Positions 1 to 64,000 of a stretch of 64,000 nt of DNA are shown piece by piece. A model generated the notes under the pieces. The model saw nothing but the letters and a program-made list of their open reading frames with translations. It was not told the DNA's origin and made no database searches. A program made the translations under genes and the position numbers. The stretch spans positions 62,001-126,000 of the forward strand of contig NZ_CP146612.1 in the NCBI RefSeq assembly GCF_037094495.1, written 5' to 3'. Position 1 is the first letter of the stretch, and each line of letters starts with the position of its first letter. The stretch comes from Dehalogenimonas sp. W. GTDB taxonomy: Bacteria; Chloroflexota; Dehalococcoidia; Dehalococcoidales; Dehalococcoidaceae.

Positions 1-1
1 A

Positions 2-343
2 GATGGGGTGATTTTTGACCTGATTCCGGAGGTGGCCGCCCGTTATCTGACTGACAGAAAGTCGGCCGGCTGCCATGAAGTCTGGAAGTTTAACTACCGC
101 CCCCAACATGTTAAACCCGGCGAACGGTTAAGAATCCAGACTCAGGCAGCCTTCCGCCTGGTTTGGACCATGAACGACTGGCAAACCGTCAATCAGGACG
201 ACGCAGTTGCAACCGCAGTAGGTATATATTATGTTGACTTAATAGCCGTCAATGATTCGGTGAGCCCGATTCGGTTCACTTTTTACTGGACGGCTAGTGA
301 ACATTGGGAAGGCCGGGATTTTGAAGTGGCGATATCAAGTTAA
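2..343 (+). CDS. GH15-type glucoamylase / glycosyl hydrolase, C-terminal fragment
   Basis: The frame is open to the left edge, so this is the last ~113 codons of a longer gene. The tail resembles the C-terminal end of bacterial glycoside hydrolase family 15 (glucan 1,4-alpha-glucosidase) proteins: FRLVWTMNDWQTV, then a GIYYVDL segment and RFTFYWTASEHWEGRDFEV, a beta-sandwich-like pattern. The catalytic (alpha/alpha)6 domain would lie upstream of the window. It ends 16 nt before gnd and is followed by glucose dehydrogenase, so an enzyme releasing glucose from alpha-glucan fits the context. The family call rests on pattern recall of the tail only. Confidence 0.6.
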   Translation, partial: DGVIFDLIPEVAARYLTDRKSAGCHEVWKFNYRPQHVKPGERLRIQTQAAFRLVWTMNDWQTVNQDDAVATAVGIYYVDLIAVNDSVSPIRFTFYWTASEHWEGRDFEVAISS

Positions 344-359
344 TTAAAGGAGCAAGTCT

Positions 360-1271
360 ATGAAAATCGGTATCATTGGGCTGGGTAAGATGGGTGGTAA
401 TATAACCCGGCGTCTTATCAGAGCAGGGCACGAAGTGGTAGCCTGGGATCCGGTCATCGAAGCAGTGACGGCCGTCGGCAATGAAGGGGCGCAGGTCGCT
501 TCATCGGTGGAAGATATGGTTTCCAAACTAGCCGCACCCCGGGCAGTCTGGGTGATGGTACCCTCCGGACAGCCGACTGAAGAAACCCTGAATAAACTGG
601 CACAATTGCTGACAGCCGGTGATACTGTCATTGACGGCGGTAACTCCAATTATAAAGACAGCATGCGCCGCGCCGGCAAGCTGGCCCAGAAGGGTATTGC
701 ATTATTGGATACCGGGACCAGCGGCGGTGTCTGGGGATTGAATGAGGGCTACTGCCTGATGGTCGGCGGCACCTCAGAGGCCTTCAAAGCACTGGAGCCG
801 ATATTTCAAGCCCTGGCGCCCTCTCAAGAGCATGGCTATGCCCATGTCGGAGCATCGGGTGCCGGGCATTTTGTTAAAATGGTTCACAACGGTATTGAAT
901 ACGGCCTGATGCAAGCCTATGCAGAAGGCTTTGAGCTGATGAAGGCCAAAGACGATTTTGGGCTGGATATGGCTCAAATAGCCGAGTTATGGCGCTATGG
1001 CAGTGTCGTACGCTCCTGGCTGTTGGACCTGGGCGCGGCCGCCCTTAAAGACAATCCGGAACTGGACAACCTGGCATCCTGGGTGGCTGATTCCGGCGAA
1101 GGCCGCTGGACGGTGACAGAAGCCGTCGATCTGGGAGTGCCTTTGCCGGTAATTACGCTGGCACTCCAGTCACGTTTCCGTTCCCGTCAGGAGCAACCAT
1201 TTTCCGGCAAACTGCTGGCAGCTCTCAGACAGCAATTCGGCGGCCATGCGGTCAGGGAAGCCAAACCATAA
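360..1271 (+). CDS. gnd: 6-phosphogluconate dehydrogenase (decarboxylating), short NAD-type
   Basis: Oxidatively decarboxylates 6-phosphogluconate to ribulose 5-phosphate. The protein is 303 aa, the length of the short (GndA/YqeC-like) class rather than the ~470 aa E. coli class. The N-terminal Rossmann motif GLGKMGGN (residues 7-14) is followed by the substrate-site segment DTGTSGGVWGLNEGY (about 117-131) and the catalytic-helix region GHFVKMVHNGIEYG (about 169-182, with Lys and Asn). An AAAGGAG ribosome site lies 7-8 nt before the ATG. It sits between the glucoamylase fragment and glucose dehydrogenase, as an oxidative glucose module. The cofactor preference is inferred from the class. Confidence 0.93.
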   Translation: MKIGIIGLGKMGGNITRRLIRAGHEVVAWDPVIEAVTAVGNEGAQVASSVEDMVSKLAAPRAVWVMVPSGQPTEETLNKLAQLLTAGDTVIDGGNSNYKDSMRRAGKLAQKGIALLDTGTSGGVWGLNEGYCLMVGGTSEAFKALEPIFQALAPSQEHGYAHVGASGAGHFVKMVHNGIEYGLMQAYAEGFELMKAKDDFGLDMAQIAELWRYGSVVRSWLLDLGAAALKDNPELDNLASWVADSGEGRWTVTEAVDLGVPLPVITLALQSRFRSRQEQPFSGKLLAALRQQFGGHAVREAKP

Positions 1272-1306
1272 GACTTCTATAAGGCAGTAATTAAGGAGGC
1301 TGGTAC

Positions 1307-2440
1307 ATGATAGGGATAGGCATGATCCGGGGAGAAAGCGGAGTAACCGAATTCAAGCTCCCCAAGCCGCGTATTAAGGCAGATGACGAAGTGCTTATCA
1401 AGGTCCGGGAAGTCGGACTTGACGGTACTGATTTCGGTATATTAGCCAAGGGGGCGCCTGACATTGCCCCCGGCGCCGACAGCATGGTGCTGGGTCATGA
1501 AATGACCGGCTTCGTTGAAGAAATCGGTTCTGCAGTCACTACGGTTAAACCCGGGGACCTGGTCACAGTAACCGTCCGTCGCGGCTGCGGCATTTGCCAC
1601 CCCTGTCTGGAAAACCAGAGCGACATGTGCATGACCGGTCTTTACACCGAACGCGGCATCCATAAATTGGATGGTTTTTTGACCGAATTCGTGGTGGATA
1701 AAGAGCAGTATGTGGTTAAAGTCCCTGGTGATTGCACCGACATGGCAGTACTTTCAGAACCACTGTCAATTGTGGCTAAGGGTATTGAGCAGATCCGGCT
1801 GATACAGAGCCGGATGCCCTGGAACTGCGCCCATCCGGATCACAGCTTCAGCTCGCCCATGTGGGGCGGCTGTAAGATTGCCATGGTTATCGGCGCCGGG
1901 CCACTTGGGCTGATGGCTGCGGCCCAGCTTCGGTTAGCCGAAGCGACGGTTATCGTCACCGATATCGTTCCCGAAAATCACCCCAAAGCCAGGTTGGCCG
2001 GTTATCTGGAAGCACAGTATATCAACGTCAAAGGACTGAACGCCGCGCAAATCATGAACCATGATGCCATTCGGGGCGAACGTTTGGACGTTATTATTGA
2101 GGCTTCGGGTGCCTCTAATTTCGCGCTGGAACTGGTTAACTACATGTCCCGCAGCAGCATCTATGTCATGACCGGCATCCCGCAGCAAGAGCAAATGGTC
2201 TGCGTTGACGCAGCTTCCATTCTTCGTCAAATCGTACGTTTCAATCAGGTAATTGTCGGCAGCGTTAATTCCAATCGCCACCACTTTGAGTCAATAATGC
2301 AGATCATCCCTGAGATAAAACGACGCTTTCCGGAACTGCGCGACCGGGTGCTGACCGACCGATATCCGCTGAGCGAATATCGGCGCGCCTTCACAGAAAA
2401 ATCATCCGAGGGTATCAAGACCGTCATTGACCTAGCCTGA
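1307..2440 (+). CDS. glucose 1-dehydrogenase-like zinc alcohol dehydrogenase (MDR family)
   Basis: Medium-chain dehydrogenase of 377 aa, most like the archaeal-type glucose 1-dehydrogenases that oxidise glucose to gluconolactone with NAD(P). Visible are a VGLDGTDFGI substrate/zinc segment, GHEMTGFVEEIG (catalytic-zinc His-Glu), a structural-zinc cysteine set CGICHPCLENQSDMC (about 91-105), and the nucleotide fold GAGPLGLMAA (about 196-205) followed by an acidic strand end. An AAGGAGG ribosome site precedes the ATG, and the gap after gnd is 35 nt, so they are probably co-transcribed. The exact sugar substrate is inferred from family resemblance and neighbours. Confidence 0.8.
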   Translation: MIGIGMIRGESGVTEFKLPKPRIKADDEVLIKVREVGLDGTDFGILAKGAPDIAPGADSMVLGHEMTGFVEEIGSAVTTVKPGDLVTVTVRRGCGICHPCLENQSDMCMTGLYTERGIHKLDGFLTEFVVDKEQYVVKVPGDCTDMAVLSEPLSIVAKGIEQIRLIQSRMPWNCAHPDHSFSSPMWGGCKIAMVIGAGPLGLMAAAQLRLAEATVIVTDIVPENHPKARLAGYLEAQYINVKGLNAAQIMNHDAIRGERLDVIIEASGASNFALELVNYMSRSSIYVMTGIPQQEQMVCVDAASILRQIVRFNQVIVGSVNSNRHHFESIMQIIPEIKRRFPELRDRVLTDRYPLSEYRRAFTEKSSEGIKTVIDLA

Positions 2441-2475
2441 GGCAATTACCGAATCATATTAAATACACAAAATGA

Positions 2476-2943
2476 TTATTCTAATTCCGGGTCGGGTTCC
2501 GCTTCACAGCGGCGTTCGATAAGCTCCCACCGGACCATGCCGTCTTCTATCAGCTGGCGGATGCGCTTCTGAGCCGGGGTCAGCTGTGGGTTCTGACCAC
2601 TCTTGATCTCCATGATAACGATTTCCCGAGGGTCTCCGGCAGCCAGACCGGGGAAAACCACCAGGTCAATGGGGCTACCGATAAAGCGCGCCTCGGTTGG
2701 GTCATACCGGAATTCCGGCAAGTAAGGAGCCATTTGCTCGGTAAAACGACCGCCCAGAACCGCTCGGCTCTGGTTGACCGCCTGCTTTGATACCCGGGAG
2801 ACTTCGGATTGCCAATATTCCTGCTCCTGTCGCTGCCAGTCCCGAAACCGGACCTCAAACCGCCATTTGATGAGATAGTAGTTGACGGTGATTATCAAAA
2901 AGGCCGCCACTGTTGCCAAAACAATAATCAGCGGCGTGTCCAC
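2476..2943 (-). CDS. COG4741-like membrane-anchored endonuclease (Holliday junction resolvase-related)
   Basis: 155 aa. It starts with one hydrophobic helix (residues 4-25) and a charged, Gln/Arg-rich coiled segment. A small domain follows with SPIDLVVFPGL ... EIVIMEIKSG (about 90-117), which fits a PD-(D/E)xK nuclease core (Asp, then Glu-x-Lys). This layout matches the predicted endonucleases distantly related to archaeal Holliday junction resolvases. The GTG start overlaps the pyrE stop by one base (TAGTG), so translation is probably coupled as the last gene of lepB-pyrE. The biological role is unknown. Confidence 0.72.
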   Translation of the reverse strand: MDTPLIIVLATVAAFLIITVNYYLIKWRFEVRFRDWQRQEQEYWQSEVSRVSKQAVNQSRAVLGGRFTEQMAPYLPEFRYDPTEARFIGSPIDLVVFPGLAAGDPREIVIMEIKSGQNPQLTPAQKRIRQLIEDGMVRWELIERRCEAEPDPELE

Positions 2944-3521
2944 TAACTACTCCCTGGTTTGGTGAGAGGTTCGCCGGCTTGACACAACGGACATTTTTCC
3001 GGCGGGTAAGCCGGAGTCGCCGCCTTCAGACAGGCAAAAAGCGGAATACCGCCAAAGACCAACGGTTTTTCGGAGCGGTCTACCAGAATACCGATGCCCC
3101 GAACGTCGGCTTGATGACGGTTAAGAGCCTCAATTACTTCACGGGTACTCTTGCCGGTGGTCAGCACATCATCAACAATCAAGACACGCTGACCGGGATC
3201 AATCCTAAAACCGCGACGAAACTGACGTTCCCCGGATTCAACTTTTTCAGCAAAGGCAGCCGGCAGTCCCATCTGACGGGCGACTTCAAAAGCCAGAATG
3301 ATACCACCGGTGGTCGGGCCGACCACCAGTGCAATCCCTTGGTCACGGAATTGGTCGGCAATCAGACCGCAAAGCGGTACCGCAGCTGCAGGATTTTCAA
3401 TAATCCGGAATTTCTCCCAATAGACCGGGGAGTGCAGTCCGGAGGTCAGCTTGAAATGCCCGTTGAGCACCGCCCCGGATTTAATAAACAACTCTTCAAC
3501 ATTATTTATTTTTTTGTCCAT
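2943..3521 (-). CDS. pyrE: orotate phosphoribosyltransferase
   Basis: Converts orotate and PRPP to OMP in de novo pyrimidine synthesis. The PRPP-binding loop VLIVDDVLTTGKST is clear, as is the N-terminal SGAVLNGHFKLTSGLHS region; the protein is 192 aa. I chose the ATG at 3521 rather than one 24 nt upstream because it overlaps the lepB stop as TGATG, a typical coupled junction, and the family starts here. It lies 18 kb from the pyrR-pyrK operon and is transcribed with signal peptidase, so it is outside the visible PyrR attenuator. Confidence 0.94.
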   Translation of the reverse strand: MDKKINNVEELFIKSGAVLNGHFKLTSGLHSPVYWEKFRIIENPAAAVPLCGLIADQFRDQGIALVVGPTTGGIILAFEVARQMGLPAAFAEKVESGERQFRRGFRIDPGQRVLIVDDVLTTGKSTREVIEALNRHQADVRGIGILVDRSEKPLVFGGIPLFACLKAATPAYPPEKCPLCQAGEPLTKPGSS

Positions 3522-4108
3522 CAGGCCTTGTCCCTTCCCGGCCAAAGGAGCAACGGCAACAGCAAAGCTCCGGCACCGACATCTTCAAATGTGTGATTCG
3601 GCGCTCCCCCGAAGCTGCCCAGCGGCCAGAAAACTATCCAGGCTTTGCCATGAATATCATCCCGCTTGATCGTCCAACCTTGTGATGAATCCAGACTAAC
3701 CGGACGGTTATCGCCCCGAACGTAGTATTCACCCGCCGGCACGGTTATCAGCGCGAGAGTCTTACTGTCCCGATTGACAATGTATGGTTCATCAAGTAAT
3801 TGGTCGTTAATATAAATATATCCATCAATGACCTCCACTGTTTCCCCGGGCATGCCGATAATGCGCTTAATAAATTCCCGGCCGTCATTATACGGAGAAG
3901 GAAAAACAATGATGTCGCCGCGTTCCGGTTCACCGAAGGTATAAGCCACCTTACTGACCAGCAACCGGTCAGCATCGTTCATATTGGGCGCCATACTGCT
4001 ACCATCAACGATTGAGTTTTGTAAGGTGAACTGGAACAGGATAAAAATCGCCAGTGCGCCGACCAGAATGTAGGCGAGTTCTATTAGTGCGGCTTTAACT
4101 GCTTTCAA
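3521..4108 (-). CDS. lepB: signal peptidase I
   Basis: Membrane serine protease that removes signal peptides from exported proteins. One N-terminal transmembrane helix is followed by the catalytic Ser motif DGSSMAPNM and the catalytic Lys motif REFIKRIIGMPGE, then the GEYYVRGDNRPVSLDSSQGW box E region. I placed the start at a TTG (4108), with AAGGAG 5 nt upstream and a TATAAT box beyond it. The open frame continues 21 codons further up but would run through that promoter. The length from the TTG is 195 aa. It heads a lepB-pyrE-endonuclease operon divergent from the HtrA-like gene. Confidence 0.93.
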   Translation of the reverse strand: MKAVKAALIELAYILVGALAIFILFQFTLQNSIVDGSSMAPNMNDADRLLVSKVAYTFGEPERGDIIVFPSPYNDGREFIKRIIGMPGETVEVIDGYIYINDQLLDEPYIVNRDSKTLALITVPAGEYYVRGDNRPVSLDSSQGWTIKRDDIHGKAWIVFWPLGSFGGAPNHTFEDVGAGALLLPLLLWPGRDKA

Positions 4109-4122
4109 AATTACTCCTTGAA

Positions 4123-4138
4123 CGGAGGTATTATAACA
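4123..4138 (-). promoter_or_regulatory. lepB promoter, extended -10
   Basis: Minus-strand TGT-TATAAT (4138-4130), an extended -10 with no good -35. The expected start near 4123 gives a ~15 nt leader that still contains the AAGGAG site. It lies back to back with the HtrA promoter. Confidence 0.6.
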
Positions 4139-4157
4139 AACTCTTTTTAGATTTACA

Positions 4158-4186
4158 TTGACACGAACCAAAGACAGTCATAGAAT
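4158..4186 (+). promoter_or_regulatory. sigma70-type promoter of the HtrA-like gene
   Basis: TTGACA (4158-4163), 17-nt spacer, TAGAAT (4181-4186). A perfect -35 and a five-of-six -10. Its position shows that the open frame starting at 4158 cannot be the real protein start. Confidence 0.75.
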
Positions 4187-4244
4187 GGCTAATATTGCAT
4201 TGTATGGGCTCGATAGTCCAAAACTGGGTCAGGAGGCGAAACGT

Positions 4245-5384
4245 ATGAGTACCGGATTTCGGAATTTTATGATTGCGGCCTTAGTTGTTTTACTGGGTTT
4301 GAGCGGATTCAGCAGTTATACGGCAACCCAGACGAGGTCTGATTTACAAGACGCTCAAGATGACATTACCAGCCTGACTAGTCAGTTATCCACAGCGCAA
4401 TCAACCATTAACAGCCTTCAGAACCAAGTCGGCGAGAACAACGAAGATATCGCCTCTATCATCGCCAGAAACAACGCTGTAGAGACAGCAGCGGCGAAGG
4501 CCCTGCCTTCTATGGTTTATATTGAAACACCCTATGGATCAGGTTCGGGGGTTATAATGGACGCCGTCAACGGCTACATCCTTACCAACAAGCACGTCGT
4601 GGAAGGCGCGACAGAGGCGAGAGTGATAACTCAAGACCGTAAAATCTATGACGTCGTGAACATCTGGCAGGATTCTTTGATGGATCTGGCAGTTGTTGAG
4701 ATAGATGCCAATGGTCTGACCGCGGCCGAATTTGGAAACACATCAAACTTGAGGGTCGGGGATACGATTGTAGCCTTAGGCAACCCCCTGGGGTACTCGC
4801 CTGCTGATTACGGCAGTACCGTCACCGCAGGTATCGTCAGCAATTTATTGAGTTACTGGTATTTTTCGGCTGATTACTGGTACCCGGACCTCATCCAATA
4901 TGACGTTTTTATCACCAATGGCAACAGCGGCGGGCCGCTGATAAACCTTGACGGCGAAGTCATCGGCATCAATAGTCTAGGGGAAGAGGCCGGCATTAAT
5001 TATGCCATCAACGTTGCCACTGCTGAACGCGTCTATAACAACCTGATCACTTCACACCAGAGCATTCATCCATATTTAGGTGTTGATGTCTGGGACTACG
5101 AACAACCAGTCCCCGGTGACCCCTTTGCAACCCAACTGCTGGGTGCAGAAGTGTTTGATGTTGTCATTGGGTCACCAGCGGATGGCATCGGGCTTGAAAT
5201 TGGAGACGTCATTCTCAGTGCCAACGGACAAACCATCGGACTGTCAATTGAATTTATACGGTTACTGTGGCGATTGAACGTGGGCGATACATTAACGCTG
5301 ACGGGCCAACGCGACACAACGGAATTAAACTTAACGGTTGTCCTGGGAGAGAGACCGGCTACTGCTGAACCGTATATATTCTAG
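4245..5384 (+). CDS. HtrA/DegP-like trypsin-type serine protease with PDZ domain
   Basis: Membrane-anchored envelope protease, 379 aa. An N-terminal helix (about 9-24) is followed by a coiled coil (32-80), the protease domain with catalytic His117 (TNKHVV), Asp147 (LMDLAVV) and Ser228 (TNGNSGGPL), and one C-terminal PDZ (GSPADGIGLEIGDVILSANGQ). The start is fixed by AGGAGG at 4231-4236, 8 nt before the ATG. A consensus promoter lies upstream and a strong bidirectional terminator downstream, so the gene is monocistronic. It probably degrades or senses misfolded exported proteins; the substrate cannot be told from sequence. Confidence 0.9.
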   Translation: MSTGFRNFMIAALVVLLGLSGFSSYTATQTRSDLQDAQDDITSLTSQLSTAQSTINSLQNQVGENNEDIASIIARNNAVETAAAKALPSMVYIETPYGSGSGVIMDAVNGYILTNKHVVEGATEARVITQDRKIYDVVNIWQDSLMDLAVVEIDANGLTAAEFGNTSNLRVGDTIVALGNPLGYSPADYGSTVTAGIVSNLLSYWYFSADYWYPDLIQYDVFITNGNSGGPLINLDGEVIGINSLGEEAGINYAINVATAERVYNNLITSHQSIHPYLGVDVWDYEQPVPGDPFATQLLGAEVFDVVIGSPADGIGLEIGDVILSANGQTIGLSIEFIRLLWRLNVGDTLTLTGQRDTTELNLTVVLGERPATAEPYIF

Positions 5385-5401
5385 TTCCGAGTGTTTATAA
5401 A

Positions 5402-5436
5402 GAAGGCCGCGGGATTCACCGGCGGCCTTCTTTGTT
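5402..5436. terminator. bidirectional intrinsic terminator
   Basis: Stem GAAGGCCGC (5402-5410) with GCGGCCTTC (5422-5430), then a T-rich run; the minus strand also ends in TTCTTT. It lies between the convergent HtrA and TauE genes. Confidence 0.85.
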
Positions 5437-5444
5437 TGGGTAGC

Positions 5445-6281
5445 CTAAAAGATTTTCATAACTGTCAACACCCCCAGTATGGCCAGAAACCAGGGCAGGA
5501 TGAAAGACACCTTCTCTCGTTCAATTTTCCGGGCTAAAATAATGCCTGCCTGGGCGCCGATAATCACCCCCGGTATGGCAAACAAGGCAATCCGCACGAT
5601 GGTATCAATGTCGCTGGAAGAAGCGGTGGAAAAATAAGAAATATTAAAAATGGAAGCCGTCAGCGCCGTGACGGCAATAACAAAAACCGAAGTGCCCGCC
5701 GCCAGCGCAGGTCCCATACCCAGCTTCTTCACAAAATTATAGCCGTTGAGTTCCCCTAACCCGGCAGACACCAAACCGACCATCAAACCACCGAAAGAAC
5801 TGCTGATAAAAAGCCATGGATTCTGCCTAAAATCCCGCCAATAGTCATACCGAAGGCGTCTGATAGCCTCAGGGCTATCATGCGGATGCAAAGGCGTATT
5901 GGAAGGGGTGATGCCGCTTTCTTTGTGCAGGAAGGCTGCGGCCAATAAAAATAATAGCAGAGCCAGCCCAAATTCCAATACCTGCCCGGGTAAGTTTTTA
6001 CCAATAAGCGCACCGACAATAGCAAATAATGTCGTCAGCGGCAAAATACGGGAGCCCAAATGGAAATTAACCATACCTTTCTTGGCAAACCCGATGAATC
6101 CGCTGCTGAAACCGGCAACTTCAATTAAAATACCCAACGCTATGGCGATATCAATGCGCAATGACAACGCAATGGCGAAAAATGGAGAAAAAAGCACCGC
6201 ACCGCCGACACCGAAAAACATAGCGATGGCGGCAATCGCGACTGCCACTGGAAACATGAACCAATAAGAAAATATTTCCAT
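5445..6281 (-). CDS. TauE/SafE-family (DUF81) membrane permease
   Basis: 278 aa polytopic membrane protein with about eight hydrophobic segments. The internal repeat is typical of the family: an N-terminal FFGVGGAVLFSPFFAIAL block and a second-half GGLMVGLVSAGLGELNGY block. Characterised members export sulfite, sulfoacetate or related organosulfur anions, but substrate cannot be read from sequence. A 45-residue hydrophilic loop (about 122-160) separates the halves. It begins directly after the GIY-YIG/DUF123 gene, so the two may be co-transcribed. A second, shorter TauE-like permease is divergent at 6785. Confidence 0.85.
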   Translation of the reverse strand: MEIFSYWFMFPVAVAIAAIAMFFGVGGAVLFSPFFAIALSLRIDIAIALGILIEVAGFSSGFIGFAKKGMVNFHLGSRILPLTTLFAIVGALIGKNLPGQVLEFGLALLLFLLAAAFLHKESGITPSNTPLHPHDSPEAIRRLRYDYWRDFRQNPWLFISSSFGGLMVGLVSAGLGELNGYNFVKKLGMGPALAAGTSVFVIAVTALTASIFNISYFSTASSSDIDTIVRIALFAIPGVIIGAQAGIILARKIEREKVSFILPWFLAILGVLTVMKIF

Positions 6282-6707
6282 TTATACCAGTTTATATATG
6301 ATGGCCTGTTCAGGCAAACCAGCTTGTACGCAGGCCAATTTGACCGAGGCCAGTAACGCCCCCTGTGATGCCCCCCGGTATAAATGTGACCGACAGCAGC
6401 AGTCGGAACAGCCGAAGCCCGGCACCGGCGTCAAATCAGGGAGGCCACGCGCCACCTCGCATTCGTGCCGCTTTTCTGCTGCCGCCGAAACCACGCCGAT
6501 CACCGTTCCGTACTCCAGCAAATAATCAACATGCCAGTGTTTGTGTTTGAAAGTAGAAAGATGCCTCTTTATCCGGGCTTCTAGCCCGTTCATCGCTGAA
6601 CCGACGTAGGCGTAGTATCCAGCATCCATTTGAAACACCTTACGGCGAGTCTGAACGATAACCGCACTCGGCAACTTAATCAGCAGAACATATATACCTT
6701 TTTTCAT
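6282..6707 (-). CDS. DUF123 / GIY-YIG fold nuclease-like protein
   Basis: 141 aa from the chosen ATG. The N-terminus has GIYVLLIKL and, after ~25 residues, YYAYVGSAMNGLEARIKRHL, the GIY-YIG-like pattern of DUF123. HWHVDYLLE follows, then a Cys cluster (CSDCCCRSHLYRG) that may hold a metal. The track frame extends 21 codons further up, but those codons run through a TATAAT box; starting at 6707 leaves only a ~9 nt leader. DUF123 function is not established; a structure-specific nuclease role is inference. Confidence 0.78.
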   Translation of the reverse strand: MKKGIYVLLIKLPSAVIVQTRRKVFQMDAGYYAYVGSAMNGLEARIKRHLSTFKHKHWHVDYLLEYGTVIGVVSAAAEKRHECEVARGLPDLTPVPGFGCSDCCCRSHLYRGASQGALLASVKLACVQAGLPEQAIIYKLV

Positions 6708-6722
6708 AATCAGATAAACTTG

Positions 6723-6728
6723 ATTATA
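6723..6728 (-). promoter_or_regulatory. -10 box of the DUF123 gene
   Basis: Minus-strand TATAAT at 6728-6723, 15 nt before the ATG at 6707. No convincing -35 is visible. Confidence 0.45.
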
Positions 6729-6745
6729 GCAACAGCCGAGCCATT

Positions 6746-6774
6746 TTGACATCGTGCGTCGTTTAATCAATAAT
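6746..6774 (+). promoter_or_regulatory. promoter of the second TauE-like gene, near-leaderless
   Basis: TTGACA (6746-6751), 17-nt spacer, AATAAT (6769-6774). Only 10 nt separate the -10 from the ATG at 6785, with no room for a ribosome site. Confidence 0.65.
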
Positions 6775-6784
6775 CGTCCATTCT

Positions 6785-7510
6785 ATGGAAATATCGCTGA
6801 TAATACTGATCATTATAGCCGCGCTGGCGGCTTCTACGGTTGCGGCGGTCGCCGGCTTTGGCGGAGCAATAATCATGCTGCCGGTGCTGGTACTGGCTTT
6901 CGGGGTCCAGGATGCCATCCCCATCCTGACCATATCCCAGCTCATGGGCAACCTGTGGCGGGTTATCCTGAACCGGACCGAGTTAGACTGGGCGGTAGTC
7001 CGCCGTTTCGCTCTGGGGGCAATACCTGCCGCCACCATCGGCGGAATAATATTTGCCACCGCTCCGGCAACAGCTTTGACACGGGTACTGGGAATATTCC
7101 TATTGTTGATCATCGTGTACCGTCATACCAACTGGGGCAAAAACCAGCGCATGAACTTGAAAGGATTCCTGCCGTTGGGTGCTGCCGGCGGTTTGATGTC
7201 GGCTATAATGGGCGTTGTCGGTCCGGTAGCGGCGCCATTCTTCCTGGCATACGGGTTGGTCAAAGGTGCCTATATCGGCACTGAAGCTATGACCACCGTT
7301 GTCATGCATATTACCAAGCTGGGTGTTTACGGTGGATACAACCTGTTGAGCCTGAATACGGTGCTGATTGGACTGAGCATCGGCGCAGTAATGTTCCTAG
7401 GCACTTTTCTGGGCAAACAGCTGCTGGACAGGGTCTCAGACAGGGTTTTCCCCTATATCATTGAGGGTGTGCTATTGATTTCAGGCATTCTGTTCATAGT
7501 CGGGGGCTAG
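6785..7510 (+). CDS. TauE/SafE-family (DUF81) membrane permease, short form
   Basis: 241 aa, strongly hydrophobic, with the glycine-rich first-half motif AAVAGFGGAIIMLPVLVLAFG and a second-half motif GAAGGLMSAIMGVVGPVAAPFFLAYG, both family hallmarks. It is more compact than the 278 aa homologue at 5445, having no large central loop, so it is a paralogue of a different subgroup rather than a recent copy. It has its own consensus promoter and appears leaderless. The transported anion is unknown. Confidence 0.84.
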   Translation: MEISLIILIIIAALAASTVAAVAGFGGAIIMLPVLVLAFGVQDAIPILTISQLMGNLWRVILNRTELDWAVVRRFALGAIPAATIGGIIFATAPATALTRVLGIFLLLIIVYRHTNWGKNQRMNLKGFLPLGAAGGLMSAIMGVVGPVAAPFFLAYGLVKGAYIGTEAMTTVVMHITKLGVYGGYNLLSLNTVLIGLSIGAVMFLGTFLGKQLLDRVSDRVFPYIIEGVLLISGILFIVGG

Positions 7511-7521
7511 CCCCCGACTAT
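7496..7521. terminator. 26-bp perfect palindrome spanning the TauE stop codon
   Basis: ATAGTCGGGGGCT followed by its exact complement, centred inside the TAG stop. It would form a very GC-rich hairpin but lacks a T-run, so termination or 3'-end protection is a guess. Confidence 0.5.
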
Positions 7522-7638
7522 TCCTTCACCGCTTCTTTATACCCGAACGCGAGCACCTGTATTACAAATAATTTTTATCCCCTATCCCCGTCATTCATCC
7601 GCCGTTATATATGGTGAAACTATTTAACAAGGAGAATT

Positions 7639-8370
7639 ATGATGAACAAGAAATTTCTGGTGTTGCTCTCGGCAGTAATGCTGGTGGCTCTCGGATTGGG
7701 CGCCGCCGGTTGCGCTGCTACGCCGGCTGCGACCGGCAACAATCAGCAATCTGGAATCTGGGTGAGCGGCAACGGCAAAGTGTCGGTAACCCCGGACACC
7801 GCCAATATCTCGCTTGGAGTCCAGGTGGAAGCGGTAAACTTGAGCGACGCCAACCAGCAGACTGCTGATGCCATGGACGCGGTAATTGCCGTCGTAAAAG
7901 CTCACGGAGTGCCAGACAAGGATATCAAAACTCAAGGCTTCAGCGTTTATCCGGTGTATGATTATGACAAGGATACCGGGCGAAGCTTTATCCGGGGTTA
8001 TCAGGTTTCCAATACGGTTGAAGTTAAAGTTCGTGTCATTGACCAAACCGGTAGCGTTATTGACGCCGCAGTAGCCGCAGGCGGCAACGCCGTGCGGGTA
8101 AACAACATCTATTTCAGCATTGACGACCTGGCCGGGGCTCAGGATGATGCCCGCGAGCTGGCATTGCTGGATGCCAAGGCCAAGGCAGAGCAAATTGCCC
8201 GGGTAACCGGCGTCAGCCTGGGCAAGGTAACTTATGTCGCTGAAACCTCCAGCGGCGGTGCAAGAGTGGAAGCCCCTGCCTTTGACAACAAAGAAGGCTC
8301 CGTCACCCCAATCCTGCCCGGAGAAACTGCTGTGACTGTCACCGTTCAGGTTATCTATAATATCAAATAG
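7639..8370 (+). CDS. SIMPL-domain (DUF541) lipoprotein
   Basis: 243 aa. A lipoprotein signal peptide with lipobox LGAAGC (Cys about residue 25) is followed by a SIMPL/DUF541 domain: ISVSGNGKVSV-like opening (GIWVSGNGKVSVTPDTANI), then DIKTQGFSVYPVYDYD and a long ELALLDAKAKAEQIARVTGVSLGKV helix-strand. Homologues are periplasmic or cell-surface proteins, some linked to oxidative stress or signalling, but the biochemical role is not settled. AAGGAG lies 4-5 nt before the first ATG, and a second ATG follows immediately. Monocistronic, ending in a clear terminator. Confidence 0.87.
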   Translation: MMNKKFLVLLSAVMLVALGLGAAGCAATPAATGNNQQSGIWVSGNGKVSVTPDTANISLGVQVEAVNLSDANQQTADAMDAVIAVVKAHGVPDKDIKTQGFSVYPVYDYDKDTGRSFIRGYQVSNTVEVKVRVIDQTGSVIDAAVAAGGNAVRVNNIYFSIDDLAGAQDDARELALLDAKAKAEQIARVTGVSLGKVTYVAETSSGGARVEAPAFDNKEGSVTPILPGETAVTVTVQVIYNIK

Positions 8371-8393
8371 CGTTTCCCAGCCTTCTGGAGATA

Positions 8394-8425
8394 GAAAAAG
8401 CGCCCCACATTCGGGGCGCTTTTTC
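8394..8425. terminator. bidirectional intrinsic terminator
   Basis: GAAAAAGCGCCCC (8394-8406), 6-nt loop, GGGGCGCTTTTTC (8413-8425). It serves the SIMPL gene on plus and pcrA on minus. Confidence 0.9.
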
Positions 8426-8444
8426 TTGTACCTTAAACTGTAAT

Positions 8445-10703
8445 TTACCCTTTGGTCAGTTTGGCAAAACTCAACAACAGCTTTTTCAACCCAACCGTCT
8501 TGAAAGACACCACGATCTCGTGGTCGTTCTTGACCGGCATAGTACTGATAACTACGCCATCACCGAAAATTGGATGACTGACCTGGTCGCCGGTTTTAAA
8601 CAGCGGAGCCACTGGTCTATCCGACTTAACCGGCCGACCGGCTGAAACAACTGGAGCCATTGAGGTAGCCGGTCGCCTAGTTTCCATCCGGGGAGGTGTT
8701 TGGGCCTGACGGGTGGAATATTCATAAATTTTCTTGACACCAGTTTGCGTTTTAGGCGCATCCGCTTTTGGCAGAGATCCGGTGGTCAGGTCTGACCGGA
8801 TAGCACCCAGGAATCGCGACGGCTCATTGACCTTGCTGCTGCCCATCATACTACGCCGGAAAGCCCGCAAAAGATATAGACGCTGTCGAGCCCGGGTCAC
8901 CCCGACGTAGCACAGACGGCGCTCCTCCTCCATTTGAGAAGGATCTTCCAGTGAACGGAAATGGGGCAGGACACTTTCCTCCATGCCGACAATAAACACC
9001 ACCGGAAACTCCAGGCCCTTGGCCTGATGGAGAGTAATCAGGGTTACGCCACCTTCGTTCTCTTTAAGATTATCTACGTCTGAAACCAGACTGACGCTTT
9101 CCAGAAAGAAGCTCAGTGCATCGCCCGATGGCAGATTATTGAACTGTTCCGCAACCGTACGCAGTTCAGCGATATTCTCCAGCCGTTCCTCGGCATCAGG
9201 TTGAGTTTTTAAATACAACTGATAACCGCTGCGCTCCAAAATTTCTCCAAACAACTGAAGCAGAGACAACTGGCGACTGTCTTCAATAAGCGTCTGTATC
9301 AGCCGATAAAAATGGTCAAAGGCAGCCAGCGCACGGGAAGTCAGCGGCGGTTTGTCATCGCTGCTTGAGGCGGCCTCAAGGGCTTGCCAAAGAGTCAGGT
9401 CCCGCTGCCGGGCCCAGGCTTGCATGTCCACGATGGATTTGTCACCAATGCCGCGGGTGGGCACATTGATTATGCGCATCAGGCTGACCGAATCTGCAGG
9501 ATTGTGAATCAACCGAAAGTAGGCAACAAGGTCTTTGACCTCACGCCGTTCGTAGAACCGGGTACCGGCTACCAGTTTATAGGGAACACCGTAATGGATA
9601 AAAGATTCTTCCAGAACCCGGCTCTGAGCGTTGGTGCGGTAAAGGACAGCCATATCAGCCAGACGGTATTTACCCGACGCGCTCATGCGCTCTGCTTCCC
9701 TGACCACTATCTGTGCCTCCTCCTGTTCATTGTAGGCTTCAATGAGGCACACCTTGTCGCCCGGTTCATTCTGCGTCCACAGCTTGATTTCTTTACGCTC
9801 CCGATTGTCGGCGATAATACCCGAAGCCACTTGAAGGATAGTATCAGTGGAGCGGTAATTCTGCTCAAGATAGTGGACCGACCGGTCAGGAAAGTCGCGT
9901 TCAAAATTAAAGACATTTCTCAAGTCTGCCGCCCGCCAAGAATAGATAGACTGGTCAGGGTCGCCGACAACGGCAATATTACGGTGATGCCCGGACAACT
10001 GCTTAACCAATTCATACTGCACCAGGTTGGTATCCTGAAACTCATCCACCATGATATGAACGTAACGTTCCTGATAGCGTTTCAGTACCGACGGCTGCCG
10101 CTGAAACAGAAAAACTGTTTTCAGGAGCAAATCATCAAAGTCCACGGCATTGTTCGCTCGGAGCATTTTTTCGTAGTGCTCATACATCCGGACGACAATT
10201 TCATCAAAATAGCTGTGGGATTTATCCCGAAATCTTTCTGGAGTCTGTAACTGGCTCTTGGCATGAGAAATAGCCGATGCAATCTTTTTCAGCGGAAATT
10301 TCTTAGGGTCAACACCAATCTCTTCAGCGGCCCGTTTTAGCAGTTTTTCCTGATCGTCGGCATCAAAAATGACAAAATCACGGTTAATACCGATGGCTTC
10401 ACCCTCGCGGCGCAGGATTCCGGCGCAGATAGAGTGAAAGGTGCCCATAGTGATGTCTTTAATGGAACCAGGCGCCAGCTTTTCCAGGCGTTCCTTCATC
10501 TCCCTGGCTGCCTTATTGGTAAAGGTTACCGCTAAAATATGATAAGGCCTGATACCAACCACATTAATCAAATAGGCGATGCGGTAAGTAATGACCCGGG
10601 TCTTACCGGACCCGGGGCCGGCGACAATAAGAACTGGCCCGTCAATTGATTCAACCGCTTTACGCTGGTCAGGGTTTAAGGCGTTAAGTAATTCTGTATT
10701 CAA
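8445..10703 (-). CDS. pcrA: ATP-dependent 3'-5' DNA helicase PcrA/UvrD
   Basis: 752 aa SF1A helicase for excision repair and replication-fork upkeep. The motifs run in order: Q-motif LNPDQRKAV, Walker A AGPGSGKTRVI (about 28-38), Walker B VDEFQDTN, motif III GDPDQSIYSWRAAD, motif IV EQNYRST, motif V TLHQAKGLEFPVVFI and motif VI YVGVTRARQRLYL. The C-terminus holds a Tudor-like segment (FKTGDQVSHPIFGDGVVI) as in PcrA. The start codon is TTG, and a TGC-TATAAT box ends only 8 nt upstream, so the message is probably near-leaderless. Confidence 0.95.
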   Translation of the reverse strand: MNTELLNALNPDQRKAVESIDGPVLIVAGPGSGKTRVITYRIAYLINVVGIRPYHILAVTFTNKAAREMKERLEKLAPGSIKDITMGTFHSICAGILRREGEAIGINRDFVIFDADDQEKLLKRAAEEIGVDPKKFPLKKIASAISHAKSQLQTPERFRDKSHSYFDEIVVRMYEHYEKMLRANNAVDFDDLLLKTVFLFQRQPSVLKRYQERYVHIMVDEFQDTNLVQYELVKQLSGHHRNIAVVGDPDQSIYSWRAADLRNVFNFERDFPDRSVHYLEQNYRSTDTILQVASGIIADNRERKEIKLWTQNEPGDKVCLIEAYNEQEEAQIVVREAERMSASGKYRLADMAVLYRTNAQSRVLEESFIHYGVPYKLVAGTRFYERREVKDLVAYFRLIHNPADSVSLMRIINVPTRGIGDKSIVDMQAWARQRDLTLWQALEAASSSDDKPPLTSRALAAFDHFYRLIQTLIEDSRQLSLLQLFGEILERSGYQLYLKTQPDAEERLENIAELRTVAEQFNNLPSGDALSFFLESVSLVSDVDNLKENEGGVTLITLHQAKGLEFPVVFIVGMEESVLPHFRSLEDPSQMEEERRLCYVGVTRARQRLYLLRAFRRSMMGSSKVNEPSRFLGAIRSDLTTGSLPKADAPKTQTGVKKIYEYSTRQAQTPPRMETRRPATSMAPVVSAGRPVKSDRPVAPLFKTGDQVSHPIFGDGVVISTMPVKNDHEIVVSFKTVGLKKLLLSFAKLTKG

Positions 10704-10711
10704 AGCCGCCC

Positions 10712-10720
10712 ATTATAGCA
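10712..10720 (-). promoter_or_regulatory. pcrA extended -10
   Basis: Minus strand TGC-TATAAT (10720-10712), 8 nt before the TTG start. No strong -35. Confidence 0.5.
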
Positions 10721-10781
10721 TTATTGACGGTCTTGATTCAGGTGAGGTTGATGAATATTTCAATTATGTTCAGAAATTAAA

Positions 10782-10808
10782 AGCGGGAGGGTTGTGTACC
10801 CTCCCGCT
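10782..10808 (-). terminator. rdhA intrinsic terminator
   Basis: On the minus strand AGCGGGAGGGT, a 5-nt loop, ACCCTCCCGCT and then TTTAATTT. It lies 25 nt after the rdhA stop, so no second gene (such as rdhB) is co-transcribed. Confidence 0.85.
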
Positions 10809-10832
10809 CATTATGATGGGGTTTGAAGGGAC

Positions 10833-12236
10833 CTACCAGCTCTTAACGCCGAACCCCAACAATGAATCTTCCTTCCAATTGCTCAGATTACGACTCCACC
10901 AGGCCAGGTGCTCTTCATCGCTCCGCTGATCGCTATACCCCATTACTTTGTCCATTTCAGCAAAGAAGCCGTTGAAAAGCGTAGTCGTTGCAGCGGTAGC
11001 CCTGATGACTGGATGAATAATCGCGTCTTCAGGATGATTAAACGGGCAAATGGTATGACAATTAACGCAATCGAAAGGTCCGCCAAAATCATTACAGGCT
11101 GTCCAATTCATCGGCCAGCATTGGTGACCGGGATTATTGGCCGAGTCCACCGTATCCCAAGTCTGTTCTGTATCCAAAGACAAGGCTTTGGACGGACAGT
11201 TTTCAGCGCATCGTTTACATGACTTACAGAAATTTACTACTCCAGCATCAATTGGACGAGTAGCTGCCAATGGCATGTCAGTAACGGCGAAATCGCAATA
11301 ACGAATCATATTACCGTAATCCGGCGAGCACGCATGACTAGCGCGCCCCTGTTCAACAATTCCCGCAAAAACCCCAAAAGGCACATTAGCCGTTGCTGCC
11401 GGTTTAAGGGCTTGATACCCCAGCCCTTTGATAAATTTGGTGAGCTGATTTCTGACCTGTGGAGCATGCGAATATGCCTGATTCTCCGCTGCCTTACCCT
11501 GACGGAAAACCGTATTGTACCAAGGGTCCTTTGGATTATTACGTAGTGCCAAAGTAGACATATAGTAATTCTGCTTAACCAGCCACACCAGAATATATTT
11601 GCACTTATTCGGTACGTGATACACACCCTGCTCGTCAATAAACCCCGTATCAATATCTTCCCAAACGACGTTACCATCAAACAACCGCTTCATATGCTCG
11701 TTAATAACGATGGCGCCGACTCTGGGCGCACCGTAAAAATGAGCTGCCGCGCGGCACGTCTGGAGATTTTCCTCCGGAGAGCCTTGCCATGGCCCGGTGG
11801 CTCCGCGGGATTCCGGCGAGGAAGCGCTATTTGAGTCCCAAGGTATAGCGGGTGCATTCCCCCCGGTTGCCCCGTCAAGTGACAAGTCCCGAAGGGTGGT
11901 ACCAGGCCAGTTATTTAAAATGCCCTGCTTATGGCGTTCGGCTCGGGCTTCTCGCAATTTAGGGCTCATCGGACCAGTAGCAAACATATCAGGCCCCGGA
12001 TGTGCTTTCCGATCATAGGACCGCCAAACATTCCAATCTACAGGCGAGGTGATATCCTCATATTCATTTTCGTTAATCCACCATCTCTTATAGGGATGGG
12101 TTGCCTCGGACGAAGTCAATTCATCAATGTCGTTGAATTTTGGACTGACCAGAGACGCTGCGCCCAGACCGGCTCCGGCCAATCCCAGTCCTTTCATGAA
12201 CTCACGGCGGCTGACGGTTGAATGGTAAATAGACAT
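10833..12236 (-). CDS. rdhA: reductive dehalogenase catalytic subunit (no rdhB partner)
   Basis: 467 aa corrinoid/Fe-S enzyme that removes halogens from organohalides as the terminal step of respiration, exported folded by the Tat system. The Tat motif SRREFMKGLGLAGAG lies at residues 9-23. Cluster 1 is C337-x2-C340-x2-C343-x3-C347-P. Cluster 2 is C373-x16-C390-x2-C393-x3-C397-P, the exact family spacing. GLGYQAL (Tyr274) and TANVPF (Asn284) are in the region of the catalytic Tyr/Asn, an alignment made from memory. AGGGAG precedes the ATG. A terminator follows closely and no rdhB anchor or regulator gene is adjacent. Base composition looks more AT-rich than its neighbours. The substrate cannot be predicted. 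Confidence 0.95.
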   Translation of the reverse strand: MSIYHSTVSRREFMKGLGLAGAGLGAASLVSPKFNDIDELTSSEATHPYKRWWINENEYEDITSPVDWNVWRSYDRKAHPGPDMFATGPMSPKLREARAERHKQGILNNWPGTTLRDLSLDGATGGNAPAIPWDSNSASSPESRGATGPWQGSPEENLQTCRAAAHFYGAPRVGAIVINEHMKRLFDGNVVWEDIDTGFIDEQGVYHVPNKCKYILVWLVKQNYYMSTLALRNNPKDPWYNTVFRQGKAAENQAYSHAPQVRNQLTKFIKGLGYQALKPAATANVPFGVFAGIVEQGRASHACSPDYGNMIRYCDFAVTDMPLAATRPIDAGVVNFCKSCKRCAENCPSKALSLDTEQTWDTVDSANNPGHQCWPMNWTACNDFGGPFDCVNCHTICPFNHPEDAIIHPVIRATAATTTLFNGFFAEMDKVMGYSDQRSDEEHLAWWSRNLSNWKEDSLLGFGVKSW

Positions 12237-12337
12237 ACAATTTTCTCCCTTTCATTTTTTAGTTCAGATTCGTTCGCAAGTTGATTTTCATTATAGTTAC
12301 ACTCGTCCAGCACCTCCTAGCCTACCGTTTTATCACC

Positions 12338-12349
12338 AAGATATATCTT
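12338..12349. promoter_or_regulatory. candidate operator in the rdhA leader
   Basis: AAGATATATCTT, a perfect 12-bp palindrome at about +12 to +23 of the predicted rdhA transcript, where a bound repressor would block elongation or promoter escape. No regulator gene is adjacent, so the binding protein is unknown. Confidence 0.4.
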
Positions 12350-12367
12350 TTTATAACCAGTCGTAAA

Positions 12368-12395
12368 ATTATACCCTGTTTTCTCTTCTTGTCAA
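12368..12395 (-). promoter_or_regulatory. perfect consensus promoter of rdhA
   Basis: Minus strand TTGACA (12395-12390), 16-nt spacer, TATAAT (12373-12368). Both hexamers match consensus exactly. The expected start near 12361 gives a ~125 nt leader before rdhA. A second lone TATAAT lies at 12295-12290 with no usable -35. The 331-nt gap 12237-12567 holds these elements, the palindrome below and a possible small membrane peptide on the plus strand. Confidence 0.75.
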
Positions 12396-12451
12396 TACAT
12401 TTTTGCCCCAATTTGCCTGAAAGGTACCCGTTCCTTCATAATTCACTCACT

Positions 12452-12541
12452 TTGGAAAATGCAATCATTGTGATTATCATTGCCTTTGTCATCTTTATGG
12501 TGTTATGGGTCATCGCCGGTGTGTACCGGCATCTGCAATAG
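12452..12541 (+). CDS. possible 29-residue single-pass membrane peptide
   Basis: From a TTG at 12452 the frame encodes one hydrophobic helix (AIIVIIIAFVIFMVLWVIAG) and a short basic tail ending RHLQ. A CATAAT box ends 9 nt upstream with TTGCCT 18 nt before it, so a leaderless message is possible. The longer open frame back to 12281 runs antisense through the rdhA promoter and is unlikely. It is far shorter than RdhB (about 90 aa, several helices), so I do not call it rdhB. Function unknown. Confidence 0.3.
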   Translation: MENAIIVIIIAFVIFMVLWVIAGVYRHLQ

Positions 12542-12567
12542 CCAGGTAAACTAATCGGAAATATATT

Positions 12568-13950
12568 TTGAAGATACTGCTGGTTAATCCCGCTAATAAA
12601 GACAAGGCCATTTTTGGCCATCACTCGGTCTTCCCCAACAGCCTGTTGTATATCGCCGTGGTGCTGGAACAGGCAGGGCACGAAGTGCTGATTTATGATA
12701 ATCAGGTGGACCGGCGCGACCCGGAAGATTTTCAGGAGTTTAACCCTGATATCGTCGGCTTTTCGGTTTTAACCGGTCCTATAATACGGGAGGCACTGGA
12801 CCAGTCAGCCGCCTTCAAACGGCTTAATCCGAAGGTTAAAATCGTCTGGGGCAGCGCCCACCCCAGTGTCCTGCCGGAACAGACCATTGCCGAAGAGGTC
12901 ATTGATTTTGTGGTCGTCGGTGCCGGTGAATATACTCTGCGGGAATTGGTGGCAGAGCTTGAGTCACCGGAACCACATCTGGAAAATATCAGCGGACTAG
13001 TCTGGAAACGCGGCCGAGAAACAGTAATAAACCGCCCGCGGCCATTCATTGACAACCTGGACGAACTGCCCGACCCTGCCTGGCACCTGATTGAGGTACC
13101 GAAATACTGGGACAAAGCACTCAATACCAGCCGGGGCTGTCCCGGAAAGTGCACCTTTTGCTACAGCCCGTTATTCCACAAAGACTATATCGGTGAACTT
13201 TCGGCTGAACGTATCTTCGCCCAGATGGAAATCCTGTACCAGCGATACGACATCCGGTTCATCCGCTTTTTTGAAGACACTTTTACCGGCAACCGGGACC
13301 GATTACGGAAATTCTGCCGCCTGATGATTGAGCGGAAGTTGCCGGTATATTGGGACTGTGATTCCCGCATCGGTTTGACAGATGACGACATCTCGCTGAT
13401 GTCCCGCGCCGGGTGCGTTTCAGTCGGTCTGGGGGTGGAAACCGGATCAACCAGAATGCTTAAGTTCATCAAAAAGGGTATCGGTGTTGAAACCGTAGTA
13501 AAGACAGTCGCCCGACTGGTAAAACACCGCATCATGCCCCGGCTTTACTTCATTGCCGAATTACCAACCGAAACGGTGGACGATTTCCGACAAACCCAGG
13601 CGCTCATTCGCCGACTGGGGCGGCCGCCATACCAGTACATGCCCTATATGCCATTCCCCTGTACCGAGTTATACAACTATTGTGTCAAAGAACGATTGCT
13701 TAAACCACCCCAAAATCTAAAGCAGTGGGCGGACATGACCAATTTATCGGCAATGAACTCTCACTATCTGGAAATCCCCCGGGATATGATTGACGGCGCC
13801 TTCGCTGACCTTTATAACGGTTACTTCTTGCGGCCGTTATGGTTCAGCCTTAAACGTATGCCGCTCTATTTTACACGGCTGAAACCAACGCCGCCGGAGC
13901 TGTGGCGGGGCTTCAGGCGTTTCCTGAAATACTGGCGTTCAAGTCCTTGA
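12568..13950 (+). CDS. cobalamin-binding-domain radical SAM protein
   Basis: 460 aa. An N-terminal B12-binding-like Rossmann domain (about 1-130: KILLVNPANKD ... YDNQVDRRDP ... GSAHPSVLPEQ ... VVGAGEYTLRELV) is followed by a radical SAM core with the CxxxCxxC cluster motif RGCPGKCTFCY (about 190-200). A VSVGLGVETGSTRMLKFIKKG segment follows. This class includes methyltransferases and ring-forming enzymes; the substrate is not deducible. It starts at TTG with only a weak GGAA upstream. Its position between rdhA and cbiZ suggests a corrinoid-related neighbourhood. Confidence 0.85.
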   Translation: MKILLVNPANKDKAIFGHHSVFPNSLLYIAVVLEQAGHEVLIYDNQVDRRDPEDFQEFNPDIVGFSVLTGPIIREALDQSAAFKRLNPKVKIVWGSAHPSVLPEQTIAEEVIDFVVVGAGEYTLRELVAELESPEPHLENISGLVWKRGRETVINRPRPFIDNLDELPDPAWHLIEVPKYWDKALNTSRGCPGKCTFCYSPLFHKDYIGELSAERIFAQMEILYQRYDIRFIRFFEDTFTGNRDRLRKFCRLMIERKLPVYWDCDSRIGLTDDDISLMSRAGCVSVGLGVETGSTRMLKFIKKGIGVETVVKTVARLVKHRIMPRLYFIAELPTETVDDFRQTQALIRRLGRPPYQYMPYMPFPCTELYNYCVKERLLKPPQNLKQWADMTNLSAMNSHYLEIPRDMIDGAFADLYNGYFLRPLWFSLKRMPLYFTRLKPTPPELWRGFRRFLKYWRSSP

Positions 13951-14077
13951 ACGCTCAATTACACATTCTAAACATCATTTAACAAACAAACGGCTCCGTA
14001 TCCAATCGCGGTTGACCGATAACACCAGAAACGCTACGCTTTTACAAACACGCCAATGCGAGAGGTAGCCTGGCTTT

Positions 14078-14860
14078 ATGACCAAAATAGTTAAACGGGA
14101 ACTTGTCGGTGAAAGCCACGGTATCAGAGCGGAAATTGTCACCCATAACGTCTGGCCTCTGGAAGCCAATACTCTGGTATTGCAGCTACCGGAACCGCGG
14201 CCGGCCCTGACCGCCTATCAGGGCTATCGGCGAGTATCGGCCATATGCAATTTTTATCACCCGCAGGACCTTTGGTATGTCATGGATAACCGCCGTCTGA
14301 CCTTCGGCCACTACTTCCGCTGGATTCACCGTGAACCGCTACTGGCAATTGTGCCGGGTCAGCAGGCGGCAGTACTGTCCACCGGCGTTAATATGGACCG
14401 GCAAGCCGTGGCAGAAGAATCTTTTGAAGAAGTGTGGGTGCAGGTCTGGGCAACGGCCGGCGTCAAAACCAACGCCATCCGGGTCGGCCGGGATACCGCA
14501 TTCGGTATTGAACGCGGCGGCAACTGGCAACCGTTTGAGGAACAGGATTTCCCGTCTCCCGGCACCATCAACATTATTGTGCTCACCAGCGCCAAATTAG
14601 GACAGGCAGCATTGGCTTCAGCATTTATCACCATTACCGAGGCTAAAACAGCGGCACTGCTGGACCTTGATGTTCGCAGTTCTTATCACCCGGAGTGGCA
14701 GGCAACCGGCACCAGTACTGATCAGATCTGCGTGGTGTCCGGCGACGGTGATGAGTGCTGGCACGTTTCCGGCCAGGTCAAACTGGGAGAGCTTATGGCC
14801 CGTGCGGTTACCAAAGCGGTAACTGAAGCGATAAATAATTCCCGCACCGCCGACGTTTAA
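14078..14860 (+). CDS. cbiZ: adenosylcobinamide amidohydrolase
   Basis: 260 aa protein of the CbiZ family, which cleaves the amide in (pseudo)cobalamins or adenosylcobinamide to give adenosylcobyric acid. This lets the cell rebuild scavenged corrinoids with a different lower base. Family-like features are the SHGIRAEIV N-terminus, LSTGVNMDRQAV and TAGVKTNAIRVG, and the C-terminal TGTSTDQICVVSG segment. Organohalide-respiring Dehalococcoidia depend on corrinoid salvage for their reductive dehalogenases, so location 1.9 kb from rdhA makes sense. GAGAGG about 12 nt before the ATG is a weak ribosome site. Confidence 0.85.
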   Translation: MTKIVKRELVGESHGIRAEIVTHNVWPLEANTLVLQLPEPRPALTAYQGYRRVSAICNFYHPQDLWYVMDNRRLTFGHYFRWIHREPLLAIVPGQQAAVLSTGVNMDRQAVAEESFEEVWVQVWATAGVKTNAIRVGRDTAFGIERGGNWQPFEEQDFPSPGTINIIVLTSAKLGQAALASAFITITEAKTAALLDLDVRSSYHPEWQATGTSTDQICVVSGDGDECWHVSGQVKLGELMARAVTKAVTEAINNSRTADV

Positions 14861-14993
14861 TCTAACGCCTTAACAGGCTGGAATGTCAATGTCGGCAGCG
14901 CCCCGGCTTTTTCAGCGGCTGACTCTGAAACTACTCCGCACTATGGACAAGCTCAATCGGAACCACGGTCTGTGAACGACATTCAATATGCGT

Positions 14994-15022
14994 TAGACAA
15001 TACCGTAAAGGCAGACTACAAT
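14994..15022 (+). promoter_or_regulatory. promoter of the DUF2779 gene, leaderless
   Basis: TAGACA (14994-14999), 17-nt spacer, TACAAT (15017-15022). The ATG at 15029 follows after 6 nt, where transcription should start. Confidence 0.65.
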
Positions 15023-15028
15023 AAAATT

Positions 15029-16534
15029 ATGAATAACCGCTCCGGTAAACTGCTGACCAAGTCCAAGTTCATGGCCGGACTGCAATGCCCGCGTTATTTA
15101 TGGTTTTATGTCAACGAGCCGCAACGGCTGCCGCCACCGGATATGGTCACCCAGCATACATTTGACCAGGGTCACGAGGTGGGCGAACTGGCGAAGCAGC
15201 TTTTTCCAGCCGGGATTGATATGGCCGGACTGGGTTTCAGGGAGATGTTAACCAAAACATCGGCCTGCCTCCGGGAACGCAATCCCATCTTTGAAGCCGC
15301 CATCCAGTCAGGTCAGCTATACGCCCGAATAGATATCCTTTCACCGTCGGCGGACGGCACCTGGGACATCGTTGAAGTTAAAAGCGGTACCTCGGTCAAG
15401 GATGAAAACATCGCCGATGTCGCTTTTCAGCGCTATGTCTGTACCCAGTACGGCCTCCGTGTTAATCGCTGCCGGTTGATGTACTTAAACCGGGAATTTA
15501 TTAAACACGGTGAAATTGATCCGGCGGAACTTTTCCTGGATACGAATATCACCGAGGAAGTGGCTGAACTTACCGGCGGCATGGCTGATATGGTTGAAGA
15601 CATGTTGCTGACGATGGCAGGCACACCCCCCGACCCGATCATCAGCCGTGCCTGTAATTCTCCCTATACCTGTCCGCTAAAAAATGAATGCTGGCAGGCA
15701 CTTCCGGAGAATCCGGTGACGGGGTTGTACCGGATCGGCGACAAGATAGACGGACTATTACGACGGGGTATCACGGCCATCACCGAAATCCCGGAGGATT
15801 TTGAATTAAACGACAAACAACAGATACAACAGCATTGTATCCGAGCAGGTCAGCCGCACGTCAATATCAGAGAAATAGCCTCATTTCTGGAGCAGTTGCC
15901 TTATCCCCATTATTATCTGGACTTTGAGACCTTCGCTACCGCTGTTCCCCGGTTTGACGGTACAAGGCCGTACCAGAACATCCCCTTTCAATTCTCACTG
16001 CACATTACCGCCGATGAAAAAAGCCCGCTGGAGCACCATCACTTTTTGTATCAGGGAAACGCTGACCCCCGGCCCGAGTTCGTCAGTGCGCTGCATTCAG
16101 CCATGGGCGAGGGCGGCCGGGTCATTGTCTATAACCAAAGTTTTGAACAAAAAATAATGGAGGAACTGGTGGCGGAATTCCCTGATTACCGGGAATGGGT
16201 GACTGACGTTGTAGCCCGAATGGCCGACCTTATCATCCCCTTTCGGGCATTTCACTATTATCATCCGGCCCAGCAAGGCAGCGCCTCGCTCAAATATGTC
16301 CTACCGGCGCTGACTGGCATCGGTTACGACCGCCTCAATATCAGCAACGGCCAAATCGCCAGTCTGAAATATTTTCAAGCAGCCTTCGGCAACGACACCC
16401 CGGCTGAAGCCAAAACCGCCCTGTTTGAAGACCTTTTGGAGTACTGCGGCCAAGATACGGAAGGCATGGTGCGCATCATTGAGGTACTGCGGGGGTTGGT
16501 GGCCGACTCAAACAGTACTAATGACATGGCTTGA
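15029..16534 (+). CDS. DUF2779 domain protein with predicted nuclease regions
   Basis: 501 aa. The N-terminal half (LTKSKFMAGLQCPRYLWFYV ... WDIVEVKSGTSVKDENIADVAFQRYV) looks like a Cas4/RecB-type PD-(D/E)xK domain with EVKSG, and CxxxC-type cysteines (CNSPYTCPLKNECW) could hold a cluster. The C-terminal half is the DUF2779 region starting YPHYYLDFETFATAVPRFDG, which resembles a DEDD exonuclease opening (D-F-E), with further acidic residues (DLLEYCGQDTEGM). I chose the start from the promoter. The frame is open 19 codons further upstream. Role unknown; DNA processing is inference. No CRISPR locus is nearby. Confidence 0.8.
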   Translation: MNNRSGKLLTKSKFMAGLQCPRYLWFYVNEPQRLPPPDMVTQHTFDQGHEVGELAKQLFPAGIDMAGLGFREMLTKTSACLRERNPIFEAAIQSGQLYARIDILSPSADGTWDIVEVKSGTSVKDENIADVAFQRYVCTQYGLRVNRCRLMYLNREFIKHGEIDPAELFLDTNITEEVAELTGGMADMVEDMLLTMAGTPPDPIISRACNSPYTCPLKNECWQALPENPVTGLYRIGDKIDGLLRRGITAITEIPEDFELNDKQQIQQHCIRAGQPHVNIREIASFLEQLPYPHYYLDFETFATAVPRFDGTRPYQNIPFQFSLHITADEKSPLEHHHFLYQGNADPRPEFVSALHSAMGEGGRVIVYNQSFEQKIMEELVAEFPDYREWVTDVVARMADLIIPFRAFHYYHPAQQGSASLKYVLPALTGIGYDRLNISNGQIASLKYFQAAFGNDTPAEAKTALFEDLLEYCGQDTEGMVRIIEVLRGLVADSNSTNDMA

Positions 16535-16550
16535 ATATACTTAGGTACTA

Positions 16551-16579
16551 TTGACGCCGGTGACATCGGCTGTTACTGT
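16551..16579 (+). promoter_or_regulatory. pilT-like gene promoter
   Basis: TTGACG (16551-16556), 17-nt spacer with TGT, TACTGT (16574-16579). A GGAGG site follows shortly, 8-9 nt before the ATG at 16600. Confidence 0.5.
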
Positions 16580-16599
16580 TAATTCCGGAGGAAAGTACC

Positions 16600-17679
16600 A
16601 TGTCCGTTCCTTTGGAAAAATTACTGGAATTCATCGTCGCCCGCAACGCGACTGATCTGCATCTGACCGTACCCAGCGTGCCGGTGCTGCGCATAGACGG
16701 AGAACTCATCCCCCTACCGGAAATCCCGCCGCTGACGCCGGAAGAATTGGAAACAATCTTTGAACGCATTACCACCGACGACCAGAAAACGGCTTTCGCT
16801 AAACGTCGGGAATTGGATTTCACTTATAGCATGAGCGGCATCGCCCGTTTCCGAGTCAGTGCTATCCGGCAACGAGGTTCCATCAGTCTGGCCATCCGGC
16901 CAATTCCATTCAAAATCCCCTCCATTGACGAGTTTGAACTGCCACAGATCTGTAAATCACTCATTACCAAACCGCGGGGATTAATCCTGATTACCGGAGC
17001 CGCCGGCACCGGTAAATCCACCACCCTGGCGGCCATGATTAACCACCTCAACGAAACAGTCAAGCGTAATATCGTCACCGTTGAAGACCCGATTGAGTTT
17101 TTATTCCCCAACAAACAATGTCTCATCCGTCAGCGCGATCTGGGTGACGATACCATATCCTTCGCCACTGCGCTGGTGCATAATCTGAGACATGACCCGG
17201 ATGTGCTTGTCATCGGTGAAATGCGGGACCTTGATACCATCAGCACCGCGATTACGGCCGCAGAAACCGGGCATCTGGTGATTGCTACCCTGCACACGGT
17301 GGACGCCGCCCAGACCATTGACCGAGTGGTGGACGTATTTCCGCCGGAACAACAGCGCCAGATACGCTACCAGGTGTCCCAGGTTCTTTTGGCGGTACTA
17401 TCCCAGAAACTGCTCCATCGCCTCACCGGTGGGCGTATCGCCGCATTTGAAATAATGTTAAACAACCCAGTGGTATCGCGGCTGATCCGGGATGAAAAGG
17501 TTTTTGACCTGCAATCCAATATTGAGGTCAGCACCAAGGATGGCATGCGGACAATGGATCAGGCTTTAGCCAGCCTAATTCGCCATAACGTCATCAGCCG
17601 AGATGAAGGCATTCTTCACGCCACCAGTCCGGCCAGACTGCAGCAACTACTATTGCCGGATTATGACCCTCATCGTTAA
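16600..17679 (+). CDS. PilT-like type IV pilus retraction ATPase
   Basis: 359 aa hexameric secretion ATPase of the PilT branch. An N-terminal NATDLHLTVPSVPVLRIDGEL domain is followed by Walker A GAAGTGKSTT (about 133-142), an Asp box TVEDPIEFLF, Walker B VLVIGEMRDLDTI and the His box TGHLVIATLHTVDAAQTIDRVVDVF. The C-terminal PilT AIREG motif is not obvious. It stands alone: no pilin, pilB, pilC or pilD gene occurs in the window. PilT proteins power pilus retraction and DNA uptake; here it could serve a pilus coded elsewhere. Confidence 0.88.
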   Translation: MSVPLEKLLEFIVARNATDLHLTVPSVPVLRIDGELIPLPEIPPLTPEELETIFERITTDDQKTAFAKRRELDFTYSMSGIARFRVSAIRQRGSISLAIRPIPFKIPSIDEFELPQICKSLITKPRGLILITGAAGTGKSTTLAAMINHLNETVKRNIVTVEDPIEFLFPNKQCLIRQRDLGDDTISFATALVHNLRHDPDVLVIGEMRDLDTISTAITAAETGHLVIATLHTVDAAQTIDRVVDVFPPEQQRQIRYQVSQVLLAVLSQKLLHRLTGGRIAAFEIMLNNPVVSRLIRDEKVFDLQSNIEVSTKDGMRTMDQALASLIRHNVISRDEGILHATSPARLQQLLLPDYDPHR

Positions 17680-17690
17680 GATGTGAATTT

Positions 17691-18476
17691 TCAGCCAACC
17701 AGCCGGCGATTTTCTCGGAAACGGGGGGCGGAGGTCTTTTCTTCCCCGTATGCAAACAGACTCTCAAATCCGGCCAAAATTCGGTCCATGATAATAGCCA
17801 AAAAGGCCGCCGGAATAACTCCCTGAAGAATATAGGCGACATTATCCTGGGCCAAGCCGGCGACCACCGGCATCCCCAGGCCGCCGGCACCGATCACGGC
17901 CCCAATCATTGCGGTGCCGATATTAATGATAACCGAAATGCGTATGCCCGTCAGGATTACCCGCGCCGACAGTGGTAATTCAACGCGAAACAACGTTTGT
18001 CCCCGGTTCATCCCCAGCCCCCGGGCGGCATCAACAGCGGCAAATGGAACCGCTTGAATACCGGCAATGGTATTACGGACCACCGGCAGCAGGCCGTATA
18101 GAAAAAGAGCCAATACGGTTGGCTTTAAGCCAAACCCCAGCACCGGTACCGCCAGAGCCAGGACGGCCACGGGTGGAAAGGTCTGACCGATGGACACCAG
18201 GTTATTGACAATCGGCTGAAAGCTGAGCCCGGAACGACGGGTAACCCAGATACCCAGCGGTAACCCGATAACCATGGTCAAACCGCTGGATAAAGCTACC
18301 AACCGCAAGTGTTCCAGTGTTAACTGCCACAGCGAAGTTCGAGTATAAAGCACCTGCCTTTCATCCGGAAACAGGTACTCTAAGCCGGCGGACCACCATT
18401 GCGGGTTGGCGATTATGACTAAAAATACAATCACCCCGGCGGTGATAATCAGCCATCCCCGGAGGCGATTGTTCAA
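17691..18476 (-). CDS. osmoprotectant ABC transporter permease
   Basis: 261 aa permease of the OpuC/YehW type. About six helices and the binding-protein-dependent transport loop AARGLGMNRGQTLFRVELPLSARVILTG (about 168-195). It is the last gene of a minus-strand set: binding protein, permease, ATPase, permease. Its start overlaps the ATPase stop by four bases. With the other permease it should form the channel for glycine betaine, choline, carnitine or a similar compatible solute; the solute is not determinable. Confidence 0.88.
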   Translation of the reverse strand: MNNRLRGWLIITAGVIVFLVIIANPQWWSAGLEYLFPDERQVLYTRTSLWQLTLEHLRLVALSSGLTMVIGLPLGIWVTRRSGLSFQPIVNNLVSIGQTFPPVAVLALAVPVLGFGLKPTVLALFLYGLLPVVRNTIAGIQAVPFAAVDAARGLGMNRGQTLFRVELPLSARVILTGIRISVIINIGTAMIGAVIGAGGLGMPVVAGLAQDNVAYILQGVIPAAFLAIIMDRILAGFESLFAYGEEKTSAPRFRENRRLVG

Positions 18477-19576
18477 CCCTCGCCCTCCGCGGTAGCCTTT
18501 TCAATATCGCTCATACGGATTTCACCCAGTAACCGGTTGCCGCGGTCAATGACCGGCATGTTTTTAATCCCCTGACTGAGCATCCGGGATAAAACTTCTT
18601 TAAAGGACGCATTCTCCCCAACCGCCAGGTCATCCGGAGCCACCCTTTCCACGACCTCGGCGGGCGTGACGCCCGGTTTGATCATCGTCCGATCCAGCCA
18701 ACCCAGCAACTGGCCGTCTGTGCCGGTAACCCACACCCAGCGGCAGGTACGGCACGCCTCGGCTGTTTCTGCCGCCGAGGCGGTAATGGCTACCGAAGGC
18801 GCCGGATGAATAAACGGTAAAATGTTGATGCGGGACAGCCGCTTCAGCGCTCGATCAGACCCCACAAAATCATGAACAAACTTATCCGCCGGGTGGCGTA
18901 GCACGTTTTCAGGGGTATCGTACTGTACCAATTTACCGGCGCGCATGATGGCAATGCGGTCGGCCAGCCGAATAGCCTCATCAAGGTCATGCGTAACTAA
19001 AATAACCGACTTTTTAAGCTGCCGCTGGATATCTAAAAATTGGTTCTGTAACCGTTCTCTGGTTAAAGTGTCAACCGCTCCGAAAGGTTCATCCATTAAT
19101 AGTATCGGCGGATCAGCCGCTAGTGCCCGGGCCACTCCCACCCTTTGGGCTTCTCCGCCGGACAACTGGTGTGGGTATTTGGTGGCGTGGGTCTCAGCAT
19201 TAAGCCCAACCAGCTTTAGAAGTTCCTTAACCCGAGCGCCGATCCGCCCCTTATCCCAACCCAGCAACTCCGGCACCACCGCGATATTACCGGCCACCGT
19301 CATATGTGGAAAAAGCCCAACACTTTGGATGGCGTACCCGATGGAACGGCGCAGTTCTGCGGGACGCCGGTCGCTGATGTCATGCCCATCAATCAAAATC
19401 CGGCCGGAAGTCGGCTCAATCAACCGGTTGATCATCCGTAAAGTGGTGGTTTTACCGCAGCCCGAAGGCCCGATAATAACGGCGACTTCGCCGTCGCCCA
19501 CCGTGAGGGACAAACCGTTAACGGCCGGGGCAGCTGTCTGCGGATAGGTTTTGGTGAGTTCTTTCAGTTCAATCAT
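18473..19576 (-). CDS. osmoprotectant ABC transporter ATPase with CBS domains
   Basis: 367 aa. Walker A GPSGCGKTTTLRM (about 36-48), signature LSGGEAQRVGVARAL, Walker B ILLMDEPFGAVD and switch His (VTHDLDEA) are all intact. The C-terminal ~110 residues (DLAVGENASFKEVLSRMLSQGIKNMPVIDRGNRLLGEI) form CBS-like repeats, which sense ionic strength or ligands in OpuA-type transporters. It overlaps both neighbouring permease genes by four bases, so the three are translationally coupled. Confidence 0.92.
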   Translation of the reverse strand: MIELKELTKTYPQTAAPAVNGLSLTVGDGEVAVIIGPSGCGKTTTLRMINRLIEPTSGRILIDGHDISDRRPAELRRSIGYAIQSVGLFPHMTVAGNIAVVPELLGWDKGRIGARVKELLKLVGLNAETHATKYPHQLSGGEAQRVGVARALAADPPILLMDEPFGAVDTLTRERLQNQFLDIQRQLKKSVILVTHDLDEAIRLADRIAIMRAGKLVQYDTPENVLRHPADKFVHDFVGSDRALKRLSRINILPFIHPAPSVAITASAAETAEACRTCRWVWVTGTDGQLLGWLDRTMIKPGVTPAEVVERVAPDDLAVGENASFKEVLSRMLSQGIKNMPVIDRGNRLLGEIRMSDIEKATAEGEG

Positions 19577-20766
19577 GAATTGCTCCGCTTTAGTCCCCGG
19601 GGCGAGCCAAAACTTACAGCCAAACGCATCAGGCCGTCCACGATGACAGCCATGAATATAATCGGCAATGTCCCAAGCAGTATCATGTCCGGAGCCGCCT
19701 GGCCCAGCCCTTGAAATATGAACCAGCCCAACCCGCCGGCTCCGATGAGGGCGGCCACCGCGGTCAGACCCACTGCCTGTACCGAGGCAATGCTGATGCC
19801 CTCCAGAACCAGCGGTGCAGCCAGCGGTATTTCAATACGCCGAAAAAGCTGACCGCGATTCATCCCCATGCCGGCACCGGCATCCATGACTGCGGGGTCA
19901 ATCTGCTTCAAACCAAGAAAGGTATTCCGTACGATCGGTAATAACGCGTAGATAAATAAAGCGATAATCGCCGGGGCTGCGCCGATACCCCGGATTCCAA
20001 GTTCCCGCAAAAATGGAAATTGAAAAGACAAAAAGGATAAAGGCGCAATCATCAATCCGAAAAGTGCCAGACTGGGAACGGTTTGCGTGATATTGGTAAC
20101 GGCGAAAATATATTTTTCTGTCCGGCGGCGGCGCGCTGCCCAGATACCCAGACCGACTCCGGCCAGCGCGGCAGCGGCCACGCTGGCCCCGGCTAGAACC
20201 AGGTGGCGAATAAGTTCCTGCCCGAAACGTTCATGGTTGGCGGCGTACTCCCGCATCACCGACAGGTCATCAAAGGCACCCCCGGCCAGCATCAGAATCA
20301 AAACTAAACTACCAGACAAAGCCACGGCCAGCTGCCGCCAGCGCCGTCCGCTTAAATTTCTGTAAGCTGTAAAAACAACAAAATAAACCGCCAGCAGCGT
20401 CAGCCATACGCCACCGCCCAGGGCTACCCGGGTAGAAGGCCCGGCACCGTCCAGTAACCCGGCAGCTGCAGATGAGATAAACAGCCCGGTTAGAATCAGT
20501 ATCAAATTAGCCGTCAAGCCCAGCAAGGGATAGGTAAACCGCCATTGCCTGAAAAAAGAAAGCAACAAACAGGCCAGCCAGAGAATAAGCAATATCAAAA
20601 AAGCACCGCTACCGGCGGCGGAGGCCACGCTGAAATACTCACCTTCGGCCAGCCTGTTTGCTTTCAATGTGAACCAGCCGGCGGATAGTGAGGCGATACC
20701 AAACACGGAGCCGACAACGGCGACGCTGTCGGCTCCTGTATTTATGTGGGGCAACCTGAATTTCAC
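19573..20766 (-). CDS. osmoprotectant ABC transporter permease with extra N-terminal membrane region
   Basis: 397 aa. The C-terminal ~220 residues are a normal OpuC-like permease with the loop DAGAGMGMNRGQLFRRIEIPLAAPLVLEG. The N-terminal ~170 residues add about four predicted helices (residues 15-35, 50-70, 78-100, 120-140) not present in the 261 aa partner permease. They may act in sensing or in docking the lipoprotein. Second gene of the operon, 18 nt after the binding protein. Confidence 0.85.
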   Translation of the reverse strand: MKFRLPHINTGADSVAVVGSVFGIASLSAGWFTLKANRLAEGEYFSVASAAGSGAFLILLILWLACLLLSFFRQWRFTYPLLGLTANLILILTGLFISSAAAGLLDGAGPSTRVALGGGVWLTLLAVYFVVFTAYRNLSGRRWRQLAVALSGSLVLILMLAGGAFDDLSVMREYAANHERFGQELIRHLVLAGASVAAAALAGVGLGIWAARRRRTEKYIFAVTNITQTVPSLALFGLMIAPLSFLSFQFPFLRELGIRGIGAAPAIIALFIYALLPIVRNTFLGLKQIDPAVMDAGAGMGMNRGQLFRRIEIPLAAPLVLEGISIASVQAVGLTAVAALIGAGGLGWFIFQGLGQAAPDMILLGTLPIIFMAVIVDGLMRLAVSFGSPRGLKRSNS

Positions 20767-20784
20767 AGGCTCTCCTGAATTGTT

Positions 20785-21729
20785 CTAGTCTATAAACCCT
20801 TTGGACTGCAGATAATCCCGGGCAACCACAGCGGCTGATTGCCCGTCAACGACTATTTTACCATTAAGCGTCTGTAAAGTTACCAGATCCAATGATGCAA
20901 AAACCGGATTCAATATCTGAGCAATCTCAGGGTACTGCGTCAACACTTCAGCGCGCACCAGTGGTGCCGGTGCGTAAATCGGTTGAACCCCCAGCGTATC
21001 TTCAAGAACGATGAGGTTGAAGGCATCCAGACTGCCGTCGGTGCCGTAGGCCATGGCGGCATTAACACCATCGGTGCCCTGAGCTGCGGCTTGTTCCGTC
21101 TGTGCGGTATCACCGCTGCCGACAATTATCAGTTGACCGGACGTCAGAGTAAAACCGTAGGCTGCTTCAAAAGCCGGCATGGCGACTTCACTGTCAAAAA
21201 ACTCGGCAGAACCGGCAATCTTGAAATTGCCGCCGCCGTTGATATAATCAGCCAGGTCTTCCAGTGTTGCCAGACTATTGGCGTCAGCCAGAACCTGAGT
21301 AACCGCAATTGCCCAGGTGTTGTTAGCCGGAGCCGGGGTCAGCCATTCAATACCGTTGGCCGCATTATCCAGTTCCTTGACCCGGAGATAACCCTGTTGG
21401 GCGTCATTCCACACTGATGAGGCGGTTTCGTCAAAGAAAAACGCGCCGTTGCCGGTGTAGTCCGGATAAATATCAATTTCACCCGAGATGATGGCGCTAC
21501 GCACCACCGAAGTAGTCCCGGTGCCGGTTTTGTCGGTAACCTCAAAGCCGTTGTCCCGTAGTAACAGAACTATCATCTGCCCCAGCAGGCCGCCTTCGGT
21601 GTCAATCTTGGAACCGACGGTAACGGATTTTACGATCGGTTCTTCTTCTGCCGGCTCGTTACTGCATCCGACCACCGCGCCCGACACGATCATTAGACCT
21701 GCCAGTAAAACCAGAAGTTTTTTCTTCAT
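20785..21729 (-). CDS. osmoprotectant ABC transporter substrate-binding lipoprotein
   Basis: 314 aa OpuAC/OsmF-type binding protein. The signal peptide MKKKLLVLLAGLMIVSG ends in lipobox GAVVGC. VTVGSKIDTEGGLLGQMIVLLLRDNGFEV is the typical first lobe, with later DIYPDYTGNG and MAYGTDGSLDAFNLIVLED segments. I chose the ATG at 21729 because AGGAGG lies 5 nt upstream and the signal peptide starts there; the open frame continues 19 codons further. First gene of the transporter operon. Confidence 0.9.
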   Translation of the reverse strand: MKKKLLVLLAGLMIVSGAVVGCSNEPAEEEPIVKSVTVGSKIDTEGGLLGQMIVLLLRDNGFEVTDKTGTGTTSVVRSAIISGEIDIYPDYTGNGAFFFDETASSVWNDAQQGYLRVKELDNAANGIEWLTPAPANNTWAIAVTQVLADANSLATLEDLADYINGGGNFKIAGSAEFFDSEVAMPAFEAAYGFTLTSGQLIIVGSGDTAQTEQAAAQGTDGVNAAMAYGTDGSLDAFNLIVLEDTLGVQPIYAPAPLVRAEVLTQYPEIAQILNPVFASLDLVTLQTLNGKIVVDGQSAAVVARDYLQSKGFID

Positions 21730-21847
21730 GGTTCCTCCTAAATAAAATCCAATGGGGCAAACACCAGTTTTTTCAATATATGGCAATATAGGAAATATGT
21801 CAATTTTAAGCGAACTAATCGTGTTTCAACCAGCCCCCAAATAATAC

Positions 21848-21876
21848 TTGTTTTAGATTAAAACGAATGTTATACT
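21848..21876 (+). promoter_or_regulatory. pyr operon promoter
   Basis: TTGTTT (21848-21853), 17-nt spacer ending TGT, TATACT (21871-21876). The expected start near 21883 gives a ~109 nt leader. Confidence 0.65.
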
Positions 21877-21900
21877 TGAGGTAATTAAGTAGATCCCACA

Positions 21901-21990
21901 CCTTTAATAAACAGTCCTGTGAGGCTGGCAAGGGAATCGGGAAGCGTGTTATTACGCCTCTTGCCGGCAAAGGTTGGCGAGAGGTTTTTT
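21901..21990 (+). promoter_or_regulatory. PyrR-type RNA attenuator in the pyr leader
   Basis: The leader carries a PyrR binding-loop sequence, AGTCCTGTGAGGCTGGCAAGG (21913-21933, split here: AGTCC, TGTGA, GGCT, GGCAAGG). GCTGGCAAG (21924-21932) can pair with CTTGCCGGC (21960-21968) as an antiterminator. CCTCTTGCC (21957-21965) can instead pair with GGCGAGAGG (21976-21984), followed by six T's, as a terminator. The two helices exclude each other. The terminator stem also covers the purine-rich stretch 7 nt before the pyrR ATG, so translation could be affected too. PyrR with bound UMP would favour termination, as known for Bacillus. Confidence 0.8.
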
Positions 21991-21991
21991 A

Positions 21992-22537
21992 ATGCCCGCA
22001 AAAACGGTAATGAATCCGGAAGACATCCGGCGGACGCTGTCCCGCATCGCCCATGAAATCACCGAGCGCAATAAGGATACCTCAGCTCTGGTACTGGTAG
22101 GGATGCAAACCCGCGGTGTCCCCCTGGCTAACCGGCTGGCAGCCTTGATTCAAGGTTTTGAAGGCGTTCAAGTACCAGTTGGGGCGCTGGATTTCAGCCT
22201 CTACCGGGATGACCTTAACCGGCGTAATTTCAATCCGCAGGTCAAATCAACTGACATTCCGGTCAGTATTGACGACAAGATTATCATTCTGGTTGATGAC
22301 GTGCTTTATACCGGGCGTTCCACCCGTGCCGCCATGGACGCTCTGATAGACTACGGCCGACCGCGAGTGATTCAACTGGCAGTGCTGATTGACCGCGGTC
22401 ATCGGGAACTGCCGATTCGGGCTGATTATGTCGGAAAGAATATACCCTCCGCCGCCACCGAGGATATCAAGGTGAAGCTGGCAGAAACTGACGATACAGA
22501 CGAAGTCATCATTGCCTCAGAGGAGGTGACGCCTTGA
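21992..22537 (+). CDS. pyrR: bifunctional pyr operon attenuator / uracil phosphoribosyltransferase
   Basis: 181 aa. The PRPP motif [14 protein letters not shown] and the [13 protein letters not shown] and [13 protein letters not shown] segments are typical of PyrR. It binds the leader RNA when UMP is high and can also salvage uracil. The ATG at 21992 directly follows the terminator T-run; an upstream in-frame TTG at 21974 lies inside the terminator stem and is not used. It is the first gene of the pyrimidine operon and its own leader carries the matching binding loop. Confidence 0.94.
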
Positions 22538-23511
22538 CCGTCTCTGAAACTCCGGTTCCGAATACCACCGGCTGGCACCGCCGGCACCTGCTGGACGTGG
22601 ACGATTTTACTGTCAGTGAATTCCAGATGGTTTTTCAAACCGCTGATGCCATGCGCGACGTTCTGGCCCGGCCGATCAAGAAGGTTCCGGCACTGCGCGG
22701 CCAGACCGTGGTCAATATGTTCTACGAGAACTCCACCCGGACCCGCGCTTCATTTGAAATTGCCGCCAAGAACCTGTCTGCTGACGTGCTGAACATCACC
22801 GCCTCGGCCTCCAGCGTTACCAAGGGCGAGAGTCTGATTGATACACTGAAAACGCTGGAAGCTCTGGGCGGCAACATCATTGTCATGCGCCATCAGTTGT
22901 CGGGAGCACCCAGCCTGGCCGCTCGTTACAGTCAGGCCGGCATCATCAACGCCGGCGACGGCTGGCACGCCCACCCGACACAGGCTCTGCTTGACCTGTA
23001 CACCATAAGGCAGCACAAGGGAGAGTTTAGCGGCTTGAAGGCAGTCATCGTCGGCGATGTCCGCCACAGCCGGGTGGCCCACTCCAATATCTGGGGTATG
23101 ACCCGGCTGGGTATGGAAGTTACGCTATGCGGACCGGCCACCCTGATGCCGTATGGCCTTGACGGGGAAACCGGAGAGTACCCCGGCGTAACCGTGGAAG
23201 CCGACATAGACCGGGCGCTTGAAGGTGCCGACGTGGTCATGACGCTGCGCCTGCAGCGGGAGCGCCAGCAAAGCGGTTTGCTGCCTTCGGTCAGGGAATA
23301 CATCCGGCGTTTCCAGGTGACCTCGGGCAGACTCCAGCGGGCGAAGGGTAACGTACTGCTGATGCACCCCGGCCCGGTGAATGAAGACGTTGAACTAACC
23401 GCTGAAGCCGCCTGCGGCAGGCAATCAGTGATTGACGAGCAGGTAGCCAACGGCGTAGCGGTGCGCATGGCCATATTGTACCTACTGAGTGGAAGACAGG
23501 GCGAGTTATGA
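22534..23511 (+). CDS. pyrB: aspartate carbamoyltransferase catalytic subunit
   Basis: Condenses carbamoyl phosphate with aspartate, the committed step of UMP synthesis. 325 aa with the carbamoyl-phosphate motif [38 protein letters not shown] and [15 protein letters not shown] start overlapping the pyrR stop by four bases. No regulatory pyrI subunit is present in the operon, so it is likely a simple trimeric enzyme. Confidence 0.96.
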
Positions 23512-24797
23512 AAAATATTCTAATTACAAACGGCCGGTTGATAGACCCTGCCCTGGGTATTGACGGCAAACTGGATGTCGCACTGGCCGGTGGCAAAGTC
23601 GTCTGGACCGGCAACGGCCACCCACCGGAAGGACAATGGGAAATCATTGAGGCTGAAGGCAAAATTGTCGCCCCCGGCTTCATTGACCTGCACTGCCATT
23701 TGCGACAGCCCGGCTCTGAACATAAGGAAACCATCGCAACTGGAACTCAGGCAGCCGCTCGCGGCGGTTTTACCACCGTCTGTGCCATGCCGAATACCGA
23801 CCCGCCGATTGATAATCAGGTAGCAACCGCCTTCATCCTGAACACAACGGCCGCAGAAGGTGCGGTAAGGGTGCTGCCGATAGGCTGTATCAGCCGAGGC
23901 CGCCGGGGTGAGCAGTTGGCGGAATTGGGCGAGATGGCGGAGTTCGGGGTCATCGGCTTTTCCGACGACGGCTCCAGCGTCCCCTCAGCCCGGCTGCTGA
24001 AGCAGGCCATGGAATACGCCTCTACCCTGGGGCTGCCGGTGCTGGAACACTGCGAAGAAATGAGTCTGGCAGAAGGCGGGCAGGTCAACGAAGGCATTAT
24101 CGCCACGCGGCTGGGGTTAGCGGGCATCCCGAATGCCGCGGAGGATATCATCGTCGCCCGAGATATTGCCCTCGCCCGGCTCACCGGTGCCCGGCTGCAC
24201 CTGTGCCATATCAGTACCCGGGGCGCGGTATCGCTTATCCGTCAGGCTAAAGCTGAGGGGATAAGGGTGTCGGCGGAGGTTACGCCACACCACCTGACGC
24301 TGACCGAGGCGCGTTGCCTGAATTATGAAACCAACGCCAAGGTTAACCCGCCGCTCCGGACCAGCGCAGACGTGGAAGCCTTAATTGCAGGATTGATTGA
24401 CGGCACCATAGACGCCGTGGCTACCGACCACGCCCCCCATACCGATAATGACAAATGCTGCGAATTCAATCTGGCGCCGTTCGGCATTTCCGGCCTGGAG
24501 ACGGCCTTCGGCAGCCTGATGAAACTGGTTCATACGGGCCGAGTACCGCTGGAATTGATTATTGAAAAGCTGACGGCCGCACCAGCCCGCATCATCGGTG
24601 GTCTTCACGGCATAACCGGTTCCTTGAAGCCGGGGGACCCGGCCGATGTGGTCATTCTGGACCCTAATGCCGAATGGACAGTGGATATCAGCGTATTTGT
24701 CTCCAAAGGCCGGAACACTCCGCTGGCCGGCGAACAACTCAAGGGTCAGGTTGCCTTGACCATCTATGGCGGCAAGATTATTTATCAAGCTGATTGA
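23508..24797 (+). CDS. pyrC: dihydroorotase
   Basis: 429 aa class I dihydroorotase closing carbamoyl aspartate to dihydroorotate. The metal ligands are visible: HCHLRQPG (HxH), the later His in VLEHCEE and [10 protein letters not shown], and the Asp in VATDHAPHT. It overlaps pyrB by ATGA. Class I enzymes often associate with the PyrB trimer, which fits the tight coupling. Confidence 0.95.
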
Positions 24798-24844
24798 AAT
24801 ATGCAACGGAGAGGATCGGCTTCGGCCGGAACGAAAGGACAAGG

Positions 24845-25939
24845 ATGATAAAGCGTGCGATACTGGTACTGGCCGATGGTACGGTTTATGAAGGCAACAG
24901 CTTCGGAGCCGAAAAAGACGCCGTCGGTGAGGTGGTTTTTGCCACCAGTATGACCGGCTACCAGGAGATGTTGACCGACCCGTCATTCGCCGGCCAGATA
25001 TTAATTCCCACCTTTCCGCTGATTGGTAATTACGGCGTTAACCCGGCGGATTGGGAATCTGACCGGTTACAGGTGCGGGGCTTCGTCGTCAGGGAAGAAT
25101 GCACTCAGCCATCCAACTACCAATGCGCCGCCGGCATAGATGATTATCTAAAACAGGGCGATATTCCCGGCGTCTGGGGACTGGATACCCGCGCCATCAC
25201 CCGCAAACTGCGCAGCCACGGCGTGATGATGGGCATGATTACCACCGAAAAAACAACGGGACAGGCCGTGGAATACCTGCGGACGGTGCCGGATTACGGC
25301 ACCACCGATTTCGTCAGAGAGGTCAGCACCAAAGCCGTCTATGACTGGGATTCGGCTGGTTTGCCGGCTGAAGCGCCCCGGGTCGCACTGCTGGATTTGG
25401 GTTGTAAATTCAACATCATGCGTATCCTCAGGAGCCATGGCTGTCGGGTAACCGTTTTCCCCTGTACCGCCACGGCTGCAGAAATGCTGGCCGTCAACCC
25501 CAGTGGCATTATGTTATCGCCCGGCCCCGGCGACCCGGAACTGTTGGATTACGCCGCGGCAACCGTCAAGACATTAACCGAAAGCGGAAAACCCATGATG
25601 GGTATCTGTCTGGGCAACCAACTGGTAGCCCGCGCCTTCGGCGGTCGCAACTTCAAGCTGAAGTTCGGCCACCGTGGCGGCAACCATCCCGTGAAAGACC
25701 TGGCCAACGGGCGCGTTCATATCACCGCCCAGAATCACGGCTATGCTGTGGACCCGGAGTCCATCCGCAACACTGGGTTAGAAATAACCCATATCAACCT
25801 TAATGACAATACGGTGGAAGGCATGCGCCATCAGACGCTGCCGATTTTTACCATCCAGTACCACAGCGAAGCGTCGCCCGGACCGCTGGATAATATTTAC
25901 TTGTTTGAACAGTTTATGGAAATGATGGGAGCCCAATAA
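24845..25939 (+). CDS. carA: carbamoyl-phosphate synthase small (glutaminase) subunit
   Basis: 364 aa. Releases ammonia from glutamine for CarB. The glutaminase domain shows the nucleophile Cys in GICLGNQLVARAFGG and the His/Glu pair QYHSEASPGP. The usual GICLGHQ reads GNQ here, which does not remove a catalytic residue. I chose the ATG at 24845, preceded by AAAGGA, because the family N-terminus MIKRAILVLADG begins there; an open frame continues up to the pyrC stop. It supplies carbamoyl phosphate for both the pyrimidine and arginine pathways coded in this window. Confidence 0.94.
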   Translation: MIKRAILVLADGTVYEGNSFGAEKDAVGEVVFATSMTGYQEMLTDPSFAGQILIPTFPLIGNYGVNPADWESDRLQVRGFVVREECTQPSNYQCAAGIDDYLKQGDIPGVWGLDTRAITRKLRSHGVMMGMITTEKTTGQAVEYLRTVPDYGTTDFVREVSTKAVYDWDSAGLPAEAPRVALLDLGCKFNIMRILRSHGCRVTVFPCTATAAEMLAVNPSGIMLSPGPGDPELLDYAAATVKTLTESGKPMMGICLGNQLVARAFGGRNFKLKFGHRGGNHPVKDLANGRVHITAQNHGYAVDPESIRNTGLEITHINLNDNTVEGMRHQTLPIFTIQYHSEASPGPLDNIYLFEQFMEMMGAQ

Positions 25940-28900
25940 ATGACTAAACCGTCTAAAGTTTTAATCATCGGCTCCGGACCGATTATCATCGGCCAGGCGG
26001 CGGAGTTTGACTACGCCGGTACGCAAGCGTGCAAAGCCATGCGTGAAGAAGGCGTTACCAGCGTCCTGGTAAACTCCAATCCGGCCACCATCATGACTGA
26101 CGAAGAAATCGCTGATGTCGTCTACATTGAACCGCTGACGGTGGAGGCGGTAACCCGCATTATTGAACGGGAACGGCCTGACGGACTGCTGCCGACCCTG
26201 GGCGGACAGACCGGCTTGAATCTGGCGGTGGACCTGGCTGATGCCGGGGTACTGGAAAAATTCAACGTCCGCGTGTTGGGAACACCGATTGAAACCATCC
26301 GCAAAGCCGAGGACCGGGAACTTTTCAAACGGTTGCTGGATTCAATCGGCGAATATCAGGCACCATCCAAAACAGTGACCAACCTTACTGATGCCAGGCA
26401 AGTTGCGGCGGACATGGGTCTGCCGCTCATCATCCGTCCCGCCTACACGATGGGCGGCACCGGCGGCGGTATAGCTCAGACCATGGATGAATTTGAAGAG
26501 ATTGCCAGCGGCGGCATCGCGGCCTCGCCGATACATCAGATACTGGTGGAAAAATCGCTGGCCGGTTGGAAAGAGATTGAATATGAGGTGATGCGGGATG
26601 CTGCGGATAATTGCATCACCGTCTGCAACATGGAAAATTTTGACCCGGTGGGCATTCATACCGGCGATTCCATCGTCATCGCCCCTTCCCAAACACTGAC
26701 AAACAAGGAATACCAGATGCTGCGGACGGCCAGCATCAAGATAATCCGGGCGCTGGGCATTGAAGGCGGCTGTAACATCCAATACGCGCTGGACCCGGTG
26801 TCCGACAACTATTACGTCATTGAAGTCAATCCCCGAGTCAGCCGCAGTTCGGCTCTGGCCTCCAAGGCTACCGGCTATCCTATTGCCCGGGTGGCCGCCA
26901 AGATAGCAGTAGGTAAAACGCTGGACGAAATACCCAACGCAGTGACCGGAAAAACAGCCGCGTCCTTTGAACCGGCGCTGGATTATGTGGTGGTCAAGAT
27001 ACCCCGCTGGCCGTTTGACAAATTCGCCACCGGCGACCGTATTATCAACACCCAAATGAAGGCCACCGGCGAGGTCATGGCCATTGACCGCACCTTTGAG
27101 TCCGCACTGCAAAAGGCGGTGCGTTCCCTGGAATTCGGTAAAAAATCTATCCTATGGGAAGACCCGGAATGGACGATGGGCGACGACATCTCAGGTTATC
27201 CCCTGAAGCCGACCGATATCCGGTTATGGGCGATTATGGCGGCACTCCGGCGCGGCATCACCCCTGAACAGATATTTGAAGTTACCAGAATTGACCTGTG
27301 GTTCCTCAACAAACTGCTCAATATCGTCGGTATGGAAAAACGCCTCCTGTCGGAAACGCTCAATCCGGAGCTGATGCGACAAGCCAAACGACTGGGTTTC
27401 GGTGACAGCCAGATCGGCACTTTAGCCGACCGGTTGCCGGAGCAGGTCAGAGAACAGCGCAAGCAGTGGGGCATTCTGCCGACTTACAAGATGGTGGATA
27501 CCTGCGCCGCAGAGTTTGATGCCGAAACGCCATACTTTTACTCCACTTATGAGTCTGAGAACGAAGCCGTACCGGACAATTGTGACAAAGCGCTGGTGGT
27601 CGGCTCCGGCCCAATCCGCATTGGTCAGGGTATTGAGTTTGACTATTGCTCGGTTCACGCGGCGATGGCTTTATCACAGGCCGGCTACCAGTCAATCATG
27701 GCCAACTCCAATCCGGAAACAGTGTCAACCGATTTTGATACCTCCAATCGGCTGTACTTTGAACCGTTAGACACCGAAAGCGTGCGCGACATTCTGGATA
27801 ACGAAGACGCCGGATGTGACCGGGCTACCGCTTCCATCGTCCAATTCGGCGGACAGACGGCCATCAATCTGGCAGACCCGCTGACTAAAAACGGCAACCC
27901 TATTATCGGTTCTTCGTCCGAAACTATTGACCTGGCCGAAGACCGCCGCCGCTTTGAGGCCTTCCTGTCTGAGCTGGATATTCCTCAGGCGCCCGGAGCC
28001 GGAGTAACGACCCTGGACGAAGGTTTGAAGGTAGCGGACCTGATCGGCTATCCGGTGGTGGTGCGACCAAGTTATGTACTAGGCGGTCAGGCCATGGAAA
28101 TCGTCAACGATGCCACTGAACTGGTCAGGTTCATGAAATATGCTATGGATCTGCAGACCGGTCACCCGGTGCTGATTGATAAATATCTCATTGGCAAAGA
28201 GGTGGAAGTAGATGCCATCGCCGATGGCGACCGGGTGCTGATCCCCGGCATCATGGAGCATATTGAACGTGCCGGAGTTCATTCCGGTGATTCCATGGCA
28301 GTTTATCCCGGTTTGAACCTGTCGGAGACCGAAACCGTCACCATCGTTGATTACACCACCCGTATCGGCCTGGGTTTGAATATTCGCGGATTGATGAATA
28401 TCCAGTTTGTAATTACCAAAGAAGAAGGACAAAGCAAGGTGTATATTCTGGAGGTCAACCCCCGGGGGTCCCGCACCGTACCTTTCTTGTCCAAGGTTAC
28501 CGGTGTACCGATGGTAGACGTTGCTGTTAATATCATGCTTGGTCGCAGTCTGAAGGAACAGGGGTACGAAGGCGGTCTGTGGCCGGCCAAACCACTGGTG
28601 GCCATCAAGGCGCCGGTGTTCTCCATGTCCAAACTGGTCGGCGTTGATACCTACCTCGGCCCGGAGATGAAGTCCACCGGTGAGGTGATGGGGATAGACC
28701 ACGATTTCAATGGAGCCTTAATTAAGGCGTTAACGGCCGCCGGTCTGGCGCTGCCCGCCGAAGGCAACATCCTGCTGTCCATCGCCGACCGCGACAAGGC
28801 TGAAGCTCTGCCGCTGATCCGTAAACTTCACAACGCCGGCTATCATTTTTACGCTACTGAGGGCACCGCCGCTATGATAGAAACCGCCGGTTTACCGGTA

Positions 28901-29161
28901 AAGTTGATTTCCAAGAAACTGTCTGAAGGCCACCCGAACATTGTGGACATCGTCAGGAACGGAACGGTCAACAGCGTCATCAACACCGCTACCGGCGACC
29001 GTACTCCGCTCAGGGACGGGTTTCATATCCGTCGGGCGGCGGCGGAAAAGCGCGTTCCCTGCTATACATCACTGGATACGGCGCGGGTGGCAATTGACTC
29101 CATCAGCAATAAAGGTTGCCGCTATAATATCAAACCACTTACGGAATACCGCGATGGTTGA
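25940..29161 (+). CDS. carB: carbamoyl-phosphate synthase large subunit
   Basis: 1073 aa, full length. Two homologous ATP-grasp halves, each with its own GSGPI(I/R)IGQ opening (residues 11-18 and about 554-561) and EVNPR metal-binding segment. The C-terminal MGS-like allosteric domain (about 930-1073) follows. It starts directly after the carA stop. UMP or ornithine control through the C-terminal domain is known for the family. Confidence 0.97.
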
Positions 29162-29942
29162 TGCTAAACCGGTGCTCATTCAGGCACGGATAACGGCAAA
29201 CAATCCGGTGATGCCCGGGGTCTTCCAGTTAAAGCTGCGTTGTCCTGAGATTGTTACTGCGGCACGGCCGGGGCAGTTCGTCATGATCAAATGCGGTGCT
29301 GACAGGCTGCTGCGCCGCCCGATTAGTATCTCCGGCACGGATATCGCCACCGGTGAAATAAGCCTGCTTATCGCCGCCGTCGGCAAAGGTACCGATTGGC
29401 TGGCGCAGCGAACGACCGGCGAACATTTGGATGTCCTCGGCCCGCTGGGTCGGGGTTTCAGCCTTGAGCCGGGCGCGGATAAGGTACTACTTATCGGCGG
29501 CGGCATGGGTATTGCCCCGCTCAATTTTCTGGCTGAGCAGGCTGCGGCTATGGGCAAAGCTGTCACCCTGGTTCTAGGTGCCCGTACCGGCGCCATGTTA
29601 TGCCCGGCTTCCCACCTCCCGGAGGTGAATGAGCGTGTGCTGTGTACCGAAGACGCGTCAGTGGGCATCAAAGGCCGTGTAACTGAATGTCCCGATGATT
29701 ATATTGCCGCAGCCGCTCAGATTTTTGCCTGCGGCCCTCTGCCGATGTACCGGGCACTGGCTAAGGATCCCCGTTTTAACTCCGGCAACATTCAGGTGTC
29801 GCTGGAAGTGCGCATGGCCTGCGGCACCGGCTTGTGTTACGGTTGCACCATCAATACCCGCGGTGGCCTCAGGCAAGTTTGCCGTCACGGCCCGGTTTTC
29901 AATATGAACGATATTCTCTGGGAAGAACTGGCGGATCTGTAA
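29154..29942 (+). CDS. pyrK: dihydroorotate dehydrogenase electron-transfer subunit
   Basis: 262 aa. FAD and NAD domains of the ferredoxin-reductase fold ([11 protein letters not shown] for [23 protein letters not shown] for NAD), then the [2Fe-2S] cysteine set [10 protein letters not shown] ... QVCRHGPVF. PyrK shuttles electrons between class 1B PyrD and NAD. The ATG at 29154 overlaps the end of carB by 8 nt. pyrD itself is not in the operon or window, so it must be elsewhere, or this subunit has another partner. Confidence 0.9.
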
Positions 29943-30029
29943 CGAAAAACCCGAAAAGCAGCATTGTCTTCCGTGTGCCGATATATATTCCGGCATTTTA
30001 CCCATCTCAGAAAGGATAATATTAAATCT

Positions 30030-31376
30030 GTGAATCCCATCCAAGAACCTCACCGGTCAGGGCGCGTTATCGTTATCGGCGGCGGGGCAGCCGGATTGAT
30101 GGCTGCCGGACGTGCGGCCGAACTGGGCGCCGATGTTACTATAATTGAACGAATGGAAGCTCCGGGTAAAAAACTGCTGATTACCGGCAAAGGCCGCTGC
30201 AACATCACTAATTCTGCGCCGCTTAAGGAGTTCCTGAACGCCTTCGGCCCTAACGGCCGGTTTCTTTATGGCGCTTTTCATCGTTTCTTCCGTGATGACC
30301 TGCTGGATTTGATGCGTCGGTACGGGGTAGAAACTGAAGTTGAACGCGGCGGTCGCGTCTTCCCCGCATCGGATGCCGCAGCCGACGTGGTCGCAGCGTT
30401 GTTATCTTATGTCAACAATGGGGCAGCCATTAAACTTAACACCCGGGCAGCCGCCATTGAACACGATGACCAGGGGGTGACCGGCGTCCGCCTGGAAACC
30501 GGCGAATTATTAAAAGCCGGAGCCGTGATTCTGGCAGCCGGCGGAAGTTCTTTCCCGGCTACAGGTTCCGCCGGAGACGGCTTCCGGCTGGCCCGCATTG
30601 CCGGTCACCGGGTGAATAAATTATACCCGGCACTGGTGCCCCTGGTGCTCAAAGAAATGGGGTTCGCCCAGGCTTGCCAGGGGGTCAGTCTGGCCAACGT
30701 CCGTTTGACCGCCTTCGGCTGTGACCGGACAGCAGTGCCTGATATGACCATCAACTATGATTACGGCCGCGGCACCAAACACGAAAAACCTCCGGTTCCC
30801 ATGATTGAAAGCCGCTTCGGAGAGATGTTGTTTACCCACTTCGGCATCGGCGGGCCGATAACCCTGCTAATGAGTCAGGCGGTTGCCAGGGCGCTGGACG
30901 ATGGCCCGGTCACAATAGTTATTGACCTCAAGCCGGCGCTGACCAATAAGGTTTTGGACGCCAGACTGCAACGGGAATTTGCCGCCGCTCCCCGGCGGCA
31001 GTTACCGGCCCTGTTGCGCCAGCTTTTACCGGAAAAGATGGTGGAACCCATTGCCATTCTTTCCACCATCCCTCCGGGCAGAACGGCCGCCACCATCACC
31101 GCCGAAGAACGCCACGGACTGGTAAAACTGCTTAAAAACCTGTCTTTTGAAGTCAAAACACCGCTGCCGCTGACCGCAGCCATGGTGACCGCCGGCGGAG
31201 TGGAACTAACTGAGATTGACCCGCGCAGCATGTCTTCCAAACTGCTGAACGGACTTTATCTGGCTGGAGAGGTACTGGATCTTGATGCCGACACCGGCGG
31301 TTATAACCTCCAGGCGGCTTTTTCTACCGGCTGGGTCGCGGGAGAAGCCGCGGCGGCTTTTGCCCGGCAGCAATAG
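30030..31376 (+). CDS. HI0933/BaiN-family NAD(P)/FAD flavoprotein
   Basis: 448 aa from a GTG preceded by AAAGGA. N-terminal FAD motif VIGGGAAGLMAAGRAAELGADVTIIE is followed by the family hallmark GKKLLITGKGRCNITN, and the C-terminal LAGEVLDLDADTGGYNLQAAFSTG completes the FAD site. The HI0933 family includes flavoproteins whose substrates are mostly unknown (BaiN acts on bile-acid rings in gut clostridia). It follows pyrK by 88 nt and may be a read-through tail of the pyr operon. Confidence 0.87.
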   Translation: MNPIQEPHRSGRVIVIGGGAAGLMAAGRAAELGADVTIIERMEAPGKKLLITGKGRCNITNSAPLKEFLNAFGPNGRFLYGAFHRFFRDDLLDLMRRYGVETEVERGGRVFPASDAAADVVAALLSYVNNGAAIKLNTRAAAIEHDDQGVTGVRLETGELLKAGAVILAAGGSSFPATGSAGDGFRLARIAGHRVNKLYPALVPLVLKEMGFAQACQGVSLANVRLTAFGCDRTAVPDMTINYDYGRGTKHEKPPVPMIESRFGEMLFTHFGIGGPITLLMSQAVARALDDGPVTIVIDLKPALTNKVLDARLQREFAAAPRRQLPALLRQLLPEKMVEPIAILSTIPPGRTAATITAEERHGLVKLLKNLSFEVKTPLPLTAAMVTAGGVELTEIDPRSMSSKLLNGLYLAGEVLDLDADTGGYNLQAAFSTGWVAGEAAAAFARQQ

Positions 31377-31399
31377 TTCAACTTCGGTCGCTGCAGGGT

Positions 31400-31405
31400 T
31401 ATAAT
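31400..31405 (+). promoter_or_regulatory. pfkA -10 box, leaderless
   Basis: TATAAT at 31400-31405 with TTCAAC 17 nt upstream. The ATG follows after 8 nt. Confidence 0.55.
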
Positions 31406-31413
31406 AGAGCTGT

Positions 31414-32382
31414 ATGAAAAAGATAGCCGTGCTGACCAGCGGCGGAGACGCGCCGGGCATGAACGCCGCCATCCGGGCGGTAACTCGTTGCGGTATCGCC
31501 GCCGGTTGGAAAGTCATCGGCGTTAACCACGGGTATACCGGTCTTATTAACGGTGACTTCCGCCTTCTGGGCCCCCGGGATGTTTCCGGAATCATTCAAG
31601 CCGGCGGCACCATGTTGGGCTCCAGCCGCTCACTGGAGTTTGAAACTGAGGCCGGACGACAGCAAGCTCTCAGTAAACTTAAAGATCAGGAAATAGATGC
31701 CCTGGTGGTCATCGGCGGCAACGGCTCGCAGATCGGGGCCCACCTGTTGCATCAGGCCGGTTTCCCGGTGGTCGGTGTGGCGTCCACTATTGATAACGAC
31801 CTGTATGGTACCGACCAGAGCATCGGCGTGGATACGGCACTGAATATCGCACTAGAAGCCATTGATCGCTTGAAGGTTACCGCCTCATCCCACCAGCGGG
31901 CGCATATCGTAGAGGTCATGGGGCGGCATCAGGGTTATCTGGCGCTGATGGCCGGTATCGCCGGTGGTGCCGAATATGTGGTGTTGCCGGAGATAGGCAC
32001 CAGCCCGGAGCATATCGCCGAGGCCATTAAAACCAGCTACCACCGCGGAAAATCCCACTGCCTGATCGTGGTAGCCGAAGGTGCACACTGGAACGCCCAG
32101 AAATTACTGCATCATTTCAACAACAATACCGAACTGGGATTTTCCCTGCGAGCCACCATTCTAGGGCACGTCCAGCGAGGCGGTGCACCGACCGCTTTTG
32201 ACCGTCTACTGGCCACCCGCACCGGCGCGGCGGCGGTGACCGAACTGGAAAACGGCCAGGCCGGATTGCTGCTGGGTTTGTCTTGCGGTGAAATTAAGGC
32301 TACGCCGTTGGAAGCGGTTGCCGGGAACCGGAAACAACTGGACCTGTCGCTGTTGGAAATAGCGGCAAAACTGGCGGGATAG
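31414..32382 (+). CDS. pfkA: 6-phosphofructokinase family protein with altered metal-site residue
   Basis: 322 aa, the bacterial PfkA length. GGDAPGMNAAIRAV (10-23), STIDNDLYGTDQSIG with catalytic Asp127 and Asp129, and MGRHQGYLALMAG are conserved. At the nucleotide/Mg site the usual GGDGS reads GGNGS, so residue 103 (E. coli numbering coincides) is Asn, not Asp. Residue 124 is Ser, where ATP enzymes have Gly and PPi enzymes Lys. Gly104 argues for ATP over PPi. Activity may be reduced, metal use altered or the phosphoryl donor unusual. Leaderless promoter; no ribosome site. Confidence 0.88.
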   Translation: MKKIAVLTSGGDAPGMNAAIRAVTRCGIAAGWKVIGVNHGYTGLINGDFRLLGPRDVSGIIQAGGTMLGSSRSLEFETEAGRQQALSKLKDQEIDALVVIGGNGSQIGAHLLHQAGFPVVGVASTIDNDLYGTDQSIGVDTALNIALEAIDRLKVTASSHQRAHIVEVMGRHQGYLALMAGIAGGAEYVVLPEIGTSPEHIAEAIKTSYHRGKSHCLIVVAEGAHWNAQKLLHHFNNNTELGFSLRATILGHVQRGGAPTAFDRLLATRTGAAAVTELENGQAGLLLGLSCGEIKATPLEAVAGNRKQLDLSLLEIAAKLAG

Positions 32383-32386
32383 AAGT

Positions 32387-32415
32387 TTGACAATCCGACC
32401 CCGGATTATTACAGT
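32387..32415 (+). promoter_or_regulatory. promoter of the ornithine cyclodeaminase-like gene, leaderless
   Basis: TTGACA (32387-32392), 17-nt spacer, TACAGT (32410-32415), ATG 6 nt later at 32422. Confidence 0.65.
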
Positions 32416-32421
32416 TAATCA

Positions 32422-33384
32422 ATGACAACACTTATTCTGACCCGCCGCGATGTTGCCCACCTGCTTACCATGCCGGAAACACTTAGTGCCGTTGAAGGAG
32501 CCTTTTCCGCCTACGCCAGCGGTACCGCACTGATGCCGCCCAAAGCCTACCTAACTCTGGACAACGGTGATTTCCGCGCCATGCCCGCCGCGGTGCCGGG
32601 GGCGGCCGGCATGAAATGGATTAATGTCCACCTGGGAAACAGTAGCATAGGCTTACCCAGCATCATGGGGATTATTATCTACTCCGATCCGAACACCGGC
32701 TATCCGTTGGCCATAATGGATGGGACCGAAATCACCGCCTACCGCACCGGGGCCGCCGCGGCCATCGCCAGTCGCCAACTGGCCAAAAGAGACGCACGGG
32801 TGCTGGGACTAATCGGTGCCGGACACCAGGCTGATACCCAGATTAAAGCCCATCTGGAATATTTTCAATTTGATGAGATACGCGTCTTTGACCGCTCTCC
32901 GGAATCCGCCGGGCGTTTAGTGGAGCGCTTCCCTGAACTGCCCCTTACCGTAACCAGCCTAGAGAACGTCTGCGGCGCCGATATCATCTGCACACTGACG
33001 CCGTCAAGGACGCCATTTCTGAAGTACCGCTGGCTGAAACCGGGAGCCCACATCAACGCCATCGGCGCTGATGCATCGGGCAAGCAGGAATTGGAATTTG
33101 AGGTACTGCTGAACGCCAGAGTTGTCGTTGATGACGTCTACCAGGCCACTCACGCCGGCGAACTAAATATGTCCATCGCCGCAGGCACCTTCAACGAAAG
33201 CCGAATATACGCCACGCTGGGCGAATTGACCGCCGGATTAAAGACCGGTCGTACTGAGGATGAAACTATCACGGTGTTTGATTCCACCGGTCTGGCCATT
33301 CAGGATATCGCCTGCGCCCGGTATATCTATTACAAAGCCGGACAACAGGGTGCTGGCCAGGCTTTTGACCTGATCGGCGTCTGA
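32422..33384 (+). CDS. ornithine cyclodeaminase / alanine dehydrogenase family protein
   Basis: 320 aa mu-crystallin-family NAD(P) enzyme. Visible are GTALMPPKAYLTL, GMKWINVHLGN (the substrate-binding Lys region), DGTEITAYRTGAAAA (conserved Arg) and the Rossmann motif LGLIGAGHQADTQIKAHLEY. Members include ornithine cyclodeaminase, alanine dehydrogenase and ketimine reductases, and the sequence alone does not separate them. Arginine genes are not adjacent (nearest 6 kb away), so an ornithine role is only possible. Confidence 0.85.
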   Translation: MTTLILTRRDVAHLLTMPETLSAVEGAFSAYASGTALMPPKAYLTLDNGDFRAMPAAVPGAAGMKWINVHLGNSSIGLPSIMGIIIYSDPNTGYPLAIMDGTEITAYRTGAAAAIASRQLAKRDARVLGLIGAGHQADTQIKAHLEYFQFDEIRVFDRSPESAGRLVERFPELPLTVTSLENVCGADIICTLTPSRTPFLKYRWLKPGAHINAIGADASGKQELEFEVLLNARVVVDDVYQATHAGELNMSIAAGTFNESRIYATLGELTAGLKTGRTEDETITVFDSTGLAIQDIACARYIYYKAGQQGAGQAFDLIGV

Positions 33385-33460
33385 CCCGCGACGTCAACGC
33401 GTAAACCACTACCCGTCAGCCAACCGAACTGCCCGCCTTTTTGTCTTCTGACGTTATTAA

Positions 33461-33489
33461 TTGTAAAGGCACCAGAAACCAGCTACAAT
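33461..33489 (+). promoter_or_regulatory. promoter of the PAS kinase-response regulator pair
   Basis: TTGTAA (33461-33466), 17-nt spacer, TACAAT (33484-33489). The expected start near 33496 leaves a ~22 nt leader without a clear ribosome site. Confidence 0.55.
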
Positions 33490-33517
33490 AGGTTCAAATT
33501 ATTAAGATTTTACGAAC

Positions 33518-35503
33518 GTGAAACAAGACCATTCCGAAAAGCTACCGTCGGTTGCGCCTGATTCCCGCCAAGCGGAGGGTCCCTGCCGTACAATCCTGGA
33601 TAACGCCCCTGATGCCATAATCCTCTGGGAGTTCTGCGGGGCTGACCAGCCTTTCCGTATTGTTGAAGCCAATAGAAGTGCCTGCGAACGATTTGGCTAT
33701 AGCCGCCAGGAAATGTTAGGCCTGACCGGCCGGGAATTGAATGCACCGGATAGTTACATCAATGTCGGTGACATATCCCGACTCTTGTCTGAACGGGGCT
33801 ACGCCGTCTACGAGATGGCGCATCTGAGCAAAGACGGACGGCGCATTCCTGCCGAGGTCGCCGGTCAGCAGTTCCAACTTGACGGCAAAACCATGGTCGT
33901 GTCCGTCATCCGGGATATTACCGAGCGAAAACGATTGGAACTGCGCAATCAGGGGTTGACTTCCTTCCCACTGGCCAACCCCAATCCAGTGTTACGGGTC
34001 AACCCGGATGGTAAAATCACCTTCGCCAATCCAGCCTCCGCGCCTTTGCTTGTACAATGGCAACCCGGCACCGACGGCCGGTTGCCGGCCCCATGGCCTG
34101 ATATTATCGGTGAAGTGTTCCGCTCCGGTTGCCGGAAGATAACGGAAATCACCTGCCGCAACCAGGTATTTTCCTTAACCCTGAATCCGGACGTAGAAAA
34201 TAGCTACATCAACCTTTACGCCCTTGACATTACTGATCGCCGGCGGATGGAAGACGAAATCAAGGAAAAGCGGGATTTTCTGGAGCGCCTGAATGACTCA
34301 CTGCCGGAAGCTGTTTTTAACCTGGATCACCCGGGACACCGGATAGTATACGTTAATCAGCAGGTCAGTAAGATATACGGATATACTCCCCGGGAATGCC
34401 TCGGCCAGACAATGGAGTTCCTGTTTAACTCGCCGGAGGATTTCCAAGATTATGACGGTGAATTAACCCGGTCCATTGAACGTGATGAACATTACCGGGC
34501 TTTTGAGTTGTTCCAGCAGAACAAAAACGGAGAGCGATTTCCCTGCGAAATTATCCAGAACTTTACCCATCGGCCGGACGGTTCTCTGGGAATCATCATC
34601 ATTGTCCGGGACATCAGCGAGCGCCGGCAAGCCCAGGCGGAAATTGAAATTTACCAACATCATCTGGAAGACATGGTTCTGGAACGAACCCGGGAACTGG
34701 AGCTGGAGATAAAATCCCGGTTGAAAGCCGAGGCGGAACTTAGAGAACTGTTTGAAAGAGAACGTTCCCTGAGTACGGAACTAAAAAAGCAAATTGAGGA
34801 ACGATTGCTGTTCACCCGCGGCCTGGTGCATGAACTGAAAACGCCGCTGACGCCGCTGATTACCGCGTCTGATTATCTGGAACAACATCTAAACGATGAC
34901 ACTGCCCGCAGTTTCGCTCATAACATTCATACCGGCGCTTTGAATATGGAAAAAAGGGTCAACGAATTACTGGACCTGGCTCAAGGCGAAGTGGGCACGC
35001 TGAAAATCCATCCGTCCCGATTTAACCTGAATGAACTCCTGGTCAGTATCGTGGGATATATGCGGCCGGATGCCGAACGGCGGAACCAGCGGTTGGAACT
35101 GAACCTGCCGGAGCAGCAATTATTCCTCAATGCCGACCCCGACCGTTTGCGTCAGGTGATTTCCAATTTACTGGCCAATTCCTTCAAGTTCACCCGGCGC
35201 GGCGGCTGGGTCAAACTGACGGTTGAAGAAGAAGAAGAATCCGTGGTAATCAGTGTCACAGACAATGGTTCCGGCATTGACGAATCCGAACAACCCTTTG
35301 TTTTCCAGGCCTATCATCGCGGTCAGACTTCGGAAAAAAGCCGCTTAAGCGGCCTGGGATTGGGCTTGACCCTTTCCCGGATGTTCGTGGAACTCCACGG
35401 CGGACGGATCTGGTTTGAATCAAGCAAAGGCGAAGGCAGCACCTTTTATGTCAAAGTCCCCATCAATAAGCAAGGAGAAAAAGATGAAAATACTCATCGT
35501 TGA
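33518..35503 (+). CDS. soluble multi-PAS sensor histidine kinase
   Basis: 661 aa with no transmembrane segment, so a cytoplasmic sensor. PAS 1 (about 25-145, ILDNAPDAIILWEF ... VIRDITERKR), a PAS-like region (150-240) and PAS 3 (about 255-375, VIRDISERRQ-type end) come first. A coiled coil (380-435), a HisKA motif LVHELKTPLTPLI (His about residue 440) and an HATPase with N box VISNLLANSFKFT, G1 VTDNGSGID and G2 GLGLGLTLSRMF follow. GTG start. It overlaps the response regulator by 20 nt. The PAS domains could bind heme, flavin or a small ligand; nothing visible decides which. Confidence 0.9.
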   Translation: MKQDHSEKLPSVAPDSRQAEGPCRTILDNAPDAIILWEFCGADQPFRIVEANRSACERFGYSRQEMLGLTGRELNAPDSYINVGDISRLLSERGYAVYEMAHLSKDGRRIPAEVAGQQFQLDGKTMVVSVIRDITERKRLELRNQGLTSFPLANPNPVLRVNPDGKITFANPASAPLLVQWQPGTDGRLPAPWPDIIGEVFRSGCRKITEITCRNQVFSLTLNPDVENSYINLYALDITDRRRMEDEIKEKRDFLERLNDSLPEAVFNLDHPGHRIVYVNQQVSKIYGYTPRECLGQTMEFLFNSPEDFQDYDGELTRSIERDEHYRAFELFQQNKNGERFPCEIIQNFTHRPDGSLGIIIIVRDISERRQAQAEIEIYQHHLEDMVLERTRELELEIKSRLKAEAELRELFERERSLSTELKKQIEERLLFTRGLVHELKTPLTPLITASDYLEQHLNDDTARSFAHNIHTGALNMEKRVNELLDLAQGEVGTLKIHPSRFNLNELLVSIVGYMRPDAERRNQRLELNLPEQQLFLNADPDRLRQVISNLLANSFKFTRRGGWVKLTVEEEEESVVISVTDNGSGIDESEQPFVFQAYHRGQTSEKSRLSGLGLGLTLSRMFVELHGGRIWFESSKGEGSTFYVKVPINKQGEKDENTHR

Positions 35504-36158
35504 AGATGACAGCGCCATCGTGGAACTGGTCAGCCTGTGCCTCAAAGTCAGCTGGCCGGAGGCCCACATCCTTTACGCCGGTCTGGCGGAGGAGGGGCTT
35601 GAACTCGCCGAACAGGAAAACCCGGACCTGATCATACTGGATCTGGGTTTGCCGGACAAAAGCGGCCTGGAGCTGCTCAAGGAACTGCGTCAGAGTTCGG
35701 CGGTACCGGTGATTATCCTGACGGTGAGGAACGAGGAATCTGATGTCGTCCGGGGCTTGGAACTTGGCGCCGACGACTACATCACCAAACCGTTCCGGCA
35801 GATGGAGTTCGTATCCCGCGCCAAGGCCTTATTGAGACGCCAGAAAGCCGTGGACACCAGTTTGCCTATTACTATCGGCCCGTTGCATTTTTCAGCGTCC
35901 CGCCGCCAGATTACCGGTAACTGTAAAAGCATCAGAGTGACCAATACCGAAGGAAAAATGTTATATTTACTGGCTCAGAACCGGGGAAAAGCGGTCTCCC
36001 ATGATGCCATTTCCCTGGCTATCTGGGGCGAAACGACTCCCGATGCCGCCAATTCCATCCGGGTGCACATGCGTAATTTACGACAGAAATTGGCGCAATT
36101 GGACCTCGGTGACCTCATCGCCACGCGCTCCGGCGCTGGTTACCTGATGAAAAAGTAG
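35484..36158 (+). CDS. OmpR/PhoB-family response regulator
   Basis: 224 aa. A receiver domain (MKILIVEDDSA; phospho-acceptor Asp in LIILDLGLPDKSG; Thr in ILTVRNE; Lys in DDYITKPF) is followed by a winged-helix DNA-binding domain (VTNTEGKMLYLLAQNRGKAVSHDAI ... SIRVHMRNLRQKL ... IATRSGAGYLMKK). I chose the ATG at 35484, with AAGGAG 7 nt upstream, inside the end of the kinase gene. Partner of the PAS kinase. Target promoters are unknown; the inverted repeat at 38592-38618 is one candidate. Confidence 0.93.
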   Translation: MKILIVEDDSAIVELVSLCLKVSWPEAHILYAGLAEEGLELAEQENPDLIILDLGLPDKSGLELLKELRQSSAVPVIILTVRNEESDVVRGLELGADDYITKPFRQMEFVSRAKALLRRQKAVDTSLPITIGPLHFSASRRQITGNCKSIRVTNTEGKMLYLLAQNRGKAVSHDAISLAIWGETTPDAANSIRVHMRNLRQKLAQLDLGDLIATRSGAGYLMKK

Positions 36159-36216
36159 TCCGGCATTTTTAAACCTGACCCGCGGCGGTCGTAACAACAC
36201 ATTCCGGCCGCCGTTG

Positions 36217-38394
36217 TTATTCCTGATTCCAAACCGATGCTACCGGGAGCAGTACGGTGAAAACAGCTCCGCCGTCCGGATTGTTATCAGCATAGATCTG
36301 GCCGTAGTTTTGGGTCACGATACCGTGGCATACTGACAAGCCGAGACCGGTACCTTGCCCAACTTCCCGCGTGGTGAAAAACGGGTCAAACACCCGTTTA
36401 AGGTCTTCCTCCGGTATGCCGGAACCGTTGTCGCTAAAACTGACTGCAACTTTATCTGCCATCAGCCAAGTTGTAATGACCAATTGTCTGGGCTGATTTT
36501 TCGCTTTGAGTTCAGTCACCGCATTTATAATGACATTCAAAAAAACCTGTTGTATCTGGGCGGCATCAACAAAAAACGGCGGTAAATCCTCCGCCATGTC
36601 AGTCACCAGGTTAATCCCGTAATGCTCCAACTCGCAGGTCTGCAGTTCCACAGTTTCCCGGACCAGGCAATTGACGTCCACCGCTTCCCGCACCTGTAAG
36701 CGAGAGCCGGCAAAGGTCATCAGCCGCCGGACAATACCGGCCACCCGCTGGGCACTGGTATTGATGACTTCAACATCCTCCACTATTGATTCAGGGAGCT
36801 CCTGCTGAGACAGTAATTGAGCAAAGCCGATTACAGCCGTTAGAGGATTATTGATTTCGTGAGCAATACCGGAGGCCATTTCGCCGATACTGGCCAGATG
36901 CGCCGCCAGGTTCGCCTGTTTTTCATATTTCAGCCGATCTGCTTCGGCCTGTTTCTGTGTGCTGATATCGGTCAATACCCCGACAACAGTGACGATATGT
37001 TCATCAATGAATGCTTCCAGCCCAAGAATGACCGGCAGCTTGATGCCGTCAGCAGTTAATATTTGGCACTCTCTGGGCGGAATTTCTTCCCCTGCCAGCC
37101 GACGGGCCAGGTCTTGGGCGACCAGCGGCCGGCAATCATCTAAAAACAGCTGGATGATATCATAGCCGTCTTCCAGTGATACCTTGCTTAGATACCCTGA
37201 CGCCTGTTCAAAACGACGGTTGGCGAAGGTTAATTCTCCATTTTTCAAAACAAACACCATGCTGGGCAAAAGTTCAGCCAGCGTACGGAACCGCCGTTCC
37301 GACTGCTGTAATGCCTGAGCGGCCAGTTGCCGTTCGGTGATATCCCTCAATACCTGAATAAAGCTATAACTGCCGTCGGCTTCCAGCAACGGAGCTACGG
37401 CCACTTCATAATATTTGTTGTTGATAAAGGTAATCCGGTCCGGCATACGGGTCCGGGCATTCACCTCCGGCATGGGGCAATTCTCACAGGGGTCTTTTTG
37501 ACCCAGCACCGCGTAGCAGGTGTCGCCGATGTTCGCCCCGAAGCGCCGGCGTGCCGAGCGATTCATGAAGGTAATCTGCTTGTCACGGTTGACAATGATG
37601 ACGCTGTCGCCCATGCTTTCCAGCCAGGCCTCAACACTACGGCGAACCGCCTGGCTGTCACGGTACAGCCGGGCATTTTCCAGGTTCACCGCCAGATGGC
37701 CTGCCAGGGCCAGTACCGCCCGCCGGTCTGGCTCTAAATAATCACCCCTCAAACGGGGACCAACAACGATAATTCCCACCAGCCGTCCGCCGCCGGCAGC
37801 AACCGGCACCACCAGTCTGGCATCCAGACTCTCCAGAAAACCAACTTCGGATGAACTCAGGTTCTGAAGTTCCGGCAAGGTATTTATTTCCTGCATATTC
37901 ACTGTTTTTCGCTGCTGCTCCAGCCAGGAAACCAGCCCGCCCTGGCGTCGTAGTTTATAGCCCACGGCTTCTTTGGTGGGATGACAAGCCGAAACAACGA
38001 AGTTGTCATCATCGCGTTCCGGCAGCAAAAGCCAGGCGATGCGGCATTCCAGCGCACCGGAGATAAGCTCAACGACCCGATTGTCCATTGCCTCCGGATT
38101 GGCGATACTCTGGGTTTCACGAATAAATTCGTCAAGGTCTTTCAGATAATCGTAACGCCCGGCATAGTAGATACGGTCAATATGGTGCAATGCCCAGCGA
38201 AAAACCGGCCAGGAACTCCCTGCCAAAAAAATAAACAGGGCCACCAATATCCAGACATGTTCGCTTAAAACCACCAGTTGCCCGACCAACCATACTACGG
38301 CAATATACGGCAGCCCCACGACAACGGCTGTCACCAGATAGGCCAGAGCCCGGCGGGGGAATACCTGGTCAGTCAGAAATTCACGAAAGGCCAT
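36217..38394 (-). CDS. membrane-associated GAF-PAS-PAS sensor histidine kinase
   Basis: 725 aa from the ATG at 38394 (AAGGGG 5 nt upstream). A GTG two codons further up is also possible. Two N-terminal helices (about 18-40 and 48-68), a GAF domain (about 95-240), PAS 1 (250-370, including the cysteines GDTCYAVLGQKDPCENCPMP), PAS 2 (375-490), HisKA with GIAHEINNPLTAVIGFA and an HATPase ending in GTGLGLSVCHG follow. The CxxC-rich insert in PAS 1 could sense redox or metal. No response regulator is in the same transcription unit; the nearest is the convergent 35484 gene. Confidence 0.9.
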   Translation of the reverse strand: MAFREFLTDQVFPRRALAYLVTAVVVGLPYIAVVWLVGQLVVLSEHVWILVALFIFLAGSSWPVFRWALHHIDRIYYAGRYDYLKDLDEFIRETQSIANPEAMDNRVVELISGALECRIAWLLLPERDDDNFVVSACHPTKEAVGYKLRRQGGLVSWLEQQRKTVNMQEINTLPELQNLSSSEVGFLESLDARLVVPVAAGGGRLVGIIVVGPRLRGDYLEPDRRAVLALAGHLAVNLENARLYRDSQAVRRSVEAWLESMGDSVIIVNRDKQITFMNRSARRRFGANIGDTCYAVLGQKDPCENCPMPEVNARTRMPDRITFINNKYYEVAVAPLLEADGSYSFIQVLRDITERQLAAQALQQSERRFRTLAELLPSMVFVLKNGELTFANRRFEQASGYLSKVSLEDGYDIIQLFLDDCRPLVAQDLARRLAGEEIPPRECQILTADGIKLPVILGLEAFIDEHIVTVVGVLTDISTQKQAEADRLKYEKQANLAAHLASIGEMASGIAHEINNPLTAVIGFAQLLSQQELPESIVEDVEVINTSAQRVAGIVRRLMTFAGSRLQVREAVDVNCLVRETVELQTCELEHYGINLVTDMAEDLPPFFVDAAQIQQVFLNVIINAVTELKAKNQPRQLVITTWLMADKVAVSFSDNGSGIPEEDLKRVFDPFFTTREVGQGTGLGLSVCHGIVTQNYGQIYADNNPDGGAVFTVLLPVASVWNQE

Positions 38395-38528
38395 ACCCAC
38401 CCCTTGTGGACCCGTTTAATACAGCACCCCGGTGTGTCTTTACCACGTTTAACACCATTCACCTCACGTTTCATAGAGCGGTAACAGTGGACGGAAACGT
38501 TACGTTTTGTATCTTTTAGTTATTATCC

Positions 38529-38556
38529 ATTTTACCCTAAACAGTATTATTGTCAA
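38529..38556 (-). promoter_or_regulatory. promoter of the GAF-PAS kinase
   Basis: Minus strand TTGACA (38556-38551), 16-nt spacer, TAAAAT (38534-38529). The expected start near 38522 gives a ~128 nt leader. Confidence 0.65.
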
Positions 38557-38591
38557 TATATTTCTCTGTTTAAGTACAATAGTACTCTATA

Positions 38592-38618
38592 CTAAACGTT
38601 AGTACTGGTATCGTTTAG
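38592..38618. promoter_or_regulatory. CTAAACG inverted repeat, candidate operator
   Basis: CTAAACG (38592-38598), 13-nt gap, CGTTTAG (38612-38618), a centre-to-centre spacing of 20 bp (two turns). It lies 36-62 bp upstream of the -35 of the GAF-PAS kinase promoter, a position typical for an activator. Confidence 0.4.
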
Positions 38619-38686
38619 AAATAAGTCGGGGAATTAACAGGTGGTGCCTGGTACTTTTGGTCATAAAAAGCAGGAAAAATGCGATA

Positions 38687-39565
38687 TTAACGGAAGGGTT
38701 TGAAATGACGATCCAGAAACGAACTGACGCTTTCCTGGATAACGGGGTAATCATGCCAGTTGTAGTCATGGCCCGGAGCGCCGATATACAGCAGTACACT
38801 ACCCGGTGACTGAGCGCTTCGGCCGAACAGCGCCATTATGTTGGCGGTGATCGCCCTGCGCCAGTGACCGTAACTGAAGGCATCCGGCGTTTTGCCGTTG
38901 GAACGCATACTTAAAATACGGTCGTTGAGAAAAGTTTCATACCAGAATGGCGGACCAAACTCTAAACTGTACAACCGCGGATCTTCCGGCAACAGCCGCA
39001 TTACCTGGTTGGACATCACCGTTCCGTTGCTTTCAGAGGTTAAAAGGATTTGGAGGTTCGGCAAATGACGCCGCAAAAAACTCAAACGCAAAGCCAGCTC
39101 TTTAGGTTTGGCGATTGATTTGGCGCCGGCGTTTAAAATTTCACTGACATAGCCTCGTACACCGCGATAAGCCCGCTGGTAACTGAGTACAGTCACCCGG
39201 CACCCATCGGAAACTAGCTTCTCTTCAATGGCGTCGATGATGGTTGCGTACCCGGAAGCTTTGTCCAGATTGGACCAGCCATAGCCCCCGGAATTAAACA
39301 GCACAAAAACATCTGTTGTCAGTAATTCCCGGTAAGTGGCCAGCATATCAGTTGCCAGGCGCAACTGTTTTTTTCGGTCATGCCGGTGTGCCGCTATAGC
39401 CGTAGCCAAAGCATCATCACGGACACCCTTAGGCAGTTCTAGCGGTGAACCGGCCGGCAGAAAAGCACCATTGCGAGCCTGCCGCATGGTACCGGGTTCC
39501 GGCACCTGCCAGCTCAAGGCAGTTAATACCACTGCGGCGACAGCGAATAATACGAGGTAAATCAT
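38687..39565 (-). CDS. membrane-anchored protein with alpha/beta-hydrolase-like features
   Basis: 292 aa; I do not recognise the family. An N-terminal hydrophobic helix (1-18) is followed by a segment VFVLFNSGGYGWSN (about 86-98) like an oxyanion-loop region. LLTSESNGT, with Ser179 in an SxSxG-like elbow, follows, and then LLYIGAPGHDYNWHDYP near the C-terminus, with His266 or His271. This order fits an alpha/beta hydrolase, though the Asp of a triad is not assigned. It starts 9 nt after argD, so it is the last gene of the argJ-argB-argD unit. A link to arginine metabolism is unproven. Confidence 0.5.
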   Translation of the reverse strand: MIYLVLFAVAAVVLTALSWQVPEPGTMRQARNGAFLPAGSPLELPKGVRDDALATAIAAHRHDRKKQLRLATDMLATYRELLTTDVFVLFNSGGYGWSNLDKASGYATIIDAIEEKLVSDGCRVTVLSYQRAYRGVRGYVSEILNAGAKSIAKPKELALRLSFLRRHLPNLQILLTSESNGTVMSNQVMRLLPEDPRLYSLEFGPPFWYETFLNDRILSMRSNGKTPDAFSYGHWRRAITANIMALFGRSAQSPGSVLLYIGAPGHDYNWHDYPVIQESVSSFLDRHFKPFR

Positions 39566-39574
39566 GCCCGGCGT

Positions 39575-40774
39575 TTAACCCTGGTCAGAAGAGCCGAGGC
39601 GAACAATGGCAGTATTCAATTTTTCAATGGCCTCATCTATTTCCTGTTGGGTAATATTCAAAGCCGGCATCAACCTTAAGGCATCCGGTTTAACGTTATT
39701 CACCAGCAGACCGTTTTCCAAACACCGTTTGGCCAGCGCCCCGGCTATATCACCGTTAAGTTGAACAGCAATAAGCAGCCCTTTGCCGCGAACACCGGCG
39801 ATCATATTGGGGTGCTTCTCCTTCAGACGCATCAACCGCTCTGTAAGGTATCGCCCCATATCAAGCGCATTGCGCGAAATATCGTTTTCAATCACATACT
39901 TAACGGTGGCATAGGCGGCGGCGCAGGTTACCGGATTGCCGCCGAAAGTGGAACCATGCTCGCCGGCCGTGAATACGGAATACTTGTCTTTAGCCATAAT
40001 AGCGCCAATGGGCAAACCACCGCCCAATCCCTTGGCTAATGTCATGATGTCAGGTTCCACATCATATGACTGATAGGCAAAAAGCGTGCCGGTGCGGCCG
40101 ATGCCGGTTTGAATTTCATCAAAAATCAAGACTAAACCCTTTTCATCACACCAGCGGCGCACACCTTTGAGGTATTCCGGCGATGGCACGTTGACGCCGC
40201 CTTCACCCTGCACTGGCTCCAGCATCACGGCGCATACTGTTCCAGTGGTGGCCTGTTTGATAGCCTCCAGATTATTGAACTCCACATTGATGAACCCGGA
40301 CGGCAGCGGGGTATACGGCTGCTGATACTTCTGCTGTCCGGAGGCGGAAACCATAGCTAATGTCCGCCCGTGAAATGACCCGGTTACAGTGACAACCTCA
40401 TAGGCACCATTCAGATGCAGTTTGCCGTAACGCCTGGCCAGCTTGACCGCGCCTTCAGAAGCCTCAGCGCCGGAATTACCAAGAAATATTTTGTCCAGAC
40501 AACTGTTTTCCACCAGTAACTCTGCCAGCTTTAATTGAGGAAGGGTGTAATAATGATTGGAAGTCTGGATCAGTTCGGCGACCTGTTGCTGGACGGCGGT
40601 CACCACTGCCGGATGACAATGTCCCAAGGCATTCACCGCCCAACCGGCAACAAAGTCCAGATAGCTCCGTCCCTGTTCATCCCAGACGTAACTGCCGGCA
40701 CCTTTGACAATAGTCAGTGGCGCCCGAACCACGGTGCTCATGAAATATTTCTTTTCCAGTGCGACCCAATCCAT
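39575..40774 (-). CDS. argD: acetylornithine aminotransferase
   Basis: 399 aa class III PLP aminotransferase. NSGAEASEGAVKLARRYG, VTGSFHGRT, LIFDEIQTGIGRTGT and the Schiff-base Lys in DIMTLAKGLGGGLPIGA are all present. It converts N-acetylglutamate semialdehyde to N-acetylornithine. Third gene of argJ-argB-argD, 19 nt after argB. Confidence 0.94.
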   Translation of the reverse strand: MDWVALEKKYFMSTVVRAPLTIVKGAGSYVWDEQGRSYLDFVAGWAVNALGHCHPAVVTAVQQQVAELIQTSNHYYTLPQLKLAELLVENSCLDKIFLGNSGAEASEGAVKLARRYGKLHLNGAYEVVTVTGSFHGRTLAMVSASGQQKYQQPYTPLPSGFINVEFNNLEAIKQATTGTVCAVMLEPVQGEGGVNVPSPEYLKGVRRWCDEKGLVLIFDEIQTGIGRTGTLFAYQSYDVEPDIMTLAKGLGGGLPIGAIMAKDKYSVFTAGEHGSTFGGNPVTCAAAYATVKYVIENDISRNALDMGRYLTERLMRLKEKHPNMIAGVRGKGLLIAVQLNGDIAGALAKRCLENGLLVNNVKPDALRLMPALNITQQEIDEAIEKLNTAIVRLGSSDQG

Positions 40775-40793
40775 TTAATCCATCCTCCGGATT

Positions 40794-41567
40794 TTACGCG
40801 ATAATAGAAGTTCCGTTCAGCCCATTAATAACTTCATTGTACAGGATGTGAGGTTCCCGCCCATCAATAATGCTGGTTACAGTACCAGCGGCGCTGGCCC
40901 GCCGGGCGGCGCGGATCTTGGGCACCATACCGCCGGTGGCTACACCGGTAGTTACCATTATCTCGGCTTCCAGAGCAGTGATTGAACGGATAAGGTTATT
41001 CTCCGCATCTTTTATGCCGGGTACATCGGTGAGAAAAACCAAGCGGGCGGCCTGCAAGGCCGCGGCCAGCTCACCGGCTACCGGGTCACCGTTGATATTC
41101 AGCAAACGGGTCTGATTGTCGCCGGCATTCAACGACACCGGGGAAACAACCGGCACCATATTATTATCCAGCAATGTCTGCAGCAAAGTCGGGTCCACCA
41201 GCTCCGCATCGCCCATGTAACCCCAGTCAACACCGCGAACCTTGCCGCTGATAAGAGCCCCGTCAACGCCGGAAATACCGACAGCCTTAACACCGAGACT
41301 CAACAAATGAGCGACCGTCTCTTTATTAACCAGCCCGCCCAACACCGCAGCAACCACTTCCAGGGTATCCAGGTCGGTCACCCGTTCACCATCATGAATG
41401 CGGGTGGCGATACCAAGACGCTTCAGCCAGCCGTTAACCGTTGCCGCCCCACCGTGTACGACCACAGGCCGATAACCCTCATTTTTCAATCGCGCCACGT
41501 CTTCCAGCGAAGTATCCCTGCTGCCCAGCACCGAGCCGCCCAGCTTAATTACAATCGTCTTATCCAT
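40794..41567 (-). CDS. argB: acetylglutamate kinase
   Basis: 257 aa amino-acid kinase. VIKLGGSVLG (ATP site), VVHGGAATVNGWL (substrate loop) and LLNINGDPVAGELAAAL (NAG binding) match ArgB. At this length it lacks the N-terminal extension used by arginine-inhibited hexameric forms, so it may be the arginine-insensitive class. Second gene of the operon. Confidence 0.93.
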   Translation of the reverse strand: MDKTIVIKLGGSVLGSRDTSLEDVARLKNEGYRPVVVHGGAATVNGWLKRLGIATRIHDGERVTDLDTLEVVAAVLGGLVNKETVAHLLSLGVKAVGISGVDGALISGKVRGVDWGYMGDAELVDPTLLQTLLDNNMVPVVSPVSLNAGDNQTRLLNINGDPVAGELAAALQAARLVFLTDVPGIKDAENNLIRSITALEAEIMVTTGVATGGMVPKIRAARRASAAGTVTSIIDGREPHILYNEVINGLNGTSIIA

Positions 41568-41606
41568 CAGCCAATCCTAAAAATAACAACACCTTTTTGT
41601 TCTTCC

Positions 41607-42812
41607 TCAGGTGGAATAATCCGCGTTAATACGAATATATTCCTCACTCATATCGCAACCCCATCCGGTAAGAGAACTGGATCCCGACCCCAAATCCAGA
41701 CAGAGCGAGACCTCCCGACCTGACATCAGGGCAGCAGCCGAGGACTTATCAAATTCCACCGGCTGGCCCTGGTGAATCACTTTAATATCCCCAATAGTCA
41801 GACTCAGGCGCTCAATTTCAATATCCACCCCGCTGCGGCCGGCTGCGGCTACAATGCGCCCCCAATTTGGGTCTCCGCCGTGAACGGCAGTCTTGACGAG
41901 CGGTGATGATAACACCGTCCGGATTATTTTACGGGCATCTTCGTCAGAAGTAGTCCCCCTGACTTCAAGCTCTACTAACCGGGTTGCCCCTTCCCCGTCA
42001 CGGGCGATAGCTTTGGCCAGATAAACACAAACATATTCCAACGCGGCAGAAAATGCTTCATATGCATTGGTATCCGGTTCTATCGTCGTGCCGGAAAGCC
42101 CGTTTGCCAGTAAAAACACACTATCATTGGTGGAGGTATCACCGTCAACGGAAATAAGGTTAAAAGACCGCCCGACCTTCTGCCACAACAGTTCCCGAAG
42201 CAACCTGGGGTCAGGCGCTGCGTCGGTGGTAATAAAAGCCAGCATCGTGGCCATATCCGGATGTATCATCCCTGAACCCTTGGCACAACCCCCGACGGTA
42301 AAACCAAACTCCGGAACTGAAACCGCGATTTCCTTGGGCACCAAGTCAGTGGTCATGATGGCGCGGGCAAAATCATGTCCGCCATCGTCGGAAAGGGCTA
42401 TCCGGTCAAGCCCGGCTTTAATCCTATCCATCGGCAATTGACGTCCGATAACCCCGGTGCTGGCGACCAAAACCTCATCCTCAGCAATGCCCAAGTTGTC
42501 CGCCGCCCGGCGGGTCATCGCCCCGGCGTTCTCATAACCCAGACTCCCGGTGCCGGCGTTAGCACACCCGGCGTTAACCACAATGGCACGGCTGCGGCCG
42601 CTTTTCAGACGTTTTTCAGAGAGAACCACGGGAGCGGCCCGAAATCTGTTACGGGTAAAAACGCCGGCAGCACTGGCTGGTGGTTCTGTAACCAGTAAAG
42701 CCAGATCAAGCGCACCAGGTAAAGACTTAATGCCGGCCGAAACCGTTCCAGCGGAAAATCCGACTGGAGAAGTTACGGAACCATCAATGACAACAGTTAT
42801 CCCGGTGTTCAT
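41607..42812 (-). CDS. argJ: bifunctional ornithine acetyltransferase / N-acetylglutamate synthase
   Basis: 401 aa. The self-cleavage site is at the Thr of HPDMATMLAFITTDA (KGSGMIHPDMATML), giving the alpha and beta chains. It recycles the acetyl group from acetylornithine to glutamate, so this cell probably uses the cyclic arginine pathway. It heads the minus-strand arg unit. argC and argF are not in the window. Confidence 0.95.
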   Translation of the reverse strand: MNTGITVVIDGSVTSPVGFSAGTVSAGIKSLPGALDLALLVTEPPASAAGVFTRNRFRAAPVVLSEKRLKSGRSRAIVVNAGCANAGTGSLGYENAGAMTRRAADNLGIAEDEVLVASTGVIGRQLPMDRIKAGLDRIALSDDGGHDFARAIMTTDLVPKEIAVSVPEFGFTVGGCAKGSGMIHPDMATMLAFITTDAAPDPRLLRELLWQKVGRSFNLISVDGDTSTNDSVFLLANGLSGTTIEPDTNAYEAFSAALEYVCVYLAKAIARDGEGATRLVELEVRGTTSDEDARKIIRTVLSSPLVKTAVHGGDPNWGRIVAAAGRSGVDIEIERLSLTIGDIKVIHQGQPVEFDKSSAAALMSGREVSLCLDLGSGSSSLTGWGCDMSEEYIRINADYST

Positions 42813-42825
42813 AAGGTGATGCTAG

Positions 42826-42854
42826 AATATAGCATAGCCTGATACACAGGGCAA
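42826..42854 (-). promoter_or_regulatory. argJ proximal promoter
   Basis: Minus strand TTGCCC (42854-42849), 17-nt spacer ending TGC, TATATT (42831-42826). A second possible promoter lies upstream: TTGACT (42960-42955), 18 nt, TATTGT (42936-42931). The 330-nt gap 42813-43142 holds these, an AT-rich stretch and the hydrogenase promoter; I see no gene in it. Confidence 0.5.
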
Positions 42855-43031
42855 AGGTAGCGAATGTTAAAATCTGTACTTGCCTGGCCAAACTGCGCAA
42901 TACGGCAAGCAGTTGTAGTATTGCTGTTTCACAATAATGCCATATATTAGTTTAAGTCAAGAGTATTTTCAATGAATATTACGGCATAATCCTTTTGATA
43001 CTGCCAATATTTTTTCAGAATAAAATTAGCC

Positions 43032-43055
43032 AAGGACTAATCCTTATGATATACT
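43032..43055 (+). promoter_or_regulatory. hydrogenase operon promoter region with inverted repeat
   Basis: Extended -10 TGA-TATACT (43047-43055), with no good -35. Just upstream AAGGA (43032-43036), CTAA, TCCTT (43041-43045) forms a perfect inverted repeat at the -35 position, where a regulator could sit. The leader would be ~80 nt. Confidence 0.45.
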
Positions 43056-43142
43056 CATGGAACTTTTTTAAGTAATGAGATTCTACCTGTCCTGGTTCGG
43101 ACGCTTCTGGCGCAATTTATAAAACAAGTATAGGGGGGATGC

Positions 43143-45461
43143 ATGCCGGAGAACTCAGTACTAATCGTTGACGCCGACCCCGCTGTCAAGGAAACAGCCG
43201 TCTGGCTTAAAGGCGCCGGTTTCCGGGTCGCCACCGCAGCCACCGGAGAGGAAGCACTTAACCTGATTGACAACCAGGACTTTAGTGTCATGCTGCTGGA
43301 TATGCGTCTGCCCGGTAAACACGGTTTGGGAGTCATGCGGGAAGCCAAAATCAAGCGCCCCTGGCTTCAGACCATCGTCACCACCGACCACCCGTCGGTG
43401 GAATCAGCCACCGAAGCCTTGAGGCAAGGCGCCATGGATTACCTGGTCAAACCAATCTCACCCCAGGACCTGTCGCAACTGATTAAAGACACCATTAAAT
43501 CAGCATCCCGTCAGAAAACCGCCAATATCCAAATCAGGGCCAAAGCTACCCAGACCAAAATTTTGCCCCAGGCAGCTTTTGTCATCAGCCGGGACAGCCT
43601 CAAAACCATGGTGAACACCCTGATTGGTGAACGTGAATCCATCGGCGTTAAAGCCAAACAGGGCAAATTTGTCTATGATAAAATCAAAAGCTTTGATGAG
43701 CTGACCCTGGATTATGATGTCACCGTCAATCCGCCGACCGCGTTCTTCATTCCGGCCTGTGAAACCATCCTGCGCTACAAAATGGGAGAAAATCCCGAGA
43801 TATCACCGGTTACCGATAACACCCAGCGGGTTATCATCGGAGTCCATCCTGACGACATCAACGCCATTAACCTGCTGGATGAAGTCTTCATGACCAACAA
43901 TCCAGACCCTAATTATACCGCCCGCCGCGAAAACACCCTGATTATCGGCGTGGATGTCATGACGCCGCAGCCGGCATCCTTCGCGCCCAGCATGGGCGCC
44001 CATACCGCCGACACCGGATTTGACCTGCTGCTGACCGATATCGGCAACGCCAGCTATATCGTTACCGTTGGCTCTGAAAACGGAGCCCAAGCACTGGCGC
44101 GTTATGCACAGGTACGGGAACCGACCGTGGCTGAAACGGCACGGCAAAAACAATTACGGGATGAAGCTCTGGCCAAATATCGCCTGTTTCTGGATATGCC
44201 GCGGGATAAAATCCCTAATCTACTGGATAACAACTACGACAACCCCTACTGGGCATCCCGCAGTGAGACCTGCCTCAACTGCGGCTCCTGCATCATGGTC
44301 TGCCCCACCTGCTTCTGTTTTGACGTTCAGGATGACGTATCATTGAATCTGGTTGACGGAGAAAGGGTACGCAAACCGGATGGTTGCATGCTGGTGGATT
44401 TCTCCCGGGTAGCCGCCGGGGCTAACTTCCGCGGCGACAAGATGAGCCGCTACCGCCACCGGATGTATCACAAGGGTAAGTACATCCTTGACCGTTACGG
44501 CAAATTCGGATGCGTCGGTTGCGGCCGCTGTGCCATCGCATGCCTGGCGGAAATCGCCAGCCCGTTGGAAGCCTACAATGCCATCGCCGCCAGTGAAAAA
44601 GCCAAGGAAAAAGCCCGCCGTACGGTCACTAATACCCGACCTCAACCGGAGCTCTACCTGCCTCACCTGGCCAAAATTGAGAAGGTGACGCCGCTGTCTG
44701 GCCGGGAAAAATTGTTTGAATTCCGGCTTAACGACGGAAACAAGCTGGGGCACCGGCCAGGGCAGTTCATTGAAGTGTACGTCTTCGGCATCGGTGAATC
44801 GCCAATCTCGCTAACCTCGTCACCCACCCGCGACCATACCTTTGAAGTCGCCGTCCGAAATGTCGGTAACGTTACCGGCGCCCTTCACCGCCTTGAGGAA
44901 GGGGCATCAGTGGGTATCCGCGGGCCTTTCGGCAACGGCTTTCCGCTGGAACAGATGGAAGGCAAGGATATATTATTTATCGCCGGCGGCATCGGGGTTT
45001 TTCCGCTACGTTCCCTCATTCAGTACGTCCTGGATCGCCGGGATTCATACGGCCATATCAATCTGCTGTTCGGCGCCCGGTCCCCGGCGGAACGGGTTTT
45101 TGCTGATGAAATGCAGGAATGGGCGCAGGCGCCTGACGTTACCTTCCTGGAAACCGTAGATAAAGGTGACGACACCTGGGAAGGCAACGTCGGTGTAATT
45201 ACTACCCTGATTCCTAAAATTCAATTCAATCCTAAAAATACGGTGGCGATTGTGGTCGGTCCGCCGATAATGTACCGTTTCGTAATCAACGAACTTAAGA
45301 AACGCGACCTGGCAGATGACAATATCATCGTTTCCCTGGAGCGCAAAATGAAGTGCGGCGTTGGAAAATGCGGCAACTGCCAGATCAACGGTGTCTATGT
45401 CTGCCAGGAAGGGCCAGTCTTCAGTATGACCCAGTTGCGCACGTTAAGGGAGGCCATTTAA
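43143..45461 (+). CDS. receiver domain - ferredoxin - flavin/NAD reductase fusion, hydrogenase diaphorase subunit
   Basis: 772 aa, three parts. Residues 1-125 are a CheY-like receiver with the full active site: Asp10 and Asp12, phospho-acceptor Asp53 (MLLDMRLPG), Thr80/81 and Lys103 (DYLVKPI). The middle (about 135-490) is like the beta subunit of group 3b hydrogenases and AsrA, with two cluster motifs, CLNCGSCIMVCPTC (from ~376) and CVGCGRCAIAC (from ~456). The C-terminal ~280 residues are AsrB/PyrK-like: a ferredoxin-reductase fold with FAD site, NAD motif IAGGIGVFPLRSLI and a [2Fe-2S] set CGVGKCGNC ... YVC. In related hydrogenases these are two proteins without a receiver. It should carry electrons between the [NiFe] subunits and NAD(P). 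RBS AGGGGGG. Its stop overlaps the next ATG. Confidence 0.88.
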   Translation: MPENSVLIVDADPAVKETAVWLKGAGFRVATAATGEEALNLIDNQDFSVMLLDMRLPGKHGLGVMREAKIKRPWLQTIVTTDHPSVESATEALRQGAMDYLVKPISPQDLSQLIKDTIKSASRQKTANIQIRAKATQTKILPQAAFVISRDSLKTMVNTLIGERESIGVKAKQGKFVYDKIKSFDELTLDYDVTVNPPTAFFIPACETILRYKMGENPEISPVTDNTQRVIIGVHPDDINAINLLDEVFMTNNPDPNYTARRENTLIIGVDVMTPQPASFAPSMGAHTADTGFDLLLTDIGNASYIVTVGSENGAQALARYAQVREPTVAETARQKQLRDEALAKYRLFLDMPRDKIPNLLDNNYDNPYWASRSETCLNCGSCIMVCPTCFCFDVQDDVSLNLVDGERVRKPDGCMLVDFSRVAAGANFRGDKMSRYRHRMYHKGKYILDRYGKFGCVGCGRCAIACLAEIASPLEAYNAIAASEKAKEKARRTVTNTRPQPELYLPHLAKIEKVTPLSGREKLFEFRLNDGNKLGHRPGQFIEVYVFGIGESPISLTSSPTRDHTFEVAVRNVGNVTGALHRLEEGASVGIRGPFGNGFPLEQMEGKDILFIAGGIGVFPLRSLIQYVLDRRDSYGHINLLFGARSPAERVFADEMQEWAQAPDVTFLETVDKGDDTWEGNVGVITTLIPKIQFNPKNTVAIVVGPPIMYRFVINELKKRDLADDNIIVSLERKMKCGVGKCGNCQINGVYVCQEGPVFSMTQLRTLREAI

Positions 45462-46210
45462 TGAAACCAAGAGTAGCATTTTTTGATTTTACCAGTTGCG
45501 AGGGCTGTCAACTTGATGCCCTGAATCTGGAACCGGCAGAACTGCTGGACCTGTTGGGGGCGGTTGACATCGTGAACTTCCGTGAAGTTAAGACAGACCG
45601 TTCCGAGGAATATGATATCGCCTTCATTGAAGGCAGTATCACCCGGGAATCCGAGATTGCCCGCCTTCAAGACATGCGTGAGAAGGCCAAGGTACTGGTT
45701 GCGCTGGGGGCCTGCGCCTGTACCGGGGGTGTTAATTGCCTCAAAAACGCCTATGAAACTGAAGACCTCTTAAAAGGCGTGTACGGCGAATGCGCAGGAT
45801 ACTACAACTCTATACCAGCCCGCCCAGTTAATGCCGTCGTCACCGTTGATGCTTATATCCGCGGCTGTCCGCCGACCACCGCCGAATTCGTCAAGGTGGT
45901 CAAAGCCATGCTGCTGGGTAAAAAGCCGGATCTGCCGAATTACCCGGTCTGCACTGAATGTCGCCAAGCCGGCAATGTGTGTGTTTTTCAGCGGGGCGGC
46001 ACCTGTATCGGCCCGGTGACCCGTGCTGGTTGCGACGCGCTCTGCGTCAGCGCCGGACGTTTCTGCTGGGGTTGTCGCGGTCTGGTGGATGACCCCAACA
46101 CCGGCTCAGAGAAAGACGTCCTGACCCGGTACGGCCTGACGGTGGACCAGATATTGGAACATTTCAGAATTTATAACTCCTGCTCGGAGGCTTCTCAATG
46201 TCAGAAATAA
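45461..46210 (+). CDS. [NiFe] hydrogenase small subunit, group 3 type
   Basis: 249 aa cytoplasmic small subunit (no Tat signal). The proximal [4Fe-4S] ligands are TSCEGCQLD (C13, C16), GACACTGG (C85 or C87) and RGCPPT (C136). A Cys-rich C-terminal part (CTECRQAGNVC, CIGPVTRAGCDALC, FCWGCRG) holds two more clusters. It relays electrons from the [NiFe] site to the fused diaphorase. Its ATG overlaps the upstream TAA by one base, with GGGAGG upstream, and it overlaps the large-subunit gene by 13 nt. Confidence 0.93.
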   Translation: MKPRVAFFDFTSCEGCQLDALNLEPAELLDLLGAVDIVNFREVKTDRSEEYDIAFIEGSITRESEIARLQDMREKAKVLVALGACACTGGVNCLKNAYETEDLLKGVYGECAGYYNSIPARPVNAVVTVDAYIRGCPPTTAEFVKVVKAMLLGKKPDLPNYPVCTECRQAGNVCVFQRGGTCIGPVTRAGCDALCVSAGRFCWGCRGLVDDPNTGSEKDVLTRYGLTVDQILEHFRIYNSCSEASQCQK

Positions 46211-47469
46211 AAATCAATGTCAATCAACTCACCCGCGTAGAGGGTCACGGCAACATTCATCTGGAAGCGACCGACGGCAAGCTTGACCGGGTACTCTGGG
46301 AAGTAACCGAGTCTCCCCGGTTTTTTGAATGGATGTTGAGGGGCCGCAATTACGATGACGTTTCCATAATTTCATCCCGTATCTGCGGCATCTGCTCTAT
46401 CGCTCACACCACGGCCTCTCTTCAGGCGACCGAAGCGGCCTTCAACATCAAATTATCCGAACAGTCATGGCTTTTGCGTAAGCTGTTGTATAACGCGGAA
46501 CTGCTGGAAAGTCACGTCCTGCATGTTTTGTTCCTGGTGGCACCGGATTTCCTGGGAGTTGACTCGGTTATCCCTCTGGTAGCTACCCACGGCGATGTCG
46601 TGGTTATGGCCGTTCGGCTGAAAAAACTGGCTTATAACCTGGCAGAGGTGTTGGCAGGACGAAAAACCCATCCCATCACCCCGGTAGTCGGCGGGTGGAG
46701 CCAATTACCCGACATTGATGCTTTGAAAGCCATCCGGGAGCGCCTGGAAAAAGCCATGGAAGACATGGATACGATGGTAGCCGTCGTCAAGACGCTGGCA
46801 CCCGGCATTCCTGACTTTCAGCGTCCCACCGAATACGTCGCTCTCAAAGATAACAAAGAATACGCCTTCATCACCGGTAAAATAGCCTCCAGCGACGGCG
46901 GCACCACCAGCCTGAATGACTATCAGCAGGTGACCAACGAGTTCTGTGTCCCCCATTCATCATCCAAATTCACCAAACACAAGCGGGATTCCTACATGGT
47001 GGGTGCGCTGTCCCGCTTTAATCTGAATTCAGACCAACTGCTGCCCCGAGCCAAAAAAGTAGCCCGGGAGCTTGGAATGAAAGCCCCGATTAATAATCCG
47101 TTTATGATTTCCGTAGCCCAGACGGTAGAGACGGTACATGCGGTTGAAGATGCCATCAACATTATTGATAAGTTGCTGGCCCGTGGCCTCCATGAAGAAG
47201 AGGTCAAGGTCAAACCGCGCGCCGGCCGCGGCGTGGGCATTGTTGAAGCACCGAGAGGCATGCTGATTCATGACTACACTTATGATGATAACGGCCATAT
47301 CGTATCCGCTAACTGCATCATCCCTACCGGTCAGAATCACCTGTCTATTCAGAAGGACTTTGATGCCCTGGCACCGACCGTTCTGGAAAAGCCGGAGGAA
47401 GAAATTCGGCATACCCTGGAAATGCTGGTACGGGCTTATGACCCTTGTATCTCCTGCTCCGTCCATTAA
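46198..47469 (+). CDS. [NiFe] hydrogenase large (catalytic) subunit, group 3b-like, without C-terminal extension
   Basis: 423 aa. The four nickel ligands are Cys63 and Cys66 (RICGICSIAH) and Cys417 and Cys420 (DPCISCSVH). The N-terminal NQLTRVEGHGNIHLEA is typical. The protein ends exactly at His423, where maturation proteases normally cut, so no peptide needs removal. Group 3 enzymes are cytoplasmic and reversible, coupling H2 to NAD(P) or similar. The 3b assignment rests on the AsrA/AsrB-like partner and recall of the DPCISCSVH motif. No hyp maturation genes lie in the window. Confidence 0.94.
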   Translation: MSEIKINVNQLTRVEGHGNIHLEATDGKLDRVLWEVTESPRFFEWMLRGRNYDDVSIISSRICGICSIAHTTASLQATEAAFNIKLSEQSWLLRKLLYNAELLESHVLHVLFLVAPDFLGVDSVIPLVATHGDVVVMAVRLKKLAYNLAEVLAGRKTHPITPVVGGWSQLPDIDALKAIRERLEKAMEDMDTMVAVVKTLAPGIPDFQRPTEYVALKDNKEYAFITGKIASSDGGTTSLNDYQQVTNEFCVPHSSSKFTKHKRDSYMVGALSRFNLNSDQLLPRAKKVARELGMKAPINNPFMISVAQTVETVHAVEDAINIIDKLLARGLHEEEVKVKPRAGRGVGIVEAPRGMLIHDYTYDDNGHIVSANCIIPTGQNHLSIQKDFDALAPTVLEKPEEEIRHTLEMLVRAYDPCISCSVH

Positions 47470-47489
47470 AATCCACGACTGGTATACCA

Positions 47490-47525
47490 GAAGCGCCCGG
47501 TTTATGAACCGGGCGCTTCTTTTTT
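47490..47525 (+). terminator. hydrogenase operon terminator
   Basis: 13-bp stem GAAGCGCCCGGTT (47490-47502), loop TATG, AACCGGGCGCTTC (47507-47519), then six T's. Confidence 0.93.
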
Positions 47526-47548
47526 GCAAAACTCCTTCTCAAGCAGCT

Positions 47549-47576
47549 TTGTGACCGGAGACGCTTCTGTTAAAAT
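47549..47576 (+). promoter_or_regulatory. promoter of the P-type ATPase, leaderless
   Basis: TTGTGA (47549-47554), 16-nt spacer ending TGT, TAAAAT (47571-47576). ATG after 6 nt at 47583. Confidence 0.6.
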
Positions 47577-47582
47577 CTTCTT

Positions 47583-50276
47583 ATGAACACTACATGGCAT
47601 TCAGTCTCTACCTCGGAGGTACTAGAGGCCTTCAGCGTGACTATGGATGGCTTGAATGACAGCAATGTCACATCCAGGCAGGAACGATACGGCCTCAACC
47701 GCCTGGAAACCAAGCCGCCGAAATCACTCATCGTGATGTTTTTCAAGCAGTTTTTGAATCCTTTGATATATATATTGCTGGTTGCAGCCATCGTTTCAGT
47801 TGCGACATCCCACGTTATTGACGCCGCGGTCATACTGGTGATATTACTGATTAATGCCGTCATCGGATTCATTCAGGAAACCAGGGCGGAAAAGGCGATG
47901 GAGGCCTTGAAAGAACTGGCGGCACCGCAAACCCAGGTGCGCCGCAGCGGTAAATTGAGAAGGCTCCCCTCCGGCGAGATAGTACCCGGCGATATTATAA
48001 TTGTTGAGGCTGGCGACAGAGTCCCTGCAGATGCCCGCCTCCTGGAATCGGCAGGGCTTAAGGTCAATGAATCCACCCTCACTGGCGAATCTCAACCAGG
48101 CGAAAAATCTATTTCACCCCTGCCGGCGGATAACTCTCTTGCTGACCGTCGGAATATGCTTTACCTGGGTACTTCGGTAGTCCAGGGGCGTGGTGTAGCC
48201 GTGGTCACCGGTACCGGCATGGGTACCGAACTGGGTCGTATCACCAGCAGTCTTGAATCTATTGATTCAGGATTAACCCCCTTACAAAAAAGTATCAACC
48301 GCCTCGGTAAAATTTTGGTAGTCGTCATGCTGGGCGTGGTCAGTGTTATCTTTACTGTGGGAATCTGGAGGGGATTGGACACAGTTGAGATGTTTTTCCT
48401 CGCAGTGGCCGCCGCGGTCTCAGCCATCCCGGAGGGTCTACCGGCAGTTGTCACCGTAGTTCTGGCCATCGGTATGCGGCTCATGGCTCAACGTAACGCC
48501 ATTATCCGACACCTGGTGGCAGTGGAAACACTTGGTTCCGCAACAGTCATCTGTTCTGACAAGACGGGAACGCTGACTATGAACCAGATGACCCTGCGGA
48601 GTCTGTATTACAATGGTAGAAACGTAGAGGTGACAGGCGAAGGTTATTGTCCTAACGGAGAATTCAGATTTGACGGCCATAGGCTGGAACCGGAAACGGA
48701 TGACTCCTTAAAGCTGCTACTAACTGCCGGTATTTTGGCCTCCGATTCCACTATTACCGTCGGTGAAAATGAATGCTCATTGTTCGGAGACCCTACCGAA
48801 GGAGCCATCCTGGTAGCCGGTGCCAAGGCAAATCTGCTCAAGGAGACATTGGCTGAAAACAATCCCCGATTGAGTGAAATCGCCTTTTCCAGCGACCTGC
48901 AATACATGGCTACACTCAATAACTCCCCGGACGGTCATATAGCCTACGTCAAGGGGGCAGCTGAAAAGCTTATTGAAATGAGTTCCCATGTTTGGCTGAG
49001 AGGAAAAAAAACAACTGTGACAAGCGACTACCGGCAGGAGCTTCACCAGCAGGTTAGTGACATGGCTACGCAAGCCTTGAGAGTGCTTGCCCTGGCGTAT
49101 GCTGACATGCCTCGGGATCTCACCCGCCTCACTCCAAATGACCTGAGCGGCCGTTTGACGCTCCTGGGGCTGGTCGGGTTATTTGACCCGCCTCGTCCAG
49201 AAGCCACCGAAGCCATCCGGCAGGCAACCGCCGCCGGCATCCGGGTCGTCATGATTACCGGCGACCATGTAACTACGGCCGAGGCCGTAGCCCGCGAAAT
49301 TGGCTTACCTGTCGGTAAAGCCGTCAGCGGGCGGGAGCTGGCGGCCATGAGTGATAACGAGTTGCAACAACAGATAGAGCACATTACCGTTTTCGCCCGC
49401 ATTGAGCCATTACATAAATTAAGACTGGTTCAGGCATTACAAAGCCGCGGGCACGTGGTTGCCATGACCGGTGACGGCGTCAATGATGCCCCGGCGCTCA
49501 AAGCGGCAGATATCGGGGTAGCTATGGGACGATCGGGTACTGACGTGGCCCGTGAGTCAGCGGACATGGTGCTCACTGATGACAACTTCGCCTCTGTAGT
49601 AGCAGCAGTTGATGAAGGTCGCGCCATTTTTAATCGTTTGCGTAATGTGGTCTACTATTTATTGTCCAGTAATATCGGGGAGCTCCTGATGCTGACTGCC
49701 GCCATTGCTGTGCTGGGTCAGGCACCGCTGCTGGCGGTTCAGATACTCTGGATTAATGTCATGACGGATACCACCATCACCATTCCTCTGGGTCTGGAAC
49801 CTAAATCCGGTGATGAACTCAACCACCCGCCTCGCTCGCCTAAAGTAGGCCTCCTCTATCCCGGACTCATATTACGAGTGGCTTACACCGCTGTCCTGAT
49901 GGCTGCCGGAGTGTTCCTGGTTTTTGCCTGGGCGCGGGAACATATGGATATTGACGAGGCCAGAACACTGGCCTTCAGCACCATGATTGCGTTTGAATGG
50001 TTTAAAGGATTCATCGCCCGATCTGACGAAAAATCCATCTTTAGACTGGGAGTATTTACCAACCGCTGGCTACTAATAGCTGTCGGAATCGCCATAATCT
50101 TGCAGTTACTGGTGGTTTATAGCCCGTTCTTGCAGACGGCTTTTCATACCGCTCCATTTGAACCGCAATACTGGCTGATTGCCGTCGGAGCCGGGTTGAC
50201 GCTCTTTGTAATAGAAGAGATTCGCAAGATATTGTTCCCTTTGGCCTTCTCCAAAGGCAAGTGGCGCAGGAGTTAA
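47583..50276 (+). CDS. P2A-type cation (Ca2+) transporting P-type ATPase
   Basis: 897 aa. Order: N-terminal cytosolic segment, M1-M2, actuator domain with TLTGESQPGEKS, M3-M4 with AIPEGLPAVV (ion site in M4), P-domain with phospho-Asp326 (SDKTGTLTMNQM), nucleotide domain with YVKGAAEKL, MTGDGVNDAPALKAADIGVAMG, and six C-terminal helices. The motifs match SERCA/PMR1-like Ca2+ or Mn2+ pumps. Ion preference is inferred. It has its own leaderless promoter after the hydrogenase terminator. Confidence 0.92.
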   Translation: MNTTWHSVSTSEVLEAFSVTMDGLNDSNVTSRQERYGLNRLETKPPKSLIVMFFKQFLNPLIYILLVAAIVSVATSHVIDAAVILVILLINAVIGFIQETRAEKAMEALKELAAPQTQVRRSGKLRRLPSGEIVPGDIIIVEAGDRVPADARLLESAGLKVNESTLTGESQPGEKSISPLPADNSLADRRNMLYLGTSVVQGRGVAVVTGTGMGTELGRITSSLESIDSGLTPLQKSINRLGKILVVVMLGVVSVIFTVGIWRGLDTVEMFFLAVAAAVSAIPEGLPAVVTVVLAIGMRLMAQRNAIIRHLVAVETLGSATVICSDKTGTLTMNQMTLRSLYYNGRNVEVTGEGYCPNGEFRFDGHRLEPETDDSLKLLLTAGILASDSTITVGENECSLFGDPTEGAILVAGAKANLLKETLAENNPRLSEIAFSSDLQYMATLNNSPDGHIAYVKGAAEKLIEMSSHVWLRGKKTTVTSDYRQELHQQVSDMATQALRVLALAYADMPRDLTRLTPNDLSGRLTLLGLVGLFDPPRPEATEAIRQATAAGIRVVMITGDHVTTAEAVAREIGLPVGKAVSGRELAAMSDNELQQQIEHITVFARIEPLHKLRLVQALQSRGHVVAMTGDGVNDAPALKAADIGVAMGRSGTDVARESADMVLTDDNFASVVAAVDEGRAIFNRLRNVVYYLLSSNIGELLMLTAAIAVLGQAPLLAVQILWINVMTDTTITIPLGLEPKSGDELNHPPRSPKVGLLYPGLILRVAYTAVLMAAGVFLVFAWAREHMDIDEARTLAFSTMIAFEWFKGFIARSDEKSIFRLGVFTNRWLLIAVGIAIILQLLVVYSPFLQTAFHTAPFEPQYWLIAVGAGLTLFVIEEIRKILFPLAFSKGKWRRS

Positions 50277-50362
50277 ACATAAATACCGGCGGTCAATAAG
50301 TGGCACACAAGCCCCGTTTTGTAGCATAATGTAGCTACTCATAAACATTAGAAAGGGCTCTT

Positions 50363-51571
50363 ATGGCTGAAAAAGTAGTTCTGGCGTATTCCGGCGGCAT
50401 TGATACCTCGGCTGCCATTCCCTGGCTCAAGGAACATTACGACATGGATGTTATCGCCCTGACCATTGATGTCGGCAATGAACGCGATTTCACCGTTATT
50501 CGTGATAAGGCCCTCAAGGTAGGCGCCGTTAAAGCGCTGGTGATTGATGCCAAAAAAGAATTCGTTAACGATTATATCTTCCCGGCACTGGCTGCCGGCG
50601 CCCTGTATGAAAACGAATACCCCCTGGCTACCGCTCTGGGACGACCGCTGATCGCCAAACTCATGGTGGACGTTGCCCTGGCTGAAGGTGCCACCGCTAT
50701 TGCTCATGGCTGTACCGGCAAAGGCAACGACCAGGTAAGGCTGGACGTGGCTACGGCCGCTTTGGCGCCCCAGCTCAAGGTAATCGCGCCGGCCCGGGAA
50801 TGGGGCATGACTCGCCAAGAGACCATTGAATACGCTAAAAAGTTCAATATTCCGCTGCCGGTAACGGCTAAAAGCCCCTATTCCATTGACGAGAACCTCT
50901 GGGGACGGTCCTGTGAATGCGGCGTGCTGGAAGACCCCTGGGTGGAACCGCCGACCGATGTCTTCGGCTGGACGCGGGATGTAAACGACACACCCAAAAA
51001 GGCGACCTATGTTACTATCGGCTTCCGCAAGGGCATCCCGGTCACTTTGAATAACCGCCGTTTAGACGGCATCAACCTTATATCCAGGTTAAATGACCTG
51101 GCCGGCACCCACGGCATCGGACGCATTGACCACGTTGAGAATCGCCTGGTGGGCATCAAATCCCACGAAATATACGAAGCCCCGGCGGCGGCAGTGCTGT
51201 TGAAAGCGCATGCGGCTCTGGAATCATTAACTTTGGCCAAAGACCAGTTGCGTTTCAAATCCCGGGTGGCTCAGGAATACAGCGACCTGGTCTACAACGG
51301 TCTGTGGTTTTCAGCTCACAAAGCCGACCTTGATGCCTATATCAAAAGCACCCAGCAGTATGTCACCGGCACGGTCCGGCTGAAGCTGGAACGCGGCAGT
51401 ATGCGCGTAGTCGGCCGAAAGTCTCCTTATTCCCTTTACGCCCACGATCTGGCCACCTACGAAACCGGGGACCATTTTGATGCCTCAGCGGCTGTCGGCT
51501 TCATCAAACTCTGGGGTCTGCCGGTCAGGACTCAGGCCCGGGCGCAGTTTCTAAAGAAGCAGGGAAAATAG
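50363..51571 (+). CDS. argG: argininosuccinate synthase
   Basis: 402 aa. Ligates citrulline and aspartate with ATP. The ATP loop VVLAYSGGIDTSAAI, ATAIAHGCTGKGNDQVR and SPYSIDENLWGRS are intact. Usual ArgG reads SGGLDTS; here Ile replaces Leu, a mild change. AAAGGG lies before the ATG. Followed by argH 98 nt on; both oppose argJ-argB-argD 8 kb away. Confidence 0.95.
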   Translation: MAEKVVLAYSGGIDTSAAIPWLKEHYDMDVIALTIDVGNERDFTVIRDKALKVGAVKALVIDAKKEFVNDYIFPALAAGALYENEYPLATALGRPLIAKLMVDVALAEGATAIAHGCTGKGNDQVRLDVATAALAPQLKVIAPAREWGMTRQETIEYAKKFNIPLPVTAKSPYSIDENLWGRSCECGVLEDPWVEPPTDVFGWTRDVNDTPKKATYVTIGFRKGIPVTLNNRRLDGINLISRLNDLAGTHGIGRIDHVENRLVGIKSHEIYEAPAAAVLLKAHAALESLTLAKDQLRFKSRVAQEYSDLVYNGLWFSAHKADLDAYIKSTQQYVTGTVRLKLERGSMRVVGRKSPYSLYAHDLATYETGDHFDASAAVGFIKLWGLPVRTQARAQFLKKQGK

Positions 51572-51669
51572 GATGGGCTTAAAAACCGCCTCACCGATAA
51601 TGCCGCCCTTGTTGTTCCAGGGCAAACGGTTGAGGACGGCATTGCGATAATGGGGAGAAATAATACTCG

Positions 51670-53043
51670 ATGAGTCATGTTAGAAGCCGCTTTGACAAGC
51701 CCGCCGACGAATTGGTAATCAAATACACTTCGTCTTTGCCCTTTGACTGGCGGTTGTACCGGGAAGACATCCGTGGTTCGGTGGCGCACGCCCGCATGCT
51801 GGCCAAACAAGCCATCATCCCGGCCTCTGACGCCGAGACCATTGTTAAAGGTCTCAGCGAAATCGGTCAGGAAATTGAGGCTGGCGGTTTTACCTTCAAA
51901 CCGGAGATGGAAGATATCCATATGGCCATTGAAGCACGGCTGAAGGAGAAGATCGGCGAGGCCGCCGGACGATTGCATACTGCCCGGTCACGCAATGACC
52001 AGGTGGCCACTGACCTGCGGCTGTACATGAAAGATACCTTAACTGCTACCATTGCTGCCGTGTATGAGCTTCAGACCGCATTATTGACCGTTTCCGAAAA
52101 GAACCCAGATGTCATCCTTCCCGGCTATACTCATCTGCAACCCGCTCAGCCGTTGCTGCTGGCTCATCACTATCTGGCTTACTTTGAAATGCTGGAACGG
52201 GACAAGGCCCGCTTCACTGACTGCGCTGAACGTACCGATGTGCTGCCTTTGGGTAGCGGCGCTTTGGCGGGTACTCCCTACAACACTGACCGTGAATTTG
52301 TCGCCCGGGAATTGGGCTTTAAGTCTGTGTCCCGTAACAGTCTGGACGCGGTTTCCGACCGTGACTTTGTAGTGGAATACCTTTCAGCGGCCGCTATCGC
52401 TATGATGCACCTGTCGCGTCTGGCTGAGGAACTGATTCTGTGGAGTAGTGCCGAATTCGGCTTTATTGAAATTGATGATGCTTATGCCACCGGTTCCTCA
52501 ATCATGCCGCAGAAGAAGAACCCGGATGTGGCCGAACTGGGCCGCGGTAAAACCGGCCGGGTTTACGGTCATCTGACCGCCATGCTGACAACCCTCAAGG
52601 GATTGCCGCTGGCTTACAATCGGGACCTTCAGGAAGACAAGGAAGGATTGTTTGATGCCGTTGATACCCTGCTGTTGTCGCTTAAGGTCTTCGCGGGGAT
52701 GATCAGCAGCCTAAAGATAAAATCTGACAAAATGCTTGGCAGTGTTGACAAGAGCTACCTGCTGGCTACCGACCTCGCCGATTATCTGGTGAAAAAGGGA
52801 GAAACATTCCGCAACGCTCACGGGGTAGTCGGAAGACTGGTCAGCCATTGTTTGAAAACCAGGAAAACTTTCCCGGAACTGTCGCTAAGTGAATATCGGG
52901 AATTTTCACCGCTGTTCAATGATGACGTATTCCAGATAACGGTCATGTCATCGGTGGATTCCCGCGACAACCCCGGCGGGACCGCCCGGCAGCGGGTATC
53001 CAGGGCCTTATCGGAGGCTAAAAAGATTCTTTCCGACGAATAA
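51670..53043 (+). CDS. argH: argininosuccinate lyase
   Basis: 457 aa fumarase-superfamily enzyme releasing arginine and fumarate. HTARSRNDQVATDLRLYM, PGYTHLQPAQPLLLAHH and the flexible catalytic loop GSSIMPQKKNPDVAEL are present. GGGAGA lies 6-8 nt before the ATG. Last step of arginine synthesis. A shared terminator separates it from convergent rpmB. Confidence 0.96.
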   Translation: MSHVRSRFDKPADELVIKYTSSLPFDWRLYREDIRGSVAHARMLAKQAIIPASDAETIVKGLSEIGQEIEAGGFTFKPEMEDIHMAIEARLKEKIGEAAGRLHTARSRNDQVATDLRLYMKDTLTATIAAVYELQTALLTVSEKNPDVILPGYTHLQPAQPLLLAHHYLAYFEMLERDKARFTDCAERTDVLPLGSGALAGTPYNTDREFVARELGFKSVSRNSLDAVSDRDFVVEYLSAAAIAMMHLSRLAEELILWSSAEFGFIEIDDAYATGSSIMPQKKNPDVAELGRGKTGRVYGHLTAMLTTLKGLPLAYNRDLQEDKEGLFDAVDTLLLSLKVFAGMISSLKIKSDKMLGSVDKSYLLATDLADYLVKKGETFRNAHGVVGRLVSHCLKTRKTFPELSLSEYREFSPLFNDDVFQITVMSSVDSRDNPGGTARQRVSRALSEAKKILSDE

Positions 53044-53055
53044 GAGGCAAACAAT

Positions 53056-53090
53056 AACTGCCGCAGGGTTTCCTGCGGCAGTTGATTTTC
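53056..53090. terminator. bidirectional terminator between argH and rpmB
   Basis: 12-bp stem AACTGCCGCAGG (53056-53067), loop GTTT, CCTGCGGCAGTT (53072-53083), with a T-rich tail on the plus side. Confidence 0.85.
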
Positions 53091-53104
53091 GGCTAAAATT
53101 AATA

Positions 53105-53290
53105 TTAAGCGGCGGTGGCTTTGGAAATGGTGCGGAGGCAACGGGTGCACAGCGACAGTTTCATCGCTTTGCCGTCCACCAGTACCCGGGCGGGATGACA
53201 ATTCGGCTCAGAACGCTTATTGGTGCGTCGTTTGGAATGGCTGACATTATGTCCGTATTGAGCAGTTTTTCCACAGTAATCGCATTTCAT
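53105..53290 (-). CDS. rpmB: 50S ribosomal protein L28
   Basis: 61 aa, normal length. MKCDYCGKTAQYGHNVSHSKRRT opening and CTRCLRTISKA ending are typical. Two CxxC pairs (C3/C6 and C48/C51) give the zinc-binding form of L28. AAAGGAG lies upstream of the ATG. Monocistronic. Confidence 0.95.
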   Translation of the reverse strand: MKCDYCGKTAQYGHNVSHSKRRTNKRSEPNCHPARVLVDGKAMKLSLCTRCLRTISKATAA

Positions 53291-53349
53291 AACCTTGGAT
53301 ATGGGCTCCTTTGACTATTCATTCAGTGATATAATAAAATCCAACAGTA

Positions 53350-53378
53350 AATATAGCATAGACACCGATTGGTGACAA
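53350..53378 (-). promoter_or_regulatory. rpmB promoter
   Basis: Minus strand TTGTCA (53378-53373), 17-nt spacer ending TGC, TATATT (53355-53350). Leader ~53 nt. Confidence 0.6.
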
Positions 53379-53426
53379 ATCCGTAATGACACCACCGTTT
53401 CCCGGTGCTCTCTTGAGGTGTGATAT

Positions 53427-55058
53427 ATGTCAGTTCAAAATACTATGTCCGGTTACGAAATGCGCGATATGCTGGCCGCTGCCGCAGCCTGGCTGGAGAA
53501 AAGTTCGGCCGATATTGATGCTTTGAATGTTTTCCCGGTACCCGACGGAGATTGCGGCACCAACATGCTTCTCACGCTGCGGTCGGCCGTGGAAGAATCC
53601 GCCAAAGTCACCGCCGATAATATCGGTGCCATCTCCGCCGCCGTGTCCAAAGGCGCACTGATGGGCGCCCGGGGCAACAGCGGCGTCATCTCATCCCAGA
53701 TATGGCGGGGCGTGGCTTCAGTATTCAAGGACAAGGAAACCGCAACCTCCGTTGACTGGGCCAACGCCTGGACTCAGGCCGTGGAGACCGCCTACAAGGG
53801 GCTTTCCAATCCTGTGGAAGGGACCATTCTAACTGTTCTCACCGATGTAGCCGCCGCTGCCCGGACTTCCGCGGCTGACGATGAGTCCATTCCCAAACTG
53901 ATTGAAAACGCCATGGCGGCGGCATCTGATTCAGTCGCCAGAACGCCATCCCTGTTACCAACCCTCCGGGACGCGGGAGTGGTTGATGCCGGTGGGCAGG
54001 GACTCTTCACCATTCTTGAAGGCATGCTGCATTATCTCCGCGGAGAAACCGAGCAAATGCAGTTTAAAAAATCCCGCGTCATCGCCAGTTCCGGTCCGGT
54101 CGGCGCCCGAACTATTCAACTGTCTTCGGCAGACGAAGACCCTTTCGGTTACTGCACCGAATTTTTACTGAAAGGTGAAAATCTGGATACCGAAAAGATC
54201 CGCGCCCGCCTGAAACGCAAGGGGGAATCACTGATTGTGGTCGGAGATGACACCACCGTACGGGTTCATATCCACGCCGTGGCGCCTGGCCGGGTACTTA
54301 ATTTTGCTACCAAGCTGGGTACAGTTCACAAAGTCAGCATCCGCAACATGGATGAACAATACGAAGACTTTCTAGCCCTCCAGAAAGACCGCCAGCCGAC
54401 TATGGATATCGCCATCGTCGCTATCGTGGCCGGTGACGGCTTCGCTGACGTATTCTCTTCGCTGGGAGCCGCGGCCATCGTCCCTGGTGGTCAAACCATG
54501 AACCCGTCCACTAAGGATATTCTTCAGGCGGTGGAACGTGTCGGCTCCCATAAGGTGGTCATCCTGCCAAATAATAAAAATATCGTGCCCGCCGCCGAAC
54601 AGGTCAGACACCTGACCGGTAAAACTATTTCGGTAATCGCCACTGAAACACTGCCCCAGGGCGTGGCGGCCTTGCTGGCTTTTGACTACGAAGCCGATTT
54701 TGAGACTAATGTACGGCGGATGACCGAGGCCTCAACCCACGCCCGGACCATAGAAATCACCCATGCGGTTCGTGATACCAAAATCAACGGTCTGGTCATC
54801 AAAAAAAACCAGGCCATCGGTTTGCTTGACGGTTGTCTGGCGGCCGTCAATGACACTTCCGATAAAGTTCTGGCTGACCTGCTGGCCAAGAGCGATCTGT
54901 CTCATGTAGAAGTGATGACTCTGTACTACGGCGGTGATGCCAGCGAAGAAGCCGCCAATGCTCTGGCGGCCGATTTGATGGCCCGGTATCCCGCTGTTCA
55001 GGTGGAAGTGGTCTCCGGCGGTCAACCGCACTACGATTATGTTGTCTCTCTGGAATAA
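53427..55058 (+). CDS. fakA: DAK2-domain fatty acid kinase-like protein (FakA/YloV)
   Basis: 543 aa. The N-terminal DhaL-type kinase domain shows the Mg-ATP motif NVFPVPDGDCGTNMLLTL (about 33-50) and GARGNSGVISSQI. A linker domain and a C-terminal DegV-like domain follow, as in YloV/FakA. FakA phosphorylates fatty acids held by FakB proteins, and two FakB/DegV genes follow directly. GAGGTG before the ATG. The fatty-acid role is inferred from family and operon. Confidence 0.85.
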   Translation: MSVQNTMSGYEMRDMLAAAAAWLEKSSADIDALNVFPVPDGDCGTNMLLTLRSAVEESAKVTADNIGAISAAVSKGALMGARGNSGVISSQIWRGVASVFKDKETATSVDWANAWTQAVETAYKGLSNPVEGTILTVLTDVAAAARTSAADDESIPKLIENAMAAASDSVARTPSLLPTLRDAGVVDAGGQGLFTILEGMLHYLRGETEQMQFKKSRVIASSGPVGARTIQLSSADEDPFGYCTEFLLKGENLDTEKIRARLKRKGESLIVVGDDTTVRVHIHAVAPGRVLNFATKLGTVHKVSIRNMDEQYEDFLALQKDRQPTMDIAIVAIVAGDGFADVFSSLGAAAIVPGGQTMNPSTKDILQAVERVGSHKVVILPNNKNIVPAAEQVRHLTGKTISVIATETLPQGVAALLAFDYEADFETNVRRMTEASTHARTIEITHAVRDTKINGLVIKKNQAIGLLDGCLAAVNDTSDKVLADLLAKSDLSHVEVMTLYYGGDASEEAANALAADLMARYPAVQVEVVSGGQPHYDYVVSLE

Positions 55059-55088
55059 TCTCACCCGACACGGCTCAGGAGGTCCACT

Positions 55089-55937
55089 ATGACGGTTCGC
55101 ATTGTTACCGATTCCACCTCAGATCTTACGCCGGCTCTGGCCGGACAGTTCGGAATAGCTGTTGTACCGCTGACCGTATCTTTCGGCAAGGAATCATTCA
55201 CTGACCGGGTGGATATTTCTACTGACGAGTTTTACCACCGTTTAGCTACTCAGGATACCTTTCCAACGACCACCCAACCGTCGCCTGCGGCTTTTCTCAA
55301 CGCCTATAAAAAGCTGTCCAAAGAAACAGATGAGATTCTGGTCGTCACCATTTCCAGAAAACTGTCGGGTACCTTTGATTCGGCCAACGCGGCCATTCAA
55401 CTACTGGAAAAGCCTGATTGCCGGGTCGCCGTGGTTAACTCCGGCGTCACTGCGGCGGCTCTGGGCATCCTGACCATCTGGGCGGCCAAGCAGGCTGCAG
55501 CCGGCATGGGACTGGCTGAATTGAAACAAGCTGTAGAACTGAAGTCAGCCGAAACCAAGCCGGTAATGGCCTTTGACACGCTCAAATACCTAGCCAAAGG
55601 CGGCCGGGTCGGCCGGGCACAGGGACTGGTCGGTTCACTACTGTCCATTAAACCGGTTTTGACTATGCGTGACGGTGAAGTCGCGCCTCTAACCCGGGTA
55701 CGTTCCATGGCCGCCGGGATTGATGTGTTATACAACTTCGTCGCCGAACACCAAAATATTGATGAAATGGCCGTTGAATACGCCACTACTCCAGAGGTGG
55801 CTGAGACCTTAATTAATAAACTGGGTGCTCTTTATCCGATTGAAAATATTTATCGAACCACTGTCAGTCCGGTGCTTGGGGCGTACATGGGGCCGAACGT
55901 CATCTCAGTTTCCGTCCTGGGAACCGGCCGGCAATAA
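55089..55937 (+). CDS. DegV-family fatty-acid-binding protein (FakB-like), copy 1
   Basis: 282 aa. Starts VRIVTDSTSDLTPAL and continues TTTQPSPAAFLNAYKKL, ISRKLSGTFDSANAA and FDTLKYLAKGGRVGRAQGLVGSLLSIKPVL, the DegV/EDD signature set. Binds a fatty acid for phosphorylation by the upstream kinase. AGGAGG lies 5-7 nt before the ATG. Confidence 0.9.
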   Translation: MTVRIVTDSTSDLTPALAGQFGIAVVPLTVSFGKESFTDRVDISTDEFYHRLATQDTFPTTTQPSPAAFLNAYKKLSKETDEILVVTISRKLSGTFDSANAAIQLLEKPDCRVAVVNSGVTAAALGILTIWAAKQAAAGMGLAELKQAVELKSAETKPVMAFDTLKYLAKGGRVGRAQGLVGSLLSIKPVLTMRDGEVAPLTRVRSMAAGIDVLYNFVAEHQNIDEMAVEYATTPEVAETLINKLGALYPIENIYRTTVSPVLGAYMGPNVISVSVLGTGRQ

Positions 55938-55963
55938 CAAGTAGCGGGGTTAGAGGGAACGCT

Positions 55964-56815
55964 ATGCCCGTCAAGATCGTAACCGATTCCACCGCAGATC
56001 TCCCGCCGGAACTTATTGAACAATTCGGCATCACCGTGGTACCGGTGTACGTCCTTTTCGGCCAGGAAGTCTTCCGCGACGGTGTTGATATCTCACAAGA
56101 TGAAGTCTACCGGCGAATCCTGTCTGAAAATACCCCGGCGACCACTTCTCAGCCTTCCCCAAATGACTTTATGGAAGTTTATGACAGGCTGCTGGCGGGA
56201 ACAACTGAAAAAATAGTATCCCTTCACCTCTCCAGCAAATTATCCGGCACCTACGACGCCGCAGTCGCCGGCCGGGAACTTTCCGCTGAGAAAGCCCGCA
56301 TCACCGTTATTGACACTCTTTCTCTTTCCATGGGCTTGGGTTTCTGCGTTTTAGCGGCAGCACGCCTGGCTCAGGCCCAGGCCGAACTCCACGATATAAT
56401 CCAGGCTGCCAAAGAAACGGCATCGCTGACTCGAATTAGCGCCACCTTTGACACTCTGAAATACGTCTTGAAAAGCGGTCGTCTGGGTGCGGCCAAAGCA
56501 CTCATCGGCGGCATTCTGAATGTTAAACCGCTCCTGACCTTGAAAGACGGCGTACTCTGGCCTTGCGGTATTGCCCGTACCCGCCACCGGGCGCTGGACA
56601 GCCTGGTGGACTTCGTTAAAAAGACATCGGGGTCCGAAGAAGCTGCTATCGTCTATTCCACCACACCTGATGAGGCACTTGCCTTGAAAGAAAAACTAAG
56701 CGAATTCATGGATCAGAGTAAGGTCTATATTTCCCGTTTGGGTCCCGCTTTGGGGGCGCACGGCGGCCCCGGGACCATCATCCTGGCTGTAAAACGCAAC
56801 CTGGCAAACGGTTAA
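55964..56815 (+). CDS. DegV-family fatty-acid-binding protein (FakB-like), copy 2
   Basis: 283 aa, a clear paralogue of the preceding gene: VKIVTDSTADLPPEL, TTSQPSPNDFMEVYDRL, LSSKLSGTYDAAVA, FDTLKYVLKSGRLGAAKALIGGILNVKPLL. Outside these motifs the two differ widely, so the duplication is old. In bacteria with two FakBs each prefers different acyl chains; that division of labour is inference here. Confidence 0.9.
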   Translation: MPVKIVTDSTADLPPELIEQFGITVVPVYVLFGQEVFRDGVDISQDEVYRRILSENTPATTSQPSPNDFMEVYDRLLAGTTEKIVSLHLSSKLSGTYDAAVAGRELSAEKARITVIDTLSLSMGLGFCVLAAARLAQAQAELHDIIQAAKETASLTRISATFDTLKYVLKSGRLGAAKALIGGILNVKPLLTLKDGVLWPCGIARTRHRALDSLVDFVKKTSGSEEAAIVYSTTPDEALALKEKLSEFMDQSKVYISRLGPALGAHGGPGTIILAVKRNLANG

Positions 56816-56849
56816 ACAAGGTATTCGTGAACAAAGCCGGCTCATGGGT

Positions 56850-56855
56850 TATAAT
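56850..56855 (+). promoter_or_regulatory. recG -10 box, leaderless
   Basis: TATAAT ending 6 nt before the ATG at 56862. -35 is weak (GTGAAC, 17-nt spacing). Confidence 0.5.
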
Positions 56856-56861
56856 CTACCC

Positions 56862-59330
56862 ATGCCTCTGAGTACCGAAAAGTTACGCGCTGTTGTTGCG
56901 TTGGAACGCACTAAAGGCTTTGAGAACACCGCCGTTATCGGCGGACTGGACCGGTTTCTGGCTGTCTGGGTTGATGAAGCCGCCCAATCCCTCACCGACC
57001 GAACCAAACTGACCCAGCTCAAGGTTCGTCTGACCGGTTTCAATTATGCCGGAATCCCCGCTGCCGATCGGGAAGCCTCACTGGACACCCTGCTGGGCTT
57101 CATTGAAGAGCTTAATCAGCCGCAAAATCCCGGTGTGGCTGAATCAGTTGAAAGCGCCAGGCTTGTTTTTGAAACCCCGGCGGTTCCAAAGCCAAAAGCC
57201 GGTGCCGCGATCCACCCTCCGGCAGCACTGGACATTCCGGTAACAGCTTTCAAGGGCGTCAACCAGTCAACCGCTGCCAAATTCAAAAAATTGGGCATTG
57301 AGACCGTCCGGGATATGCTGTATCACTTCCCCAGCCGGCATTTGGACTATTCCCGGACGACCCGCATCGCTGAACTATCGCCCGGACCGGAACAAACCAT
57401 CGTGGCTACGGTATGGGAGGTCAGGCTGACCACCCCGGGCGGCCGCCGCTCTACCGAGGCTATCGTGGGCGACGATACCGGCAATATCAGGGCTTTGTGG
57501 TTCAACAACCCCTACCTGTTACGACAGATTCACGCCAATGACCGGCTGGTTCTCTCCGGAAAAATCACCGTTTTTAAAGGCACGCTGGTCTTTGAATCTC
57601 CGGAATGGGAAAAACTGGAAAACAAGGAACTGGTGCATACCGGACGTCTGGCACCGGTTTACCCGCTGACCGCCGGGCTGTATCCCCGCATGGTGCGCCG
57701 GCTGATGAAGGAAACGGTTGACGGTTTTGCCCCTTCGCTGGTTGATTATCTGCCGGAGTCCATCAGGACCCGCCGGGGATTGTTGTCGCTGCCGGAAGCC
57801 GTGGCCCAGGCGCATTTCCCGGACAGTGAAACCGCCAAGGATGAAGCCCGCAGGCGTTTAGCCTTTGATGAACTGTTGGTGCTACAATTAGGCGTAATGG
57901 CCAGAAAACGGGCCTGGCGGGTTTCCCAACCCGGCATACCGATACCGGGCGACCAATCATTACTGGAAAGATTCCTTAGTACGCTTGAATTCCAATTGAC
58001 CGGGGCGCAACGCCGTTCATTAAACGAAATCCTTGCTGACCTGAAACGGAAGGAAGCCATGAGCCGCCTGCTTCAGGGCGATGTCGGCTCCGGCAAAACC
58101 GTGGTGGCGACTATCGCGATTCTGATGACGGTCGCCTCAGGTTACCAGACGGCTTTCATGGCGCCGACCGAAATACTGGCAGATCAACATTTCAAGTCCG
58201 TTAACGGCATGCTGGCGCGGCTGGCAACCGCTAAACAGGATAACGGGGATACAGTCAGCTACCTGGGTATTCTGCCGGACCGACCACTGACAGTCGCCCT
58301 GCTCCTGGGGGACGCCAAAGAATCCGGCAAGACGGTCATCCGCAACCGCATAAAATCCGGCGAGATTGACCTGGTCATCGGCACTCACTCCCTGATTCAG
58401 AAGTCCATGAAATTCAAGCAATTAGGTCTGGCAGTGATTGATGAGCAGCACCGTTTCGGCGTGGAGCAACGGCAGAGTCTGCGGCAGAAAGGTACCAACC
58501 CCCATCTGCTGGTGATGACCGCCACCCCCATTCCCCGAACGCTGGCCCTGACTCTTTACGGCGACCTTGACCTCTCCGTCATTGACGAACTACCGCCAGG
58601 CCGCCAGCCCATCAGGACGCGGTGGCTCAAACCGGAGCAACGGGCCAGTGCTTATGCCTTTATCAGGAAACAGGTCAATCTGAAGCAGCAGTCCTTCATT
58701 ATCTGCCCTTTGGTGGAGGAATCAGAGGCCGTTCAGGCCAAGGCGGCGACGGCGGAATATGAAACACTGAAAATGGAGATATTCCCGGAATTCCGGCTCG
58801 GTCTGATACACGGGCGGATGTCCGCCGCGGAGAAGGACTCCGTGATGAGTGCTTTTAGTGCCGGCAGATTGGATATTCTGGTATCCACTCCGGTCATTGA
58901 AGTGGGTATAGATGTACCTAACGCTACCGTAATGCTGATTGAATCCGCCGACCGCTTCGGTTTGTCGCAATTACACCAGTTCCGTGGCCGTGTCGGCCGC
59001 GGCAAGGAGCAAAGCTATTGCATGCTGCTGGCAGAAAATCCTTCAGACGTAGCCAATGCCCGCCTGTCGGTGATTGAAAAAAACCAGGACGGCTTTGTCC
59101 TGGCCGAGGAAGATTTGAAATTGCGCGGACCGGGCGAATTCTTCGGCACCCGCCAGTCCGGTCTGCCGGACCTCAAGATGGCCCGTCTCTCCGACGTTCC
59201 GATACTGGAGGCCGCCCGCGCCGAAGCCACCCGTTTATTTGAGGAAGACCCCCGGTTGCAACAGCCGGAACACCTGCGCCTGTATGAGGAGCTGACTCGG
59301 GTCTGGCCGCAGACTGGTGAATGGAGCTAG
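56862..59330 (+). CDS. recG: ATP-dependent DNA helicase RecG
   Basis: 822 aa fork-reversal helicase. After an N-terminal helical extension comes the wedge/OB domain (GVNQSTAAKFKKLGIETVRDMLYHFPSRHLDYS...). Walker A LLQGDVGSGKTVVA, DEQH box VIDEQHRFGVEQRQ, TATPIPRT and the RQFRGRVGRG-type motif VI (HQFRGRVGRGKEQSYC) follow. I chose the ATG at 56862 because the -10 lies just before it; an earlier ATG at 56844 would be upstream of transcription. Convergent and overlapping by 4 nt with the zinc-ribbon gene. Confidence 0.94.
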   Translation: MPLSTEKLRAVVALERTKGFENTAVIGGLDRFLAVWVDEAAQSLTDRTKLTQLKVRLTGFNYAGIPAADREASLDTLLGFIEELNQPQNPGVAESVESARLVFETPAVPKPKAGAAIHPPAALDIPVTAFKGVNQSTAAKFKKLGIETVRDMLYHFPSRHLDYSRTTRIAELSPGPEQTIVATVWEVRLTTPGGRRSTEAIVGDDTGNIRALWFNNPYLLRQIHANDRLVLSGKITVFKGTLVFESPEWEKLENKELVHTGRLAPVYPLTAGLYPRMVRRLMKETVDGFAPSLVDYLPESIRTRRGLLSLPEAVAQAHFPDSETAKDEARRRLAFDELLVLQLGVMARKRAWRVSQPGIPIPGDQSLLERFLSTLEFQLTGAQRRSLNEILADLKRKEAMSRLLQGDVGSGKTVVATIAILMTVASGYQTAFMAPTEILADQHFKSVNGMLARLATAKQDNGDTVSYLGILPDRPLTVALLLGDAKESGKTVIRNRIKSGEIDLVIGTHSLIQKSMKFKQLGLAVIDEQHRFGVEQRQSLRQKGTNPHLLVMTATPIPRTLALTLYGDLDLSVIDELPPGRQPIRTRWLKPEQRASAYAFIRKQVNLKQQSFIICPLVEESEAVQAKAATAEYETLKMEIFPEFRLGLIHGRMSAAEKDSVMSAFSAGRLDILVSTPVIEVGIDVPNATVMLIESADRFGLSQLHQFRGRVGRGKEQSYCMLLAENPSDVANARLSVIEKNQDGFVLAEEDLKLRGPGEFFGTRQSGLPDLKMARLSDVPILEAARAEATRLFEEDPRLQQPEHLRLYEELTRVWPQTGEWS

Positions 59331-59533
59331 GGGCTGACCATGGTGAGCCGTCGGCTCAAAGTTTCGGGCTGCAACGGCTTATCCAGCGCCGCCTCCGGAT
59401 TACACAGATACTGACCGCATCGCCGGCAAACATGAAGCAGCCGGGTAACTCCTCCGGCTCCGTCGCTTATTAGTGGGTCCGTAAAAACAAAGGGCTGTTC
59501 ACACCTGGGGCAGCGATAGATTGTGCTGTTCAT
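59327..59533 (-). CDS. small zinc-ribbon protein
   Basis: 68 aa. Two cysteine pairs, YRCPRCEQ and HVCRRCGQ, with ~25 residues between, fit a zinc ribbon. AGGAGG lies 4 nt before this ATG; another ATG one codon upstream is too close to it. The product is unrecognised beyond the fold and may bind nucleic acid or protein. Confidence 0.6.
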   Translation of the reverse strand: MNSTIYRCPRCEQPFVFTDPLISDGAGGVTRLLHVCRRCGQYLCNPEAALDKPLQPETLSRRLTMVSP

Positions 59534-59667
59534 CATTCCTCCTGCGCCGGCAGCCACCAGAACCGTTCCGCTAATTGTTAAATAATAATGCCTGGTTGGG
59601 TATCCCCCGAAAGGGCTAATTTATCGGTTACTTAGGTACTGTCCGGAAAGTCTTCCGGCAAATGTTA

Positions 59668-59676
59668 TGTTAAAAT
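59668..59676 (+). promoter_or_regulatory. uvrC extended -10, leaderless
   Basis: TGT-TAAAAT (59668-59676), 6 nt before the GTG start. No strong -35. Confidence 0.5.
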
Positions 59677-59682
59677 AATAAA

Positions 59683-61497
59683 GTGACCACCCCATATATA
59701 GACGAACAAGTCCGGCAAATGCCGTCGGGCCCGGGCGTGTATCTGATGAAAGATGAACGCGGCCAGATCATCTATGTCGGTAAAGCGGTGAACCTCAAGA
59801 GCCGTGTCCGCTCATACTTTCGTAACCTTTCAAAACTGGACGGCAAAACCGCGATGCTGGTGGCCGACATCCGTGATTTGGAATATTTTGTTACCGGCTC
59901 GGAGCAGGAAGCGCTGATTCTGGAACTAAACCTGATCAAGCGTCATCGCCCCCGCTATAACATCATGCTCAAGGATGACAAAAGCTACCCCTATCTGCAT
60001 ATCACCGCCGGCGAATGGCCTCGGCTGGAAGTGACCCGCCGATATATTGAGGGAGACGGCCGTTATTTCGGACCTTTTACCGACAGCCGAAGCGTCCGTG
60101 AGGTTCTGGAGCTGCTGCGTCGTATTTTTCCTTTCCGTTCCTGTACCAAAAATCTGAAGACAGTCAAACGCCCGTGCCTGGAATATGACATGGGTCGCTG
60201 TCCGGCCCCTTGCTCCGGCAGGGTGGCAGCAGAAGATTACCACCGATCCATTGACCAGATAACCTTATTTCTTGAGGGACGTCAGGAAACTGTGGTGCGC
60301 CGTCTGCGGCAGGAGATAACGGCAGCCGCCGCTAAAATGGAGTTTGAACGCGCCGCTCAGATTCGGGACCGGGTGCGTGATATTGAACAGGTCATTGCCG
60401 CGCAGCGCATTGCCATTAAGGCCAGGGTTGAACTGGATACTATCGCGTATACACAAGATGGCGATGAAAGTTTTGTCATGGTGTTTTTCATCCGCGGCGG
60501 CAAACTCATCGGCCGGGAACATTTTCTGCTCAAAGGCACCCGGGAACAACCGCCGTCAACGGTGCTGTCCAGCTTTATCGGGCAATTTTACAGTAACGCC
60601 GCTCATCTGCCCCCGCTGATTCTGCTGGAAACACCGCCCGGCGACCAGACAGTGCTGGAAGAGTGGTTGTCTCACCGCCGGGGCAGTCGGGTGAAGCTGG
60701 TGGTGCCTCAACGGGGGCCGCGGGTGGAACTGCTGAATATGGTCAAAGACAATGCCCGGCAGGGACTGGAACACCACAAGCTCAAACGGTTGTTGACCGG
60801 CGCGGACGATGCCCGCGCCGCCCTGGACGAGTTGGCTGACGTTTTGAAACTGGCCGCGCCGCCTCAACGCATTGAGGGCTACGATATCTCCAACATTCAG
60901 GGCCGGCTGGCGGTCGGCAGCATGGTGGTTTTCAATGACGGCAAACCGGATTCCAGGCATTACCGCCGCTTCCGTATCAAGACTGTTGAAGGCGCTGACG
61001 ATTTCAGCATGATAAGAGAAGTTATCGGCAGACGCTTCAACCACGCCAAAGATGACAGCGAAGGTAAATGGGTCTTGCCGGACCTGATCCTCATTGACGG
61101 CGGCAAGGGCCAGCTGTCAGCGGCTGTGGAAGCCCTTATAGATAAGGACGCCGGTAAGACGCCCGTCATCGGGTTAGCCAAGGAGCGTGAGGAAATATTC
61201 CTGCCGCGGCAGTCCCACCCGATACTGCTGGACGAGCGTTCTGCCGCCCGGCGGCTGTTGCAGCGGATTAGAGACGAAGCCCACCGCTTCGCCCTCGGCT
61301 ACCACACTAATCTGCGTCAGAAAGCAGCCGTTGGTTCCGCGTTGGACGCTATTCCCGGTATCGGCCCGGCTAAAAGGCGGGCTTTGATTAAGCAATTTAT
61401 CTCGGCGTCGGGCGTCAGAGCTGCTTCCACTGAAGAACTGGCTGCAGTCAAAGGCATCACCCCGCAGCTTGCCCGGCTGATTAAGGAGAGTCTATAA
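59683..61497 (+). CDS. uvrC: excinuclease ABC subunit C
   Basis: 604 aa. GIY-YIG nuclease domain at the N-terminus (GPGVYLMKDERGQIIYVGKAVNLKSRVRSYF), four-Cys cluster region (CTKNLKTVKRPCLEYDMGRCPAPC, which can hold [4Fe-4S]), UVR motif (AAAKMEFERAAQIRDRV), RNase H-like domain (RIEGYDISNIQG, DLILIDGGKGQ) and helix-hairpin-helix (IPGIGPAKRRALI). Makes both incisions in nucleotide excision repair. GTG start. Confidence 0.96.
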   Translation: MTTPYIDEQVRQMPSGPGVYLMKDERGQIIYVGKAVNLKSRVRSYFRNLSKLDGKTAMLVADIRDLEYFVTGSEQEALILELNLIKRHRPRYNIMLKDDKSYPYLHITAGEWPRLEVTRRYIEGDGRYFGPFTDSRSVREVLELLRRIFPFRSCTKNLKTVKRPCLEYDMGRCPAPCSGRVAAEDYHRSIDQITLFLEGRQETVVRRLRQEITAAAAKMEFERAAQIRDRVRDIEQVIAAQRIAIKARVELDTIAYTQDGDESFVMVFFIRGGKLIGREHFLLKGTREQPPSTVLSSFIGQFYSNAAHLPPLILLETPPGDQTVLEEWLSHRRGSRVKLVVPQRGPRVELLNMVKDNARQGLEHHKLKRLLTGADDARAALDELADVLKLAAPPQRIEGYDISNIQGRLAVGSMVVFNDGKPDSRHYRRFRIKTVEGADDFSMIREVIGRRFNHAKDDSEGKWVLPDLILIDGGKGQLSAAVEALIDKDAGKTPVIGLAKEREEIFLPRQSHPILLDERSAARRLLQRIRDEAHRFALGYHTNLRQKAAVGSALDAIPGIGPAKRRALIKQFISASGVRAASTEELAAVKGITPQLARLIKESL

Positions 61498-61537
61498 TCT
61501 TCAGGTACCTAAGCAATAATGACCACGGGAGCAATAA

Positions 61538-62377
61538 GTGGACTGGATAATCGGTTTTTTTGTCGTTGATTTTCTATTGGCCGTCCTGATCGGCATCTTT
61601 ATCGCCAAACGGATTAAGGAATGGAGTACCGCCAGACAGCAGGAAATAAATAAGCTGTTGAACGCTGCAACACCGCTGAACAAGACGTTCAACCGCGCCG
61701 ACGCGGACAAATTGCCGCCTCCGGTACGCCGTTTCATGCTGAAAGCGGTCAAGGAAGGCGCCGCCTGTATCAGCACCGCCCGTCTCAAACAAAACGGCAG
61801 AATGCGTTTTAATGACCGCTGGATCAAACTGGACGCCCGCCAGTATTATTCGGTTCAACCGGCCGGATTTATCTGGGACGCCAAAATGAAGCTGGGCCCG
61901 GCCTGGATTACCGCCCGCGACCGATATCAGAACCACAAAGGCAACATGCTGATTAAGATACTCTCCGCTCTCCCCCTCTTTGACGTTAAGAGCCGGGAAA
62001 TGGATCACGCCTCAATTCTGCGCCATCTATCCGAACTGCCGTGGCTGCCGACAGCCCTGCTGGCCGACAACATCCACTGGGACAATATTGATGACCGTTC
62101 CGCCAAAGCTACCATTACCGACGGCGATTTGAGCGCATCCGGCACTTTTTATTTCAACGAACAAGATGAAATTACCGGTTTCGCTGCGCCGGAGCGCTTT
62201 CGCTCCGACAGCGGAAAAATGGAGCCGTGGTCAGGAAATTTCAGTAATTATCAGGAGTTCGGCGGTTACCGGATACCCACCGCGGCCAGAGCCGTTTGGA
62301 ACGCCCCGGACGGTGATTTTGAGTATATCCAGCTTGCCATCAGCGAGGCCGCGTTTAACCTGCCGCCAGGCGATTAA
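61538..62377 (+). CDS. DUF6544 family protein with N-terminal helix
   Basis: 279 aa. A hydrophobic helix at residues 3-23 is followed by a long segment with RFMLKAVKEG and a WIKLDARQYYSVQPAGFIWDAKMKLG core, then a C-terminal GYRIPTAARAVWNAPDGDFEYIQ strand, like the DUF6544 proteins. GTG start with GGGAGC upstream. No function is known. It follows uvrC by 40 nt. Confidence 0.68.
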   Translation: MDWIIGFFVVDFLLAVLIGIFIAKRIKEWSTARQQEINKLLNAATPLNKTFNRADADKLPPPVRRFMLKAVKEGAACISTARLKQNGRMRFNDRWIKLDARQYYSVQPAGFIWDAKMKLGPAWITARDRYQNHKGNMLIKILSALPLFDVKSREMDHASILRHLSELPWLPTALLADNIHWDNIDDRSAKATITDGDLSASGTFYFNEQDEITGFAAPERFRSDSGKMEPWSGNFSNYQEFGGYRIPTAARAVWNAPDGDFEYIQLAISEAAFNLPPGD

Positions 62378-63192
62378 ATCAGGTAACGCTCTATCGCTGC
62401 CGCTACGCCGGACTCCTCCACTCCGAGGGTAATATGGTCGGCAACAGCCTTTAGTTCGTCACGGGCATTACCCATCGCCACCTTCAGTCCGGCTCTCGCC
62501 AAGAGTGGCAGGTCGTTGGTGCCGTCACCGATAGCCATAACCCGATCCAGTCCGATGCCAAAATGTTCCGCCAGCCGGTCCAAAGCCGCACCCTTGGAAA
62601 CACCGGGGTCTACTACATTAATAAATTTCATCTCCGGATAGGCCGGCGTCCGGGCTTCGGAACCATGCAACCGGCCGTTGAAGTGTTCCATAAATAACCG
62701 GGCTTTGGCTTCTTCAAGGTCATTATGAACCATGAGTTCACACTTGATAATCGTTTGCTGCCCGATTATGTCATCAAAATCAGCCAGTGTACTCCGCAGG
62801 CCAAAGAACTCACGATGAATTTTATCCGCCCAGGTTATCTCCTCCACAAAGTAGCGGTCAATGGCGTAAAGCTCCAGATAAACATCATTAGCCCGGGCAA
62901 AGGCCACTCCGGACTGAAGTGTCGCTGAGTTGATCGGCTGCATATGCACCGTCTCCCGGCGGCTCAGGTCATATACCAGGGCCCCGTCAAAGAAAATATG
63001 GACGCCGTTCAAACCAAGCTCAGCGATAACCCCCCGGCTGGCTTCAATGACCCTTCCGGTTGAAAGCGCCACTTTGACGCCGGCGGCCTGTGCCCCGGCG
63101 ATAGCGGTCTTATCAGCCTCGGAAATACCGCCGCGGGCGTTCACCAGTGTTCCGTCAATATCCACAACCAGTAATTCGTATTTCAGCTTCAA
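62374..63192 (-). CDS. Cof-type HAD-superfamily hydrolase
   Basis: 272 aa phosphatase. Motif I VVDIDGTLVNARG (nucleophile and general acid Asp), motif II ALSTGR, motif III Lys (SKGAALDRLAEHFGI) and motif IV MAIGDGTNDLPLLARAG. A C2B cap domain lies between motifs II and III. Typical substrates are sugar phosphates or flavin mononucleotide; not decidable. TTG start with GGGGGG upstream. Convergent with the DUF6544 gene, overlapping by 4 nt. Confidence 0.9.
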   Translation of the reverse strand: MKLKYELLVVDIDGTLVNARGGISEADKTAIAGAQAAGVKVALSTGRVIEASRGVIAELGLNGVHIFFDGALVYDLSRRETVHMQPINSATLQSGVAFARANDVYLELYAIDRYFVEEITWADKIHREFFGLRSTLADFDDIIGQQTIIKCELMVHNDLEEAKARLFMEHFNGRLHGSEARTPAYPEMKFINVVDPGVSKGAALDRLAEHFGIGLDRVMAIGDGTNDLPLLARAGLKVAMGNARDELKAVADHITLGVEESGVAAAIERYLI

Positions 63193-63244
63193 TCAATCCC
63201 CCCAGTCAAGACTTCAAATAATACCAGAAATTCCGTCTTAAATG

Positions 63245-63274
63245 CTGACAGCCGCCGCCGCCATCAGGTACAAT
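63245..63274 (+). promoter_or_regulatory. mutS promoter, leaderless
   Basis: CTGACA (63245-63250), 18-nt spacer, TACAAT (63269-63274), ATG 7 nt later at 63282. Confidence 0.6.
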
Positions 63275-63281
63275 AACCGCC

Positions 63282-64000
63282 ATGAGCCAATCAAGCCTCA
63301 CGCCGTTACGCGCCCAGTACCTGAGCATCAAAAAACGTTACCCGGAAGCCATTGTTTTCTTCCGGCTGGGGGACTTTTACGAGACCTTTGACACCGATGC
63401 CGAAATTACCGCCCGGGAACTGGAAATCGTCCTGACCGGGCGCGAAATGGGGAAAGGCGTCAAGGTGCCCATGGCCGGCATACCGTACCATGCGGTGGAC
63501 AATTACCTGGCGCGGCTCATCAGCCGCGGCCACAAGGTAGCAATCTGTGAGCAGACCACCCGCCCGGATGATAATAAAGGCTTGATGGAACGGGAGGTGG
63601 TGCGGTTGGTCACGCCGGGTACTGTCGTGGAACCGGGTCTATTGGACGGCCGGCGGAACAATTATCTGACCGCAGTGGCCCCCGGAGACAGTGAAGCCGG
63701 GATCGCCTTTATTGATATTTCCACCGGCGAATTTGCGGCCGCCCAGATGCCGCTGGCAAGAATAGAATCAGAACTGGAACGGTTGCGTCCGGCCGAGATA
63801 ATTCTGCCGCAGGACAGCCTTTTCCAACCGATTTTTAAAACTCCTCTGACCCGGGCTGACGCCCGGGATTTTGAACCGGAATCAGCCGCCGAATTGCTCA
63901 AAGAGACGTTCAGCGTCAATACCCTTGAAGGATATGGGGTCGCCGCCTTGCCGCTGGCCACTGCGGCCGCCGGTGCCGTCATCAGCTATTTGCGGGAAAC
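63282..64000 (+). CDS. mutS: DNA mismatch repair protein MutS, N-terminal part (cut by window end)
   Basis: The frame runs open to the last base (239 codons). The start shows the mismatch-binding domain: TPLRAQYLSIKKRYPEAIVFFRLGDFYETF (Phe-x-Glu-type wedge region), then MAGIPYHAVDNYLARLI, VAICEQ and REVVRLVTPGTV, followed by the connector domain. It carries no visible defect. It has a leaderless promoter. Confidence 0.96.
   Translation, partial: MSQSSLTPLRAQYLSIKKRYPEAIVFFRLGDFYETFDTDAEITARELEIVLTGREMGKGVKVPMAGIPYHAVDNYLARLISRGHKVAICEQTTRPDDNKGLMEREVVRLVTPGTVVEPGLLDGRRNNYLTAVAPGDSEAGIAFIDISTGEFAAAQMPLARIESELERLRPAEIILPQDSLFQPIFKTPLTRADARDFEPESAAELLKETFSVNTLEGYGVAALPLATAAAGAVISYLRE

Follow-up and report, generated by a model that had tools for sequence, protein, structure and literature searches.

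Genes and enzyme modules at the locus

The window, a stretch of 64,000 nucleotides taken as a whole from the Dehalogenimonas sp. W genome (contig NZ_CP146612.1, positions 62,001 to 126,000), contains a gene in which a receiver domain is joined to the electron-transfer modules of a hydrogenase, followed by the genes of the two [NiFe] subunits:

43027..43055, + strand: promoter-like match (9/12, with TG before the second hexamer), weak and near chance frequency
43143..45461, + strand: receiver-beta-gamma fusion gene, 772 aa, one open frame with Pfam and NCBIfam domains and orthologues in 18 other genomes
45461..46210, + strand: [NiFe] hydrogenase small (delta) subunit, 249 aa, from domain matches; its start overlaps the stop of the fusion gene (TAATG)
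46198..47469, + strand: [NiFe] hydrogenase large (alpha) subunit, 423 aa, from domain matches; it ends exactly at DPCISCSVH
47489..47528, + strand: intrinsic-terminator-like site, a 14-bp stem followed by a T run, closing the three-gene operon

The fusion gene and the small-subunit gene are predicted to be translationally coupled, and the small- and large-subunit genes also overlap each other. Because of the TAATG overlap, this second overlap and the terminator stem, the fusion, small-subunit and large-subunit genes read as an operon of three genes that contains no kinase. The W genome consists of one contig of 1,772,240 bases, in which the reductive dehalogenase family has 29 matches. In the window, the gene after the operon is cation-transport P-type ATPase-like (47583-50276); among the seven other genomes of the genus examined it follows the operon only in G001, and therefore is probably no part of the hydrogenase system.

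Four segments can be distinguished in the fusion protein:

43158..43484, + strand: receiver (pseudo-receiver) domain, residues 6-114 (PF00072, 76.9 bits; residue table)
43485..43637, + strand: linker from receiver to beta module, fast-evolving and partly predicted to be disordered (pN/pS 0.26; pLDDT <50 to about residue 142)
43638..44558, + strand: beta module, AsrA/HydB-like, with two 4Fe-4S motifs, residues 166-472 (ShyB, 3.2e-61; alignment to 9nez_B; Foldseek)
44637..45446, + strand: gamma module, HydG/AsrB-like, with FAD, NAD and [2Fe-2S] domains, residues 499-768 (NCBIfam, 5.9e-81; 9nez_C)

The Pfam match to Response_reg at residues 6-114 is well above its cut-off of 30.2 bits, and is followed by Fer4_22 (a 4Fe-4S dicluster domain, residues 376-471), FAD_binding_6 (511-598), NAD_binding_1 (612-714) and a 2Fe-2S domain (733-765). 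In NCBIfam, residues 170-471 match ShyB, the sulfhydrogenase beta subunit, and residues 499-768 match the sulfhydrogenase gamma subunit (HydG, 2.3e-65). The large subunit (PF00374, 1.6e-33; ShyA, 1.3e-84) has both CxxC pairs of the NiFe site, in RICGICSIAH and DPCISCSVH, and the small subunit is of the HydD/ShyD type (HydD, 2.2e-57), its top PDB match being the delta chain of Pyrococcus furiosus SHI (1.3e-50). The initial annotation had described an in-frame join of a receiver to AsrA-like ferredoxin and AsrB-like domains, with the [NiFe] small- and large-subunit genes directly after it, and the single frame and the domain matches bear out both statements. A full-length structure model supports the beta and gamma folds and leaves the placement of the receiver unsupported (receiver pLDDT mostly <55); a model of the receiver alone, built without an alignment, was uninformative (mean pLDDT 51.7).

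Among solved structures, the four chains of P. furiosus SHI (sulfhydrogenase 1, group 3b; PDB 9nez, 9nf0) are the best relatives, together with, for the large subunit, the cytosolic [NiFe] hydrogenase 5yxy. The alpha, beta, gamma and delta modules of SHI all align with the W enzyme, chains B and C being the top PDB matches of the fused beta and gamma modules, and the cysteines of both 4Fe-4S motifs of beta (aligned to 9nez_B) and of the 2Fe-2S site of gamma are conserved; in Foldseek the beta module matches SHI with a TMt of 0.88. The beta and gamma subunits of SHI, however, are separate and receiver-free, whereas those of W are fused and carry a receiver, and SHI alpha (428 residues) extends four residues beyond the aligned final His, at which W alpha stops. 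DPCISCSVH forms the exact end of the large subunit in all eight Dehalogenimonas genomes, and DPCISCSTH that in G056, so that in these there is no C-terminal extension to be cleaved, while other relatives have a tail of about 7 residues. The curated cut-offs of the named sulfhydrogenase equivalogs HydABDG/ShyABCD are not reached (HydG 220.7 vs 650, ShyA 284.5 vs 700), and by its domain scores the enzyme is to be regarded as a relative of the named sulfhydrogenases belonging to a different equivalog. The anaerobic sulfite reductase subunits AsrA and AsrB (TIGR02910, TIGR02911) have ferredoxin and FAD/NAD/[2Fe-2S] modules homologous to those of the fusion, but the W protein is well below their curated cut-offs (121 vs 323 and 220 vs 289), and the genes that follow it are those of a hydrogenase, with no sulfite reductase catalytic subunit.

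Homologues of Hup, Vhu-type and F420-reducing hydrogenases have been reported in all Dehalogenimonas (PMC13390414), and the enzyme described here may be the F420-reducing homologue of that account; in the excerpts of that paper that deal with Dehalogenimonas hydrogenases, a receiver is not mentioned. No description of this receiver-hydrogenase fusion was found in the published open-licence papers.

Distribution of the fusion in Dehalococcoidia

Full-length homologues are present in the seven other genomes of the genus, at 84-87% identity to the W fusion, and homologues of the receiver and beta module in other Dehalococcoidia show 54-60% identity. The same architecture was found in the same order (G050, G056, G084, G085 and G143-146) and in the same class (G526, G783 and G565, the copy in G565 being cut by the contig end), the triple fusion amounting to 19 genomes in total, 8 of Dehalogenimonas and 11 of other Dehalococcoidia. 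The assemblies of many relatives are fragmented, with short contigs, and the gene order in relatives comes from open reading frames and not from curated annotation. The family's other genus (three genomes, 1.4-1.5 Mb) has no such enzyme, the best large-subunit matches being partial and 29-39% identical. A frameshift or assembly error at the fusion, which the initial annotation had named among the findings that would refute it, was not found: the frame is open in the same way in the 19 genomes, several of them single-contig, which refutes the explanation that a frameshift, a mis-assembly or a misread start had joined two genes and leaves it a negligible probability.

In a tree of the beta domain, the fused sequences fall without exception into one clade (100/99). 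The beta-gamma fusions of G024 and G054 are receiver-less, and since their sequences are nested inside this clade, adjoining G084 and G085, the receiver was lost in them. The topology fits a single origin of the fusion within Dehalococcoidia, as a class, followed by a single loss of its receiver. The gene order agrees with such a loss, an HTH gene being followed by a lone receiver and the fusion in G085, and a gene of the same HTH type directly by the beta-gamma fusion in G054 and G024. In the G024 protein (L019:1465-3234) some 55 residues of its FAD domain are also missing, and the C-terminal end is different; the cause may be a genuine deletion, decay of the gene or a faulty assembly.

Receiver-less beta-gamma fusions are found also in Firmicutes, Spirochaetes, Phycisphaerae and other Chloroflexi. 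The earlier statement that the beta and gamma subunits of group 3b enzymes are separate and receiver-free thus describes the usual arrangement, but not a universal one. No receiver was found in the N-terminal extensions of the receiver-less loci outside Dehalococcoidia, nor was a receiver fused to beta-gamma detected there among the best 80 contig loci or in a 400-genome phylum sample, a non-exhaustive set with partial taxon sampling outside the order. A contig scan with the single W protein as query gave no matches.

Active site of the fused receiver and selection acting on it

In CheY numbering, the acidic pair of the receiver active site consists of D12 and D13. The corresponding positions in the W receiver are residues 10 and 11, Asp12 being only the residue that follows. 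The active-site positions, taken from the residue table, are these:

43170-43172, + strand: DD1, Asp10
43173-43175, + strand: DD2 position, Ala11 replacing the acidic residue
43299-43301, + strand: Asp53, the phosphoacceptor position
43383-43385, + strand: Thr81
43386-43388, + strand: T+1, Asp82
43449-43451, + strand: Lys103

The description of this domain as an intact CheY-like receiver was accurate as to Asp53, Thr81 and Lys103, but not as to the acidic pair, given as Asp10/12: residue 11 is Ala, and an Asp follows Thr81. These features are common to the genus. In all eight Dehalogenimonas the DD2 position is Ala or Ser (Ser in six of them) and T+1 is Asp, and Asp53, Thr81, Lys103 and the conserved aromatic residue Tyr100 are all present. 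DD2 is kept by the 28 other receivers of the W genome with the position aligned (28/28), the second Asp by the 21 unfused relatives in the residue table (21/21), and D-D-E by seven fusions from other genera; it was lost separately in four fusions of the genus g36, which have E-S-D. Asp53 is present in the 14 aligned fusions and invariant in the 19 tabulated ones, with Lys103 changed to Arg in one and Thr81 to Ala in one.

Receivers without any one of the five active-site residues have been defined as pseudo-receivers (Bourret et al. 2025, PMC12632262), and the same work describes DD2 as a direct metal (Mg2+) ligand and reports that in these proteins small residues are less frequent at T+1 and the loop around it is more negatively charged. 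The W domain has four of the residues DD1, DD2, D, T and K that make up a canonical receiver, DD2 being the one missing, and, unlike an aspartate-less receiver (ALR), in which the phosphoacceptor Asp is missing, it has Asp53. Because DD2 is missing and T+1 is Asp, the fused receiver of Dehalogenimonas is classed here, from its residues, as a pseudo-receiver by the definition of PMC12632262. It shares with the bacterial pseudo-receivers of that work the receiver fold, the missing DD2 and an acidic, atypical T+1, and differs from them in being joined to a hydrogenase electron-transfer chain and not to a usual regulatory output.

A receiver altered in this way could be a relic of the fusion, a decaying passenger with no present function in Dehalogenimonas. 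The loss of the receiver in G024 and G054, which nevertheless keep the beta-gamma fusion, would be in line with this, as would the fact that active-site changes arose twice among the fused receivers. The stem branches of the receiver are also long in comparison with those of beta (0.56 vs 0.35 for the genus and 0.65 vs 0.21 for g36), although the two trees were built separately, from different columns and rows. However, pN/pS within the genus is 0.13 for the receiver, close to beta (0.11) and gamma (0.10) and half that of the linker, and the frame is open in all eight genomes. The values indicate a receiver that is under purifying selection of nearly the strength acting on beta and gamma, and that is not decaying freely, so that a functionless relic appears improbable.

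Hydrogenase-linked kinases and the role of the receiver

The presence of two histidine kinases within 10 kb of the fusion, noted in the initial annotation, was confirmed: one at 33518, with its own OmpR-type regulator, and a GAF-PAS kinase at 36217. In three of the eight genus genomes, for which a 19-kb stretch was taken, neither has a counterpart, and in the core they share 26% and 34% identity with the kinase beside the G056 fusion. As they are not conserved neighbours and fall outside the hydrogenase-linked kinase subfamily, they were rejected as partners of the receiver.

A linked cognate kinase is lacking in the W operon, and kinases adjoin the fusion in some of the relatives only. The order in G056 is kinase (its N-terminus cut by the contig end), lone receiver, receiver-beta-gamma, small and large subunit. 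A kinase with an [FeFe]-hydrogenase-like domain is found upstream of the fusion in G143 and G145, accompanied in G143 by an RpoN-like gene and an NtrC-type regulator; in G050, other members of the hydrogenase-linked subfamily adjoin [NiFe] hydrogenase genes, and G085 and G084 have related kinases of 393-397 residues downstream of the operon. The [FeFe]-hydrogenase-like domain is, by analogy, a putative sensor of H2 or redox state; its cysteine motifs (S-N-C-P, G-P-C-x-x-K and C-x2-C) look altered by eye. Neither an [FeFe]-domain kinase nor any other member of the hydrogenase-linked subfamily was detected in the Dehalogenimonas genomes, whose best kinase cores are 43-47% identical; the [FeFe]-domain kinases and the kinases closest to them reach 62-76% among themselves.

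An RpoN-like gene, a kinase, an NtrC-type regulator and a receiver protein form a recurrent cassette in Dehalococcoidia (L240-L246, L092, L302), most of the kinases having the [FeFe]-hydrogenase-like sensor domain. In genomes without the fusion (e.g. G044, G147, G062, G087, G058 and G142) the receiver protein of the cassette usually has a TPR/Cys-rich tail, and in the g36 genomes with the fusion the last protein of the cassette is the tail alone, without a receiver. In the latter, a small TPR/Cys-rich protein is encoded directly 5' of the fusion (L092:10282-10692 and its equivalents in L090, L093 and L094); it has the motif CLYCxKGDVSNRVCSRLFQCKTCEFGQ and belongs to no Pfam family.

In a tree of the receivers, those fused to the enzyme group with the lone ones in a single clade (95/86), whose sister group is made up of the receivers of the cassette (95/88), the branches inside the clades being poorly resolved. 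The best other receiver of the W genome against the fused profile (G000:C1:1175650, an HTH-receiver followed by a kinase) lies outside the fused clade and was rejected as a separate system. A second kind of fusion, of a receiver to a HoxU-like diaphorase subunit, was found in G087, G089 and G078 (L243:1444-2445, - strand; L303, L304, L305), and its neighbours in G087 are HoxE-like and NuoF/HoxF-like genes together with the kinase cassette described above. It resembles the W fusion in having a receiver of a related clade on a diaphorase subunit, beside a kinase cassette in the case of G087, and differs from it in the diaphorase family (Hox/Nuo) and in being a separate fusion event. Since its receiver falls within the cassette clade, receivers of this group were joined to diaphorase subunits at least twice.

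The initial annotation proposed that phosphorylation of Asp53 could alter electron flow or assembly and thereby link H2 oxidation to a two-component kinase. What stands of this is the setting in the relatives, with their kinases and sister receivers; for the organism in which it was proposed, the altered DD2 and T+1 positions and the missing subfamily kinase weaken it. It is possible that some kinase phosphorylates Asp53 in Dehalogenimonas in spite of the altered Mg2+ site and thereby switches electron flow or assembly: Asp53, Thr81, Lys103 and Tyr100 are kept throughout the genus, the receiver is under purifying selection, and the W genome encodes many kinases. Loss of DD2 is expected to weaken Mg2+ binding and need not abolish phosphotransfer from a kinase. 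On the other hand, Ala or Ser at DD2 and Asp at T+1, in 8/8 members, are both typical of pseudo-receivers (PMC12632262), and the operon is free of kinases. Because of this pseudo-receiver site, of the missing kinase subfamily, and of the position of the window kinases as non-conserved neighbours outside that subfamily, phospho-control is not the best reading for Dehalogenimonas, where we give it a rather low probability and where the main switch is probably not phosphorylation. It is more plausible in the relatives.

The explanation that we favour, with a confidence only somewhat above even, is that the W enzyme is a group 3b-like, NAD(P)-linked [NiFe] hydrogenase with a receiver that was ancestrally under the control of a kinase and now serves as a pseudo-receiver docking or allosteric module. 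Cytoplasmic alpha and delta subunits would be combined with the fused beta-gamma electron-transfer chain in an enzyme of predicted NAD(P)-linked activity, the N-terminal receiver being held on a flexible tether, as the predicted disorder of the linker suggests. Ancestrally, a hydrogenase-linked histidine kinase would have controlled the enzyme directly, via phosphorylation or docking, and this control probably still operates in those relatives whose receiver is canonical and has a kinase next to it. Since Dehalogenimonas has no kinase of this subfamily and an altered Mg2+ pocket (DD2 from Asp to Ala/Ser, Asp at T+1), its receiver would most likely be a folded, selected module that acts without Asp phosphorylation and influences assembly, the binding of a partner or electron flow. 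Two observations qualify this pseudo-receiver reading: the altered receiver of g36 is still found near an [FeFe]-domain kinase, and a purely structural role would not obviously require Asp53, Thr81 and Lys103, the retention of which counts against it.

The usual target of two-component systems is transcription or motility. A broader and more tentative proposal, to which we give less than even weight, is that the [FeFe]-sensor kinases of Dehalococcoidia act directly on receivers that NAD(P)-linked hydrogenases and diaphorases carry within their electron-transfer subunits, Dehalogenimonas having a pseudo-receiver descendant of such a system. If this is true, the two-component system would control a redox enzyme itself and not its transcription. 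A receiver placed within the electron path of a hydrogenase, and conserved across a genus of interest for bioremediation, points to a direct control of the exchange between H2 and NAD(P)H. The family would moreover provide a natural series for the passage from receiver to pseudo-receiver, with canonical domains beside kinases, degenerate domains and lost domains, all of them in the same enzyme.
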